Shown here piece by piece: positions 1 to 64,000 of a stretch of 64,000 bases of DNA. The notes below the pieces were generated by a model. It was not told the origin of the DNA. It ran no database searches and saw nothing but the letters and a program-made list of their open reading frames with translations. Source of the DNA: Lichenibacterium dinghuense. Its GTDB lineage: Bacteria > Pseudomonadota > Alphaproteobacteria > Rhizobiales > Beijerinckiaceae. The DNA lies in the NCBI RefSeq assembly GCF_021730615.1, contig NZ_JAJLMN010000001.1:806001-870000 (forward strand). The letters are read 5' to 3'. Numbering within the stretch: the first letter of the stretch is position 1; each line of letters opens with the position of its first letter. A program made the position numbers and the translations under genes.

Positions 1-30
1 CTGCCGGCCACCGTGGCCGCACCCCGTCGC

Positions 31-522
31 TCACGCCTTCGTGCAGCAGGCGATGAGGTCGTCGAAGTGCTTGCGCTGGCTCGGGTCGAGCACGGCGTAG
101 CCGGCCAGCGAGCCGTCGATGATCGAGGTCGTGAGCGCCAGCTGCGCGTCGGACAGGGAGCGGGCGTCGGCCACCAGCGCGTCCCGGTCCGCGTCGCGAC
201 GCTTGGCGTCGGCCTTGAAGCGGTCGTTGGCGGCGCGGACGGCCGCGACCTTGGCGCGCCGCTCGTCGTCCATGGAGGCCTGCAGCGCCTTCAGCCTCGT
301 CACCTGGTCGGGGGTGAGCTTCAGCTGCTGCTCGCGCGCCAGGATCCAGCTCGGGTCCTGGTGCACGTTCGTGAAGTCCTGGGTGATCTCCCCGTTCGAC
401 ACCACGGTGTCGGACGCCCCGGCCCCCTGCGAGCAGCCGGCGAGGAGCAGCGCCGCGCCGGTCAGCAGGGCCGCGGCGGCGCCACGGCAGAGGCCGCGCG
501 GGAGGGGCCGGAACATCGTCAT
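31..522 (-). CDS. Spy-like periplasmic lipoprotein
   Basis: 163 aa. The N terminus is a lipoprotein signal peptide ending in a lipobox LLAGC with Cys30 as the lipidation site, so the product should be membrane-anchored and face the periplasm. The mature part is mostly charged helix and contains LTPDQ at about residues 69-73, resembling the LTxxQ motif of Spy/CpxP-type periplasmic chaperones and metal-resistance sensors. It ends with a Cys-Cys pair (IACC). It is divergent from the glycosidase gene that starts at 742. The exact function is not established; the Spy-like assignment rests on the motif and helical character only. Confidence 0.75.
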   Translation of the reverse strand: MTMFRPLPRGLCRGAAAALLTGAALLLAGCSQGAGASDTVVSNGEITQDFTNVHQDPSWILAREQQLKLTPDQVTRLKALQASMDDERRAKVAAVRAANDRFKADAKRRDADRDALVADARSLSDAQLALTTSIIDGSLAGYAVLDPSQRKHFDDLIACCTKA

Positions 523-741
523 GGCGGATCGTCTCCTTCGCGGCAGCGCCGCGGCCGGCAGTCCCGGCCTGTCGGCTCCGCAACGCGCCCACCGATCGCG
601 AGTTCGGCGGGCTCGCCCCGCCCGGCCGCCGCGATCCGTGCTAGGCGGGGCGCCGTGGGCCCACGGTCCGGGATGTCGAGCGGGACGGCGTGCGGGCCGC
701 CGCGGCCCGCGGCCGGGCGCCGACGCCGGAGCCCTCGCCCC

Positions 742-2178
742 ATGCCCATCCCGCGGTCAGCCGCCCTCGCCCTCCTGCTCGCCTCCGCCGTCCCGGCCGC
801 CGCGGCCTCGATCCCGTTCCGCGTGCCGCCGGCCGCCGAGGCCGCGCCGCGCCTCGCGCGCGGCTTCGTGGGCTTCTCCTTCGAATCCGGCGAGCTCAGC
901 ACCGGCCTGTTCGCCGCCGTGGACGCACCGCTCGTGCGGCTGTTCCGCGAGGTCGGCGCCGGCCTCCTGCGCATCGGCGGCAACAGCGTGGACCGCACGC
1001 CCTGGGACGACGGCGGCGACGCGGACGGGCACGGCCTCACGCAGAGCTTCGTCGCCCCGGCCGACGTCGACCGGCTCGCGGGCTTCCTCGGAGCCGTGCC
1101 GGGCTGGCGCGCGATCTACAGCCTCGACCTCGCGGCGGGCGACGGCGCCGCCGCCGCGCGGGAAGCGCGATACGCCGGCGCCGCGCTCGGCGGCAGCCTC
1201 TTCGCCGTGGCGGTCGGCAACGAGCCCGACCTCTACGGCCGCAACGGCCATCGGCCGGCCAGCTACACCTACGCCGACTATGCCGCCGAGTGGGCGCAGG
1301 ACCGGCGGCTGATCGCCGGGGCCGCGCCGCGCGTCCCCGTCTCCGGGCCGGACGCCGGCTACGACGCCAAGCGCTATACCCTCCCCTTCATAGCGGCGTT
1401 CGGGCCGGCCCTGCGGGTGGCGACGCAGCACTATTACAAGGCGTCGAGCTGCTCGGGCCCGACGGTGGCGAGCCTGCTCGCGCCCGACCCCGTCCTCACC
1501 ACGACGGCCGCGACGCTGGTGGCCGCCGCCGCCGCGGCCGGGGTGCGGGACGGGCTGCGCTACGACGAGATCAACAGCTTCTACAGTTGCACCGACGCCT
1601 CCGGCCGCGAGGTCAGCGGCGTGGCCGGCGTCAGCGACAGCTTCGCCTCCGCGCTCTGGGCCATCGACGTGGCGGCGCAGCTGGCCGCGGCCGGCACGTC
1701 CGGCGTCGACTTCCATTCCGGCGGCCACGCCTTCTATTCGCCGATCCAGACCGCGAAGGGCGCCGTGATCGCGGTGAAGCCGGAGTTCTACGGCATCTGG
1801 CTCCTCGCCCGCGCGCTGCGCGAGGGGCCGAGCCGGCTCGTCGCGGCGTCGCGCGACCTCGGCGGCCGGGCGGGGCTGAACGTCTACGCGCTGCGGCGCG
1901 AGGACGGCGGCGCGGCCGTGCTGCTGCTGAACGAGGGCGCTGGCGAGGCCGCGGTCGACCTGTCCGGCCTGCCGGCCGGCCCGCTCGGCCGCCTCACCCT
2001 GCGGGCCGCGGGCGGCCTCTCCGACACCGACCCGTCGCATGTGACGGTGAACGGCGCCACGATCGGGACCGACGGCCGCTGGAGCGGGCCGGTGGTGCCC
2101 GAGGCCGTGGAGGCGCCCTCCGGCGCCGCCACCGTGGCGGTGCCGCCCGGTGCGGCGGTGCTGCTGGTGGCGCGCTGA
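742..2178 (+). CDS. secreted GH79-type glycosidase (beta-glucuronidase/heparanase-like)
   Basis: 478 aa from the ATG at 742. The reading frame is open further upstream, but this ATG begins a clear signal peptide (residues 1-22, AAAASIP at the cleavage region). The fold looks like a clan GH-A TIM barrel followed by a C-terminal beta domain. LRIGGNSVDRT occurs near residues 76-86, VGNEPDLY places the likely acid/base at Glu161, and YDEINSFY the likely nucleophile at Glu276. These match the GH79 layout (heparanase, bacterial beta-glucuronidase). The C terminus (about 390-478) resembles the GH79 C-terminal domain. Probable role is hydrolysis of glucuronide-containing polysaccharide outside the cytoplasm; the substrate cannot be read from sequence. 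Confidence 0.8.
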   Translation: MPIPRSAALALLLASAVPAAAASIPFRVPPAAEAAPRLARGFVGFSFESGELSTGLFAAVDAPLVRLFREVGAGLLRIGGNSVDRTPWDDGGDADGHGLTQSFVAPADVDRLAGFLGAVPGWRAIYSLDLAAGDGAAAAREARYAGAALGGSLFAVAVGNEPDLYGRNGHRPASYTYADYAAEWAQDRRLIAGAAPRVPVSGPDAGYDAKRYTLPFIAAFGPALRVATQHYYKASSCSGPTVASLLAPDPVLTTTAATLVAAAAAAGVRDGLRYDEINSFYSCTDASGREVSGVAGVSDSFASALWAIDVAAQLAAAGTSGVDFHSGGHAFYSPIQTAKGAVIAVKPEFYGIWLLARALREGPSRLVAASRDLGGRAGLNVYALRREDGGAAVLLLNEGAGEAAVDLSGLPAGPLGRLTLRAAGGLSDTDPSHVTVNGATIGTDGRWSGPVVPEAVEAPSGAATVAVPPGAAVLLVAR

Positions 2179-2184
2179 CTGCGG

Positions 2185-2216
2185 CCGCCCATCCCCGCGG
2201 AGGCGGGGATGGGCGG
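2185..2216. terminator. inverted repeat between convergent genes
   Basis: A 13-bp perfect stem (CCGCCCATCCCCG at 2185-2197 paired with 2204-2216) with a 6-nt loop lies between the convergent glycosidase and substrate-binding-protein genes. There is no T tract on either strand, so it may be a dyad that stalls polymerase or a mobile palindrome rather than a standard intrinsic terminator. Confidence 0.5.
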
Positions 2217-2224
2217 AGGGGTCG

Positions 2225-3439
2225 TCACCCCTTGGTGAAGGGGCAGCCGCTGTCCTTGGCCGGGGTGAAGAGCTTGTCGCCCGGGATGGTGTCGATGACC
2301 TTGTAGAGGTCGGCCGGGCCCTTCGACTCGGCGGGCGTCTTCACCTCGACGAGGTGCATGTCCATCACCACGCGGCCGTTGGCGAGGATGTGCGGATTGT
2401 CGAGCAGCTTGTCGGTGATCGACAGGGCCTTGAAGGCCTCGTCCACCTTGGCGGCGTCGTCGGTGCCGGCCTTCTGCACGGCCTGGAGGTAGTGCAGCGT
2501 CGCCGAATAGCCGGCCGCGTGGCCGATGGTCGGCACGGCCTGCCCGTTGCGCGCCATGAAGCGCTTGGCCCAGGCGCGGGTGTCGTCGTTGAGGTCCCAG
2601 TAGAAGCTTTCGGCGAAGCGCAGGCCCTGCGCGACGTCGAGGCCCAGCGCCACCGTGTTGTTGGTGAAGACCAGCATGGCGATCAACTTCGACGAGACGC
2701 CGAAGTCGCGGCCCTGCTTGATCGCGTTGACGAGGTCCGGCCCCGCGTTGGCGAGCGCGATGACGTCGGCGCCCGAGGCCTGCGCCTCCAGCAGCGGCGA
2801 CGACATGTCGGCCGTGCCGAGCGGGTGCTTCACCTCGCCCACCACCGTGCCGCCCGCGGCCTTCACGGCCTGGGTTGCCGCGGCCGCGAGCGTGTTGCCG
2901 AACACGTAGTCGGCCGTGATGAAGAACCACCTCTTGCCGCCCTCCTTCACCACGGAATCCGCCACCGCGTTGGCGAGCTCGGTCGTGGAGGGCACCCACT
3001 GCGAGCCGTAGGGCGAGCAGCCGGGGCCGGAGAACTGTGACGCGTAGCCGCCCGTGTCGAGCGTGGTGATGTGGCGGTCCTTGGCGTAGCTCTGCACCGC
3101 GAGCCCGACCGAGGAGGAGCCGCCCAGCACCAGGGCGGAGGCGTGCTTGTCGTCGACCAGCTGGCGCGCCAGGGCGGAGCCGAGGTCGGGCTTGTTCTGG
3201 TGGTCGACGGCGATGACCTCGATGGGCCGGCCCAGCACCTTGCCGCCGAAATCCTCGACGGCCATCTGCGTCGCCAGCACCATGTTGGGGCCGCCGTTGC
3301 CGGAATAGACGCCGGACAGGTCCTCGACCACGCCGATGCGGAACGGCGTCTCGGCCCTGGCCGGCTTCGCCGGCAGGCCGCCGGCCGCGAGCAGGGCGCC
3401 CACCGCGGCGCCGAGCGCCGTCCACCGCTTCCGTGTCAT
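2225..3439 (-). CDS. ABC transporter substrate-binding protein, Leu/Ile/Val type
   Basis: 404 aa. The ATG at 3439 is chosen because GGAGGA sits just upstream and the next residues form a signal peptide (MTRKRW, then a hydrophobic stretch to AxARA). The mature protein starts with FRIGVVEDLSGVYSGNGGPN, the usual start of type I periplasmic-binding proteins (Peripla_BP_6) that deliver branched-chain amino acids, amides or related small polar ligands to ABC permeases. No permease or ATPase genes lie next to it, so it is an orphan binding protein whose partner is elsewhere. The ligand cannot be deduced. Confidence 0.85.
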   Translation of the reverse strand: MTRKRWTALGAAVGALLAAGGLPAKPARAETPFRIGVVEDLSGVYSGNGGPNMVLATQMAVEDFGGKVLGRPIEVIAVDHQNKPDLGSALARQLVDDKHASALVLGGSSSVGLAVQSYAKDRHITTLDTGGYASQFSGPGCSPYGSQWVPSTTELANAVADSVVKEGGKRWFFITADYVFGNTLAAAATQAVKAAGGTVVGEVKHPLGTADMSSPLLEAQASGADVIALANAGPDLVNAIKQGRDFGVSSKLIAMLVFTNNTVALGLDVAQGLRFAESFYWDLNDDTRAWAKRFMARNGQAVPTIGHAAGYSATLHYLQAVQKAGTDDAAKVDEAFKALSITDKLLDNPHILANGRVVMDMHLVEVKTPAESKGPADLYKVIDTIPGDKLFTPAKDSGCPFTKG

Positions 3440-3570
3440 CCGCGTCCTCCCCGTGCCGGGTGGCGCGAAGGCCCCCGTTTCGGCCAACGCTAGGCGTTGC
3501 AGGGGGGTGGGTCCAAGATCGTTCGCCGCGACCCGCCATCGCATTTCTGCATGGCGGGGGCGGAGATCGG

Positions 3571-3945
3571 TCAGTAGGCCCGTCGCAGCGGGACGCCGCG
3601 ATACGGACCGTAGGTCGCCGGCCCGTAGCCGTAAGCGCCGGCGCCGTAGCCCGGACCGCCGTAGCCGCCCAGGCCTCCCAGCGCGCCGCCCACCACGCCG
3701 CCGCCGAGGCCGACGACGCCCCCGCCGAGGTCTCCCAGGCCACGGCCCAGGCCGCCGAAGCCGAAGCCGCCGCTCGTGCCCGCGGCGCCGAAGCCGACGC
3801 TGTCGTAGCGGCCGTCGTCGCAGCAGCAGCCGCCGTCGAAGGCATGGGCGGGCACCGCCGCCGCCAGCGCCGCGACGCCCAGCGCGGAGGCGAGGGCCAG
3901 GGCGCGGAGAAGCCCGCGGACGTCAGGGGTGGCGTGGTCGTGCAT
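3571..3945 (-). CDS. small Gly-rich exported protein
   Basis: 124 aa. A signal peptide (about residues 1-36, ending AHA) is followed by GGCCCDDG, a three-cysteine cluster. The rest is a low-complexity Gly/Leu/Tyr stretch made of repeated GGxGG and GLGG units, ending in a Tyr/Pro-rich tail. The composition suggests an extracytoplasmic, surface or structural small protein. No recognised domain. The gene has the GC bias of its neighbours and stands alone. Confidence 0.6.
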   Translation of the reverse strand: MHDHATPDVRGLLRALALASALGVAALAAAVPAHAFDGGCCCDDGRYDSVGFGAAGTSGGFGFGGLGRGLGDLGGGVVGLGGGVVGGALGGLGGYGGPGYGAGAYGYGPATYGPYRGVPLRRAY

Positions 3946-4065
3946 GGTTGCGATCCCGGTTGAGGCGCCGTCGCGCGCGGATCACAGTCAGCCCACGCGG
4001 CCCCGCCCGAGCAACGCCGGATCAGCGTCGTGGTGAACGCCGTTCCGGGCCGCCGCCGGTCGTCC

Positions 4066-4359
4066 CTAGCCGGCAAACATCCAGTCGAAGGCGGCCACCG
4101 GCGCGCCCCAGGCGGGGTCCGGCGCGACGGCGCCGGCGGTGCTCCTCACCGCGTGGGCGCCGCGGCGCTCCAGGTAGCGGCTGCAGGTCGCCATGACGGC
4201 GCCGGCCTCGGCGGACGACACGGCCGCCAGGGTGCGCGTGAGCGCCGGCGCCGCACCGCGGAACAGGTCCAGCACGATCTCGACGCCGCCCGGCACGGGG
4301 CGGGACGTCAGCGCGTAGCGGATGGAGGAAGCGAAATCGAGGTCGGGCGCGGCTTCCAT
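4066..4359 (-). CDS. hypothetical protein, 97 aa
   Basis: 97 aa, no recognised domain. AGGACG lies upstream of the ATG on the minus strand and reads as a plausible ribosome-binding site. The sequence is alpha-helical looking with no signal peptide or membrane segment, and it ends with an aromatic/hydrophobic tail (AFDWMFAG). It lies alone between the Gly-rich protein and rarA. An overlapping longer minus-strand frame (4022-4411) is Arg-rich and looks like a shadow, which is why this frame is preferred. Moderate confidence that it is a real gene. Confidence 0.5.
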   Translation of the reverse strand: MEAAPDLDFASSIRYALTSRPVPGGVEIVLDLFRGAAPALTRTLAAVSSAEAGAVMATCSRYLERRGAHAVRSTAGAVAPDPAWGAPVAAFDWMFAG

Positions 4360-4445
4360 GCGGGTGCGTCCTGCGCGTTGAGGTTGAGACGATCCGAACC
4401 TCTCGCAGCATGGTTAACGGCGCCTTTCCGCCCTCGCCACGCGGC

Positions 4446-5789
4446 TCACCCCTCGCCGCGCTCCCGCCGCCGCTCGGCCCACCACGCCATCCGCCGGCCG
4501 ACGTCGCGCTCGAAGCCGCGCTCGGTCGGGCGATAGAGGCTCTGCCGGCCGATGGCCTCCGGCCAGTAGTTCTGGCCCGAGAAGGCGTCGGGCTCGTCGT
4601 GGTCGTAGCGGTAGCCCTCGCCGTAGCCCTCGCGCTTCATCACCCTGGTGGGCGCGTTGAGGATCGATTTCGGGGGCAGCGCCGAGCCGCCGCCCTTCGC
4701 CAGCGCGGTCGCGACCTTGTAGGCCGTGTAGACGGCGTTGCTCTTCGGCGCCGTCGCCAGGTAGACGACCGCTTGCGCCAGGGCGAGCTCGCCTTCCGGG
4801 CTGCCGAGGAAGTCGAACGCGTCCTTGGCGGCGTTGGCGACCACCAGCGCCTGCGGGTCCGCCATGCCGACGTCCTCGGACGCCATGCGGACCAGCCGCC
4901 GCGCCAGGAACAGCCGGTCCTCGCCGGCGTCGAGCATGCGGCAGAGATAGTAGAGCGCCGCGTCGGGGTCGGAGCCGCGCACCGATTTGTGCAGGGCGGA
5001 GATGAGGTTGTAGTGCCCGTCCTGCCCCTTGTCGTAGAGAGGGGCGCGGCGCTGCAGCACCTCGACGAGCCGCGCCGCCTCCAACGTCTCGCCAGGCCGC
5101 GCCGCGCGCCACGCGTCCTCGGCGAGGTTCAGGAGCGCGCGGCCGTCGCCGTCCGCCATGCCGAGCAGCGCGTCGCGCGCCTCCGCGCTGAGCGGCAGCG
5201 GCCGTCCCTCCAGCGCCTCGGCGCGGGCGAGCAGCTCGCCGAGCGCCCCGGCGTCGAGCGCGCGGAACACCAGCACGCGCGCGCGGGACAGCAGCGCGCC
5301 GTTCAGCTCGAAGGACGGGTTCTCGGTCGTGGCGCCGACCAGCGTGACCGTGCCGTCCTCCATCACGGGGAGGAAGCCGTCCTGCTGGGCGCGGTTGAAG
5401 CGGTGGATCTCGTCCACGAAGAGCAGCGTGCCGCGGCCGGCGCGGCGGCGGGCGCGGGCCTCGTCGAACAGCCTCTTGAGGTCGGCCACGCCGGTGAAGA
5501 TCGCGGACGCGGCCACGAAGTCGAGCGCGGTGCGATCCGCCATCAGGCGCGCCACCGTGGTCTTGCCGGTGCCGGGCGGCCCCCAGAAGACCAGCGAGCC
5601 GGGATGCCCGCCGGACAGCAGCCGCGTCAGCGACCCGTCCGGCCCGACGAGGTGCCCCTGCCCGGCCACCTCCTCCAGGCGACGCGGGCGCAGGCGGTCG
5701 GCCAGGGGTCGAGGGCCCGCGGCGGCCGGCTCGGGCGAGGCCGTCGCGGGGGCGGGGTCGAGGCCGGCTGAGGAGAACAGGTCGGGCAT
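4446..5789 (-). CDS. rarA: replication-associated recombination protein A (AAA+ ATPase)
   Basis: 447 aa, close to the usual length of RarA/MgsA/WRNIP1 proteins. Walker A GPPGTGKT is at residues 70-77 and Walker B FVDEIHR around 124-130, followed by sensor 1 (GATTENPSFE). The C-terminal part has the family's helical tetramerisation region (SDPDAALYY, SEDVGMADP). RarA acts in the cytoplasm at stalled replication forks together with SSB and RecA. In Hyphomicrobiales it commonly sits next to a Do-like protease and rplQ, as here. The N-terminal ~30 residues are Ala/Pro-rich and poorly conserved, so a slightly later start is possible. Confidence 0.93.
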   Translation of the reverse strand: MPDLFSSAGLDPAPATASPEPAAAGPRPLADRLRPRRLEEVAGQGHLVGPDGSLTRLLSGGHPGSLVFWGPPGTGKTTVARLMADRTALDFVAASAIFTGVADLKRLFDEARARRRAGRGTLLFVDEIHRFNRAQQDGFLPVMEDGTVTLVGATTENPSFELNGALLSRARVLVFRALDAGALGELLARAEALEGRPLPLSAEARDALLGMADGDGRALLNLAEDAWRAARPGETLEAARLVEVLQRRAPLYDKGQDGHYNLISALHKSVRGSDPDAALYYLCRMLDAGEDRLFLARRLVRMASEDVGMADPQALVVANAAKDAFDFLGSPEGELALAQAVVYLATAPKSNAVYTAYKVATALAKGGGSALPPKSILNAPTRVMKREGYGEGYRYDHDEPDAFSGQNYWPEAIGRQSLYRPTERGFERDVGRRMAWWAERRRERGEG

Positions 5790-5957
5790 GGGGAGGAGCT
5801 TAGCAGAACGCGCTCCCCTTCTCCCGTCGCGGGAGAAGGTGCCTCGGCGCGGCCGAGGCGGATCGGGGGGCGAGGCTCCGCGCTCGGCGAAGCCCGCTCG
5901 GAAGCGGCGACGGTCGAGCCGATCCCCACCGACTTCCCCCGCGAGGCGAGAAGGTGG

Positions 5958-7382
<1,425 letters not shown>

Positions 7383-7486
7383 CCTCGTCGCGGCTGGGAT
7401 CGTTTGCCGGATCTAAGAGGTCGATCCCGGTTTCAAAAGACCTCCGGTCCCGTGCGGAACGCGGGATGGAGCACCCTCACGATGTG

Positions 7487-7518
7487 AAAAAGGCCGGGGC
7501 TCGCGCCCCGGCCTTTCT
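7487..7518 (-). terminator. intrinsic terminator of the alpha/rplQ operon
   Basis: An 11-bp GC-rich perfect stem with a 4-nt loop (AAGGCCGGGGC / GCCCCGGCCTT) lies 23 nt after the rplQ stop codon. Read on the minus strand it is followed by TTTTTC, so it should end the long ribosomal-protein transcript. The plus strand also has a short T tract, so it may work in both directions. Confidence 0.9.
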
Positions 7519-7540
7519 CAGTCGAACAGGGTCGCGCCGA

Positions 7541-7960
7541 TCAGGCGACGTCGGTCTCGGGCGAGGCCGTGTACTTGCCGAGCGAGGAGCCCTTGGCGTC
7601 CACGTCGCGGTCCACGAACTCGATCACGGCCATCGGGGCGTCGTCGCCGTACCGGAAGCCGGCCTTGAGCACGCGGGTGTAGCCGCCCTGGCGGTCCTTG
7701 TAGCGCGGGCCGATGACGTCGAAGAGCTTCTTGACGACGGCGGCCTGGCGGATCTCCGCCATGGCCATGCGGCGGGCGTGCAGGTCGCCGCGCTTGCCGA
7801 GCGTCACGAGCTTCTCGACCACGGGACGCAGGTCCTTGGCCTTCGGCAGCGTGGTCACGATCTGCTCGTGATGGATCAGGTTGGCGCACATGTTGGAGAA
7901 CATGGCCTTGCGGTGCTCGGCGGTGCGGCCGAAGCGGCGCTTCTTGCGTCCGTGATACAT
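7541..7960 (-). CDS. rplQ: 50S ribosomal protein bL17
   Basis: 139 aa, normal for alphaproteobacterial L17. The N terminus carries the family signature [11 protein letters not shown]17 binds 23S rRNA near the peptide exit side of the large subunit. It is the last gene of the alpha operon after rpoA, with a strong terminator just downstream. Confidence 0.97.
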
Positions 7961-8112
7961 GGATGGCTCCTCGGGTTGTTATGCGGCCGCCGTGCCAAGG
8001 GTCGGCCGCGCTCTTGACGGCAGGCCGTTAGGGCCCGCCCCGGTGCTCCTCCTTGGAGCACCGCATTCCAGACGGGCTGCCCGATCCGTCCGGATCGGGC
8101 CGCCAACGAAAC

Positions 8113-9138
8113 TCAGTAGTGCTCTTCGAACCGCTTGGCGAGCTCGTCGATGTTCTCCGGCGGCCAGCCGGTGATCTCCATGCCGAGGTGCAGGCCCATC
8201 TGCGCCAGCACTTCCTTGATCTCGTTCAGCGACTTGCGGCCGAAGTTCGGGGTGCGGAGCATCTCGGCCTCCGACTTCTGGATGAGGTCGCCGATGTAGA
8301 CGATGTTGTCGTTCTTCAGGCAGTTGGCCGAACGAACCGACAGCTCCAGCTCGTCCACCTTCTTGAGCAGGGCCGGGTTGAAGGCCAGCTCCGGGATCGA
8401 GGCGGACACCTCCTCGCGGCGGGGCTCCTCGAAGTTCACGAAAACGTTGAGCTGGTCCTGGAGGATCCTGGCCGAATACGCGACCGCGTCTTCCGGGGTG
8501 ATGCCGCCGTTGGTCTCCACCGTCATGGTGAGCTTGTCGTAGTCGAGGATCTGGCCCGCGCGGGTGTTCTCGACGCGGTAGGACACCTTCTTGACCGGCG
8601 AATACAGGCTGTCGACCGGGATCAGGCCGATCGGCGCGTCCTCGTTGCGGTTGCGGTCGGCGGGGACGTAGCCCTTGCCGGTGTCGACCGTGAACTCCAT
8701 GCGGATCTCGGCGCCCTCGTCGAGCGTGCAGATCACGAGATCGGGGTTCAGCACCGACACGTCGTTGACGACCTGGATGTCGCCGGCCTTGACCACGCCG
8801 GGGCCGGACTTCTTCAGCACCATGCGCTTCGGGCCCTCGCCCGACATCTTGATCGAGATGTCCTTGATGTTCAGGACGATGTCGGTCACGTCCTCGCGGA
8901 CGCCGGGGATCGACGAGAATTCGTGCAGCACGCCGTCGATCTGCACGGCCGTGACGGCCGCGCCCTGCAGCGACGACAGCAGGATGCGGCGCAGGGCGTT
9001 GCCCATGGTGAGGCCGAACCCGCGCTCCAGGGGCTCGGCCACGACGACCGCGACGCGCTTCGGGTCGTCACCGAGTTGGACCTCGAGCTTGTTGGGCTTG
9101 ATGAGATCCTGCCAGTTCTTCGAGATCACGGTGGTCAT
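8113..9138 (-). CDS. rpoA: DNA-directed RNA polymerase alpha subunit
   Basis: 341 aa from the ATG at 9138, which has GGAAAG six bases upstream; an ATG 18 bases earlier (9156) lacks a good site. The N-terminal domain (about 1-235) assembles the polymerase and contains [17 protein letters not shown]. The C-terminal domain (about 255-341), with [17 protein letters not shown], contacts UP elements and activators. It lies between rpsK and rplQ, the standard alpha operon order. Confidence 0.97.
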
Positions 9139-9299
9139 GGGCGTCTTTCCAGGCATTGTATCCCGCGTGGGCCGTCGGAAGGGCGGCGCGCCTCAGCGTG
9201 GGATTGGGCACCTTGGCGGAGCGGGGAGCTGAATCCCCGACTCGGCGAAGGCGCCCGGGAGGTCGGTTGCGCGCCGCGACGGCGGCGGAACGCGAGAAG

Positions 9300-9323
9300 G
9301 GGCCGCGCCCGGAGGCGCGGCCC
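9300..9323 (-). promoter_or_regulatory. hairpin between rpsK and rpoA
   Basis: A 10-bp perfect GC stem (GGGCCGCGCC) with loop CGGA lies in the 208-nt gap between rpsK and rpoA. On the minus strand it is followed by CCTTCTCG, which is not a true U tract. It is better read as an attenuator or processing/stability hairpin than as a full terminator, because rpoA should be cotranscribed. Confidence 0.45.
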
Positions 9324-9346
9324 TTCCCGATGGTCGTGTCGGACGG

Positions 9347-9736
9347 TCAGACGCGGCGGCGCTTGCGCGGGCGGCAGCCGTTGTGCGGGATCGGGGTCAC
9401 GTCGCGGATCGAGGTCACGGTGAAACCCGCGGCCTGGATGGCGCGCAGCGCCGACTCACGCCCAGAGCCGGGGCCCGACACCTCGACCTCGAGCAGGCGC
9501 ATGCCGTGCTCCTGCGCCTTGCGGGCGGCATCCTCGGCGGCCATCTGGGCCGCGTAGGGGGTCGACTTGCGCGAGCCCTTGAATCCCATGGTGCCGGCGG
9601 ACGACCACGAGATGGTGTTGCCCTGCGCGTCCGTGATGGTGATCATCGTGTTGTTGAACGTCGAGTTCACGTGGGCGATGCCCGACGCGATGTTCTTGCG
9701 TTCACGACGGCGGACGCGGTTTGCCTCTTTTGCCAT
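9347..9736 (-). CDS. rpsK: 30S ribosomal protein uS11
   Basis: 129 aa, the usual length. It contains the S11 signature [13 protein letters not shown] and ends in the basic tail [10 protein letters not shown]11 sits in the small-subunit platform near the Shine-Dalgarno/anti-Shine-Dalgarno helix. It lies 89 nt after rpsM. Confidence 0.97.
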
Positions 9737-9825
9737 AATATCCTGTCCTGGTCCTTCAAGCGCGCCCGTGATGCCAGGCGCTCGGGAGAGTCTTCGATCG
9801 ACCTCGGGTCAGGCCCGAGGACGGA

Positions 9826-10194
9826 TCACTTCTTCTTGCCGGCGATCGGCTTCGCCTTGCCCTTGCGGGTGCGGGCGTTGGTGTGGGTGCGCTGGCCGCG
9901 GACGGGCAGCTGGCGGCGATGGCGCAGGCCGCGGTAGCAGCCGAGGTCCATCAGGCGCTTGATGTTGATCGAGTTCTCGCGGCGCAGGTCGCCCTCGACG
10001 AGGTAGTCGCGGTCGATCGTCTCGCGGATCTGCAGCACCTCGGCGTCCGAGAGCTGGGCCACGCGGCGCTCGGCCGGGATGGACACCTTCTCGCAGATCT
10101 CCTGGGCCTTCTGGCCGCCGATGCCGTGGATGTACTGGAGCGCGATCACCACGCGCTTGTTGGTCGGGATATTGACGCCAGCTATACGGGCCAC
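9826..10194 (-). CDS. rpsM: 30S ribosomal protein uS13
   Basis: 122 aa from a GTG start at 10194. The choice rests on homology (S13 begins [14 protein letters not shown]) and on GGAG located 7 nt upstream; the longer open frame upstream is non-coding in character. The C terminus is the usual basic tail ([12 protein letters not shown]) that reaches tRNAs at the A and P sites. First gene of the alpha operon, about 180 nt after adk. Confidence 0.96.
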
Positions 10195-10377
10195 GTGTGT
10201 TCTCCATGCGCCGGGGCACCGCCGTGCCGGATGACGCCATGTCAAAGGTTGCCGCCGAACGACCGAAGGCCGGGTCCCCGCGTGGGACGACCCGGCACGC
10301 AATGTCGAAGGGTTCGCGATGGTGGCCTTAGCGGCTCACCGCCGGGGCGTCAAGGAAGGATGACGCCCCGCCGTGCC

Positions 10378-10968
10378 TCAATGGGCCGGCGCGGCCAGCG
10401 CCGCGTCGATCGACTCGGCCACGGCCTCGATCGGCGCCATGCCGTCGATCGCCTTCAGGCGGTTCGACCCAGCGTAATAGCTCGACACCGGCGCGGTCTG
10501 CTCGTGGTAGGTGGCGAGCCGCTTGGAGACGACCTCGGGCGTGTCGTCCGGCCGAACCGTGCCGCCGGCCGCCCGCGTGTCGGCCGCGCGACGCTCGATG
10601 CGGTCGACCAGGACCTTGGGGTCGACCTCGAGTTCCAGCACGGCGTCGAGCTTGAGGCCGCGGTGTTCCAGGGCGAGGTCGAGCGCTTCGGCCTGCCCCA
10701 CCGTGCGCGGGAAGCCGTCGAGGATGAAGCCCTTGGCGGCGTCCGGCTCCATGAAGCGCTCGGCGACGATGCCGACCACGATGGCGTCCGGCACGAGGCC
10801 GCCCTGCTCCATGATGGCCTTGGCCTTGAGCCCGACCGGCGTGCCGGCCTTGACGGCGGCGCGCAGCATGTCCCCCGTGGACAGCTGCGGTATGCCGTGC
10901 CGCTCCATGAGCCGCGCGGCCTGCGTTCCCTTTCCGGCGCCGGGTGGGCCCAGAAACACTATCCTCAT
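10378..10968 (-). CDS. adk: adenylate kinase, short-LID form
   Basis: 196 aa. Catalyses ATP + AMP <-> 2 ADP in the cytoplasm. The P-loop [11 protein letters not shown] is at residues 7-17, the NMP-binding region STGDMLRA follows, and DGFPRT is present. The LID is the short form without the zinc cysteines, as in many alphaproteobacteria. The ATG overlaps the secY stop codon as ATGA (10965-10968), so translation is probably coupled to secY. Confidence 0.96.
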
Positions 10969-12302
10969 CGCTTCTTCCCTCTGAGCCGCGACTTCTTGAT
11001 CAGGCTCTCGTATTGTTGCGCCTGCAGATGGCCGTGGATCTGCGCGACCGTGTCCATGGTCACGCTCACCACGATCAGGAGCGACGTGCCGCCGAAGTAG
11101 AAGGGCAGCTGCGCGTAGGAGATCAGAAGCTCGGGCAGAAGGCAAATGATGGCGAGGTAGCCCGCACCCAGCACGGTGATGCGGGTGAGGATCGTGTCGA
11201 TGTGCTGCGCGGTGCGCTCGCCGGGGCGCACGCCGGGCACGAAGCCGCCGTGCTTGCGGAGGTTGTCGGCCGTCTCGACCGGGTTGAACACCACGGCGGT
11301 GTAGAAGAAGGCGAAGAAGACGATCAGCGCGAGGTAGAGCAGGATGTAGGCCGGGCGGCCGTGGCCGAGGAAGCTCGTCACCGTGCCGAGCCAGCCGTTG
11401 GCGCCACCGTTCATCGTCGTGAAGTTCGCCACGGTCGTGGGCAGCAGCAACAGCGAGGAGGCGAAGATCGGCGGGATGACGCCGGAGGTGTTGAGCTTCA
11501 GCGGCAGGAACGAGGTCTGGCCCTCGAACATGCGGTTGCCGACCTGCCGCTTCGGGTAGGTGATGAGCACGCGCCGCTGCGCCCGCTCCATAAACACGAT
11601 GAAGGCGATGGTGGCGATCGCCACGACGACCACGGCGAGGATGAAGACGGTCGAGATCGCCCCTTCGCGGCCGAGTTCCAGCGTGTGGCCGATGGCGGCC
11701 GGGAAGGCCGCGATGATGCCGGCGAAGATGATCAGCGACGAGCCGTTGCCGATGCCGCGCGAGGTGATCTGCTCGCCGAGCCACATCAGGAACATGGTGC
11801 CGCCCATCAGCGTGATGACGCAGCTCACGCGGAAGAAGAGCCCCGGCTCCGTGACGACGCCCGCCTGCCCTTCCAGCCCGACCGCGATGCCGTAGGCCTG
11901 AAAGGCCGCCAGGACGACTGTGAGGTAGCGGGTGTACTGGTTGATGACCTTGCGGCCGGACTCGCCCTCCTTCTTGAGGGTTTCGAGCGACGGCACGACC
12001 GAGGTCATCAGCTGGATGATGATCGAGGCCGAGATGTAGGGCATGATGTTCAGGGCGAAGATCGCCATGCGCTGGACAGCGCCGCCCGAGAACATGTTGA
12101 ACAGCTCGAGCACGCCCTGCTTCTGGCCCGAGAAGTTCGCCTCGAAGGCCGCGGGGTCGATGCCGGGCAGCGGGATGTAGGTCCCGAGCCGGTAGATGAT
12201 CAGGGCGCCCAGCGTGAACCAGATGCGCTTCTTGAGCTCCTCGGCCTTGCCGATCGAGGCGAAATTGATGTTCGCTGCGAGCTGTTCCGCTGCCGACGCC
12301 AT
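10965..12302 (-). CDS. secY: preprotein translocase subunit SecY
   Basis: 445 aa with ten predicted membrane spans. It forms the protein-conducting channel in the inner membrane with SecE (also in this window at 39928) and SecG. The usual SecY features are visible: LPGIDP near the first periplasmic loop, the plug region, and the basic cytoplasmic loop [13 protein letters not shown]. The position after rplO and before adk is the standard spc operon end. Confidence 0.97.
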
Positions 12303-12506
12303 ACACCTGCTCCAAGGGACCGCCGCGGGACACCACGGCGACCGTGCCGTTCCTTAGCGCGCGCCACGCCTGCACGCCAGATTGAAAGCCGACCGTGGCG
12401 GTGCCAAGGCCGATGACCGGCCGCGCGCCGCGCGGCCGCCGACATGAAAACAGGGCGGTCGGCTTCCGCCGCCGCCCTGCCGATGTTCGAGCCGAGCCGT
12501 CGAGGC

Positions 12507-12992
12507 TCAGGCGGCCTCTTCGGCCTTGACCTTGGGCTCGCGCAGCACCTTCACGGAGCCGCCCGCCGCCTCGATGGCCGAGATGGCGGACTTCGACGCC
12601 AGGGCGGCCTCGATCTGCACCGCGGCCGTGATCTCGCCGGCGCCGAGGATCTTCACGCCGTCGCGCGCCTTGGTGCACAGGCCGGCGTCCACCAGCGTCT
12701 CGATCGTGATCGGGCCAGCCTGCAGCTTGCCCTCGTCGATCGCCTTCTGGATGCGGCCGACGTTGATCTCGTTGTAGTCGAGGCGGAAGATGTTGGTGAA
12801 GCCGCGCTTCGGCAGGCGACGATGCAGCGGCATCTGACCGCCCTCGAAGCCCTTGATGCGCACGCCGGTGCGGGCCTTCTGGCCCTTCACGCCGCGGCCG
12901 CCGGTCTTGCCCTTGCCGGAGCCGATGCCGCGCCCGACGCGCATGCGCGACTTGGACGAGCCCTCGTTGTCCCTGATCTCGTTGAGCTTCAT
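12507..12992 (-). CDS. rplO: 50S ribosomal protein uL15
   Basis: 161 aa. The N-terminal Gly/Lys-rich extension ([17 protein letters not shown]) that threads into 23S rRNA and the globular C-terminal domain are both present. It is encoded 10 nt after rpmD and about 200 nt before secY. That larger gap may hold a secY translation start region, but I see no distinct hairpin terminator. Confidence 0.97.
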
Positions 12993-13002
12993 CTCGCCCT
13001 CC

Positions 13003-13200
13003 TCACTCGCCGTCGACGACGCGGACGAGGTGGGCGACGCTCGCCACCATGCCGCGGGTCGAGGGGTTGTCGATCAGCGACGAGCGGCGGCCGATCTTGT
13101 TGAGGCCGAGGGCCACCAGCGTCTGGCGCTGGGTGGCCGGGCGGCCGATGGGGCTCTTCGTCTGCTCGACGACGAACCGCGTCTGGGTCTGGGAGTCCAT
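13003..13200 (-). CDS. rpmD: 50S ribosomal protein uL30
   Basis: 65 aa, the typical length. It contains [23 protein letters not shown], the conserved L30 core (quoted in part: GLNKIGRRS). Spaced 11 nt after rpsE and 10 nt before rplO in the spc operon. Confidence 0.95.
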
Positions 13201-13211
13201 CGCTGTCCCCC

Positions 13212-13766
13212 TCAGGCTTCGACGGCGTCGGCGTCCACGCCCTGGCGGCGGGACTGCAGGGTGGACACCTTGATGTTGCGGCGCGCCGCGACCTGGCGGG
13301 GCGAATCCTCGTGGATCAGCGCGTCGAAGGTGGCGCGGACCATGTTGTAGGGGTTCGACGAGCCCTGGCTCTTGGCGACGACGTCGTGGACGCCGAGCGT
13401 CTCGAACACGGCGCGCATCGGGCCGCCGGCGATGATGCCGGTGCCGGCCGGGGCGGCGCGCAGGATGACGCGGCCGGCGCCGTGGCGGCCGTTCACGTCG
13501 TGGTGCAGCGTCCGGCCCTCGCGCAGCGGCACGCGGATCATGCCGCGCTTGGCGGATTCCGTGGCCTTGCGGATGGCTTCCGGCACTTCGCGCGCCTTGC
13601 CGTGGCCGTAGCCGACGCGGCCCTTCTGGTCGCCGACGACGACGAGCGCCGCGAAGCCGAAGCGCCGGCCGCCCTTCACCACCTTGGCGACGCGGTTGAT
13701 GTGGACCAGCTTGTCCACGAATTCGTTGTCGCGATCCTCGCGGTCGCGCTCTCTTTCACGAGCCAT
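13212..13766 (-). CDS. rpsE: 30S ribosomal protein uS5
   Basis: 184 aa from the ATG at 13766 ([10 protein letters not shown]). A GTG 15 nt upstream is an alternative; the longer open frame above that is not S5-like. The double-stranded-RNA-binding-like N domain ([19 protein letters not shown]) and the C domain are present. S5 lies at the mRNA entry side and affects decoding accuracy. The very charged N-terminal extension is common in this order. Confidence 0.95.
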
Positions 13767-13975
13767 CTTGTCGTCCGTCACTGGCGCGGCGGCCCGGGAT
13801 GGGCCCTGCCGCTCGCTGGGATGGGAGCCCCCGCGGGATGAGCGAAGGCGCGGGGACGCGGCCGAAACCGCCCCGCGCCGGGCCACCCCTGCATGGGAAC
13901 GGGCCGACCTGTATCCGACGCTCCCGTCGAAGACAAGCCGGCCCGCTGAACTTGTGGGACTGAGGCGAACCCCGA

Positions 13976-14335
13976 TCAGAACTTCAGGCCACCCTCGCGG
14001 GCGCCCTCGGCAAGCGCCTTGACGCGGCCGTGGTACATGTAGGAGCCGCGGTCGAACACGACCTCGGTCACGCCGGCCTCGAGGGCGCGCTGGGCGACCA
14101 GCTTGCCGATCTGCTCGGCGGCGGCCTTGTCGGCTCCCGTCTTGAGCCCCTCGCGGTTCGACTTCTCGACCGTCGAGGCCGAGGCCACGGTCACGCCGCG
14201 GGCGTCGTCGATCACCTGCGCGTAGATCTGCTTGGAAGACCGGAAGACCGAAAGGCGGGGACGGCCGCCGGCATTCTTGCGAATGGCCAGGCGGACGCGA
14301 GCCTTGCGGCGGTCGGAAAGATCGCTCTTGCTCAT
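13976..14335 (-). CDS. rplR: 50S ribosomal protein uL18
   Basis: 119 aa starting [11 protein letters not shown]. It binds 5S rRNA with L5. Conserved stretches [16 protein letters not shown] and [24 protein letters not shown] are present (quoted in parts). The gene is 5 nt after rplF, and the 209-nt gap to rpsE is free of genes. Confidence 0.96.
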
Positions 14336-14340
14336 CGCCC

Positions 14341-14874
14341 TTACTTCTTCTTGCCTTCCTTGCGGAAGATGAACTCGCCCGCGTACTTCACGCCCTTGCC
14401 CTTGTAGGGCTCCGGCGGACGGTAGGCGCGGATCTCGGAAGCCACCTGGCCGACTTCGCGCTTGTCGATGCCGGACACGACCAGCTCGGTCGGCTTGGTG
14501 GCCTTGATGTCGATGCCGTCCGGGATCGGATAGTCGACGTCGTGGCTGTAGCCGAGCGACAGGACGAGCTTCTTGCCCTGGACGGCGGCCTTGTAGCCGA
14601 CGCCCGTGATCTCGAGGCGCTTCTCGAAGCCGGCGGAGACGCCGGTCACGAGGTTGTTGATCATGGCGCGCGACGTGCCCCACATCGCCTGGGCGCGCTT
14701 GCTTTCCGAGCGCGGGTTCACCGCGATCTCGTTGTCGTTCAGCGCCACGTCGCAGTCATCCGGGACGGTGAAGGACAGAGTGCCCTTCGCGCCCTTGATG
14801 TCGACCTTCTGGCCCTGAACCGTCGCGGTCACGCCCTTGGGGAGCACGACCGGCTTCTTACCGACCCTGGACAT
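14341..14874 (-). CDS. rplF: 50S ribosomal protein uL6
   Basis: 177 aa, standard length. Two repeated alpha/beta domains are visible and the C-terminal signature region [14 protein letters not shown] is intact. L6 sits near the factor-binding site at the base of the stalk. In the spc operon between rpsH and rplR. Confidence 0.97.
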
Positions 14875-14897
14875 CGTTCATTCCCTCATGGCTCAGG

Positions 14898-15296
14898 TCA
14901 GAAGACCTTGCACAGGACCTCGCCGCCGACGTTGTTCTCGCGCGCGGCGTGGTCAGCCATGACGCCCTTGGGCGTCGACACGATCGTGAGGCCCAGGCCG
15001 TTGGCGACGCGCGGCAGCGCATCGACGGCCGCGTAGACGCGGCGGCCCGGACGGGACACGCGCTCGATCATCTTGATGACCGGCGCGTTGTCGAAATACT
15101 TCAGCTCGATGTCGAACTCGGTGCGGCCGTTGCCGTGGTCCGTCGTCGAGTAGCCGCGGATGAAGCCTTCCTGCTCCAGCACGTCGAGCACGTTGGCGCG
15201 CAGGCGCGAGCCCGGCGTCGACACCTTGCCCTTGCGGCGGAGCTGGGCGTTGCGGATGCGGGTGAGCATGTCACCCAGGGGATCGTTCACGGACAT
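14898..15296 (-). CDS. rpsH: 30S ribosomal protein uS8
   Basis: 132 aa. It begins [20 protein letters not shown], the conserved S8 start, and ends with the [22 protein letters not shown] core (quoted in parts). In many bacteria S8 is the translational repressor of the spc operon acting near rplE; no specific S8 site was identified here by eye. Confidence 0.97.
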
Positions 15297-15309
15297 GGTT
15301 CGCCTCCCC

Positions 15310-15615
15310 TCACCAGCTCGACTTGACCAAGCCCGGGATCAGGCCCTTGTTGCCCAGCTCGCGGAGCGCGATGCGGGACATCTTCATCTTGCGGTACACC
15401 GAGCGCGAGCGGCCCGACACTTCGCAACGGTTGCGGATGCGCGCCGCGGCCGAGTTGCGGGGCAGCTCGGAGAGCTTCAGCCGCGCCTCGAAGCGCTCTT
15501 CCATCGGCAGGTTGGCGTCGTCGGCGATGCCCTTCAGCTTCGCCCGCTTCGCCGCATATTGCTTCACCAGCGAGCGCCGGTGTTCGTTCTTCTCGACAGA
15601 ACTCTTCTTAGCCAT
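15310..15615 (-). CDS. rpsN: 30S ribosomal protein uS14, zinc-free form
   Basis: 101 aa from the ATG at 15615. This is the long S14 form without the CxxC zinc pairs; only one Cys is visible (NRCEVSGR). The C terminus [11 protein letters not shown] is the conserved S14 end. The longer upstream frame (to 15690) overlaps rplE and is not S14-like. Confidence 0.96.
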
Positions 15616-15686
15616 TGAGTCGTCCTCTCTCCGCGTCTGAAGCCGTGCTGCATGCACGGGGGAAGGAAGAACCTTCCCCGCTGACC

Positions 15687-16337
15687 TCACTGCCGGAACG
15701 GGAAATTGAAAGCCTTGAGGAGCGCGCGCGCCTCGTCGTCGGTCTTCGCCGTGGTGCAGACGATGATGTCCATGCCGAGCATCGTCTCGGCCTTGTCATA
15801 GTCGATCTCGGGGAAGATGATGTGCTCCTTGATGCCCATGGCGAAGTTGCCGCGGCCGTCGAAGGACTTCGGGCTCAGGCCGCGGAAGTCGCGGATGCGC
15901 GGCAGCGCCACCGTGACCAGGCGGTCCAGGAACTCGTACATGCGGATGTCGCGCAGCGTCACCTTGGCGCCGAGCGGCATCCCCTCGCGCACCTTGAAGG
16001 TCGAGATGGCGTTGCGCGCGTGGGTGATCACGGGCTTCTGGCCGGCGATCAGCGACAGGTCGGCGGCGGCGCTCGTCACCTTCTTGGTGTCGTTGACGGC
16101 CTCGCCCACGCCCATGTTGAGCACGATCTTGTCGAGGCGCGGCACGGCGAGCTGGTTCTTGTACCCGAACTGCTCCGTCATCGCCTGACGGATGGTGTCG
16201 CGGTACACCTGCTTCATGCGCGGCACGTAGCCGGCGGGGAGGGCCGGCGAGGCCTCCATGTTGATGTCGGAGCCCGCCTTGCGGTTCTCCTTGCCCTTGG
16301 CGGCCTTCTTGCCGCCGGCGGCCTGAGCCTCAGCCAT
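15687..16337 (-). CDS. rplE: 50S ribosomal protein uL5 with N-terminal extension
   Basis: 216 aa. The L5 core begins near [15 protein letters not shown] (about residue 39) and ends with the conserved KAFNFPF. Ahead of it is a ~35-residue Ala/Lys-rich extension ([15 protein letters not shown]) that is longer than in Escherichia coli L5. L5 binds 5S rRNA in the central protuberance. The start overlaps the end of rplX by 8 nt, suggesting coupled translation. Confidence 0.95.
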
Positions 16338-16647
16338 CGATCTGATCTCCCGAACCCTTGGCCACGCGCACCTTGCGGCCGTCCTCGAGCACCTTGAAGC
16401 CCACGCGGACCGGCTTGCCGGTCGTCGGGTGCTGCAGGGCGAGGTTCGACAGGTGGATCGTCGCTTCCTTGGTGATGATGCCGCCTTCCTGGCGCTGGCT
16501 CTGCGCCTGGTGGCGCTTGACGAGGTTGACGCCGCGCACGATGGCGCGCTCGTCCTTCGGCATGACCTGGAGCACCTCGCCGGTGTTGCCGCGGTCGCGG
16601 CCGGTCAGCACGACGACCTTGTCGCCCTTCTTGATCTTGGCGGCCAT
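16330..16647 (-). CDS. rplX: 50S ribosomal protein uL24
   Basis: 105 aa. It has the N-terminal KOW motif ([20 protein letters not shown]) and conserved GVNLVKRHQ. It is an early 23S rRNA assembly initiator near the exit tunnel. Its start overlaps the stop of rplN by one base and its end overlaps rplE by eight. Confidence 0.96.
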
Positions 16648-17015
16648 CACAGCACCTCCGGGGCCAGCGAGATGATCTTCATGTGGTTCTTGGCGCGCAG
16701 CTCGCGCGGCACCGGCCCGAAGATGCGGGTGCCGACCGGCTCGGACTGGTTGTTCACGATCACCGCCGCGTTGGTGTCGAAGCGGATCACGGTGCCGTCG
16801 GCGCGCTTGATGTCCTTGGCGGTGCGGACCACCACGGCCTTCATCACGTCGCCCTTCTTCACGCGGCCGCGCGGGATGGCTTCCTTGATGGACACGACGA
16901 TGATGTCGCCCACGCCGGCGTACTTCCGCTTGGAGCCGCCGATGACCTTGATGCACATGACCCGGCGGGCGCCGGAATTGTCTGCGACATCGAGGTTAGT
17001 CTGCATCTGAATCAT
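16647..17015 (-). CDS. rplN: 50S ribosomal protein uL14
   Basis: 122 aa, exactly the usual length. It begins [19 protein letters not shown] and carries the L14 core [12 protein letters not shown]. It sits at the subunit interface contacting 16S helix 14. A 156-nt gap separates it from rpsQ, and no gene or clear hairpin is seen there. Confidence 0.97.
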
Positions 17016-17171
17016 GGATATGACTTCCTGTCAGAACGGTTTCCGGCCCGTGGCGCCCGACCCGGACGGATCGGCCGCGGTTTAAAGGCGGCGCGTCGGG
17101 GAACGACGCGCTGGAGCCGGACTGCGCCTGGCGGGGATGGGGAACAGCAAGCCCCCTGCCCCGGATCGACC

Positions 17172-17438
17172 TCAGGCCGAGGCTTCGGCCGCGGGGGCCT
17201 TCGCGGCGTCCGCCCCGAGGACGGTCCAGCGCTTCAGCTTGGAGATCGGCCGCGTCTCCTCGATGGAGACGATGTCCCCCACCTTGAAGGCGCGGGCCTC
17301 GTCGTGCGCGTGGTAGTTCTTGGAGCGGCGCACGGTCTTCTTGAGCAGCGGATGGGTGAAGCGGCGCTCCACCTTCACCACCACGGTCTTCTCCTGCTTG
17401 TCGCTGACGACCACGCCCTGGAGGATACGCTTCGGCAT
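17172..17438 (-). CDS. rpsQ: 30S ribosomal protein uS17
   Basis: 88 aa. It starts [21 protein letters not shown] and contains the S17 signature [13 protein letters not shown]. An early-binding OB-fold protein of the small subunit. Spaced 10 nt after rpmC at the end of the S10 operon. Confidence 0.96.
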
Positions 17439-17448
17439 CTTCGGTCTC

Positions 17449-17661
17449 TCACCCGTTCGCTGCGGCGCGCTTCATCGCCGCCAGGGTCTTGGCCCGGGCG
17501 ATGTCGCGACGGACCACGCGGACCGTGGCTGTGTTCTCCAGCTGGCCGGTGGCGCGCCGGAAGCGCAGGTTGAACTGTTCGCGCTTCAAGCGAAGCACTT
17601 CGTCGTTGAGCTGATCGTCCGACATGACCCAGAGGTCGGACAGGCGCTGCTTGGTCTTCAT
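17449..17661 (-). CDS. rpmC: 50S ribosomal protein uL29
   Basis: 70 aa from the ATG at 17661 ([10 protein letters not shown]). A GTG 15 nt upstream would add five residues, but it lies against the rplP stop and the family length favours the ATG. It has the L29 helical hairpin with [12 protein letters not shown]. It lies at the exit tunnel rim, the docking site for SRP and trigger factor. Confidence 0.93.
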
Positions 17662-17672
17662 GGTGTCCGCCC

Positions 17673-18086
17673 TCACTCGGCGATGCGTTCGACGAAGCGC
17701 GTCTTGATCGGCAGCTTCGCGGCGGCGAGGCGGAGCGCCTCCTTGGCGAGGTCGACCGGCACGCCGTCGAGCTCGAACATGATGCGGCCGGGATGCACGC
17801 GGGCCGCCCAGAACTCAGGGGCGCCCTTGCCCTTGCCCATGCGGACCTCGGTCGGCTTCTTCGACACAGGCACGTCCGGGAAGATGCGGATCCACACGCG
17901 GCCGGCGCGCTTCATGTGGCGTGTGAGGGCGCGGCGGGCGGCCTCGATCTGGCGGGCGGTGACGCGCTCCGGCTCCATCGCCTTCAGGCCGTACTGGCCG
18001 AAGTTGAGCTCGAAGCCGCCCTTGGCTTCGCCGCTGATCCGGCCCTTGAAGGCCTTGCGGAAGCGGGTTCGCTTGGGTTGCAACAT
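17673..18086 (-). CDS. rplP: 50S ribosomal protein uL16
   Basis: 137 aa, the standard length. It begins [15 protein letters not shown] and includes [19 protein letters not shown] and the conserved [11 protein letters not shown] loop that approaches the peptidyl transferase centre (quoted in parts). A 183-nt gap separates it from rpsC. Confidence 0.97.
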
Positions 18087-18269
18087 GGAAAGGGGTCCTG
18101 AAAGTCGGTCGGAGCACGTCCGGACCGCTCGGAAGCCCCTTTCAGGGCCTTCGAGGTCGGTCGATGGGTCTTGCTATTTCATGCCGGAGCACGTCACGCA
18201 ACCGTCAACGTGCGCCGAAGACGCGGGTCTCCCCTGCGGGAGCCCGCGCCCGGATTGCTGTCAGACCGT

Positions 18270-19025
18270 TCAGGCCCGCTCGCGCCGGCGGTCACGGTCG
18301 CGATCGCGGCCGCCACGGTCGTCGTCACGACGGCGACGCTCGCCACCCGGAGCGTGCTCCTGGTTCTGGGCGCGCTTGTCCTGCGCCATCGGATCGTGCT
18401 CGAGGATCTCGCCCTTGAAGATCCACACCTTGATGCCGCAGGTGCCGTAGGCCGTGTTGGCCGTGGCGACGCCGTAGTCCACGTCGGCGCGCAGCGTGTG
18501 CAGCGGCACGCGGCCCTCGCGGTACCACTCCTGGCGGGCGATCTCGGCGCCGCCGAGGCGGCCGGCGCAGTTGATGCGGATGCCCTCGGCGCCGAGGCGC
18601 ATCGCCGACTGCACGGCGCGCTTCATGGCGCGGCGGAAGGCGACGCGGCGCTCGAGCTGCTGCGCGATGGAATCGGCCACCAGGGTGGCGTCGATCTCGG
18701 GCTTGCGCACCTCGACGATGTTGATGACCACCTCGGAGGTGGTGATCTTCGACACCATCTTGCGCAGCTTGTCGATGTCGGCGCCCTTCTTGCCGATCAC
18801 CACGCCCGGACGCGCCGAGTGGATGGTGACGCGGCACTTCCGGTGCGGACGCTCGATGACGATCTTGGAGATCGCCGCCTGCTTCAGCGCCGCCATGAGG
18901 ACCTCGCGGATCTTCATGTCCTCGTGGAGCAGCTTGCCGTATTCGCCCTTGTTGGCGAACCAGCGCGAATCCCAGGTGCGGTTGATGCCGAGCCGCAGCC
19001 CGATCGGATTGACCTTCTGACCCAT
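18270..19025 (-). CDS. rpsC: 30S ribosomal protein uS3 with long charged C-terminal tail
   Basis: 251 aa from the ATG at 19025 ([13 protein letters not shown]). The KH domain ([15 protein letters not shown]) and the C domain ending [12 protein letters not shown] are intact. After the core comes a ~35-residue tail rich in Arg/Asp ([18 protein letters not shown]), which makes it longer than the ~233 residues of Escherichia coli S3. S3 is at the mRNA entry channel. Confidence 0.96.
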
Positions 19026-19036
19026 GGCTAAATCCT

Positions 19037-19417
19037 TCAGGCCGCCGGCTGGACTTCGCGGACGACGATCGTGAGGTTCGAGAAGGGCTTCTCGATGCGG
19101 CCGGCCCGGCCGCGGGCGCGGGGGCTGAAGCGCTTCATGACCATCGCCTTGCCGACGTAGGCCTCGGACACGATCAGGTCGTCGACGTCGAGCTCGTGGT
19201 TGTTCTCGGCGTTGGCGATGGCGGACTCCAGCGCCTTCTTGACCTCGTGGGAGATCCGCTTGCGGGAGAATTCGAGGTCGGCGAGGGCCGTCTCGACCTT
19301 CTTGCCGCGGATGAGCTGAGCCAGCAGGTTCAGCTTCTGCGGGGACACGCGCAGCATGCGCGCGACGCACTTCGCCTCGTTCTCGGGGAGCGCGCGGGGC
19401 TTAGCCTGCTTGCTCAT
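19037..19417 (-). CDS. rplV: 50S ribosomal protein uL22
   Basis: 126 aa. It contains [19 protein letters not shown] and the tunnel-lining beta-hairpin region [18 protein letters not shown], the site of macrolide contacts, with no visible deletion. Eleven nt before rpsC and 4 nt after rpsS. Confidence 0.97.
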
Positions 19418-19421
19418 CGGA

Positions 19422-19697
19422 TCACCTCTTGGACTTCTTGTCCGCGGCGTGGCCGTGGAACGTGCGGGTGGGCGAGAACTCGCCGAACTTGTGGCCGATC
19501 ATGTCCTCGGTGACGGTCACCGGGACGTGCTTGTGGCCGTTGTGGACGCCGAAGGTCAGCCCCACGAACTGCGGCAGGATGGTGGAGCGGCGGCTCCACA
19601 TCTTGATGACTTCGGAGCGGCCGCCCGAGCGCACGGTGTCTGCCTTCTTGAGCAGGTAACCGTCGACGAAGGGACCCTTCCAGATCGAACGTGACAT
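19422..19697 (-). CDS. rpsS: 30S ribosomal protein uS19
   Basis: 91 aa, near the usual 92. It begins [18 protein letters not shown] and ends with the conserved [17 protein letters not shown]. It lies in the small-subunit head with S13. In the S10 operon between rplB and rplV. Confidence 0.97.
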
Positions 19698-19706
19698 GGA
19701 TAGCCC

Positions 19707-20540
19707 TCACTTCTTCCGGGCGTGGCGGGAGGCGACGATGAACTTGCCCGTCGTCTTGTTGGTGCGCGTCTTCTTGCCCTTGGTGGGCTTGCCCCACGGG
19801 GTCACCGGGTGACGGCCGCCCGAGGTGCGGCCCTCACCGCCGCCGTGCGGATGGTCGACCGGGTTCATGGTCACGCCGCGGTTGTGCGGGCGCCGGCCGA
19901 GCCAGCGGCGGCGGCCCGCCTTGCCGTAGGAGATGTTCATGTGGTCGGGGTTCGACACCGAGCCGACGGTGGCGAAGCACTGGCCGTTGATCAGGCGCTG
20001 CTCGCCCGACGACAGACGCAGCGACACGTAGCCCGCGTCGCGGCCGACGATCTGCGCGTAGGAGCCGGCCGAGCGGGCAATGGCGCCGCCCTTGCCGATC
20101 TTCATCTCGATGTTGTGCACGATCGTGCCCACCGGGATCGCGGCCAGCGGCATGGCGTTGCCGGGCTTCACGTCCGCCTGGGCGCTCGACACCACCTCGT
20201 CGCCGACGCCGAGCTTCTGCGGCGCGATGATGTAGCGGGCCTCGCCGTCGGCGTAGCGCACCAGAGCGATGAAGGAGGTGCGGTTCGGGTCGTACTCGAC
20301 CCGCTCCACCTTCGCCGGCTGGTCGAGCTTGCGGCGCTTGAAGTCGATGATGCGGTAGGTCTGCTTGTGACCGCCGCCCCGGAACCGCACGGTGATGCGG
20401 CCGGTGTTCGAGCGGCCGCCCGACTTGGACAGGCCCTCGGTGAGGGTCTTCAGCGGCTTGCCCTTCCAGAGGCCGCTGCGGTCGACGATCACGAGCTGGC
20501 GAAGGCTCGGCGTGACCGGCTTGAATGTCTTCAGTGCCAT
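19707..20540 (-). CDS. rplB: 50S ribosomal protein uL2
   Basis: 277 aa, normal. It includes the near-invariant [20 protein letters not shown] region with the functionally important His, and the N-terminal [18 protein letters not shown] (quoted in parts). It is required for subunit association and peptidyl transferase centre assembly. Confidence 0.98.
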
Positions 20541-20565
20541 GGCACTTCTATCCTTATGCCTGCGC

Positions 20566-20862
20566 TCAGAGACCCGTGGTGACGTCGATCTTGTGGCCGG
20601 CCGCGAGGGTCACGACGGCCTTCTTGAGGTCGGCCTGGCGACCGCGGACGCCGCGGAACGTCTTGGCCTTGCCCTTGCGGATCAGCGTGTTGACTGCCTC
20701 GACCTTGACGTCGAAGAGCTGCTCCACGGCGGCCTTGATCTGCGGCTTCGTCGCGGTCTTGGCGACCTTGAAGACGACCTGGTTGTAGTCGGTCGCGGCG
20801 GTGGCCTTCTCGGTGATGACCGGCGACAGGATCACGTCGTAGTGGCGGGGGTCCTGGCTCAT
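20566..20862 (-). CDS. rplW: 50S ribosomal protein uL23
   Basis: 98 aa starting [20 protein letters not shown]. It lies at the tunnel exit and is the main docking site for trigger factor and SRP. The conserved core [16 protein letters not shown] is present. The start overlaps the rplD stop as ATGA (20859-20862), so translation is likely coupled. Confidence 0.96.
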
Positions 20863-21479
20863 TTGAATCGCAGCTCCAGCGCGTCCACCGCAGCCTTGGT
20901 CAGGACCAGCTTGTTGCGACGCAGAATGTCGTAGACGTTGATCCCCCGCACCGGCAGCACGTCGATCAGCGGGATGTTGCGGGCCGCGCGGGCGAAGTTC
21001 TCCTCGACGGCGGCGCCGTCGATGATCAGCGCGCTCGTCAGGCCGGCGGTGGCGAACTTCTCCTTGAGGAGCTTCGTCTTGTGCTCGGCCGCGGAGGCGG
21101 CGTTCCACACGACCAGGTCGCCTTCCGCCGCCTTGGAGGACAGCGCGTGGCGCAGCGCCAGGGCGCGCACCTTCTTCGGCAGATCGTGGGCGTGCGAGCG
21201 CACCACGGGGCCGAAGGCGCGACCGCCGCCGCGGAACTGCGGCACGCGGGCTGAGCCGTGGCGGGCCGAGCCAGTGCCCTTCTGCTTGTAGAGCTTCTTG
21301 CCCGTGCGGGCGATCTCGGCGCGGCCCTTGGTCTTGTGCGTGCCGGCGCGCCGCTTGGCGAGCTGGTAGCGCACCATGCGGGCGATGATGTCCTGGCGCG
21401 GCTCCAGGCCGAAGATGGTGTCGTCGAGCTCGACCGAGCCGTCGGTCTGGCCGTCGAGGGAGGTGATGTCGATCTTCAT
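20859..21479 (-). CDS. rplD: 50S ribosomal protein uL4
   Basis: 206 aa. It has the tunnel-reaching loop ([20 protein letters not shown]) and the C-terminal globular part. In Escherichia coli L4 represses the S10 operon by acting on its leader; whether that operates here is not shown by the sequence. Nine nt after rplC. Confidence 0.96.
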
Positions 21480-21487
21480 GGGGTGGT

Positions 21488-22222
21488 TCAGCCCTCGCTG
21501 GCGGCGTCGGCGGCCGGCGCGTCAGCCGGGGCGGCGGTGGCCTCGGAGGCCATGCGGAACTTGCCGGGCATCGGCAGGTCCTTGTGGGGCGCCTTCTTGA
21601 TGGCGTCGCGGACGAAGATGTAGCCGCCGTCGTGGCCCGGCACCGCGCCCTGGACGAGGATCAGGCCGCGCTCGACGTCCGTGCGCACGACCTTGAGGTT
21701 CAGGGTGGTCACGCGGTCGACGCCCATGTGGCCGGCCATCTTCTTGTTCTTGAAGGTCTTGCCGGGGTCCTGCCGGCCGCCGGTCGAACCGTGCGAGCGG
21801 TGCGACACCGACACGCCGTGCGTGGCGCGCAGGCCGCCGAAGTTCCAGCGCTTCATGGGGCCGGCGAAGCCCTTGCCGGTCGAGGTGCCCGTCACATCGA
21901 CGAACTGACCCGGCACGAAATGGTCGGCCTGGAACTCGGCGCCGACGGGGATCATGCGATCCGCCTCGACCCGGAACTCGGCCAGCTTCATCTTCGGCTC
22001 GACGTTGGCGATGGCGAAGCGCTGGCGCTCGGCCTTCGACACGTTCTTCACCTTGGCCTTGCCGATCCCGATCTGCAGCGCGCTGTAGCCGTTCACCTCG
22101 GCCGTGCGATGCGCGACGACCTGGCAACCGTCGAGTTTGAGCACCGTCACCGGCACATGTTCGCCCGCATCCGTGAAGATTCGGGTCATTCCGACCTTCT
22201 GGGCGATGACACCTGACCGCAT
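21488..22222 (-). CDS. rplC: 50S ribosomal protein uL3
   Basis: 244 aa. It starts [20 protein letters not shown] and holds the L3 signature [12 protein letters not shown] with the nearby conserved [15 protein letters not shown]. The C-terminal tail is Ala-rich (about 25 residues beyond the core), as often seen in alphaproteobacteria. A 51-nt gap to rpsJ. Confidence 0.97.
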
Positions 22223-22273
22223 GTCAGATTTCCTTCAAGAGACTTCGCTACAGCGTTTCGCAGGGGGCGGACG

Positions 22274-22582
22274 TCAGATCTTGATCTCGACGTCGACGCC
22301 GGCGGCCAGATCGAGCTTCATCAGCGCGTCGACCGTCTGCGGAGTGGGATCCACGATGTCGAGAACGCGCTTGTGCGTGCGGATCTCGAACTGCTCGCGG
22401 GACTTCTTGTCCACGTGGGGCGAACGGTTCACGGTGAACTTCTCGATCCTCGTGGGGAGCGGAATCGGACCCCGAACCTGCGCGCCGGTGCGGCGTGCGG
22501 TCGAGACGATCTCCTTGGTCGAGGCATCGAGCACGCGGTGGTCGAAGGCCTTGAGGCGGATGCGGATGTTTTGACCGTTCAT
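22274..22582 (-). CDS. rpsJ: 30S ribosomal protein uS10 / NusE
   Basis: 102 aa. It starts [19 protein letters not shown] and includes [19 protein letters not shown] (quoted in part). First gene of the S10 operon and also the antitermination partner of NusB. It follows tuf by 64 nt, so the str and S10 operons are fused or adjacent here. Confidence 0.97.
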
Positions 22583-22646
22583 CGTCGTGTCCTTTGAGTC
22601 GGAAGGGGCGGGAGCAGGGCTCCCGCTCCCCCAACCTGTTGGCTTC

Positions 22647-23837
<1,191 letters not shown>

Positions 23838-23876
23838 GGAAGGCTCCTCTCAAGCTGTGGTCTTCGTGTGGGGAGG

Positions 23877-25952
<2,076 letters not shown>

Positions 25953-25985
25953 GGGTCGATCCTCGGAAGGCGCGGGTTCGCCGGA

Positions 25986-26456
25986 TTACCAGCGATAGTG
26001 CGAGAAGGCGCGGTTGGCTTCGGCCATCCGGTGCGTGTCTTCGCGCTTCTTGACGGCGTTGCCGCGGTTGTTGGCGGCGTCCATCAGCTCGGCCGACAGG
26101 CGGTCGACCATGGTCTTGTCGTTGCGGCCGCGGGCGGCCGTGATGAGCCAGCGGATGGCCAGCGCCTGGCGGCGCTCCGGACGGACCTCGACCGGCACCT
26201 GATAGGTGGCGCCGCCGACGCGCCGCGAGCGGACCTCGATGGCGGGGGCGACGTTGTCGAGCGCCTGCATGAAGATCGGCAGGGGCTCGGTGCGGAGGCG
26301 CTGCTCGATGTTCTCGAAGGCGCCGTAGACGATCGCCTCGGCGACCGACTTCTTGCCGTCGTACATGATCGAGTTCATGAACTTGGTGAGGGTCACGTCG
26401 CCGTACTTGGCGTCCGGGATGATCTCACGCTTCTCTGCGCTGTGGCGGCGGGACAT
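25986..26456 (-). CDS. rpsG: 30S ribosomal protein uS7
   Basis: 156 aa, standard. It starts [20 protein letters not shown] and has the [14 protein letters not shown] core. It organises the 3' domain of 16S rRNA. Twelve nt after rpsL. In Escherichia coli S7 autoregulates the str operon; no target was recognised here. Confidence 0.97.
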
Positions 26457-26468
26457 CGTGTCAGTTCC

Positions 26469-26840
26469 TTACTTCGGACGCTTCGCGCCGTACTTCGACC
26501 GGCGCTGGCGGCGGTCCTTGACGCCCTGGGTGTCGAGCACGCCGCGGATGATGTGGTAGCGCACGCCCGGAAGATCCTTCACGCGGCCGCCGCGGATCAT
26601 CACCACCGAGTGCTCCTGAAGGTTATGGCCCTCGCCGGGGATGTAGCCGATGACCTCGAAGCCGTTGGTCAGGCGCACCTTGGCGACCTTGCGGAGAGCC
26701 GAGTTCGGCTTCTTCGGGGTCGTGGTGTAGACGCGGGTGCAAACGCCGCGCTTCTGCGGGCTCTGCTGCAGCGCGGGCACCGTGTTGCGCGCCTTGGCGA
26801 CGACGCGCGGCTTGCGGATCAACTGACTGATCGTCGGCAT
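26469..26840 (-). CDS. rpsL: 30S ribosomal protein uS12
   Basis: 123 aa from the ATG at 26840 ([12 protein letters not shown]); the longer open frame upstream is not S12-like. The decoding-centre loops [15 protein letters not shown] (Lys43 and Lys44) and [13 protein letters not shown] carry the wild-type lysines, so the classic streptomycin-resistance substitutions are absent. First gene of the str operon. Confidence 0.97.
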
Positions 26841-27280
26841 GTCTGGCTTCTCTAGGTCCGATCCGGGCGGCCCGGCACGGCGGAGACGCCGGCGCCGAAA
26901 CGCGTGCAAAGCGAAGTGCGCCCATGGTCCTTCCGGACCTCAAGCGCACCAAATGCAGAGGACCGCGACGCATGACGCGCCACGCTCTTGCTTCTTTCGA
27001 TGAACCCCGCCCGCGCGAGCGACCGGAGCTTGGTCTCAGGTGAGCCCGGCAGCGTTTAGGCTCTTCTTGGTCCGGGACGCGTCGTCCCGGAGCGAAAGTA
27101 CCTACGGCCTGCCGAAAGTTGGCCTCTCTTACCGGGCGACACCGGGGGCGTCAACAGCGCAACCGCCCGCCCCGAGAGAATGTCCGGCGCGGAATGCCAC
27201 CCCTGCCCCGATGGCAGAGCGGCGCTACAAGGGATCAACGGTCCAGAGCCTTTCATCGCCGAAGAAGGGCGATCCCGACG
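26841..27280. other. intergenic region with the str operon upstream signals
   Basis: 440 bases between divergently read rpsL and the coiled-coil gene. No convincing gene on either strand; the plus-strand open frames are compositional. The rpsL promoter and leader should lie here, but no strong -35/-10 pair or hairpin could be assigned by eye. Confidence 0.5.
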
Positions 27281-27592
27281 ATGAGCGCCGTGTTCGACCC
27301 GCTCCGCCTCGCTCGCAACCTGCAAGACAAGGCCCGATTCAGCCCCGAGCAGGCCGAGGGCGTGGCCGACGCCTTCGCCGAGGCGATGCAGGGCGACCTC
27401 GCGATCAAGGCCGACCTCAAGTCTGAGATTCAGAGCGTTCGTGGTGAACTCCGCGAGACGGAACTGCGCCTCGAAGCCAAGATCGAGACCATCGAGGCGG
27501 ACCTCGTCAAGTGGGTCGTCGGCATGATCGGGTTCCAGACGATCGTCCTCCTCGGCGCCGCCCTGGCCCTCGCGCGCGCAGTCGCGCGCTGA
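27281..27592 (+). CDS. small coiled-coil membrane protein (CCDC90/DUF1640-like)
   Basis: 103 aa from the ATG at 27281. Helical, with a predicted coiled coil over about residues 45-80 (KADLKSEIQSVRGEL, TELRLEAKIETIEADL) and one membrane span at the C terminus (about 81-100, GMIGFQTIVLLGAALALARA). This resembles the bacterial DUF1640/CCDC90-type proteins, whose role is unknown. It is the only plus-strand gene inside the ribosomal supercluster, set between rpoC and rpsL. The Shine-Dalgarno match is weak (AAGGGC, distant). Confidence 0.7.
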   Translation: MSAVFDPLRLARNLQDKARFSPEQAEGVADAFAEAMQGDLAIKADLKSEIQSVRGELRETELRLEAKIETIEADLVKWVVGMIGFQTIVLLGAALALARAVAR

Positions 27593-27631
27593 TCCTGCGA
27601 CTTTCGCCTCCTCTCCTTGGAGGTGAGGCCC

Positions 27632-27661
27632 GACAAACAGAAAGGGGCGCCGAAGCGCCCC
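27632..27661 (-). terminator. intrinsic terminator after rpoC
   Basis: A stem GGGGCGC/GCGCCCC with a UUCG loop on the minus strand, followed by TTTCTGTTTG, 28 bases after the rpoC stop. It separates the rpoBC transcript from the opposing coiled-coil gene. Confidence 0.8.
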
Positions 27662-27688
27662 TCCCCTCCTCTCTTCGAGCCGGCGCCC

Positions 27689-31870
<4,182 letters not shown>

Positions 31871-32009
31871 GGTCTTCTCCAAACCGAGGTAGGCCGCGAG
31901 ACGCGGCCACACCCTCGGAGAAATCTTCGGGTGACGACGGCCCGACGGACTCCCTTCGGGGGAGCGCGGCGGGCCCTTGTGTCGGGGCGCGCGGCGCGCC
32001 CTCGCTCCG

Positions 32010-36146
<4,137 letters not shown>

Positions 36147-36461
36147 GTCGCTCCTCGTACCCTTTCGTGCGGCGGAACCTCGAACCGGGCCCGACGCCCG
36201 GTCTCCGCCTCGAAGGCGCCGCGTCGCCGCGGGCCTCCGGCCTGTTCCCGAGCCCGGCCTGCACCGATCGACCCCGCGGGGACCCATGCGCCGTATGTCG
36301 CCGTCCGGGCGGGCTCGCGCCGGGACGGGGCCTGTCTGCCGTCGCGGCGCCTCCGGACAAGCCGAACGGAGAACGCCGGAAAGGTCCCGAGGAAACTCCC
36401 CGGGACCGATCACATGTTTCAGCGAAGCAGCGCGAAGCGGATCGCGCGATCTCCCACCTGC
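36147..36461 (-). other. rplL-rpoB intergenic leader
   Basis: 315 bases between rplL and rpoB. No gene supported. In other bacteria this gap holds an attenuator and an RNase III processing site that set the ratio of L7/L12 to polymerase. GC-rich inverted segments exist, but none has a U tract, so I can only call it a candidate leader. Confidence 0.45.
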
Positions 36462-36839
36462 TTACTTGAGCTCGACCTTGGCGCCGACCTTCTCGAGCTG
36501 GGCCTTGAGCTTGGCGGCGTCGTCCTTGGAGACCGACTCCTTGACCGGCTTCGGGGCGCCCTCGACGAGGTCCTTGGCTTCCTTGAGGCCCAGACCGGTG
36601 ATGGCGCGGACTTCCTTGATGACTTCGATCTTCTTGTCGCCGGCGGCGGCCAGGATCACGGTGAACTCGGTCTGCTCCTCGACCGGGGCAGCGGCGGCGC
36701 CGGCCGGGCCGGCCGCGACCGCGACCGTCGCGGCGGCGGCGGACACGCCCCACTTCTCTTCGAGCATCTTGGCGAGCTCGGCGGCTTCGAGGACGGTGAG
36801 GGCCGACAGGTCGTCGACGATCTGGGAAAGGTTGGCCAT
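36462..36839 (-). CDS. rplL: 50S ribosomal protein bL7/L12 (stalk)
   Basis: 125 aa. It has the N-terminal dimerisation helices, an Ala/Gly/Pro hinge (about residues 38-55), and the C-terminal factor-binding domain with [12 protein letters not shown] and [20 protein letters not shown]. The stalk recruits EF-Tu and EF-G. 81 nt after rplJ. Confidence 0.97.
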
Positions 36840-36920
36840 GGTGTTTTCTCTAGGTTTGGTTCGTGAAGGGTGAAATCAAGGGTGCCGGTCGGGCGGCGTT
36901 CGCGGCCGAAGCCGCGACGT

Positions 36921-37451
36921 TCAGGCCGCGTCCTTCTCGGCGCCATCCTTGTCGGCGTAGGCCTGGAACACGCGCGCCAGCTTGGCCTGGGGGGCCGTGG
37001 TGAGCTGGGCGAGCTTCGTGGCCGGCGCCTGGATGAGGCCGATCAGCTTGCCGCGCAGCTCGTCGAGCGACGGCATCGTGGCGAGGGCGCGAACGCCGTT
37101 CGGGTCGAGGGCGGTCTTGCCCATCGCCCCGCCGAGGATCACGAACTTCTCGAAATCCTTGGCGAAGGCTGCCGCCACCTTGGGGGCCGCGACCGGATCG
37201 TCCGAATAGGCCAGGATGGTCGGCCCCGTCAGCAGCGAGCCGATGGAAGCGACATCCGTGCCCTCGAGCGCGATCTTGGTCAGGCGGTTCTTGGTGACCT
37301 GCACCTTGGCTCCGGCCTCTCTCATCTGCTTGCGCAAGCGCTGAAGCTGCGCGACAGTGAGGCCGGAATAGTGAGCCACGACGACGACGGCGGTCTTCTG
37401 GAAGACGCCGTTGAGTTCGTCGATGAGCTCCTTCTTTTCCGTTCTGTCCAA
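36921..37451 (-). CDS. rplJ: 50S ribosomal protein uL10
   Basis: 176 aa. It starts [17 protein letters not shown] and contains [20 protein letters not shown] (quoted in part). The C-terminal helix holds the L7/L12 dimers. In other bacteria L10-L7/L12 represses its own operon by binding the leader just upstream. Confidence 0.96.
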
Positions 37452-37952
37452 AGTTGAAACTCCGAATAGCGAAGTCTAGCCCCGCGACTGCACATGGTGT
37501 CCGCCGAAACCGGGCCCGCGAGGGGCCCGCCATCGGCGGTCTGTGCCTGCCCCCGGCGGCCTGTCGGCCTCCGGACAGAAGGATCGAACCAAATCTGAAG
37601 GCCCGCTCGCGCGGACCCTGAACTCAAACCGGCTTCACCGTCTATGCGGGCTCCCCGTCGGCCGCCGGCTCGCGCCGCTGACCTCGAGGATTCAAGCCAC
37701 CCGCCCGGAGGCGGGTGCGGCACCTGCAGTCTTGGACAGGACACGGCCGGACAGGATGCGGGATCGCTCCAGCACCGCCCGGCCTCATCAGGACGCGCCG
37801 CCCGACCGCCCGAGGGAGGCCGCGCCGCGCGATTTCCGGGGTCCCGCGAGGGACCCTTCCGCCCTCATAAAGACTTCACGTCTTCGTGCCAAGCGGTTTC
37901 GACGCGCCCCGCACACCGCGCGGAGCGGCCGCGCGGACGGGGCCAGGCGGCG
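37452..37952 (-). promoter_or_regulatory. long rplJL leader, candidate L10 autoregulatory region
   Basis: 501 bases without a supported gene between rplA and rplJ. This is where a separate rplJ promoter and the L10-binding leader are expected from Escherichia coli precedent. A perfect 8-bp stem with a 4-nt loop lies at 37698-37717 (CACCCGCC / GGCGGGTG); it has no U tract. Binding by L10 is inference. Confidence 0.5.
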
Positions 37953-38651
<699 letters not shown>

Positions 38652-38655
38652 CGTC

Positions 38656-39084
38656 TTACCCCACCACCTCGAGGCCCATGGAACGGGCGGAACCTTCGAC
38701 CATCGACATCGCGGCCTCGACGGTCGAGCAGTTGAGGTCGACGATCTTCTTCTCGGCGATCTCGCGCACCTGGTCGCGCGTGACGCGGCCGACCGTACCG
38801 CGGCCCGGCGTCTTCGATCCGGCCTTGATGCCGGCCGCCTTCTTGAGGAAGAACGACACCGGCGACAGCTTCAGCTCGAAGGTGAAGGAGCGGTCCTGGA
38901 ACGCCGTGATGACGACCGGGATGGGGGAGCCCTTCTCCATCTGCGCCGTGCGGGCGTTGAAGGCCTTGCAGAACTCCATGATGTTCAGGCCGCGCTGACC
39001 GAGCGCGGGACCGATCGGGGGGGACGGGTTGGCGCTTCCGGCCGGGACCTGAAGCTTGATGTAACCCGTGATCTTCTTCGCCAT
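38656..39084 (-). CDS. rplK: 50S ribosomal protein uL11
   Basis: 142 aa from the ATG at 39084 ([19 protein letters not shown]). It has the conserved [11 protein letters not shown] proline helix that binds the GTPase-associated centre with thiostrepton. The longer upstream frame is not L11-like. Four nt before rplA. Confidence 0.97.
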
Positions 39085-39350
39085 CGAATACTCCTCGAGG
39101 CGCCCCGCGCGTCGCCGCGACGGGGCATGGGGGATCGTGGTCCGTCGTTGAGTCCGGCTCGGCGGGCCGGACGCGACTCCCACGGGTGATGCCGGCGCCT
39201 CCGCGAGGGAGACCGGCGCCCGCGCTCCGGGGAGCGCGGGGACTGCGCCACGCGGCGCAGATCGGGTCCGAGCGGACTCGGAATCCTGTGTGGGCCGGGG
39301 CGCCGGGCGGCCGCCTCTGGCTCGCCCCCGCGCCCCTCAGGCCGTTCCGC

Positions 39351-39881
39351 TCAGAGCTTCTCGACCTGGCCGAACTCGAGGTCGACCGGCGTCGCGCGGC
39401 CGAAGATCGACACCGCGACCTTGACGCGGGAGCGGCCCTCGTCGACCTCCTCCACGAGGCCGTTGAAGGACGCGAAGGGGCCGTCCGACACGCGCACCTG
39501 CTCGCCGACCTCGAAGGTGATGGAGGATTTCGGCCGCTCGACGCCCTCGGCCACCTGCCCCTTGATCCGGTCCGCCTCGGAGTCCGAGATCGGATGGGGC
39601 TTGTTGTCGGCGCCGAGGAAGCCCGTCACCTTCGGGGTGTTCTTGATGAGGTGGTAGACCTCGTCCGTCAGGTCCGTGCGGACCAGGACGTAGCCGGGGA
39701 AGAACTTGCGCTCGGACTCGGTCTTGCGGCCGCGCTTGACCTCGGTGAACTTCTCGGTGGGGACCAGGATGTCCTCGAACCGGTCGGTGAGGCCGCGCTG
39801 CGCCGCCTGCTCACGGATGGACTCGGCCACCTTCTTTTCGAAGTTCGAGTAAGCGTGAACGATGTACCAACGCATGCTCAT
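39351..39881 (-). CDS. nusG: transcription termination/antitermination factor NusG
   Basis: 176 aa. The N-terminal NGN domain begins [17 protein letters not shown] and contains [12 protein letters not shown]; the C-terminal KOW domain is [20 protein letters not shown]. It binds RNA polymerase and links it to Rho or ribosomal S10. The ATG at 39875 (MRWYIV) is an equally possible start. 46 nt after secE. Confidence 0.96.
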
Positions 39882-39927
39882 GGCGGGAACCCGGGGGATA
39901 AAGATGCCGTTCGGCGCGGCGGAACGA

Positions 39928-40122
39928 TCAACGGCTGCCGTAGCCCAGGATCAGCGACACGGCGAAGTGGATGACCTCGTCGACGGCGACGAAGAACACG
40001 GCCGCCAGGACCACCATGATGAGGACCATCGCGGTGGTGACGCCGGTCTCGCGCCGCGTCGGCCACGTCACCTTGCCGGCTTCGGTGCGGACGTCCTGGA
40101 TGAACTCGAACGGGTTGGCCAT
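39928..40122 (-). CDS. secE: preprotein translocase subunit SecE
   Basis: 64 aa from the ATG at 40122 ([18 protein letters not shown]). It is the short single-span form: the conserved amphipathic TWPTRRE segment precedes one membrane helix (about 30-52). It clamps the SecY channel. A GTG at 40152 would add ten residues and is less likely. Confidence 0.95.
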
Positions 40123-40291
40123 GTCGTATCCGGGCGGCTCGCGGGAGGACACGTCACCCCGGCGCCGAAATGAAGAGCGGCGCGCGACCGTCCGGCCGCG
40201 CGCCCCATGACGGTCCTATAAAGGCGAGCGCCGCGGGAACCAAGCGAAAAGATCGTGAAGCGGAGGGCTCGGGCTGCGGTGCCAGGGAAGC

Positions 40292-40368
40292 TGGCAGGAG
40301 AGGTGGGACTCGAACCCACAACCCCCGGTTTTGGAGACCGGTACTCTAGCCGATTGAGCTACACTCCT
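40292..40368 (-). tRNA. tRNA-Trp (CCA anticodon)
   Basis: 77 nt including the encoded CCA. The anticodon stem-loop is CCGGT CTCCAAA ACCGG, giving anticodon CCA. The D arm (GCTC/GAGT) and the T arm (GTGGG TTCGAGT CCCAC) fold normally. The acceptor stem AGGAGTG/CTCTCCT has a U-U mismatch at the sixth pair. It lies upstream of secE in the same direction, the usual bacterial arrangement. Confidence 0.97.
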
Positions 40369-40597
40369 GCGTCGCAGCCCCGCCTGGGCCCGAAGACCCG
40401 CGCAGCGCGCCTCGACGTTCTGCACCATTCCGCTCCTCCTGGCAAGGGCCGCCGATCCGAACCATAGCGGCCGGCATCGGTTGACGGACGGGCGGCCGGT
40501 GGACATCTTCGACGCTCGGCAGAGGCGGGCCGCCGCATCGCGTTGGCTCCGCGTCGCTCCGGGCCCGGCCCGCGCGCGCCCGCAGGTGGAGACGAGG

Positions 40598-40927
40598 ATG
40601 AAGGCCCTGACCGCGAAATTCGGCATCGGGCAGGTGGTGAGGCACCGCAAATACCCGTTCCGCGGCCTGATCTACGACGTGGACCCCGTCTTCGCCAACA
40701 CCGAGGAATGGTGGCTGTCGATCCCGGAGGACGTGCGCCCGATCAAGGAGCAGCCGTTCTACCACCTGTTCGCCGAGAACAGCGAGACCGAGTACATCGC
40801 CTACGTGTCGGAGCAGAACCTGCTGCCGGACGAGTCGGGCGAGCCGCTGCGCCACCCGCAGATCGCCGACAGCTTTGAGCGCACGGCCGCCGGCGACTAC
40901 CGCGCCAAGGCGGCGGCGCGGAACTGA
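40598..40927 (+). CDS. hspQ: heat shock protein HspQ
   Basis: 109 aa from the ATG at 40598, with GGTGGAG upstream; the open frame above it is not conserved in character. It contains HspQ family segments KFGIGQVVRHRKYPFRG, EEWWLSIPEDVRP and QPFYHLFAENS. HspQ is a small hemimethylated-DNA-binding/YccV-type protein that in enterobacteria acts as a specificity enhancer of Lon. It ends before a strong bidirectional terminator shared with the opposing gene. Confidence 0.92.
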   Translation: MKALTAKFGIGQVVRHRKYPFRGLIYDVDPVFANTEEWWLSIPEDVRPIKEQPFYHLFAENSETEYIAYVSEQNLLPDESGEPLRHPQIADSFERTAAGDYRAKAAARN

Positions 40928-40968
40928 CGGGCCGCTGCCGACCGCAGCCGCGGCCCGGGCGAAACCAG

Positions 40969-40996
40969 AAGGGCGCGCACCGCGGTGCGCGCCCTT
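40969..40996. terminator. bidirectional terminator between hspQ and the IalB gene
   Basis: A near-perfect palindrome (AAGGGCGCGCACC-GC-GGTGCGCGCCCTT) lies in the 98-nt gap between the two converging genes, followed by TTCGTGTTT on the plus strand. It serves hspQ on the plus strand and probably the IalB gene on the minus strand. Confidence 0.8.
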
Positions 40997-41025
40997 CGTG
41001 TTTCGAGGACAGGCCGATCGGGGGA

Positions 41026-41784
41026 TCAGGGCTTGGCGGGGGCCGCCGGGGCGGGAGCGGCGCCGGCCGCGGGAGCCGGGGCGCCGGCCGCCGGGGCGGC
41101 GCCGGCAGCGCCCTTCTCGAGCGCCTGGCGCTGGGCCAGCGCGCGCTCCTGGAGCTGCTTCTGCAGCTCGGCCTGCTGCTCCTCCTGGCGCTTCTGGAGC
41201 ACCTCGGTCGGGATCGGGGCGCCGTCGAAGCCCTTGCCGAAGTTGGCCAGCGGCAGCGCGAAGGTGATCTCGTTGCCGGCCGGACCCTTGGCGACGACGT
41301 TGAGCACCGTGCCCTTCTTCATCTGCTCGATCACCTTGCCGGAGATCTGCGTCTCGGCGAAGCAGCCGTTGGGCATGCAGAACTCGTAGGCCCCGGGCGT
41401 CGCGGCGCCCTTGTCGACCGAGAAGCGCACGCCGGGGCGCAGCATCAGGCCGATCGGCAGCAGCACGCGCGCCACGCGGTTGTCCTCGCCCTTCACGTCG
41501 TAGATCGCCAGGGCGACCTGCGGCGGCTGCTTCGGGTCGGTGGTGAAGTCGCGGGTGGTGAAGCAGGTCTCCTTCTGGCCGGGCGCCGGCTTGCCGCACA
41601 CCTTGGTCCAGTCCGTGCCCTGCAGGGCCTGCATGTCGAGCTTGACGGGCGCGGAAGGGTTCGGCTGCGCCTGGGCGGGCTGAGCGCCGGCCGCCGGAGC
41701 GGCGGTCTGGGCCTGGGCCCCGGCAGCGAACAGCGCGCCCGCCAGCAGGGTCGCGGCCCCGAGCTTGGTCGTGTGGATCGGCAT
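41026..41784 (-). CDS. invasion-associated locus B (IalB) family protein
   Basis: 252 aa from the ATG at 41784, starting a signal peptide ending AGAQAQ. The core (about 60-210) matches the IalB family: WTKVCGKPAPGQKETCFTTRDF, then RVARVLLPIGLMLRPGVRF and PNGCFAETQIS (quoted in parts), with paired cysteines. A ~40-residue Gln then Ala/Pro-rich tail follows. These periplasmic proteins are widespread in Hyphomicrobiales; their role outside Bartonella is unclear. Confidence 0.88.
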   Translation of the reverse strand: MPIHTTKLGAATLLAGALFAAGAQAQTAAPAAGAQPAQAQPNPSAPVKLDMQALQGTDWTKVCGKPAPGQKETCFTTRDFTTDPKQPPQVALAIYDVKGEDNRVARVLLPIGLMLRPGVRFSVDKGAATPGAYEFCMPNGCFAETQISGKVIEQMKKGTVLNVVAKGPAGNEITFALPLANFGKGFDGAPIPTEVLQKRQEEQQAELQKQLQERALAQRQALEKGAAGAAPAAGAPAPAAGAAPAPAAPAKP

Positions 41785-42074
41785 GGAATGTCCTCGTGGT
41801 TCGAACGGCGGGCGTCGGGGTGACGCGGATCGGACTCGGGTCCAAGCGCTCACCGTCGGAGTCGGACGGCTTCGGCGTTCCGAGGGCGTCGGAGCGATGC
41901 CGCCCCGGCGGGCGTGGCGCGCGGGTCATCGCGACGGAATGCGGCGACACGTTGTCGACGGCGCGTTCCGAGGCGACGGCGGCCCCTCGTCGATGATCTC
42001 GCCCCCGATTGCAAGCCGGACTCGGCCTCGCCATGGTCACACCCGCACCAGCATCGCGTGCGAGGACGGGCCGC

Positions 42075-43898
42075 ATGACCGTGATCCGGCCCGCCCTGCG
42101 CCACCTCCGCCTCCCGTTCGCCGCCCTCGCGCTGTGGGCGGGCGTGGCGCCCGCGGCCCGTGCCGCGCCGTCCATCGCCATGCACGGCGCGCCCGCCCTG
42201 CCCGACGGCTTCGCCCACTTCCCCTATGCCGATCCCGACGCGCCGAAGGGCGGCCGGCTGCGCCTGTGCCTGCCCGGCACCTTCGACAGCCTGAACCCCT
42301 TCAACCTCAAGGCAGGCTCGACCGCCCAGGGGCTGGTCAACATGGTCTACGAGCCGCTGATGGCGCGCTCGCAGGACGAGCCCTTCACGCTCTATGGCCT
42401 CGTCGCGCGGGGGCTCGACACCGACGAGGACCGCTCCTTCGCGACCTTCCACCTCGACCCCCGCGCGCGCTTCTCGGACGGCACGGCGGTCACGGCCGAC
42501 GACGTGCGCTTCACCTTCGACCTCCTCAAGGAGAAGGGGCGGCCGCAGCAGCGCCAAGCGTTCGGGCTGGTGAAGGGCGTCGACACGCCCGATCCGCTGA
42601 CGATCCGCTTCGACCTCGCCGGGGTCGGCGACCGCGAGCTGCCGCTCTTCCTCGGGCTGATGCCGGTGCTGCCGCGCCACGCGGTCGACCCCGCGCATTT
42701 CGACGAGGCGACGCTGAAGCCCCCCGTGGCCAGCGGGCCCTACCGCGTCACGGAGGTCGAGCCCGGCACGCGGCTCGTGCTGGAGCGCGACCCGAACTAC
42801 TGGGGCCGCGACCTGCCGACGCGGCGCGGCATGTTCAACTTCGACCGCGTCGACATCGACTATTACCGCGACGCCAACGCCTTATTCGAGGTGTTCAAGG
42901 CGGGCCTGTGCGACTTCCGCATCGAGACCGACCCGGCGCGCTGGCTCACCGGCTACGACTTCCCCGCGCTGCAGGACGGCCGCGACCTGAAGCAGGCCGT
43001 GCCGCTGCGGTTCCCGAAGGGCATGGAGGGTTTCGCCTTCAACACGCGGCGCCCGCTGTTCGCGGACCCGCGCGTGCGCGAGGCCCTGGCCGGCATGTTC
43101 GACTTCGGCTGGGTCAACCGCGCGCTCTACGGCGGGCTCTACCGGCGCACGCCGTCCTTCTTCGCCGAAAGCGAGCTCAGCTCGTCCGGCCGGCCGGCCG
43201 ACGCCGCCGAGGTGGCGCTGCTCGCCCCCTACCCCGGCTCCGTGCGGCCCGACGTGCTGGCCGGCGTCTGGCGGCCGCCCGGCGGCGACGGCTCGGGCCG
43301 CGAACGCGCCGAGGCCAAGCGGGCCCTCGCGCTCCTGGCGGAGGCCGGCGACAGGCTCGACGGCACGGTGATGCGGCTGCCGAACGGCGAGCCGTTCCGC
43401 TTCGAGATCATGGTGACGGAGCCGCGCTACCAGCGGCTGGCGCTCGCCTACGCGGACAGCCTCAAGGAGATCGGCATCGAGGCCGCGGTGCGCCGCGTCG
43501 ACGAGGTGCAGTACCAGCGCCGGCGCCAGTCCTTCGACTTCGACATGATGCCGGGCCAGTGGCTTGCCACGGCCTCGCCGGGCGCTGAGCAGCGCTCGCG
43601 TTGGAGTTCGGCCGCGGCGGACCAGCCGGCCTCGTTCAACCTCGCGGGCGCGCGATCGCCCGCCATCGACGCCGCCGTGTCGGCGATCGTCGCGGCATCG
43701 AGCCAGGAGGGCTACCTCGCCGCCGTGCGGGCGCTCGACCGGCTGCTGCTGACGGGCTTCTACGTCGTGCCGCTGTTCCACACGGAGGACCAGTGGATCG
43801 CCTACGCGTCCTTCCTCGGCCGCCCGAAGGAGGTGCCGCTGTTCGGCATCAGCAACGTCACGCCGATCGAGCTGTGGTGGCGGAAGCGGGGCGGCTAG
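42075..43898 (+). CDS. ABC transporter substrate-binding protein, oligopeptide type (SBP_bac_5)
   Basis: 607 aa from the ATG at 42075, with a signal peptide ending ARAAPSIAM. The mature protein has ADPDAPKGGRLRLCLPGTFD and the family segment DGTAVTADDVRFTFDLLK, resembling YejA-type and other family 5 binding proteins for peptides or microcin-like ligands. The C-terminal domain is complete. No transporter partners are adjacent. It is the last intact chromosomal gene before the IS pile-up. Confidence 0.9.
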   Translation: MTVIRPALRHLRLPFAALALWAGVAPAARAAPSIAMHGAPALPDGFAHFPYADPDAPKGGRLRLCLPGTFDSLNPFNLKAGSTAQGLVNMVYEPLMARSQDEPFTLYGLVARGLDTDEDRSFATFHLDPRARFSDGTAVTADDVRFTFDLLKEKGRPQQRQAFGLVKGVDTPDPLTIRFDLAGVGDRELPLFLGLMPVLPRHAVDPAHFDEATLKPPVASGPYRVTEVEPGTRLVLERDPNYWGRDLPTRRGMFNFDRVDIDYYRDANALFEVFKAGLCDFRIETDPARWLTGYDFPALQDGRDLKQAVPLRFPKGMEGFAFNTRRPLFADPRVREALAGMFDFGWVNRALYGGLYRRTPSFFAESELSSSGRPADAAEVALLAPYPGSVRPDVLAGVWRPPGGDGSGRERAEAKRALALLAEAGDRLDGTVMRLPNGEPFRFEIMVTEPRYQRLALAYADSLKEIGIEAAVRRVDEVQYQRRRQSFDFDMMPGQWLATASPGAEQRSRWSSAAADQPASFNLAGARSPAIDAAVSAIVAASSQEGYLAAVRALDRLLLTGFYVVPLFHTEDQWIAYASFLGRPKEVPLFGISNVTPIELWWRKRGG

Positions 43899-43929
43899 GG
43901 CGCGACCTCACGGTCGGGAAGGCGGCTCG

Positions 43930-44211
43930 TCAGGGTCCACAGCCCAGCGCGGCCTCCTCGCGCACGTAGCGCGCCACGGCGGCCCGGTCCCTCGCCGACA
44001 GCGGGACGTCCTCCAGCGCGTCGTACTGGCAGCCGGCGTTGCCGAAAGCCGCGATGGCGCGGCTCGTCCTGAAGCAGTAGCCGGCCGTCTTGTAGATCTG
44101 GTTGCGGCCGAACTACAGGTCGGAACAGGCATCCGCCCGCGCGGCGCCGGGGTTCGCGATGAGGCAGAGGGTGATCGCCGCCCCAAGGCCGACAGTGAAC
44201 CGGAATCGCAT
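43930..44211 (-). pseudogene. YARHG-like small exported protein with in-frame TAG
   Basis: A 93-codon frame starts at 44211 with a signal peptide (MRFRFTVGLGAAITLCLIA to ARA) and then CSDL, stop, FGRNQIYKTAGYCF. It ends with NAGCQYDALEDVPLSARDR and ARYVREEAALGCGP. This matches the YARHG domain (C-S-x-L-W-Y-A-R-N-x-I-Y...GYCF). Codon 33 (44113-44115 on the minus strand) is TAG where the family has Trp, so one G-to-A change would explain it. The frame is otherwise open, which suggests recent loss or a sequence error. Confidence 0.7.
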
Positions 44212-44358
44212 CGCCGCGCTCCCCGAGGTCGTCATGGTTCGTGGGTGCCGCCACGCCCGACGGCGCATTTGCAGACTAGGGCGCGTTGACATTCAGCGAC
44301 ATTAGGGTTTCCCAGCGGGCGAAAGTGGGATTCAAGGCTGGAAAAGGGAGGTTCCAGC

Positions 44359-45063
44359 ATGGATCGCGACGTGTTGAAGGACGAGCAATGGGAGCGTATT
44401 GCCCTTCTGCTTCCCGGCAAGGTCGGTGATCCGGGGCGATCGGCCAGCAACAATCGTCTGTTCATGGAAGCTATCCTGCACGTCGTACGGACGGGCGGAC
44501 CATGGCGAGACTTGCCGGACCGGTTCGGCAACTGGAACTCCAATTTCCAACGTTTCCGCCGGTGGGCCAAGAAGGCGGTCTTCGACCGCGTTTTCGCCGC
44601 TCTGTCGGGCGACCCTGATTTTGAATACGCCATGGTGGATGGCACGATCATCAGGGTCCACCAGCACGGCACTGGCGCAAAAGGGGGACTCAGGATCAGG
44701 CCATCGGCCGTTCTCGCGGCGGTTTGACCACCAAGATCCTCGCCCTGGTGGACGCGCTCGGCAATTTGGTGCGCTTTGTGCTGCTGCCGGGGCACCGCCA
44801 CGACGTCAAGGGCGTCAAGGATCTGATCGCCGACGTGCCCTTCAAGATGCTTCTGGCCGATAAGGCCTTCGACGTCGATTGGCTTCGGGAAAATCTTGAA
44901 GGCAGAGGCGTTGCCGCGGTGATCCCGCCCAAAGCCAATCGCAAGCGGCACATCCCCTGCGATTTTGCCGCCTACAAATGGCGGCACCTCGTCGAAAACT
45001 TCTTCTGTTCGCTGAAAGCCTTCCGCCGCATCGGCACGCGTTACGACAAGACTGACACGAGCT
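44359..45063 (+). pseudogene. IS427-type IS5 transposase (orfA + frameshifted orfB), truncated
   Basis: orfA (44359-44727) encodes an N-terminal HTH (DVLKDEQWERIALLLPG) and the first catalytic Asp (YAMVDGTII). A -1 shift at AAAAGGGGG (44679-44687) joins it to orfB, with the second Asp (LLADKAFD) and Glu (RHLVENFFCSLK, TRYDKTDTSF). This shift is typical of the group and not damage. The last ~12 codons are displaced to 50000-50038 by the inserted IS1031-type element, so this copy is inactive. Confidence 0.85.
44678..44688 (+). promoter_or_regulatory. programmed -1 frameshift site of the IS427-type transposase
   Basis: GCAAAAGGGGG. Reading GCA-AAA in the orfA frame and slipping back one base gives AGG-GGG-ACT, which continues in the orfB frame (GTQDQAIGRS). 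Such A/G slippery runs at the orfA-orfB junction are characteristic of IS427-type elements. Confidence 0.7.
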
Positions 45064-45084
45064 TCAGAGCCTGTTTGACCTGTC

Positions 45085-45891
45085 TTAGCTGTTATAGGCT
45101 CGGATCAGGCGGTGGCAGTTGGCGATGCTGACGGCATCTTCGGCTGCCGTGGTGCTCTGTTCCAGGTTGCGCGTGAGGCGATGATAGCGGTTGGTCAGGG
45201 TGCCGAAGGTGCCCTCGATGCGCCATCGCACGGGCAAGGGTTTGAAGCCTTTCACGTCCCGCTCGCGCGTAGAGACCTGAACCTCGATGCCGTGAGGTGC
45301 GGCGGCCTGCGCCATGCGGGCACCGCTGTAGATGCCGTCGACCTTGACGCGTCGAGGCGTCCAGCCCTCGGCAGCGGCGCGGTCCAGCAACTCTGCCGCG
45401 GCGGCCGTGTCGTGCACGTTGGCGGCCGTCACCGACGTGGCGAGCACGAAGCCGAGCGAGCAGGTCAGCACGTGACGCTTGATGCCCTTCACCTTTTTGT
45501 TGCCGTCCACGCCGCGCTCTCCCGCCTGCGGCCCTGACGCGACGCTTTGCGAGTCCATGATCGCCGTCGCGGGTTCGGGGTCGCGTCCGCGGCGAGCCCG
45601 CTCGGCGCGCGTCAGCACGGCCGCGATGTCGGCCCACACGCCGTCGGCGCGGAAGCGGTCGTGCCAGGAGCGCACGGTCTGCCACGGACCGAACTCCCTG
45701 GGCAGAAAACGCCATGGACAGCCGGCCTTCTCCAGATACAAGCAGGCGTTGACGATCTCGCGCAGGTCAGCGGTCAGCGTCCTGTACACGCCCATCATCG
45801 GCGCAAGTGTTGCCCACTCGCTGTCTGTCAGATCGCTCGGATAGCGCCGACCGTCATCCTTGTAGCGATCCCGAGCCTCGGCAGTCCACAT
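45085..45891 (-). CDS. IS1031-type IS5 transposase (DDE), intact
   Basis: 268 aa from the ATG at 45891, which has GGAGGCGACG just upstream; an upstream in-frame GTG/ATG would add eight residues. The N terminus MWTAEARDRYKDDGRRYPSD is typical, followed by LTDSEWATLAP. Catalytic residues lie in AIMDSQSV, VKVDGIYSG and RIEGTFGTLTNRYHRL. The reading frame is complete, so this transposase could still be made although its element is split. Confidence 0.88.
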   Translation of the reverse strand: MWTAEARDRYKDDGRRYPSDLTDSEWATLAPMMGVYRTLTADLREIVNACLYLEKAGCPWRFLPREFGPWQTVRSWHDRFRADGVWADIAAVLTRAERARRGRDPEPATAIMDSQSVASGPQAGERGVDGNKKVKGIKRHVLTCSLGFVLATSVTAANVHDTAAAAELLDRAAAEGWTPRRVKVDGIYSGARMAQAAAPHGIEVQVSTRERDVKGFKPLPVRWRIEGTFGTLTNRYHRLTRNLEQSTTAAEDAVSIANCHRLIRAYNS

Positions 45892-46050
45892 CGTCGCCTC
45901 CACCAGAAACGACAACGCAAACCGATCAAAGAAAGGTCAAACAGATGGGGTGATTGGGGCTCCAGCCCAGGCCCAACGGTGGCTGCTCCTGCCCGGATGG
46001 TTCAACGTGGTCCGTGTCGAGCGGCCACAAGCATCGCGACAGGAGCAACC

Positions 46051-47100
46051 ATGACGTACTATGCCGGACTGGACGTGTCCCTGGAAGAGACCGCGATCTG
46101 CGTGGTCGATGACGCGGGTCGGATCGTGAAGGAGCTGCGCGCCGCGAGCGCGCCAGGGCCGCTGGTTGCGGCCCTGCAGGGCTTGAAGCTGCCGATCGAG
46201 CGGATCGGCCTCGAAGCCTGCTCGTTGACGGCTTGGCTGCACGAGGGCCTGCGCGCGGCGGGGCTGGCGGCGGTCTGCATCGAGACACGGCAGGCCAACG
46301 CCGCCATGAAGACCATGCCCAACAAGACCGACCGCAACGACGCGCGTGCCCTGGCGCAGATCATGCGCACCGGCTGGTTCCGGCAGGTGCACGTCAAGTC
46401 GCAGCAGTGCCGGCTGTGGCGCTCGCTGCTGGTCGCACGCCGCACGGTGCTGAACGAGATGCGGTCGATCGAGAACGTCGTTCGGGCCATGCTTCGGGAA
46501 GCCGGGCTGAAGGTCGGCACGCCGAGCCGGGCGGCCTTCGACAAGCGTGTGCGCGAACTCTGCTCGGACGACACAGCGTTGCTGGCGATGGTGGAGCCGT
46601 TGCTCACTGTACTGTCGACGATGATCCAGCAGCTCGCCCGATTGACAAAACAGGTGCTGAAGATCGTGCGCGAGGAAAAGATCTGTCGGCGGCTGATGAG
46701 CGCACCCGGCGTCGGCCCGATCACCGCCCTGGCGTTTCGCGCCACGATCGACCGACCCGATCGGTTCGGCCATTCGCGCGACGTCGGTGCCCATCTCGGC
46801 CTGACGCCCTCGCGCTACCAGTCGGGCGAGACCGACATTCAGGGCAAGATCAGCCGATGCGGCGACGAACTGGCGCGAACGGCCCTGTACGAGGCCGCTA
46901 ACGCGTTGCTCGTGCGCAGCCAGAAATGGTCCAGCCTGCGGGCCTGGGGCATGACGATCGCCAAGCATCGCGGCATGGCGCGGGCGCGCGTTGCCGTAGC
47001 CCGAAAGCTGGCCGTGGTCCTGCACCGGATGTGGAGCGACGGTACCGACTTTCGGTTCGGCACCGGGCCGACCACCGCGCCCGCCACCGTAGTTGCCTGA
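46051..47100 (+). CDS. IS110-family DEDD transposase
   Basis: 349 aa from the ATG at 46051 with AGGAGCAACC upstream. The N-terminal RuvC-like domain (YAGLDVSLEETAICVVDD, first Asp in GLDVS; KTDRNDARALAQ) and the C-terminal Tnp domain with the Ser motif region (SAPGVGPITALAFRA, GLTPSRYQSG) are both present. The frame is intact. IS110 recombinases use an RNA guide (bridge RNA) made from the element's non-coding end. Confidence 0.92.
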   Translation: MTYYAGLDVSLEETAICVVDDAGRIVKELRAASAPGPLVAALQGLKLPIERIGLEACSLTAWLHEGLRAAGLAAVCIETRQANAAMKTMPNKTDRNDARALAQIMRTGWFRQVHVKSQQCRLWRSLLVARRTVLNEMRSIENVVRAMLREAGLKVGTPSRAAFDKRVRELCSDDTALLAMVEPLLTVLSTMIQQLARLTKQVLKIVREEKICRRLMSAPGVGPITALAFRATIDRPDRFGHSRDVGAHLGLTPSRYQSGETDIQGKISRCGDELARTALYEAANALLVRSQKWSSLRAWGMTIAKHRGMARARVAVARKLAVVLHRMWSDGTDFRFGTGPTTAPATVVA

Positions 47101-47356
47101 CGCTCGGAGGACACCGCGGGCCGCCACCCGCACGAGCTTCACCTGAAAGGGTGATGTGGACCGTTCCCGTGGGGACGATCGGTAAGGCCACCTCGTTGAG
47201 AGTCTTGAGCCCGCGGCGACGTCGCGAGGTCGTGAAACAGATCGAGGGACCGAGCCGGACTGACCCCATCATGCGGCGGCGAAACGCCGACCGCGAAGAG
47301 AAGCGTGTGACCCGCGGGAACGGGACAAAAAACCTGACAGGAGCGCTTGACCTCCA
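47101..47356 (+). ncRNA. candidate bridge-RNA region in the IS110 3' non-coding end
   Basis: About 256 bases follow the transposase stop without a gene, longer than the ~90-100 bases upstream of it. In the IS1111 subgroup the guide RNA is encoded at the 3' end, so this is the better place to look. Short hairpins are visible (TCACC-TGAAAG-GGTGA at 47141-47155; GTTCCC-GTG-GGGAC near 47164). Guide loops matching target and donor were not demonstrated. Confidence 0.4.
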
Positions 47357-47363
47357 GAGCCCT

Positions 47364-47450
47364 GCAGATTCCGACGAAGCCGGCCGGGTATTCCGATTTC
47401 AAGCCGGCCAGCATTCCAACATGAAGCCGGCCACCGTTCCGATCTGAAGC
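47364..47450. repeat. left IS21 terminal repeat array
   Basis: Four imperfect copies of ATTCCGAxxxxAAGCCGGCCA spaced about 23 bases apart. The same unit is found inverted at the other end of the element. These are the expected IstA-binding sites of an IS21-family terminus. Confidence 0.8.
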
Positions 47451-47510
47451 CGGCCACGGCGATGGCGCCCCGCTGGTCGGGTTCGTAGATCGGTCGAGGA
47501 GTGTTTCGGG

Positions 47511-48251
47511 TCAAGCCAGCTGGTCGGCAGGGCGGTGCTTGCGCAGGCTGTCGCCGGACAACGCGATCCGGTAGGCGTTGTGGATCAGGCGGTCCAGCAC
47601 GGCATCGGCCAGGGTCGGGATGGCGATCATCTCGTACCAGCGGTCGACCGGCACCTGGCTGGTGATCAGCACCGAGCCGGCGTCGTAGCGGTCCTCCACG
47701 ATCTCCAGAAGGTCGCGCGCCTGCTCGGCGCTGAGGGGCTCAGGGCCCCAATCGTCGAGGATCAGCAGCCGGCGCGGGCGAGCTGCTTGAGCAGTTTGGC
47801 ATAGCGGCCGTCGCCGCGCGCCAGACCGAGCGCCGCGAACAGGCGCGGCACACGGTAGTACAGGACCGACAGGTCCTCCCGGCAGGCCTTCTGGCCGAGC
47901 GCGCAGGCGAGCCAGCTTTGCCGACACCGCACGGCCCGGTGATCACCGGTTGCGCCGGCTTCGGATCCAGTCGCAGCCGGACAGCTTGAGGAACAGGGCA
48001 CGGTCGAGGCCGCGATGGGCGCGGTAGTCGACATCCTCGACGCTGGCCGGATGGCGCAGGTGGGCGGCGCGGGCGCGGGTTTCGAAGCGCTTCTGCTCGC
48101 GCAGGGTCTTCTCGTGCTCCAGGATGATGCCGAGCCACTCGGCGTGCGTCAGCGCCTGCGCTTCCGGGTTCCCGTCCAGGGTCTTGTAGCCCTGCGCCAT
48201 GCCGTGCAGGCCGAGGCCGTGCAGAAGTTCGAGTGTGGGATGAGCAAGCAT
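47511..48251 (-). pseudogene. istB: istB, IS21 helper ATPase, three frameshifts
   Basis: The gene starts MLAHPTLELLHGLGLHGM at 48251 and ends at the stop at 47511. Its reading passes through three frames. Single-base deletions are inferred near 47947-47953, 47915-47922 (inside the Walker A region, GPCGVGK then S) and 47764-47772. The total is three bases short of a 247-residue IstB, so only three bases need be restored. The Walker B region LLILDDWGPEPLS is intact in its frame. AAA+ helper of IstA; this copy should be non-functional as read. Confidence 0.85.
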
Positions 48252-48265
48252 CGTCAAGTCTCCTA

Positions 48266-49802
48266 TCAGTGGAAGTAGCCTGCGCCGCGCAGGTTCGGAT
48301 GATCGATGATCTTCGTCGTTTCTGTTATTCGAGACTTTCGGTCGAGGTTGTTGGCAATGATGGAGGCGATGCTCTTGTAGGTGAGCGCACCGATGGCCGT
48401 GGCCCGGGCGGAGATGGCCTCGGCCCGAGCTGGGGCGAGGCCGCGAAACAGGCGCAGCACGCCCAGGCAGGTGCGGAAGCCCTGCTCGGGATGGGGACGC
48501 CCGCGCAGGATGGCGATGACGAGGCCCTCGGTTTCGGGGCCGATCTCCCGGCCCCAGCGCTCGAAGCGGGCCGGCGTCCATTCCGCGTAGCGCCGGTGAG
48601 CGCTCGGCATGTGCTCGACGTCGGTGCCGTGCCGGGCGCCGCCATAACGCCGGTCGTGGGCGGCGACGCGCTGGCCGCGGTGGAACACCTCCACGGTGCG
48701 CTCCGTCAGGCGCACGTCCACCTGCTCGCGGATCAGCGCATGGGGCACCGAGTACAGGAAGCCGGCAGCCTCGACGTGGTAGTCGAGGTTGACCCGTGCC
48801 AGCCGCCACTCGGCAAAGACGTAGGGTGCCGACGGCAGGGGCAGCAGGGCGGCCCGCTCCACGGCCTCGAACAGCGCCCGGCGCGTGGTGCCGAGGCGGC
48901 GCATGGGGTGGGCGTTGATGCGCTCCACCATGGCCGCGATGGCGGCGTTGCACTCGGCCAGCGAGAAGAACGTCTGGCCCGCAGGCGTCCCAGGATGTAG
49001 CTCTGGGCGAAGCGGACGCCGTTCTCCACCTTGGCCTTGTCGCGCGGCTTCCTCGGCCGGGCCGGCAGCACGCCGATGCCGTAGTGCTCGGCCATGGTGC
49101 CGTAGGAGCGATTGATCTCCGGATCGTAGAAGGACGCCTTGTTGATCCCGCTCTTGAGGTTGTCGGGCACCACCAGGCGCGGCACGCCGCCCAGAAAGTC
49201 GAACAGGCGCACGTGGGCGCCGATCCAGTCCGGCAGCGCCTGGGTCCACGTCGCCTCGGCGTAGGTGAGGCTGGAGGCGCCCAGCACCGCCACGAAGATC
49301 TCGGCCTGTCTCACCACGCCGGTGGCGGGATCGACGATGGGCACGCGCTTGCCGGAATAGTCGACGAACACCTTGTCGCCGGCGGCATGGTGTTGGCGCA
49401 TCACCGGCGTGACACGGCGTTCGAACTCCTGTAAAGATCACAGAAGCGCGAGTAACCGTAGCCGCCGGGCTCAGATACACGATACTCTTCCCAGAGAACC
49501 ATCAGGTTGACGCCGGGCCTGCGCATCTCGCGCACCATCGACGGCCAGTCTGGCTCGACGCGTCGTCTGACGCCTTGCTTCACGCCGACGCGGTCGAACA
49601 GCCGCTGTTCGAGGACGGCGTCGGTGATCTCTTCATCGATCGGCCAAGCCAAGCCCGCCGCTGACGCACGGGCGAGGTTGTCCTGGACGGTGGACCGCGC
49701 GATGCCGAGCGTTCGGCCGATCTCGCGGGCGCTCACCCCGTCGCGGGCGAGCCGGAGCATGTGTCGGATCTGTCGCATCGTCAGCTCTCTCCTGGCCGGC
49801 AT
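48266..49802 (-). pseudogene. istA: istA, IS21 transposase, two frameshifts
   Basis: The N terminus (49802 down) has the HTH segment REIGRTLGIARSTVQ and WPSMVREMRR. The frame is lost near 49426-49432 (YSRFCDLYR, one G missing from an AGGGAG-type run). The middle has the catalytic core VFVDYSGKRVPIVD, DNLKSGI and RDKAKVENGV. The frame is lost again near 48976-48990, after ILGRLRA. The C-terminal part runs to the stop at 48266. Two single-base deletions explain it. Confidence 0.85.
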
Positions 49803-49865
49803 CCCGATCTCCTCGCGTGGGGGGGCGAGGCAGGGTGCCGCGGTTGCTGACCTGCGGGGACGCTA

Positions 49866-49974
49866 TTGCCGGATCAGGGTGGCCGGCTTCATCTCGGAAC
49901 GGTGGCCGGCATCAAATCGGAATGGCGGCCGGCTTCATCTCGGAATCAGTGGCCGGCTTCGATCGGAATCCGCA
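49866..49974. repeat. right IS21 terminal repeat array
   Basis: Four imperfect copies of GTGGCCGGCTTCATCTCGGAA spaced 22-26 bases apart, inverse to the left array. The outermost copy reads GGCCGGCTTCGATCGGAAT and abuts the element end. Confidence 0.8.
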
Positions 49975-49999
49975 GAGCCCCAATCAGAGAAGGCTCTCA

Positions 50000-50056
50000 G
50001 CGCTATGATCTACGCGGCAAGCATCGTTCTCGCCCTGCGCTGAATGTCAAAACGCC
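50000..50056 (+). pseudogene. 3' remnant of the IS427-type transposase and right IS end
   Basis: It encodes AMIYAASIVLALR then a stop, the usual transposase end, followed by the right inverted repeat (GAATGTCAAAACGCC). It is the displaced tail of the gene that starts at 44359. Confidence 0.8.
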
Positions 50057-50060
50057 CTAG

Positions 50061-50278
50061 GGACGCATGGTGATCGAGGTAGGGCTGGGCCGGCGCGTTG
50101 TGGTGGACGGTGCCGTCGATGCCGAGGTGCTCGCCCGCGTGCTCGCGGTGCTGGACCGGCGATGATCCCGGTCCTGTCCACCGCCCGGGTGTGGGTCGCG
50201 GCCGGCCACACCGACATGCGCCGCGGCATGGATGGGCTCTCGCTGGTCGTGCAGAAAGGCCTCGGGCGCGATCCCTTT
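50061..50278 (+). pseudogene. IS66 remnant: tnpA 3' end and tnpB 5' end
   Basis: 50067-50165 encodes MVIEVGLGRRVVVDGAVDAE and on to VLDRR, the tnpA C terminus. 50162-50278 encodes the tnpB start MIPVLSTARVWVAAGHTDMR to GLGRDPF. Both closely match the intact IS66 at 55139-55872 but come from a different copy. After DPF the similarity stops. The upstream part of tnpA is absent on the far side of the IS427-type element, so this is a truncated leftover. Confidence 0.85.
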
Positions 50279-50291
50279 ATCATCCGGCGTC

Positions 50292-50299
50292 GGAAGTTG
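50292..50299. repeat. target-site duplication, left of the ISL3 element
   Basis: GGAAGTTG, repeated exactly at 52035-52042 on the other side of the ISL3-type element. Eight bases is the usual ISL3-family duplication. Confidence 0.85.
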
Positions 50300-52034
50300 G
50301 GTTCTCCCGCGCTTCCCGTGCTGTCGGATGGCGGCAGGCAGCGACGATGAGCACATAGGGGGAACACTCCTCCCCTCTCACGTCCATGTCCAAGCGCCTC
50401 CTGCCATTGATCCCGGCGGGCCTCACCGTTGTGCGAGTCCTGCCCACACCCGACTGCGTCACCATCGTGGCCCGCCCCCTCGCCGAGCACGCCTGCTGCC
50501 CCGACTGTGGTGCCCCGTCTCGCCGCCTCCACAGCCGCTACGAGCGCCGCATGCTCGACCTGACCTGGCAGGGTCGCCCCGTCGCGCTCCATGTCCAGGC
50601 CCGGCGCTTTCGCTGCCTCGCGCCCGCGTGCCCGCGCCAAACGTTTACCGAGCGCCTCGCCGGCGTCGCAGCCCTGGCGGCCCGGCGCACCGAACGGCTC
50701 GGCGCGGTGCAGCGCTGCCTCGGCTTCGCGCTCGGCGGCTGTCCCGGATCCCGCCTCGCCGAGCGCCTGGCCATGCCGGTGAGCGCCGACACGCTGCGCC
50801 GCATGGTGGTGCGGGCCGCGGCCGAGGCAATGCCGCCCGGGACGCCCCGCGTGCTCGCAGTCGACGACTGGGCGTGGAAGCGCGGGCACCGCTACGGCAC
50901 CATCCTGGTCGATCTCGAGCGCAACGACGTCGTCGACCTCCTCCCCGACCGGCAGGCCGGCACGCTGGCGGAATGGCTGCGCCGACACCGCGGCATCGAG
51001 GTGATCGCGCGCGACCGCGCCAGCGCCTACGCGGACGGGGCACGCCAGGGCGCGCCCGATGCCGTGCAGGTTGCGGATCGGTGGCACATGCTCCGCAACC
51101 TCGGCGACGCCATGCGGGCCCTGTGCGATCGCCACGGCGCGGCCGCACGACGGGCCGCGCGGGACACCCCTGTCCTCATGCCGGAGAGGACAGAGCCCGA
51201 CCCCGAGCCGAAGCCCGTCCGCCCGACCCGGGCGCAGCGCGCCAGCGCCGCGTCGCTCGCCCGCCGGCAGGCCCGCTTCGAGGAAGCGGCGCGGCTGCGC
51301 GCCGCCGGCGTGCCCATCGCCCGCATCGCCGCCCAGCTCGGCGCCGAGCGCAAGACGATCCGCCGTTGGCTGGCGCTCGGCTGTGCCCCGACCTGGGCGA
51401 AGCCACCCCGGCGCGGTGGCGTGCTGTCGGCCTACGCGTGCCATCTCGACCGACGCTGGGCCGAGGGCTGCAGCAACGCCGCCCTGCTGTGGCGCGAGGT
51501 GAGCGGCCTCGGCTTCACCGGCGCCTACTCCACTGTCCGGGGCTGGGCGCGGCGACGCAGAGCGGAGACGGTCACGGCCAGCGACGGAAAGGCCCGACGC
51601 CACATGGCGGGCGAGCCGCCCTCGCCGCGGCAGATGGCGAGGCTGCTGACCGCGGAGGCGGATGCCGTGCCGGAGGGCGACCGCGCCTTCCTGGCCCGGC
51701 TGCTCGCGCAGGCCCCGGCGCTCGGCCAAGCGGCTGCAATCGCGAAGCGCCTCGGCCGTCTGCTGCGCCGCGAGGGCGACGACAGCCTCTACCGGGTCCT
51801 CGCCGACGCGGTCCACACGCAGCTGGCTGACTTCGCGGCCGGGCTCGGGCGCGACCGCGCCGCTGTGCAGGCCGCCCTCGACACGCCCTGGACCACCAGC
51901 CCCGCCGAGGGCCAAATCAACCGCGCGAAGGCCATCAAGCGGTCCATGTACGGCCGCGCCGGCTTCCCGCTCCTGCGCGCCCGCGTCCTGGAGGCCGCGT
52001 GACGCCAAAACAGCACGGGAAGCGCGAGAGAACC
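50300..52034 (+). mobile_element. ISL3-family element with 8-bp duplication
   Basis: 1735 bp. Inverted repeats of about 25 bp (GGTTCTCCCGCGCTTCCCGT at the left, GGTTCTCTCGCGCTTCCCGT at the right in inverse) are flanked by exact GGAAGTTG repeats. One transposase gene fills the element. Intact by every sign visible here. Confidence 0.93.
50386..52002 (+). CDS. ISL3-family transposase
   Basis: 538 aa. An N-terminal zinc ribbon (CCPDCGAPSRRLHSRY ... FRCLAPACPRQTF) is followed by an HTH and the DDE core with VLAVDDWAWKRGHRYGTILVD, VIARDRASAYADG and the C-terminal PAEGQINRAKAIKRSMYGRA (quoted in parts). The family moves by a DDE mechanism and makes 8-bp duplications, as seen. There is an insertion of about 80 residues between the second Asp and the C-terminal part (RARRDTPVLMPERTEP region with a resolvase-like HTH), as in longer ISL3 members. 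The frame is intact. Confidence 0.93.
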   Translation: MSKRLLPLIPAGLTVVRVLPTPDCVTIVARPLAEHACCPDCGAPSRRLHSRYERRMLDLTWQGRPVALHVQARRFRCLAPACPRQTFTERLAGVAALAARRTERLGAVQRCLGFALGGCPGSRLAERLAMPVSADTLRRMVVRAAAEAMPPGTPRVLAVDDWAWKRGHRYGTILVDLERNDVVDLLPDRQAGTLAEWLRRHRGIEVIARDRASAYADGARQGAPDAVQVADRWHMLRNLGDAMRALCDRHGAAARRAARDTPVLMPERTEPDPEPKPVRPTRAQRASAASLARRQARFEEAARLRAAGVPIARIAAQLGAERKTIRRWLALGCAPTWAKPPRRGGVLSAYACHLDRRWAEGCSNAALLWREVSGLGFTGAYSTVRGWARRRRAETVTASDGKARRHMAGEPPSPRQMARLLTAEADAVPEGDRAFLARLLAQAPALGQAAAIAKRLGRLLRREGDDSLYRVLADAVHTQLADFAAGLGRDRAAVQAALDTPWTTSPAEGQINRAKAIKRSMYGRAGFPLLRARVLEAA

Positions 52035-52042
52035 GGAAGTTG

Positions 52043-52266
52043 ACCCACTATCGGCGTTCAATATTGCCTCCCTTGCTGCCATCTGCGGCGATAGCGGCCG
52101 CCCGGCGAAGCGGGTCAGGGTCGACTCTCGACCCCGACCGACGTCGCGCCGCTCCACCGACCCTGTCAGATGACGCTCAGGGCGGATCGATCCGGGAGCC
52201 TGCGGAGGCGTCGCCGGACCCAGGGCACACCGGTCCGATCGAAACGGCGCCGCTATTCCATGCCGT
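52043..52266. other. non-coding segment after the ISL3 element
   Basis: 224 bases. No gene supported on either strand. Joined to the sequence left of the ISL3 element it reads GGCGTCGGAAGTTGACCCAC, reminiscent of an IS terminus, but no element could be identified. Confidence 0.4.
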
Positions 52267-52464
52267 TCAGCGCCGGCGACGCATCATCTTCGTCTTCTCC
52301 GCGACGATCACGTCGATGGCATGCATCATGGCGGGGGATACTTGGTAGGAGACGCCGTTCTTGTTTTCGAGATAGGTGTGGGCCGCGAGTGCGGGTGAGA
52401 CGTGGAGCAGGGCCGTCGTCGCGAGCGTCAGGCCAGCGATCACCGATGTGCGCAGAAAGTTCAT
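52267..52464 (-). CDS. small exported protein, 65 aa
   Basis: 65 aa from an ATG with GGAGG 7 bases upstream. A clear signal peptide (about residues 1-27, ending ALAAH) leaves a mature peptide of ~38 residues (TYLENKNGVSYQVSP...), ending in Met/Lys and an Arg run. No recognised domain. It is the only credible gene between the ISL3 and IS66 elements on the minus strand. Confidence 0.65.
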   Translation of the reverse strand: MNFLRTSVIAGLTLATTALLHVSPALAAHTYLENKNGVSYQVSPAMMHAIDVIVAEKTKMMRRRR

Positions 52465-53020
52465 GGAAGCCTCCGGGAAGTCCAGCTCGAAGCTTAGTGG
52501 ACCGGAGAGCGTCCTTGATGTCGAAAGCGTCCGCTATCGTCCGAACCAGGTGCGATCTGCGACAGCGACCACCTTGGCATCGGCGAAGCTGTCCGGCGCT
52601 GGCCCGGCGACAGCACGGCCGAGGCGACCGGAGGCTCCGAGAGAATCGTCGGTCGCGCGCCATGGCCCGGCCATCTCTCGCGTCGCTGGCCGAAGATGGA
52701 AGGGTCGCCATGGACGGGACCACGGCGGCCTCTTCTGATCGAAGATCGCCCGCGCGCTGCCATCCCTGTCGTGCCAGCCGCTGAAAACGGCGACACACGT
52801 CCGGCAGATCACGCAGCACGTGCGGCGGTGCGCATTGGCGCCGCGGTGGTCGATGTCCCGAATGCTGGCCGGCGCGCCTGGACCTATCCGGCCCTTCCAC
52901 ATCGCGGAAGGGCGCCTACCCATCTGAGCGGCTACGCCCCTCGAACGGAAGGAAGGTAGTTGGTCGCCGGGAGCCCGACCGCCGATGTCGGGCCAATGAC
53001 AGCGACACGGGCTGACCGCG
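52465..53020. other. intergenic, no supported gene
   Basis: 556 bases between the small exported protein and the interrupted SnoaL-like gene. Several open frames overlap on both strands, including a minus-strand Cys-containing one at 52534-52923, but none has a convincing start or composition. Promoters for both flanking genes should lie here. Confidence 0.5.
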
Positions 53021-53296
53021 ATGGCGAAACCTCTTGAGATCGTGAAGCAGCTTTACGCGACGCTGACTGCCGGCGATGCGGATGGCGCCCTCGCCCTGAT
53101 ATCCGACGACATCGAGTGGATCACCATGATGGACTACGTGGTCGACGGCCGCGGCCCGCAGAAGGTTCTCGAAGGCATGCTCCTGCCCGCGATGCGTGAA
53201 TGGGAGCCGTACACGCTGACGCCGCACGAGTTCATCTGCGATGGCGACAAGGTCGTGTCGGTGGGGCGGTTCCAAGGCACGAACCGGAGGACCAGG
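53021..53296 (+). pseudogene. SnoaL-like (NTF2 fold) gene, 5' part, split by IS66
   Basis: The first 92 codons encode MAKPLEIVKQLYATLTAGDA, DGALALISDDIEWITMMDYV and SVGRFQGTNRRTR (quoted in parts), the start of a SnoaL-like/ketosteroid-isomerase-type small protein. The frame continues in the 3' part at 55965 after removing the IS66 element and one 8-bp duplication, giving a 129-residue protein. SnoaL-like proteins bind or convert small hydrophobic ligands; this one's ligand is unknown. Confidence 0.85.
53289..53296. repeat. target-site duplication, left of IS66
   Basis: GGACCAGG, exactly repeated at 55957-55964. Eight bases is the standard IS66-family duplication. Confidence 0.92.
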
Positions 53297-53388
53297 GTAC
53301 GCCTACGGCGAGGGCCGCGGAAACGGGGCTTGCGGGTTTCGTCGCGGCGTGATCGCGGGTCGGGAAGGCCCGGGGCTGAGCGTCCGGG

Positions 53389-55064
53389 TCAGGCTGCGAC
53401 GTCGAGGCTCGCCGGGGCGGCCGAGGTCGGCTTCCAGTTCCACGGCAGCAACTCGGCGAGGCGCTGGGCCGGGTGAGACGCGATGCGGCCGAGCACGTCG
53501 GCCAGCCAGGCCTGCGGGTCGACGTCGTTCAGCTTCGCCGTCACGATCAGGCTGTTGAAGAAGGCCGCCCTCTGTCCGCCGCGGTCCGAGCCGGCGAACA
53601 GCCACGCCTTGCGGCCCAGAGCCAAGCCGCGCAGGGCCCTCTCGGCTGCGTTGTTGCTGAGGCACACGCGCCCGTCGTCGAGGAAGCGGGCGAAGGACGG
53701 CCAACGCTCGAGCATGTAGTCCATGGCCCGGGCCACCTCGGCACCGCGCGGCAGGCGGGCGCGCTCGGCGCGCATCCAGCCTTCCAAGGCCGCCACGATC
53801 GGGGCGGAGCGCTCGTGCCGCGCCGCCAGGCGCTCGGCCGTTGGCCGGCCGTTCACCTCCCGCTCGATGGCGAACAGCTCGTCCATGCGCCGCACGGCTT
53901 CGAGCGCCAGCGGCGCGATCACCGCCACCTTCTTGCGGGCCCTCTGGCGCGCCGCGGCCTCGATGTCGGCCAGCTCAAAGAACTTCCTCCGCGCGTGGGC
54001 CCAGCACGCGGCCTCGATGATCGGCGCGGGCTTGCGCCCGCCCTCGTAGAGCCTGCCATAGCCCCCGTAGGCGTCGGCCTGCAGCACCCCGGTCCAGCCG
54101 GCGAGGTGCGCCTGCGGGTGCTCGCCCCGCCGGTCGGGCGAATAGCGGAACAGGGCCGCCGGGGGATCGGCGCCGCCGAAGGGCTGGTCGTCGCGCACGT
54201 AGACCCATACGCGGCCCGTGCTGGTCTTACCCTTGGCCAGCACCGGAACGGTGGTGTCGTCCCCGTGCAGCCGCCCCGCCGCCATCACGTGCTTCTCGAT
54301 GAGCCGGAACAGCGGCTCCAGCACACCCGCGCAGGTGCCCACCTGGTCGGCCAGGGTCGACAGGCTGAGCGGCACGCCTTCCCGGGCGTAGCGCTCGGCC
54401 TGCCGGTTCAGCGGCTGGTGCTGGCCGTACTTCTCGAACAGCACCATGGCGAGCAGGCTCGGCCCCGCCCATGCGCGTGGCACGGCGTGGAAGGGCGCCG
54501 GCGTCTGGCTGACGCCCTCGCAGGCGCGGCAAGCGAAGCGCTCGCGCACGGTCTGGATCACGGTCCAGCTGCGCGGCACCACCTCCAGCGTCTCGGTGAC
54601 GTCCTCGCCGAGTCTGGACAGGCGCGTGCCGCCGCAGCACGGGCAGCGCCCGGGCCCGGCACCACGACGCGCACGCGCGGCAGGTGGGCCGGGAAGGGCT
54701 GGCGCGACGGCTTCCGACGCTCCGTCGGCGCCGGTATCGCGGCCTTGGCAGCGGCCTTCTCGGCCGCGAGGGCGTCGGTGGCCGCCGAGGCCTCGAGTTC
54801 CTCGAGTTGCAGCTCGTACTGGTCGATGAGGCGCTGCGTGCGCTCGGAGCGCTGGCCGTAGAGGGTCCGGTTGAGCCTGGCGATCTCCAGCCGCAGGTGG
54901 GCGATCAACGCGGCGTCGCCCGACAGCTGCGCCCTCACCGCGGCCGCCTCGGCCTCGGCGCGATCGGCTGCGGCCCGGGCTTCGTCCGCGCGGGCTTCGG
55001 CGGCCGCGAGGGCTGCGCGCAGCGCTTCGACGTCGATCTTCTCGGACTTGGGCCGCTTCGCCAT
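53389..55064 (-). pseudogene. IS66 tnpC transposase with one frameshift
   Basis: It starts MAKRPKSEKIDVEALRAALA at 55064 with a long Ala/Glu coiled coil (about 10-60) and the IS66 leucine-rich region (LRLEIARLNRTLYGQRSER). The frame is lost near 54646-54656, where one C seems missing from a GGCCGC-type run. It resumes as CPCCGGTRLSRLGEDVTETL. The DDE residues lie in LHGDDTTVPVLAKGK, LQADAYGGYGRLY and LSNNAAERALRGL. One base restored gives the full-length transposase. Confidence 0.88.
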
Positions 55065-55138
55065 GAACAGAGCCGATCATAGTTCTTCGAACAACGCCAG
55101 AGTGGCGAGCATCGATAGTGTTGATAACAGTCCCGTCT

Positions 55139-55486
55139 TCATCCTGCTCGGCTCGGTCGCCAAGTCTGCTGTGGATGGCGCCAGTCTATGCCTTCGAGCA
55201 GATAGCCGAGTTGCGCCGGCGTGATGGCCACGCTCTCGCCCGCCGTCGCGGGCCACACGAACCGGCCCCGTTCCAGGCGCTTGGCGTAGAGCGACAGGCC
55301 CAGCCCGTCGTGCCACAGGCACTTGATCAGGTCGCCGCGCCGGCCCCGGAACACATACAGGGCGCCCGCGAAGGGATCGCGCCCGAGGCCTTCCTGCACC
55401 AGCAGCGACAGGCCGTTCATGCCGCGGCGCATGTCGGTGTGGCCGGCCGCGATCCACACCCGGGCGGCGGACGGGGCCGGGATCAT
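55139..55486 (-). CDS. IS66 TnpB accessory protein
   Basis: 115 aa from the ATG at 55486 (MIPAPSAARVWIAAGHTDMR). It contains the IS66 Orf2 signature GLSLLVQEGLGRDPF and YVFRGRRGDLIKCLWHDGLG. It is needed for transposition with TnpA and TnpC. The start overlaps the tnpA stop as ATGA, so translation is coupled. Confidence 0.92.
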   Translation of the reverse strand: MIPAPSAARVWIAAGHTDMRRGMNGLSLLVQEGLGRDPFAGALYVFRGRRGDLIKCLWHDGLGLSLYAKRLERGRFVWPATAGESVAITPAQLGYLLEGIDWRHPQQTWRPSRAG

Positions 55487-55872
55487 CGCCGGTCCAGCAC
55501 GTCGAGCACGCGGGCCAGCGCCTCGGCGTCCACGGCGCCGTCCACCACCACGCGCCGCCCCCGCCCCACCTCGATCACCATGCGGCCCTGCGCGGCCTGC
55601 CGCCGAGCCCTTCGAGCCATTGGCTTGGCCTCGGAAAGGGTTTCGGGCACCACCACGGCGGGCACGAAGGCCGGCGCCGGATCGGGAGCAGCACGCTCGA
55701 CCTTCAGCGCGCGACGCCACGCCATCAACAGCGACCGGGAGATGCCGTACCGGCGAGCCGTCGGCGACACCAGCCGCGGTGCCTCCAGGCTCTCCATCAC
55801 GATGCGGAGCTTCTCGTCCTCGGACCAGCGACGGCGGCGGCCGAGTTCGACAACGTTGAGCTGCTGGGCCAA
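55483..55872 (-). CDS. IS66 TnpA (IS3/IS911-like HTH) accessory protein
   Basis: 129 aa. The N-terminal HTH (RRWSEDEKLRIVMESLE, VSPTARRYGISRSLLMAWRR) resembles OrfA-type transposase HTH domains. The C-terminal part (MVIEVGRGRRVVVDGAVDAE to VLDRR) is IS66-specific and is shared with the remnant at 50061. First gene of the element. Confidence 0.92.
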   Translation of the reverse strand: MAQQLNVVELGRRRRWSEDEKLRIVMESLEAPRLVSPTARRYGISRSLLMAWRRALKVERAAPDPAPAFVPAVVVPETLSEAKPMARRARRQAAQGRMVIEVGRGRRVVVDGAVDAEALARVLDVLDRR

Positions 55873-55956
55873 GGCTCTGACCTTATGGACGTCAATAAGG
55901 GCAGATCTCAGCCGCGAGACGCCCCTTCCACAAGGCGGCCTTCACCGCAGGGATAC

Positions 55957-55964
55957 GGACCAGG
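55957..55964. repeat. target-site duplication, right of IS66
   Basis: GGACCAGG, the second copy of the 8-bp duplication flanking the IS66 element. Confidence 0.92.
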
Positions 55965-56078
55965 AAGCGCGTGGAGGTCGACTATTCCCACATCTGGGAG
56001 GTGAGGGACGGCAAGATCGTGCGGCACCGCCAGTTCATCGACACCGGCAGGATCGAGCCCGCCCGCCATCCCGATTGA
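55965..56078 (+). pseudogene. SnoaL-like gene, 3' part
   Basis: In frame after excision of IS66: KRVEVDYSHIWEVRDGKIVR, then HRQFIDTGRIEPARHPD and stop. This is the characteristic C-terminal strand pair of SnoaL-like proteins (YSHIWEVRDGKI). It has no start of its own, so it is silent unless read from an IS promoter. Confidence 0.85.
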
Positions 56079-56564
56079 GACAATCACGGTACGTCTGACC
56101 GCATGCGCGGCTCGCCCACGGTGTAGGTCGGGTGATCTGCCATAGAGTCGCCGGCCCCTGTCACGCTCGCACGTACCGTGACCGGAAGGCGCCCCGTGCA
56201 CGGCTTCCGGGGATCGACCTTGAACGAAGCCTGTCACATCGTCCGCGACCTCAACATGCCGCTGCACGGTTCTGCGATGATCGATCGGTGGCGGACGATC
56301 ATCACGGGGCTACGCCGATGCGCACGGCTGTCCGCCGGCTGAAGCGGTGTAGACGCGACCACACCTTTTCCGGACGATGCCGCACGCGCAAAACGGTTTC
56401 GAGACGCTCGCGACCGGCTAGGGTCGGCACGCATCGACCTCTCGGACGGTGTTCCGTCACGCTCATAGCCGTCGAGACGACCGTCACGACGCTTCGGTCT
56501 TAGGTAGCAAGCTCACCTAAACCCATCTGCCCCGGCCGGAACGGATCGGCGATGATGCCGAGCC
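56079..56564. other. intergenic, no supported gene
   Basis: 486 bases between the split SnoaL-like gene and the coiled-coil/winged-helix gene. Short open frames exist on both strands, but none has a good start, a domain or a plausible composition. A VHGFRGST string on the plus strand recalls integrase motifs but is not part of a longer match. Confidence 0.5.
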
Positions 56565-56993
56565 ATGTCCCAGCCTCTCATCGTCACCCAACTCCTCCTC
56601 AAGCGAGCGGAGATCGAAGCCCAGATCAAGAGCCTTGAGGACCGCCTCGGCCAGGCTCGGGCCGATCTCCTCCACATCGCCGCGACGGTCCGCCTGTTCG
56701 ATCCCACGGCCATAGACAGGCCCGCTACGGTCTACCACGGCGCCGCGAAGGCCATGCGTCGGTCGGACGTGTTCGCGCTGTGCAAAGCGGCCCTGGAAGC
56801 CTCTCCCGAGCCCCTGTGCACCCGCCAGCTCGCTCGGCACGTCATCACGGCCGAGGGCTGGGATCAGGACGACACCCGCCTCCGCCTCACGGTCTCGCAC
56901 AAGGTCGGCGCCACGATGAAGCGCATGTCGCTGCGCGGGGCCGTGCGGAAGGTGGGCGAGCGGCAGAAGGCGAGCGTGTGGCGACTGGCGTAG
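56565..56993 (+). CDS. coiled-coil / winged-helix hypothetical protein
   Basis: 142 aa. The N-terminal half is a coiled coil (LLLKRAEIEAQIKSLEDRLG ... ADLLHIAATVRLFDP). The C-terminal half looks like a winged helix (RSDVFALCKAALEASPEPLC, TRQLARHVITAEG) with a basic tail ending VGERQKASVWRLA (quoted in parts). Similar small proteins recur in Hyphomicrobiales near mobile DNA; the function is unknown. The gene ends directly against the convergent DUF6894 gene. Decayed copies of its 3' end occur at 57769, 58846 and 59148. Confidence 0.75.
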   Translation: MSQPLIVTQLLLKRAEIEAQIKSLEDRLGQARADLLHIAATVRLFDPTAIDRPATVYHGAAKAMRRSDVFALCKAALEASPEPLCTRQLARHVITAEGWDQDDTRLRLTVSHKVGATMKRMSLRGAVRKVGERQKASVWRLA

Positions 56994-57248
56994 TTATGTC
57001 AGCGGCTCTGTCCTCTTCACTCGCTCACCTTGCAACTTGAGCCGACAGCGATAGAGCACGTCGCGATTGCCGTCCCTCAGCTCGCACATAAAGCTACGCT
57101 CCTCGCCATCCGGCAGCTCCTCTTCAAGAAGATTGCCCAGGATGGCTTGCGCGTGTTGGCGAGCATCTTCGAAACTATCGAATTCGTCGCCAAACTCATC
57201 GGTTGAGCAGTTTGGGCCGTCATGCAGGTCGAAGTAGAAGCGGGGCAC
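56994..57248 (-). CDS. DUF6894-type small protein
   Basis: 84 aa. It begins MPRFYFDLHDGPNCSTDEFG and continues with DSFEDARQHAQAILGN and an ELPDGEERSFMCELRDGN strand region, the layout of the DUF6894 proteins that are abundant in Methylobacterium and Bradyrhizobium relatives. No catalytic residues are known for the family. It converges exactly on the preceding gene with no gap. Confidence 0.75.
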   Translation of the reverse strand: MPRFYFDLHDGPNCSTDEFGDEFDSFEDARQHAQAILGNLLEEELPDGEERSFMCELRDGNRDVLYRCRLKLQGERVKRTEPLT

Positions 57249-57430
57249 GTTCTCACTCTGCGGCTAGGGGTTGGCGGGTCCTGTCCTTTCAACCGACAGG
57301 ACGCCCTAGCGGAGGGTGCGACAAGGTGTCCAAAACAGGTTTTCTGAGCGGGATTTGTCCATAGGGTAGAGTTGCACACAATACTGATGTGCGAGAGGTT
57401 GCACCCGCGACATCACGACAGGGGGCCCCA

Positions 57431-57670
57431 GTGTCCAAGCCTACGCCCGCTCAGATCCGCGCGGCTCGCGGCATGCTCAATTGGTCCATGCTGGACCTTG
57501 CCAAGGCTGCTGGGGTGTCGATCTCGACGGTAAAGCGGTTTGAGTGCGAGGGAGATCAACCCGTGTCGGCCGATACCGTGGGCATGATGCAGGACGCCGC
57601 CGAGACGGAGGGCGTGCGCTTCCTAGCCGATGATGGAAACGGGCCAGGGGTGAGGCTGCAAAGGCGATAG
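57431..57670 (+). CDS. short XRE-type HTH regulator
   Basis: 79 aa from a GTG at 57431, preceded by AGGGGG. An upstream in-frame start at 57389 would add 14 residues. Cro/C1-type HTH: QIRAARGMLNWSMLDLAKAA, GVSISTVKRFECEGDQPVS. The C-terminal tail (GVRFLADDGNGPGVRLQR) has the short beta segment common to this small subfamily. A second member is at 62052. Probably a DNA-binding repressor; the target is unknown. Confidence 0.78.
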   Translation: MSKPTPAQIRAARGMLNWSMLDLAKAAGVSISTVKRFECEGDQPVSADTVGMMQDAAETEGVRFLADDGNGPGVRLQRR

Positions 57671-57861
57671 GACCACGGCCCCGCCCACCGTGGGCACGGG
57701 ATCGAGCGGGGCCGTGTAGCGCTCCGCCGTCCTACAGGTGAGTGCCAGCGCCACAGGACCATGCTGCGATGCCACAATCAATGGTGCGGCGCAAATTCGG
57801 TGAAGGCGGGCGGGTGCTCAAGGATGGAAAGGGTTCGGGGGCGATGTGGCGGCTGGCGTAG
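57671..57861 (+). repeat. ~190-bp repeat, copy A, with decayed gene tail
   Basis: It opens with a hairpin-forming CGGCCCCG...CGGGGCCG and a shared CCTACAGGTGAG, and ends in a 30-codon frame (57769-57861, MPQSMVRRKFGEGGRVLKDG then KGSGAMWRLA) like the tail of the 56565 gene. Copy B lies at 59054-59240, roughly 80% identical by eye. Confidence 0.65.
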
Positions 57862-58145
57862 TCTCTGCCCTCACTCCCACATGAGCAAGGTCATCAGGAC
57901 AGCCGCCACGAGCACGAACCCGACAATCGCAACCGCTTCCAATGTGTCCCTCCCGATACGAGGGCTGAAACACATTTTGTGGTGGCAAGTTCGAGGTGCG
58001 TCGGGACGTCACGCTCCGCCGATCCCCCCCCAGACCGCTATGGCGCAGTCTGCTCCAATCGCATTATCATTTGTAGGGACGACTGCGGCTCGGGAGTCGT
58101 CGGCCGAGGGGAGCGCGCATATCTCCGAGCGGTGGGAAATCAGGC

Positions 58146-58403
58146 GTGCCCAAGTTCCACTTTTATCTCGTGAGCGCGAACGGCCGGGAGCATGTCGGTT
58201 CCATCGAACTGCCGAGCCAAAACGATCTCATCCCCGCTGGCCTCAGGATCACAACCAAGATCCTCGCGACCATCGTTGGACGGCATTCGGAGCAAGGTGG
58301 GCTGATGGTGCAGTCCGTGGATGAGGCTGGATCTGTAGTTTACAACTTCGACGTCTCGCGAGGTGCGAGGGACAGCGACAGCCCGCGAGGCAATCTGCAC
58401 TGA
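58146..58403 (+). CDS. DUF6894-like small protein
   Basis: 85 aa from a GTG with GGGAAATCAGG upstream. It begins MPKFHFYLVSANGREHVGSI, matching the pattern of the 56994 protein (MPxFxFxL...), followed by a central helix and the strand GGLMVQSVDEAGSVVYNFDV. A more diverged member of the same family. No neighbour suggests a function. Confidence 0.55.
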   Translation: MPKFHFYLVSANGREHVGSIELPSQNDLIPAGLRITTKILATIVGRHSEQGGLMVQSVDEAGSVVYNFDVSRGARDSDSPRGNLH

Positions 58404-58615
58404 GGCGAAGACCGCAGCCCCGGCGCAAAGGCGAACGCCGAGGCCGCGGGACGGGCGAGGATCGCCACGACAGGAAGGACGATGCGGGAGCAAGACACCG
58501 GGGCGCAAGGCTCTCTACAGCGCTTAGAAGGCCGACGCCCGGCGCCATGGACCACCACGCCAGCTTAACATAAGTTCAGCATGCGACCGTCTGACACAGA
58601 TCCGTGGAGCGCGTC

Positions 58616-58789
58616 ATGCTGCCTTCTCCCGTTACGCCCCCGTCGTCGCCTGTCTCAGACAGCCAAGCCCTGATCGCGGCGGCTTGGCGCCAACTGGCGG
58701 AAACCGGGCGCTCGCTTCAATCTATGAATTCCAACATCGCCGATAGCCGCCGCAGGCTGGCGGAGTCCTATCGCCTGCTCAGACCGTGA
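58616..58789 (+). CDS. small hypothetical protein, 57 aa
   Basis: 57 aa from the ATG at 58616, which has GGAG six bases upstream; a GTG at 58604 would add four residues. A Ser/Pro-rich start is followed by a helix with repeated Ser/Arg/Leu (AAWRQLAETGRSLQSM, SRRRLAESYRLL). Resembles short coiled-coil proteins common in the order. Low information. Confidence 0.5.
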   Translation: MLPSPVTPPSSPVSDSQALIAAAWRQLAETGRSLQSMNSNIADSRRRLAESYRLLRP

Positions 58790-59408
58790 TGGCTGCGCTC
58801 CCCGGCGAGGCGAGGCGTCGAGGGCTGAATGACGGGCGTGAGTCGGGGAGCGGCAGAAGGCGAGCGTGTGGCGGCTGGCGTAATCTGAGACGCCCAGACA
58901 ATAAATTGAGACAGCCAGTCGATGGAAGCGGCTTTCCTCTGCGTCATCTAATGTGATGCAGGTTCAACGCGCTATCGGATCTGCGGCCTTCGGGCCTCTG
59001 CGGCTCCGCTCCTGCGCTGTGATGATCTCGGGAGTGGAGCCGCAGGACCGGCCACGGCCCCACCCGCCGTGGGCACGGGATTGAGCAGGACCGTGTAGCG
59101 CTCCGCCCTCCTACAGGTGAGCGCCGGCCACATCGGGCCATGCTGCGATGCAACATGCAATGGCGCGGCGCAAACAGGGTGAAGGTGGGCGGGTGCTCAA
59201 GGAGGGAAGCGGGCCGGGGGCTGTGTGGCAGCTGGCCTTGCAATGCAAGCCATCAACGCAACTGAAGCATGAAAGTCGGGAACGATCCGCACCTAACATA
59301 CCCCCGCGACTGCGGATGTGGCTCATATCTTTCAGAAGCTGTCAATGTAAAAATTCACTTTCCACAGCTGGCCTGTGAATAGCGGCAACTGCCGGACTCC
59401 GACCCGAC
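58790..59408. other. intergenic with repeat remnants
   Basis: 619 bases. It holds copy C (58846-58881), a near-exact copy of the last ~35 bases of the 56565 gene, and copy B (59054-59240) of the 190-bp repeat. After about 59250 base composition shifts towards AT ahead of the Nudix gene. No complete gene is seen. Confidence 0.6.
59054..59240 (+). repeat. ~190-bp repeat, copy B, with decayed gene tail
   Basis: Aligns along its length with copy A at 57671. The CGGCCCC hairpin arm is degraded. The tail frame from 59148 reads MQHAMARRKQGEGGRVLKEG then SGPGAVWQLA without its own stop. Probably the leftover 3' end of a paralogue of the 56565 gene. Confidence 0.65.
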
Positions 59409-59969
59409 ATGCCTTTCGGAAAATGCTATGGTGACATCGAGATCTGGATACCTTCAATGTCGAGAGCAAAGCCAAACGTCCTCGTTGATGTCGTTTCCGA
59501 TAGAAACGTGACGATTGGTGGTGACTATCGGCACAATCTATTGAGGGAAGGAAAAAATTTTAGAACTGTTCATGTTATCGTCATCGACAGGTCTGGACGC
59601 CTTGTATTGCAAATGCTTCCTAGCGACCACACGCGCAGCCCTAATAAGATAGGATCATCTGTAGCGGGATACCTTCTTTCGGGAGAGTCATACATTCAAG
59701 CTGCTAGACGTAAGATGCTTGAGGAGCTTGGTATCTATTCTAATCTGCATGAAATTGGCGACATAGATATGCTTGACGAAAAGTCTCATAAATTCGTCAA
59801 GGTATTTACATGCCGCTACAATGACAAAATTGAGAGTTTCGATCAAGACGAAATTGCAAAACTTGTATACAAAACACGGTCTTGGCTGTCCGCGAACACC
59901 AATCGATTTCCAGAAAAATTCACCACTACCTTTCTGCGCGTCTTTAGCCTATACCAATCGAATGCCTGA
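59409..59969 (+). CDS. Nudix-like hydrolase, first gene of an AT-rich operon
   Basis: 186 aa. The Nudix region (about 50-135) starts RTVHVIVIDRSGRLVLQMLP. Its Nudix box at 87-109 reads GYLLSGESYIQAARRKMLEE then LGI; against Gx5Ex7REUxEExGU only the Glu after Arg101 is replaced (Lys102), while both Glu of EELG remain. This resembles the isopentenyl-diphosphate-isomerase-like Nudix branch. Nudix proteins hydrolyse nucleoside-diphosphate-linked substrates; the substrate here is unknown. Codon use is visibly AT-rich compared with the GC-rich surroundings, suggesting recent transfer. An internal ATG at 59457 is an alternative start. Confidence 0.8.
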   Translation: MPFGKCYGDIEIWIPSMSRAKPNVLVDVVSDRNVTIGGDYRHNLLREGKNFRTVHVIVIDRSGRLVLQMLPSDHTRSPNKIGSSVAGYLLSGESYIQAARRKMLEELGIYSNLHEIGDIDMLDEKSHKFVKVFTCRYNDKIESFDQDEIAKLVYKTRSWLSANTNRFPEKFTTTFLRVFSLYQSNA

Positions 59970-60600
59970 CAGCAGCCCATCCAAGGACATACTCCTCAAA
60001 GTCTACGATTCGGCGATTGCCGAATATAGATTCAACGTACAATTATCATGGGATAGGAACAAGTTTTTCCTGACACTCGTATCGGCAATCATCGCCTCCG
60101 GTGTGGGATTTATCAAAGTAGCTTCTGAGAACCGAGTGGACTCCGCTTTTCTTTTCTGCCTTTTCGCTGTTGCTGTTGCCATCACATCATACGCTATCGA
60201 GACGCTATCGACGGGAAAAAAGTACATCAGGGAGGCTAATTATAAAAAGATGCTGATCGAAAGGGAGCTTGGCTTATTAAATACGATTCCTAATTTCAAC
60301 TCTCCGAGATCAAATTTTGCTGTCGCCGTGACAGGGGGACAAAGAAATTTTGGTTCAATGATGCTTTCGGAAGACATAAAAAAGTCGATCTCTCAAAAGT
60401 CGATTACCGACAATCTCGCAAAAATATATGCCGGTATGATTGTTATCGAAATCATAGGATGCATCATATCGGCCGGTATGGTCATCGGTCCACTAGATAT
60501 GCAAGCCATTAAAACTAATGTACGCTCATTTGCCGAGAGACTATCGCACCCCATATCGCAGACCGACGTTAAAAGATCTCTGGCAGTAAGTCCTCATTAA
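59962..60600 (+). CDS. three-span membrane protein overlapping the Nudix gene
   Basis: 212 aa from the ATG at 59962, overlapping the Nudix stop by 8 bases, so translation is coupled. A cytoplasmic N-terminal helix (KDILLKVYDSAIAEYRF, NVQLSWDRNKFF) leads into TM1 (about 35-52) and TM2 (61-80). A ~75-residue cytoplasmic region follows, then TM3 (about 156-176) and a short tail. The pattern of aromatic/charged helix plus tight two-span hairpin resembles RipA-type oligomeric membrane proteins and, more loosely, SLATT-type effectors. The assignment is tentative. AT-rich like its partner. Confidence 0.7.
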   Translation: MPDSSPSKDILLKVYDSAIAEYRFNVQLSWDRNKFFLTLVSAIIASGVGFIKVASENRVDSAFLFCLFAVAVAITSYAIETLSTGKKYIREANYKKMLIERELGLLNTIPNFNSPRSNFAVAVTGGQRNFGSMMLSEDIKKSISQKSITDNLAKIYAGMIVIEIIGCIISAGMVIGPLDMQAIKTNVRSFAERLSHPISQTDVKRSLAVSPH

Positions 60601-60706
60601 AGAACTTGGGACATCCCATCATCTCGCCCGATGCCGCTGCCAGTACCCCACGAAATCTGGGCTGATGGCCTTGGCGAGGGCCAGGGCGGCGACGCAGCGG
60701 ATCTGG

Positions 60707-60937
60707 TCAAGAGAGACCCGCTCCGCCTCCGCCTCCGCCCCCATCCCCGTCCGCCGGGCCGCCATCGGCCCCGGCCGCAAGCCCGCTGTAATCGCCCGTC
60801 GCCAAACCGGTAGGCCCCCTCAACTCGGGCTGGACCGGCTCGCCGCTGACGACGGTGGGGGCGTCGCGGAGTATCCGCCACGCGAACGGGGCGACGCAGA
60901 CTGCCATGAAGGCGATGCCAGTGACGACGTAGCTCAT
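60707..60937 (-). CDS. small membrane-anchored hypothetical protein
   Basis: 76 aa. It begins with a hydrophobic helix (YVVTGIAFMAVCVAPFAW) followed by a low-complexity Gly/Ala/Asp tail ending in a Gly run. This looks like a single-span protein, but the start lacks a good ribosome-binding site and the tail coincides with a GC-rich repeat (CCGCCTCCGCCTCCGCC). Low confidence. Confidence 0.4.
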   Translation of the reverse strand: MSYVVTGIAFMAVCVAPFAWRILRDAPTVVSGEPVQPELRGPTGLATGDYSGLAAGADGGPADGDGGGGGGGAGLS

Positions 60938-60983
60938 GCCGCATCATGCGACGGCCGGTGAGGGCCGTCTACAGCGACGCGGC

Positions 60984-61946
60984 TCAGTGCGCCGTTCGCT
61001 GCCAATAGCCCTTCCACACGCGGCTGACAGGGTGGCGGAGCGCCGCCTCCGTCATCATGAGGTACTGTTCACCGTTGGACACCCGGCGCTTGTCCTCCCG
61101 CCACGCCATCTCGCCCGCGTAGGCTTGGAGGTAGGGGCCGGCGATGTGGTGGTGGATGCCGATCTCGGCCCGGCGGATGCGGGAGAAGAACGACTCGGCG
61201 CCGTTGGTGCAGGCCTCGGCCGTCGAATAGGCTTCGGAGTGGTTGATGCGCTTCGTCAGGAAGCGGTCGTGCAGCGCATCCCAGCCGGCCGCTTCGTCGG
61301 CATAGACCGTCGAGCCCGGCGCCACCTTGCGGCCTATCGTGGCGACCGCCTCGGCCTCGGAGCGGAACACGAAGGGCAGCGTCTCGCCGCCCCGCTCGCG
61401 CATCACGACAACCACCTTGCGCTTGCCAGTCTGGTGCTGGGTCTTGCGGCGGTCGACGCGGTTCTCTTTCTCGTTGGCCGGCTTCACGTAGCCGCCGAAG
61501 TAGGCGCCATCGACCTCCACCTCGCCCGAGACGGTGCGCTCGGCGTCCTCGGCCGTCATGGCCTCGCGGATCTTATGGGCCAAGACGAAGGCCGTCTTGT
61601 ACTGGCAGTCGAGATCCCGGGAGAGCTGGAGCGCGGAGTGGCCCTTCACGCCGTTGGCGAAGATGGCGATGGCCATCAGGATATCGCGGATGGGCATCTT
61701 GCGGGAGGCAAAGATGGTGCCGCTCGTCACGCTGAACTGATGCGAGCACGCCTTGCACTTCCAAAGCCTGCGGGCCTTATAGGCGTAGGTGGCGGCGCAG
61801 GCGCAGCGGGGGCACACAGCCTCGCCCTTCGTCTCCGTCCAGCGGATCAGCCGGAAGGCGTCATGCGCTTCCTCATCCGAAAGCCGGGCGACCCGAGCGA
61901 GGCTCAGGCTCCTTGCGGCTTTGGAGAGGAGGAAGTGCTGGGGCAC
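60984..61946 (-). CDS. IS1595-family (ISXO2-like) transposase
   Basis: 320 aa. The N-terminal zinc ribbon CPRC...CKAC precedes the ISXO2 DDE-type core: EVEVDGAYFGGYVKP, GSTVYADEAAGWDAL and NGAESFFSRIRRAEIGIHH. The frame is intact. I could not find convincing terminal inverted repeats or duplications around it, so it may be a stranded or domesticated copy. It is divergent from the XRE gene at 62052, with an inverted repeat in between. Confidence 0.9.
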   Translation of the reverse strand: MPQHFLLSKAARSLSLARVARLSDEEAHDAFRLIRWTETKGEAVCPRCACAATYAYKARRLWKCKACSHQFSVTSGTIFASRKMPIRDILMAIAIFANGVKGHSALQLSRDLDCQYKTAFVLAHKIREAMTAEDAERTVSGEVEVDGAYFGGYVKPANEKENRVDRRKTQHQTGKRKVVVVMRERGGETLPFVFRSEAEAVATIGRKVAPGSTVYADEAAGWDALHDRFLTKRINHSEAYSTAEACTNGAESFFSRIRRAEIGIHHHIAGPYLQAYAGEMAWREDKRRVSNGEQYLMMTEAALRHPVSRVWKGYWQRTAH

Positions 61947-61958
61947 GGCGAGAGGACC

Positions 61959-62018
61959 AACGTTTTCCGTTGACCTCAGTGATAAGCGTGGAAAGCATTG
62001 GCGTCAACAGAAAACGTT
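61959..62018. promoter_or_regulatory. 16-bp inverted repeat between the transposase and XRE genes
   Basis: AACGTTTTCCGTTGAC (61959-61974) and its near-perfect inverse GTCAACAGAAAACGTT (62003-62018), 15 of 16 bases matching, separated by 28 bases. It covers the divergent promoter region. An operator for the XRE protein, or a transposase-binding site, would fit; neither is shown. Confidence 0.55.
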
Positions 62019-62045
62019 GACGTGGGCGGCGCGAAACCGTATTAG
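62017..62045 (+). promoter_or_regulatory. sigma70-type promoter giving a probable leaderless XRE mRNA
   Basis: TTGACG (62017-62022), a 17-base spacer, then TATTAG (62040-62045). The predicted start site falls at about 62052, the A of the ATG, and no Shine-Dalgarno sequence is present. The -35 overlaps the right arm of the inverted repeat. Confidence 0.6.
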
Positions 62046-62051
62046 GCCCGC

Positions 62052-62318
62052 ATGACGATGCCTTCCCCGATCCTGACACCGGAACAGAGCCGAGCGGCCC
62101 GTGGATGGCTGGACTGGGGGCAACAGGAGCTTGCCACCGCCGCGAACGTCTCGCTTTCGACGGTTCGAGATTTCGAGAAGGGTCGGCGGGTTCCGATCTC
62201 GAATAATCTAGGGGCAATGCGAGCTGCCCTCGAAGGGCGAGGGATCGCTTTCGTTGAAGGCGAAACGACATTGGGCGTCATCGGTCCGAAGCCCGGCGCT
62301 GGACCCGCCACGGGCTGA
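62052..62318 (+). CDS. short XRE-type HTH regulator
   Basis: 88 aa. Cro/C1-type HTH: LTPEQSRAARGWLDWGQQEL, ATAANVSLSTVRDFEKGRRV, then the tail with GRGIAFVEG. A relative of the 57431 protein (same RAARG start and tail design). Probably represses its own and perhaps the divergent transposase promoter through the inverted repeat at 61959-62018. The ATG at 62052 coincides with the predicted transcription start. Confidence 0.82.
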   Translation: MTMPSPILTPEQSRAARGWLDWGQQELATAANVSLSTVRDFEKGRRVPISNNLGAMRAALEGRGIAFVEGETTLGVIGPKPGAGPATG

Positions 62319-62335
62319 AATGGTAAAAGACAGCG

Positions 62336-62403
62336 TGGACTAGGAGGGAGTCGAACCCTCGGGGCGTTGGATGGAAAGCCGCACCCCGCTCCGGCTCTAG
62401 CCC
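62336..62403 (-). ncRNA. tRNA-like fold without an anticodon arm
   Basis: The minus strand can form a 7-bp acceptor stem (GGGCTAG/CTAGTCC, one G-U), a 5-bp D-like arm (AGCCG...CGGCT) and a T arm GAGGG TTCGACT CCCTC with the consensus T loop. Only ~16 unpaired bases take the place of the anticodon arm. No CCA is encoded. It may be a decayed tRNA, an attachment-site remnant or a tRNA mimic. Confidence 0.45.
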
Positions 62404-62460
62404 AGTGCAGAGGCGATCACTCGCCGCTGCGCTTCGCGTCTGACGGATCACTCCACGATG

Positions 62461-62497
62461 AGGCCGCTCGTCCCTGCCAGGGCGAGCGGCCTTTTTC
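62461..62497 (+). terminator. very strong intrinsic terminator
   Basis: A 10-bp perfect stem AGGCCGCTCG/CGAGCGGCCT with inner pairing CCCT-GCC-AGGG is followed by TTTTT. It would end transcripts coming from the XRE gene on the plus strand and insulate the P63C gene. Confidence 0.9.
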
Positions 62498-62518
62498 GTT
62501 CGGCACAGTCAGCATACC

Positions 62519-62558
62519 TTGCATCTCGCATCGTGCAAGCGCATTATGCTCGCATAAT
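62519..62558 (+). promoter_or_regulatory. promoter and palindromic operator of the P63C gene
   Basis: TTGCAT (62519-62524), a 17-base spacer, then CATTAT (62542-62547). The -10 is covered by the perfect palindrome ATTATGC-TC-GCATAAT (62543-62558), ideally placed for a repressor. The start codon is 15 bases further on. Confidence 0.6.
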
Positions 62559-62572
62559 CGGAGTATGCAAGC

Positions 62573-63628
62573 ATGGCTGACAACGGTGAGAAGGACGAAG
62601 TCAGGGTCGAGGCCGGCAAAGCACGATGGAGGGGAGTCACGAAAACGGACCGCTCCGAGGCGGCCAAGAGGGCTGCCGAAGCACGATGGGCTAAACCTAT
62701 TGAACTGCCTGAAGATGAGGAAGTCCTCGAGCCGGCACCAACCATGCCCGTGGCGCGGTGGCGGGGGGCGCTGAACATCGTCGGGCTCGAGGTGCCGTGC
62801 TACGTCCTCGACAACGGGGAAAAGATCATCGGCAGAACCTCGGCGACCGAGCTTTTGACGGGGATTAAGGGGGGTGGAGCCCTCGAGAAATATCTGGGCG
62901 TCAGAGCCCTAGAACCTTTTGTAAACAATGAGTTAGTGCTCGAGAGAATGGTGCCGTTTCGCCTCCCCGGGGTGGAGGGATTGGAGAAAGCTGTTAAAGG
63001 CCTCCCTGCGGATTTGATGATCGAAATCTGCCAAGGCTTCGTCGCCGCTTTGCAGGCCTCCTTAGATCCTGCTTCAACTCATCCAAAGATGACTGATCGT
63101 CAGAGGCAGATGGCGATCAAAGCGAGCATGTTCCTTTCAGCGTGCGCTAAAGTTGGCCTCGAGGCCTTGATAGATGAAGCTACCGGATATCAATACGAGC
63201 GCGCGGAAGATGCTCTGCAGGTCAAGTTGCGTGCTTTCATCGCTGACGAGCTTCGAGCTTGGGAAAAAATGTTCCCTGATGAGCTTTGGGCAGAGTTTGG
63301 CCGTCTCACCGGATGGCAAGGTGCTCTGAAAAGCCGTCCGAAGTGGTGGGGTAAGCTTGTCATTGAACTGATCTATGACACCCTGGACAAGGATGTTGCC
63401 GACTTCCTCAAAAACAACAAGCCGCCGCCCGGTGTTCGTTGGCATCGTCAATTGACAGAGAATATTGGCGTTCGAGCACTTGTCTCTCGCTGCTATGAGG
63501 TGATTGGTATGGCGAAGGACTGTTCGGACATGAGAGAACTGCGGGACAAAGTGGCGAAGCACTATGGGCGCCAAGTTGTGCAGTTTTCCATGGCGCTTCC
63601 CAACCCGAAGGCGGAGGCCGCCCACTGA
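62573..63628 (+). CDS. P63C domain-containing protein
   Basis: 351 aa. The N terminus is charged with two similar motifs (EAGKARWRGVTKTDRSEAAK and RAAEARWAKP, quoted in parts). The middle has LDNGEKIIGRTSATELL, a KilA-N/Bro-like opening, then ACAKVGLEALIDEATGYQYE. The C-terminal P63C-type domain follows: DELRAWEKMFPDELWAEFGR and HRQLTENIGVRALVSRCYE. P63C proteins are linked to phages and genomic islands; the role is unknown, perhaps antirepressor-like. Lower GC than the chromosomal genes. Confidence 0.8.
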   Translation: MADNGEKDEVRVEAGKARWRGVTKTDRSEAAKRAAEARWAKPIELPEDEEVLEPAPTMPVARWRGALNIVGLEVPCYVLDNGEKIIGRTSATELLTGIKGGGALEKYLGVRALEPFVNNELVLERMVPFRLPGVEGLEKAVKGLPADLMIEICQGFVAALQASLDPASTHPKMTDRQRQMAIKASMFLSACAKVGLEALIDEATGYQYERAEDALQVKLRAFIADELRAWEKMFPDELWAEFGRLTGWQGALKSRPKWWGKLVIELIYDTLDKDVADFLKNNKPPPGVRWHRQLTENIGVRALVSRCYEVIGMAKDCSDMRELRDKVAKHYGRQVVQFSMALPNPKAEAAH

Positions 63629-63821
63629 GGCGACCTTCTCATTTTCGGGTCTGCCGCACCCCGAGCGGGTTCAGCCTCGGCCGCCCGTGCTCCCAGTCGC
63701 CGCGCTGGGGTGACATTTCGAGCGTCGGGGCGTGGGCCGGCGACAGCCCACAACGCGAAACAGGCGGAGCCTTTCGACTCTGCCCGCCCCATCAGTTCTT
63801 CCGCTTTCGGCCAGGCGTCTA
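63629..63821. other. intergenic, no supported gene
   Basis: 193 bases between the P63C gene and the partial gene on the minus strand. Nothing recognisable. Confidence 0.5.
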
Positions 63822-64000
63822 CTACCGTAACGACCGTTTGAATGTCGGCAGGTCGGGCGAGGCACAGAGCGCAGCCAGTGCCGCCTCACCATCGGCTCGG
63901 GCCAGGGCTTGGCTCGGGAACGGCTCGGCGCCGCGCTGGAGCACCAAGCCTCCGAACCGGCGCAACTCCCATGTGTAGGTTTGAGCGCCGGCCGAGATGA
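63822..64000 (-). CDS. 3' end of an unidentified gene running off the window
   Basis: About 59 codons, start outside the window. The visible C terminus contains AQTYTWELRRFGGLVLQRGA and ALARADGEAALAALCASPDL and ends TFKRSLR. The amphipathic, well-balanced composition suggests a real gene. Resembles short hypothetical proteins with a YTWELRRFG start common in this order. Family not identified. Confidence 0.55.
   Translation of the reverse strand, partial: ISAGAQTYTWELRRFGGLVLQRGAEPFPSQALARADGEAALAALCASPDLPTFKRSLR

What the first reader, a model, noticed from the sequence alone, without database searches (positions are those of the whole stretch)
62336..62403. Compact tRNA-like RNA lacking an anticodon arm
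Acceptor (7 bp), D-like (5 bp) and T arm (5 bp with TTCGACT loop) can form in 67 bases, with no anticodon stem and no CCA. It sits between a phage-type regulator and a strong terminator. It could be a decayed tRNA, an island attachment remnant, or a tRNA mimic carried by a mobile element.
Basis: partly seen in the sequence, partly recalled or inferred. Interest (0 to 1): 0.5.

Follow-up and report, generated by a model that had tools for sequence, protein, structure and literature searches.

The report
Transposon-borne miniature alanine-type tRNA
A jumping gene in this bacterium carries the gene for a tiny, oddly shaped transfer RNA that looks built to be loaded with alanine, and relatives of it ride on similar jumping genes in very different bacteria.

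Summary
The structure is real, lies on the minus strand (62403 to 62336) and does not look like a decayed tRNA. A covariance model built without the window finds it at 71.7 bits; the next hit in 64 kb, the ordinary tRNA-Trp, has 16. In an ungapped alignment of 11 members, 15 of 22 base pairs show changes on both sides. An anticodon-position arm exists: 6 bp, internal loop, 2 bp, 8-nt loop CUUUCCAU. It is the D arm that is reduced (2 bp).

Of 31 RNAs collected, 28 have alanine identity elements (G3:U70, A73) and 3 a glycine-type end; in 9 of the 28 the search had fixed U70 and A73. D-loop position 18 and T-loop position 55 covary in 30 of 31.

The gene lies inside an IS1595-family transposon (56495-64925, 8-bp target duplication). 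Of 30 transposase loci in the family, 16 have the XRE gene and 12 of those carry such an RNA; none of the other 14 does.

Best reading: a mobile, non-canonical, alanine-accepting tRNA, comparable to allo-tRNAs but differently built. Its role (missense or frameshift tRNA, or regulator) is untested.

The parts
62336..62403 (-). Mini-tRNA (68 nt, G1 at 62403, A73 at 62336)
   Evidence: Window-free covariance model 71.7 bits; relatives
62397..62403 (-). 5' strand of the 7-bp acceptor stem (GGGCUAG), pairs with 62337-62343 (CUAGUCC); third pair is G3:U70
62388..62396 (-). D arm, 2 bp; in the window the pairs are shifted by one base against the other members
62361..62387 (-). Anticodon-position arm: 6 bp, 1x2 internal loop, 2 bp, loop CUUUCCAU at 62371-62378
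62344..62360 (-). T arm, 5 bp, loop UUCGACU
62052..62318 (+). XRE-type regulator gene (88 aa), convergent with the mini-tRNA; linked to it in 12 of 16 transposase loci
61958..62019 (.). Palindrome CAACGTTTTCCGTTGAC ... GTCAACAGAAAACGTTG between transposase and XRE gene, possible operator (inference); partly conserved in L. minor
60984..61946 (-). IS1595-family transposase (320 aa), same strand as and downstream of the mini-tRNA
   Evidence: Pfam DDE_Tnp_IS1595 147.9 bits, cut-off 27
62460..62493 (+). Terminator-like hairpin; its U run lies on the XRE strand, so XRE transcripts would run antisense through the mini-tRNA
62573..63628 (+). P63C-domain passenger gene (351 aa)
   Evidence: Pfam P63C 78.8 bits, cut-off 26.1
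56495..56517 (+). Left terminal repeat CGGTCTTAGGTAGCAAGCTCACC; the right one lies outside the window at 64903-64925 (6 of 23 mismatches)
56487..56494 (.). Left copy of the 8-bp target duplication CGACGCTT; the right copy follows 64925
56565..56993 (+). Small coiled-coil / winged-helix-type protein gene at the left end; relatives of this kind often lie just upstream of the mini-tRNA in other elements (judged by eye)

Best explanation
The feature is a gene for a non-canonical 68-nt tRNA carried inside an IS1595-family transposon. Shown here: a conserved cloverleaf with a 2-bp D arm, a lengthened anticodon-position arm with an 8-nt loop and a canonical T arm; alanine-type ends (G3:U70, A73) in 28 of 31 RNAs; elbow-type covariation; a place inside a transposon next to an XRE gene. 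Inferred from established tRNA biology (about 0.8): the transcript is trimmed by RNase P and RNase Z, given CCA by the host enzyme and charged with alanine by host AlaRS, which does not read the anticodon. Inferred more weakly (about 0.4): the charged RNA acts on host translation as a missense or frameshifting tRNA (U33, then UUCC or another element-specific sequence, then A37), while the XRE protein and the antisense end of its mRNA keep it in check, giving the element a regulated effect on its host or on its own transposition.
For: A model built without the window scores it 71.7 bits. In A8, 97.9% of cells pair, 15 of 22 pairs change on both sides, 0 of 500 shuffles reach any of the five measures, slid versions are far lower. 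G-U pairs (3:65 in 9 of 11, 21:39 in 9 of 11) fix the strand, since they would be A-C mismatches on the other one. Members not used in model R2 score 43.7 to 67.8 bits with it. 28 of 31 RNAs have GGG...UCC-A, 3 have GCG...CGC-U; of the 28, 19 were found without fixing U70 or A73. In the 13 pattern hits with a perfect acceptor stem the pattern fixed U70 but left position 3 free: 13 of 13 have G, none A. D-loop/T-loop: AG with G55 in 11, GG with U55 or C55 in 19, 1 exception. Terminal repeats with exact 8-bp duplications in the window element and in 4 relatives. RNA in 12 of 16 XRE-bearing and 0 of 14 XRE-less transposase loci; among the 13 RNAs there the loop varies while 12 keep the alanine end. 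Two members lie 5-6 nt from predicted ordinary tRNA genes (L085, L078).
Against: No transcript, charging or ribosome data. CCA is mostly not encoded. An 8-nt loop on an interrupted stem is not that of a canonical decoding tRNA. Folding energy is unremarkable. Element genes show no consistent use or avoidance of GGA and no conserved in-frame GGAA. In 61900-62700 the only sigma-70-like match on that strand lies 150 nt upstream of G1, beyond the terminator. 4 of 16 XRE-bearing loci show no RNA (L096 is cut by a contig end). A8 holds 11 of the 20 members then known, chosen for equal length and register, so its pair counts lean towards fit; the window itself breaks the aligned D pairs. 2 of 31 RNAs have only 6 of 7 acceptor pairs and 4 have only 4 of 5 T pairs. 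Members are rare: with R2, 10 of 248 family genomes and 4 of 349 phylum genomes, the own genome counted in both.
Confidence: 0.65

Rival explanations
1. A regulatory or decoy RNA: it folds and is perhaps charged like tRNA-Ala but never decodes. It acts by binding AlaRS, the XRE protein or the coiled-coil/winged-helix protein, or by pairing with the antisense end of the XRE mRNA, and so sets transposase or host gene expression.
For: Unusual anticodon arm; close linkage to the XRE gene (12 of 16 against 0 of 14); convergent layout with a terminator placed so that XRE transcripts cover the RNA; no sign of decoding in element genes.
Against: Constant alanine (or glycine) identity with U33 and A37 kept in most loops looks like selection for a charged tRNA with an anticodon. 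No antisense target for the loop in 7 elements.
Confidence: 0.25
2. A processing signal: a tRNA-like structure at the 3' end of the upstream gene's mRNA that directs RNase P and RNase Z to cut it, as for MALAT1 mascRNA (recalled).
For: In 17 of 30 loci a small coiled-coil/winged-helix gene (judged by eye) ends within 170 nt upstream or overlaps the RNA, on the same strand; often too little room for a promoter between hairpin and G1.
Against: In the window, L009, L026 and others no such gene precedes it on that strand; constant amino acid identity would be needless.
Confidence: 0.07
3. The plus strand makes the functional RNA: the 3' end of the XRE mRNA, ending in the terminator, with the tRNA-like look a by-product.
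For: Terminator U run on the plus strand; similar layout by eye in about ten relatives.
Against: Frequent G-U pairs would be A-C mismatches on the plus strand; T-loop, elbow and identity elements make sense only on the minus strand.
Confidence: 0.02
4. A decayed host tRNA or an integration-site remnant.
For: Loss of the normal D arm and of CCA; low Rfam tRNA score.
Against: Compensated changes between distant carriers; it lies 5.8 kb inside the left end of the transposon, not at an end; no intact parent in the genome where looked for.
Confidence: 0.01

Closest known systems
Allo-tRNAs (Mukai et al. 2017, not held; known here through sections of the review PMC7609411)
   Same: Non-canonical bacterial tRNAs with one acceptor identity and very diverse anticodons; some carry G3:U70; [quoted passage not shown]
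   Different: Allo-tRNAs have a 12-bp acceptor branch as 8/4 or 9/3 and mostly serine identity elements. This RNA has 7/5, no variable arm, a 2-bp D arm, a lengthened anticodon arm, and alanine or glycine ends.
Canonical bacterial tRNA-Ala and tRNA-Gly
   Same: 7-bp acceptor, 5-bp T stem, G3:U70 and A73 (Ala), or GCG...CGC with U73 (Gly; recalled). CUUUCCAU resembles a glycine UCC anticodon loop (recalled).
   Different: 68 nt, 2-bp D arm, 8-nt loop on a 6+2 bp arm, CCA mostly not encoded; missed by ARAGORN and below the Rfam tRNA threshold.
tmRNA tRNA-like domain
   Same: Alanine-type acceptor with G3:U70 (recalled).
   Different: No tmRNA predicted in the window; tmRNA has no anticodon arm (recalled), this RNA has one.
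Bacterial Y RNA (YrlA)
   Same: tRNA-like part (recalled); hit L034 has G3:U70 and A73 and lies between genes that I take for rsr and rtcB (by eye).
   Different: No such genes beside the window RNA; L034 was left out of the family count.
IS1595-family transposons with passenger genes
   Same: Transposase, terminal repeats, 8-bp duplication, passenger genes.
   Different: I found no report of a structured RNA gene as passenger in the searches made.
Frameshift-suppressor tRNAs with an extra anticodon-loop base (such as SufB2, seen in the listing)
   Same: 8-nt anticodon loop.
   Different: Those are mutant or engineered normal tRNAs; decoding by this RNA is untested.

Membership tests
IS1595-family transposon (carrier) | DDE transposase of the IS1595 type | tested here: met
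   Pfam DDE_Tnp_IS1595 147.9 bits, cut-off 27
IS1595-family transposon (carrier) | Terminal inverted repeats with 8-bp target duplication | tested here: met
   56495-64925, duplication CGACGCTT exact; right repeat has 6 mismatches in 23; L064, L066, L072, L077 likewise
tRNA-Ala identity | G3:U70 and A73 | tested here: met
tRNA-Ala identity | Charging with alanine | not testable with these tools
   needs a biochemical assay
Canonical tRNA | Found by ARAGORN or by Rfam tRNA at threshold | tested here: not met
   of the further loci scanned, no family member was called
Canonical tRNA | D stem of 3-4 bp, 5-bp anticodon stem with 7-nt loop | tested here: not met
   2-bp D stem; 6 bp, internal loop, 2 bp, 8-nt loop
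Canonical tRNA | D-loop/T-loop elbow contact | tested here: met
   positions 18 and 55 covary in 30 of 31; D dinucleotide taken by pattern, members partly related
Allo-tRNA | 12-bp acceptor branch as 8/4 or 9/3 | tested here: not met
   7/5 in the 11 aligned members
Allo-tRNA | Serine identity with long variable arm | tested here: not met
   no base between anticodon-position arm and T arm in the 11 aligned members
tmRNA | mRNA-like domain with tag | tested here: not met
   ARAGORN predicts none in the window
Bacterial Y RNA (YrlA) | rsr (Ro60) gene beside it | tested here: not met
   neighbours are XRE, IS1595 transposase, P63C
Frameshift / quadruplet tRNA | 8-nt anticodon loop | tested here: inconclusive
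   8 nt in 27 of 31 as read by eye; in L085, L088 and one RNA of L100 a 7-nt reading is also possible
Frameshift / quadruplet tRNA | +1 frameshifting at its codon | not testable with these tools
   no conserved GGAA in element genes

The most novel reading that the evidence does not exclude
Transposons in several phyla carry their own miniature alanine- or glycine-accepting tRNAs with 8-nt anticodon loops and element-specific anticodons: natural, mobile missense or quadruplet-decoding tRNAs under control of an XRE repressor, by which a transposon alters how its host reads the genetic code.
Probability: 0.3. Interest if true: 0.9.

Novelty: new variant of a known kind. Interest (0 to 1): 0.72.

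Why it matters
The natural role of non-canonical bacterial tRNAs such as allo-tRNAs is unsettled, and a link of one group to transposons was only a hypothesis (PMC7609411). This family ties such an RNA to a defined transposon, a defined neighbouring regulator and a nearly fixed amino acid identity while its anticodon loop varies. That makes the hypothesis testable: charge it, express it, look for misincorporation. It also gives a covariance model for RNAs that tRNA finders miss.

Tried and rejected
Folding energy as evidence: not significant. Rfam with a relaxed threshold: tRNA 20.5 bits; the other listed families lie far below their cut-offs. BLAST of RNA-sized queries against plasmids and phages: no match. 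Six loci chosen from the 18 plasmid records hold no member. Antisense target for the loop inside 7 elements: no clear excess over 60 shuffled 12-mers each; the window element has a 10-base match, which the best shuffles equal. Decoding of the element's own genes: GGA is absent from the transposase genes of the window, L009, L026 and L066, but also from that of XRE-less L106, and present in other genes of the same elements; in-frame GGAA is rare and not conserved. XRE palindrome at the mini-tRNA: not there, only between transposase and XRE gene. AlphaFold model of one coiled-coil/winged-helix protein: mean pLDDT 57.7, only the long helix and a helix-helix-helix-strand-strand order usable; no Pfam family at cut-off for 10 such proteins.

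Rows dropped before counting; 4 short matches besides the own genome and G001. L029; of 48 genomes with a hit, 4 hold members (window, L031, L032, L033); L034 dropped as probable Y RNA; 43 further hits of 37.2 bits or less, nearly all about 87 nt long, not taken; the five of them scanned are predicted tRNA-Ser. L061, L067, L069 dropped for lack of an acceptor stem; L067 later scored 25.2 bits with R2 and was still left out. L080, L081 dropped; a tRNA in L066. L105 (predicted tRNA-Ser) and L096 (predicted tRNA-Thr) hits. A8 leaves out members of other length or register.

Prior work: paper searches (listings and abstract starts seen); sections 7 and 10 and the abstract of PMC7609411 and passages of PMC7590224 read. 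Mukai et al. 2017 (PMC5389517) is not held, so I cannot exclude that such RNAs were noted there. Identity elements of glycine tRNAs, tRNA elbow contacts, tmRNA, Y RNA and mascRNA features are recalled.

Full report
What was checked first. The coordinates hold, on the minus strand (62403 to 62336). ARAGORN finds only a tRNA-Trp in the window, Rfam at gathering score likewise. With a relaxed threshold Rfam tRNA matches exactly this stretch at 20.5 bits, cut-off 29. Its folding energy is not remarkable, so the case rests on relatives.

Relatives. BLAST of the 101-bp stretch against 60 related genomes gave 6 with a match: the own genome, one clear relative in the same genus (G001, 80% identical) and four short matches. 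Among 397 family genomes 6 matched: the own one, G001, three further members (L026, L027, L028) and one that I did not take (L029). The members share the outer pairing, the T arm and the stretch GGCTTTCCATCC. A pattern holding the 3' part but not the 5' strand of the acceptor was then scanned over genome contigs and IMG/VR: 14 and 2 stretches. In 13 of these 16 a perfect 7-bp partner for the 3' strand lies upstream although the pattern did not ask for it. Carriers by record title: Lichenibacterium minor, Methylocella silvestris, Methylocystis silviterrae, Bradyrhizobium sp. RD5-C2, Sphingomonas sp. ID1715, Pedobacter sp. AK013, and assembled genomes labelled Alphaproteobacteria, Beijerinckiaceae, Betaproteobacteria, Terriglobia and Verrucomicrobiaceae. 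Contig length and sequence identify G001 with Lichenibacterium minor, so the window's organism belongs to that genus as the database draws it.

Structure. Eleven of the 20 members then known, chosen for equal length and register, align without gaps. Acceptor (7 bp), D arm (2 bp), anticodon-position arm (6 bp, 1x2 internal loop, 2 bp, 8-nt loop) and T arm (5 bp) pair in 97.9% of cells; 15 of 22 pairs change on both sides; 0 of 500 shuffles reach any of the five measures; slid versions collapse. The window itself does not form the two D pairs in the aligned register; its minimum-energy fold has them shifted by one. L066 and L065 fold exactly as drawn, L083 differs around the D and T arms and L071 folds otherwise. 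Frequent G-U pairs settle the strand. A model built from the ten other sequences finds the window RNA at 71.7 bits, E 1.8e-14, and next the tRNA-Trp at 16 bits. Members not used for model R2 score 43.7 to 67.8 bits with it.

Identity elements. I collected 31 RNAs from 30 loci. 28 begin GGG and end UCC-A: the third pair is G3:U70 with A73, the alanine identity element as stated in PMC7609411. Three (L078, L083, L107) begin GCG and end CGC-U, as in glycine tRNAs (recalled). Caution: 9 of the 28 (L060, L062, L063, L065, L066, L071, L072, L074, L075) were first found with a pattern that fixed U70, C71, C72 and A73. Even there position 3 was free and is G in 13 of 13 pattern hits, never A. The other 19 alanine-type and the 3 glycine-type RNAs came from BLAST, covariance models, transposase neighbourhoods or a pattern without the acceptor; no third class appeared. 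That last pattern gave 8 stretches: alanine-type L074, L075, L079 and the window, glycine-type L078 and L083, and two taken as chance, L080 and L081. Two of the 31 have 6 of 7 acceptor pairs and four have 4 of 5 T pairs.

Elbow. In canonical tRNAs D-loop G18 contacts T-loop position 55 (recalled). Here the D loop reads AG where position 55 is G (11 RNAs) and GG where it is U or C (15 and 4); L101 is the one exception. The D dinucleotide was picked by a text pattern and members are partly related, so these are not 30 independent events.

The loop. As read by eye: 17 of 31 have CUUUCCAU; AUUUCCAG, CUACCCAC, CUUCCCAC, UUGUCCAC, GUUUGCAG and GUUGGUGA occur once each; CUAUCCAC and AUUUGCAG twice each; one is a 7-nt AUUCCUA, two read CCUCAUCAA (9 nt), and L107 could not be assigned. 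CUACCCAC, CUUCCCAC and UUGUCCAC could also be read as 7-nt loops. In the transposase sample, where neither loop nor acceptor end was demanded as a fixed string, the 13 RNAs vary widely in the loop while 12 keep the alanine end. Keeping one amino acid identity while the anticodon varies is what the review describes for allo-tRNAs.

The carrier. L064, L066 and L072 lie between perfect 23-25-bp inverted repeats flanked by exact 8-bp duplications. The same kind of repeat occurs in the window at 56495 and, past its end, at 64903-64925, with CGACGCTT on both outer sides; L. minor has its own copy with CACAATCG. The window element is 8,431 bp. It holds, from the left, a coiled-coil/winged-helix-type gene (by eye), a DUF6894 gene, a second HTH gene, a NUDIX gene, an 8xMP membrane-protein gene, the transposase, the XRE gene, the mini-tRNA and a P63C gene. 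In Pedobacter (L071) and in L032 the neighbouring transposase is again IS1595-type; in L062 and L065 it is IS1-type (29.5 and 27.2 bits, cut-off 24.1). L060, L063, L075 and L085, among others, show no such transposase in the stretch held.

Link to the XRE gene. 149 family genomes gave 30 transposase loci, all fetched. 16 have the XRE gene beside the transposase; 12 of these have an RNA at the equivalent place (E below 0.005), one of them two. None of the other 14 has one; the weak L105 hit is a predicted tRNA-Ser on the far side of the transposase. Of the four XRE-bearing loci without RNA (L095, L096, L098, L102), L096 is cut by a contig end.

Transcription. The terminator-like hairpin beside the window RNA has its U run on the plus strand, so XRE transcripts would run antisense through the RNA before stopping. 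By eye about ten relatives have the same layout, among them L062, L065 and L071, where I saw no XRE gene. In 17 of 30 loci a gene that I judge by eye to encode a small coiled-coil/winged-helix protein ends 37-170 nt upstream on the same strand (in L063 it overlaps the RNA by 12 nt); many of these proteins are not detectably similar to one another by BLAST. In the window no such gene precedes the RNA; the one it has lies at the other end of the element.

Mechanism. Most likely the RNA is processed and charged as a tRNA and works through its charged form. Whether it does so on the ribosome, as a missense or frameshift tRNA, or as a regulator, cannot be decided here. Codon content gives no support for decoding of the elements' own genes, and no antisense target of the loop was found.

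Novelty. In the loci scanned no family member reaches a Rfam threshold, and ten paper searches found no description; Mukai et al. 2017 could not be read. I file it as a new variant of a known kind, non-canonical bacterial tRNAs. It is not an allo-tRNA, because the defining 8/4 or 9/3 branch was tested and is absent.

Noticed in passing
L100 949-1019 and 1052-1119: One transposon carries two different mini-tRNAs in tandem, with loops AUUUGCAG and UUGUCCAC.
   Followed up: partly
L064 1356-5635 and L072 1530-4939: Two elements in different genomes have nearly the same target site (duplications gataatcg and gatagtcg, then atcgcg); flanking reading frames look like a glycosyltransferase gene, and the L070 element also ends inside such a frame.
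   Followed up: partly
L034 1501-1575: tRNA-like RNA with G3:U70, A73 and encoded CCA between frames that I take for rsr (Ro60) and rtcB, probably a Y RNA; Rfam tRNA 30.0 bits, just above threshold.
   Followed up: partly
L078 11847-11921: An IMG/VR contig has a predicted tRNA-Ala(UGC) 6 nt upstream of a glycine-type mini-tRNA; by eye its acceptor seems to lack G3:U70.
   Followed up: no
window 57389-57670: A second HTH gene in the same transposon, with no recognisable mini-tRNA near it.
   Followed up: partly
window 59409-60600: NUDIX gene followed by an 8xMP membrane-protein gene inside the transposon, possibly a passenger module.
   Followed up: no
L003, L004, L005 around 1501-1521: Three near-identical stretches elsewhere in the host genome hold a T-arm-like sequence (AGAGGGTTCGACACCCTC); ARAGORN calls no tRNA there.
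   Followed up: no
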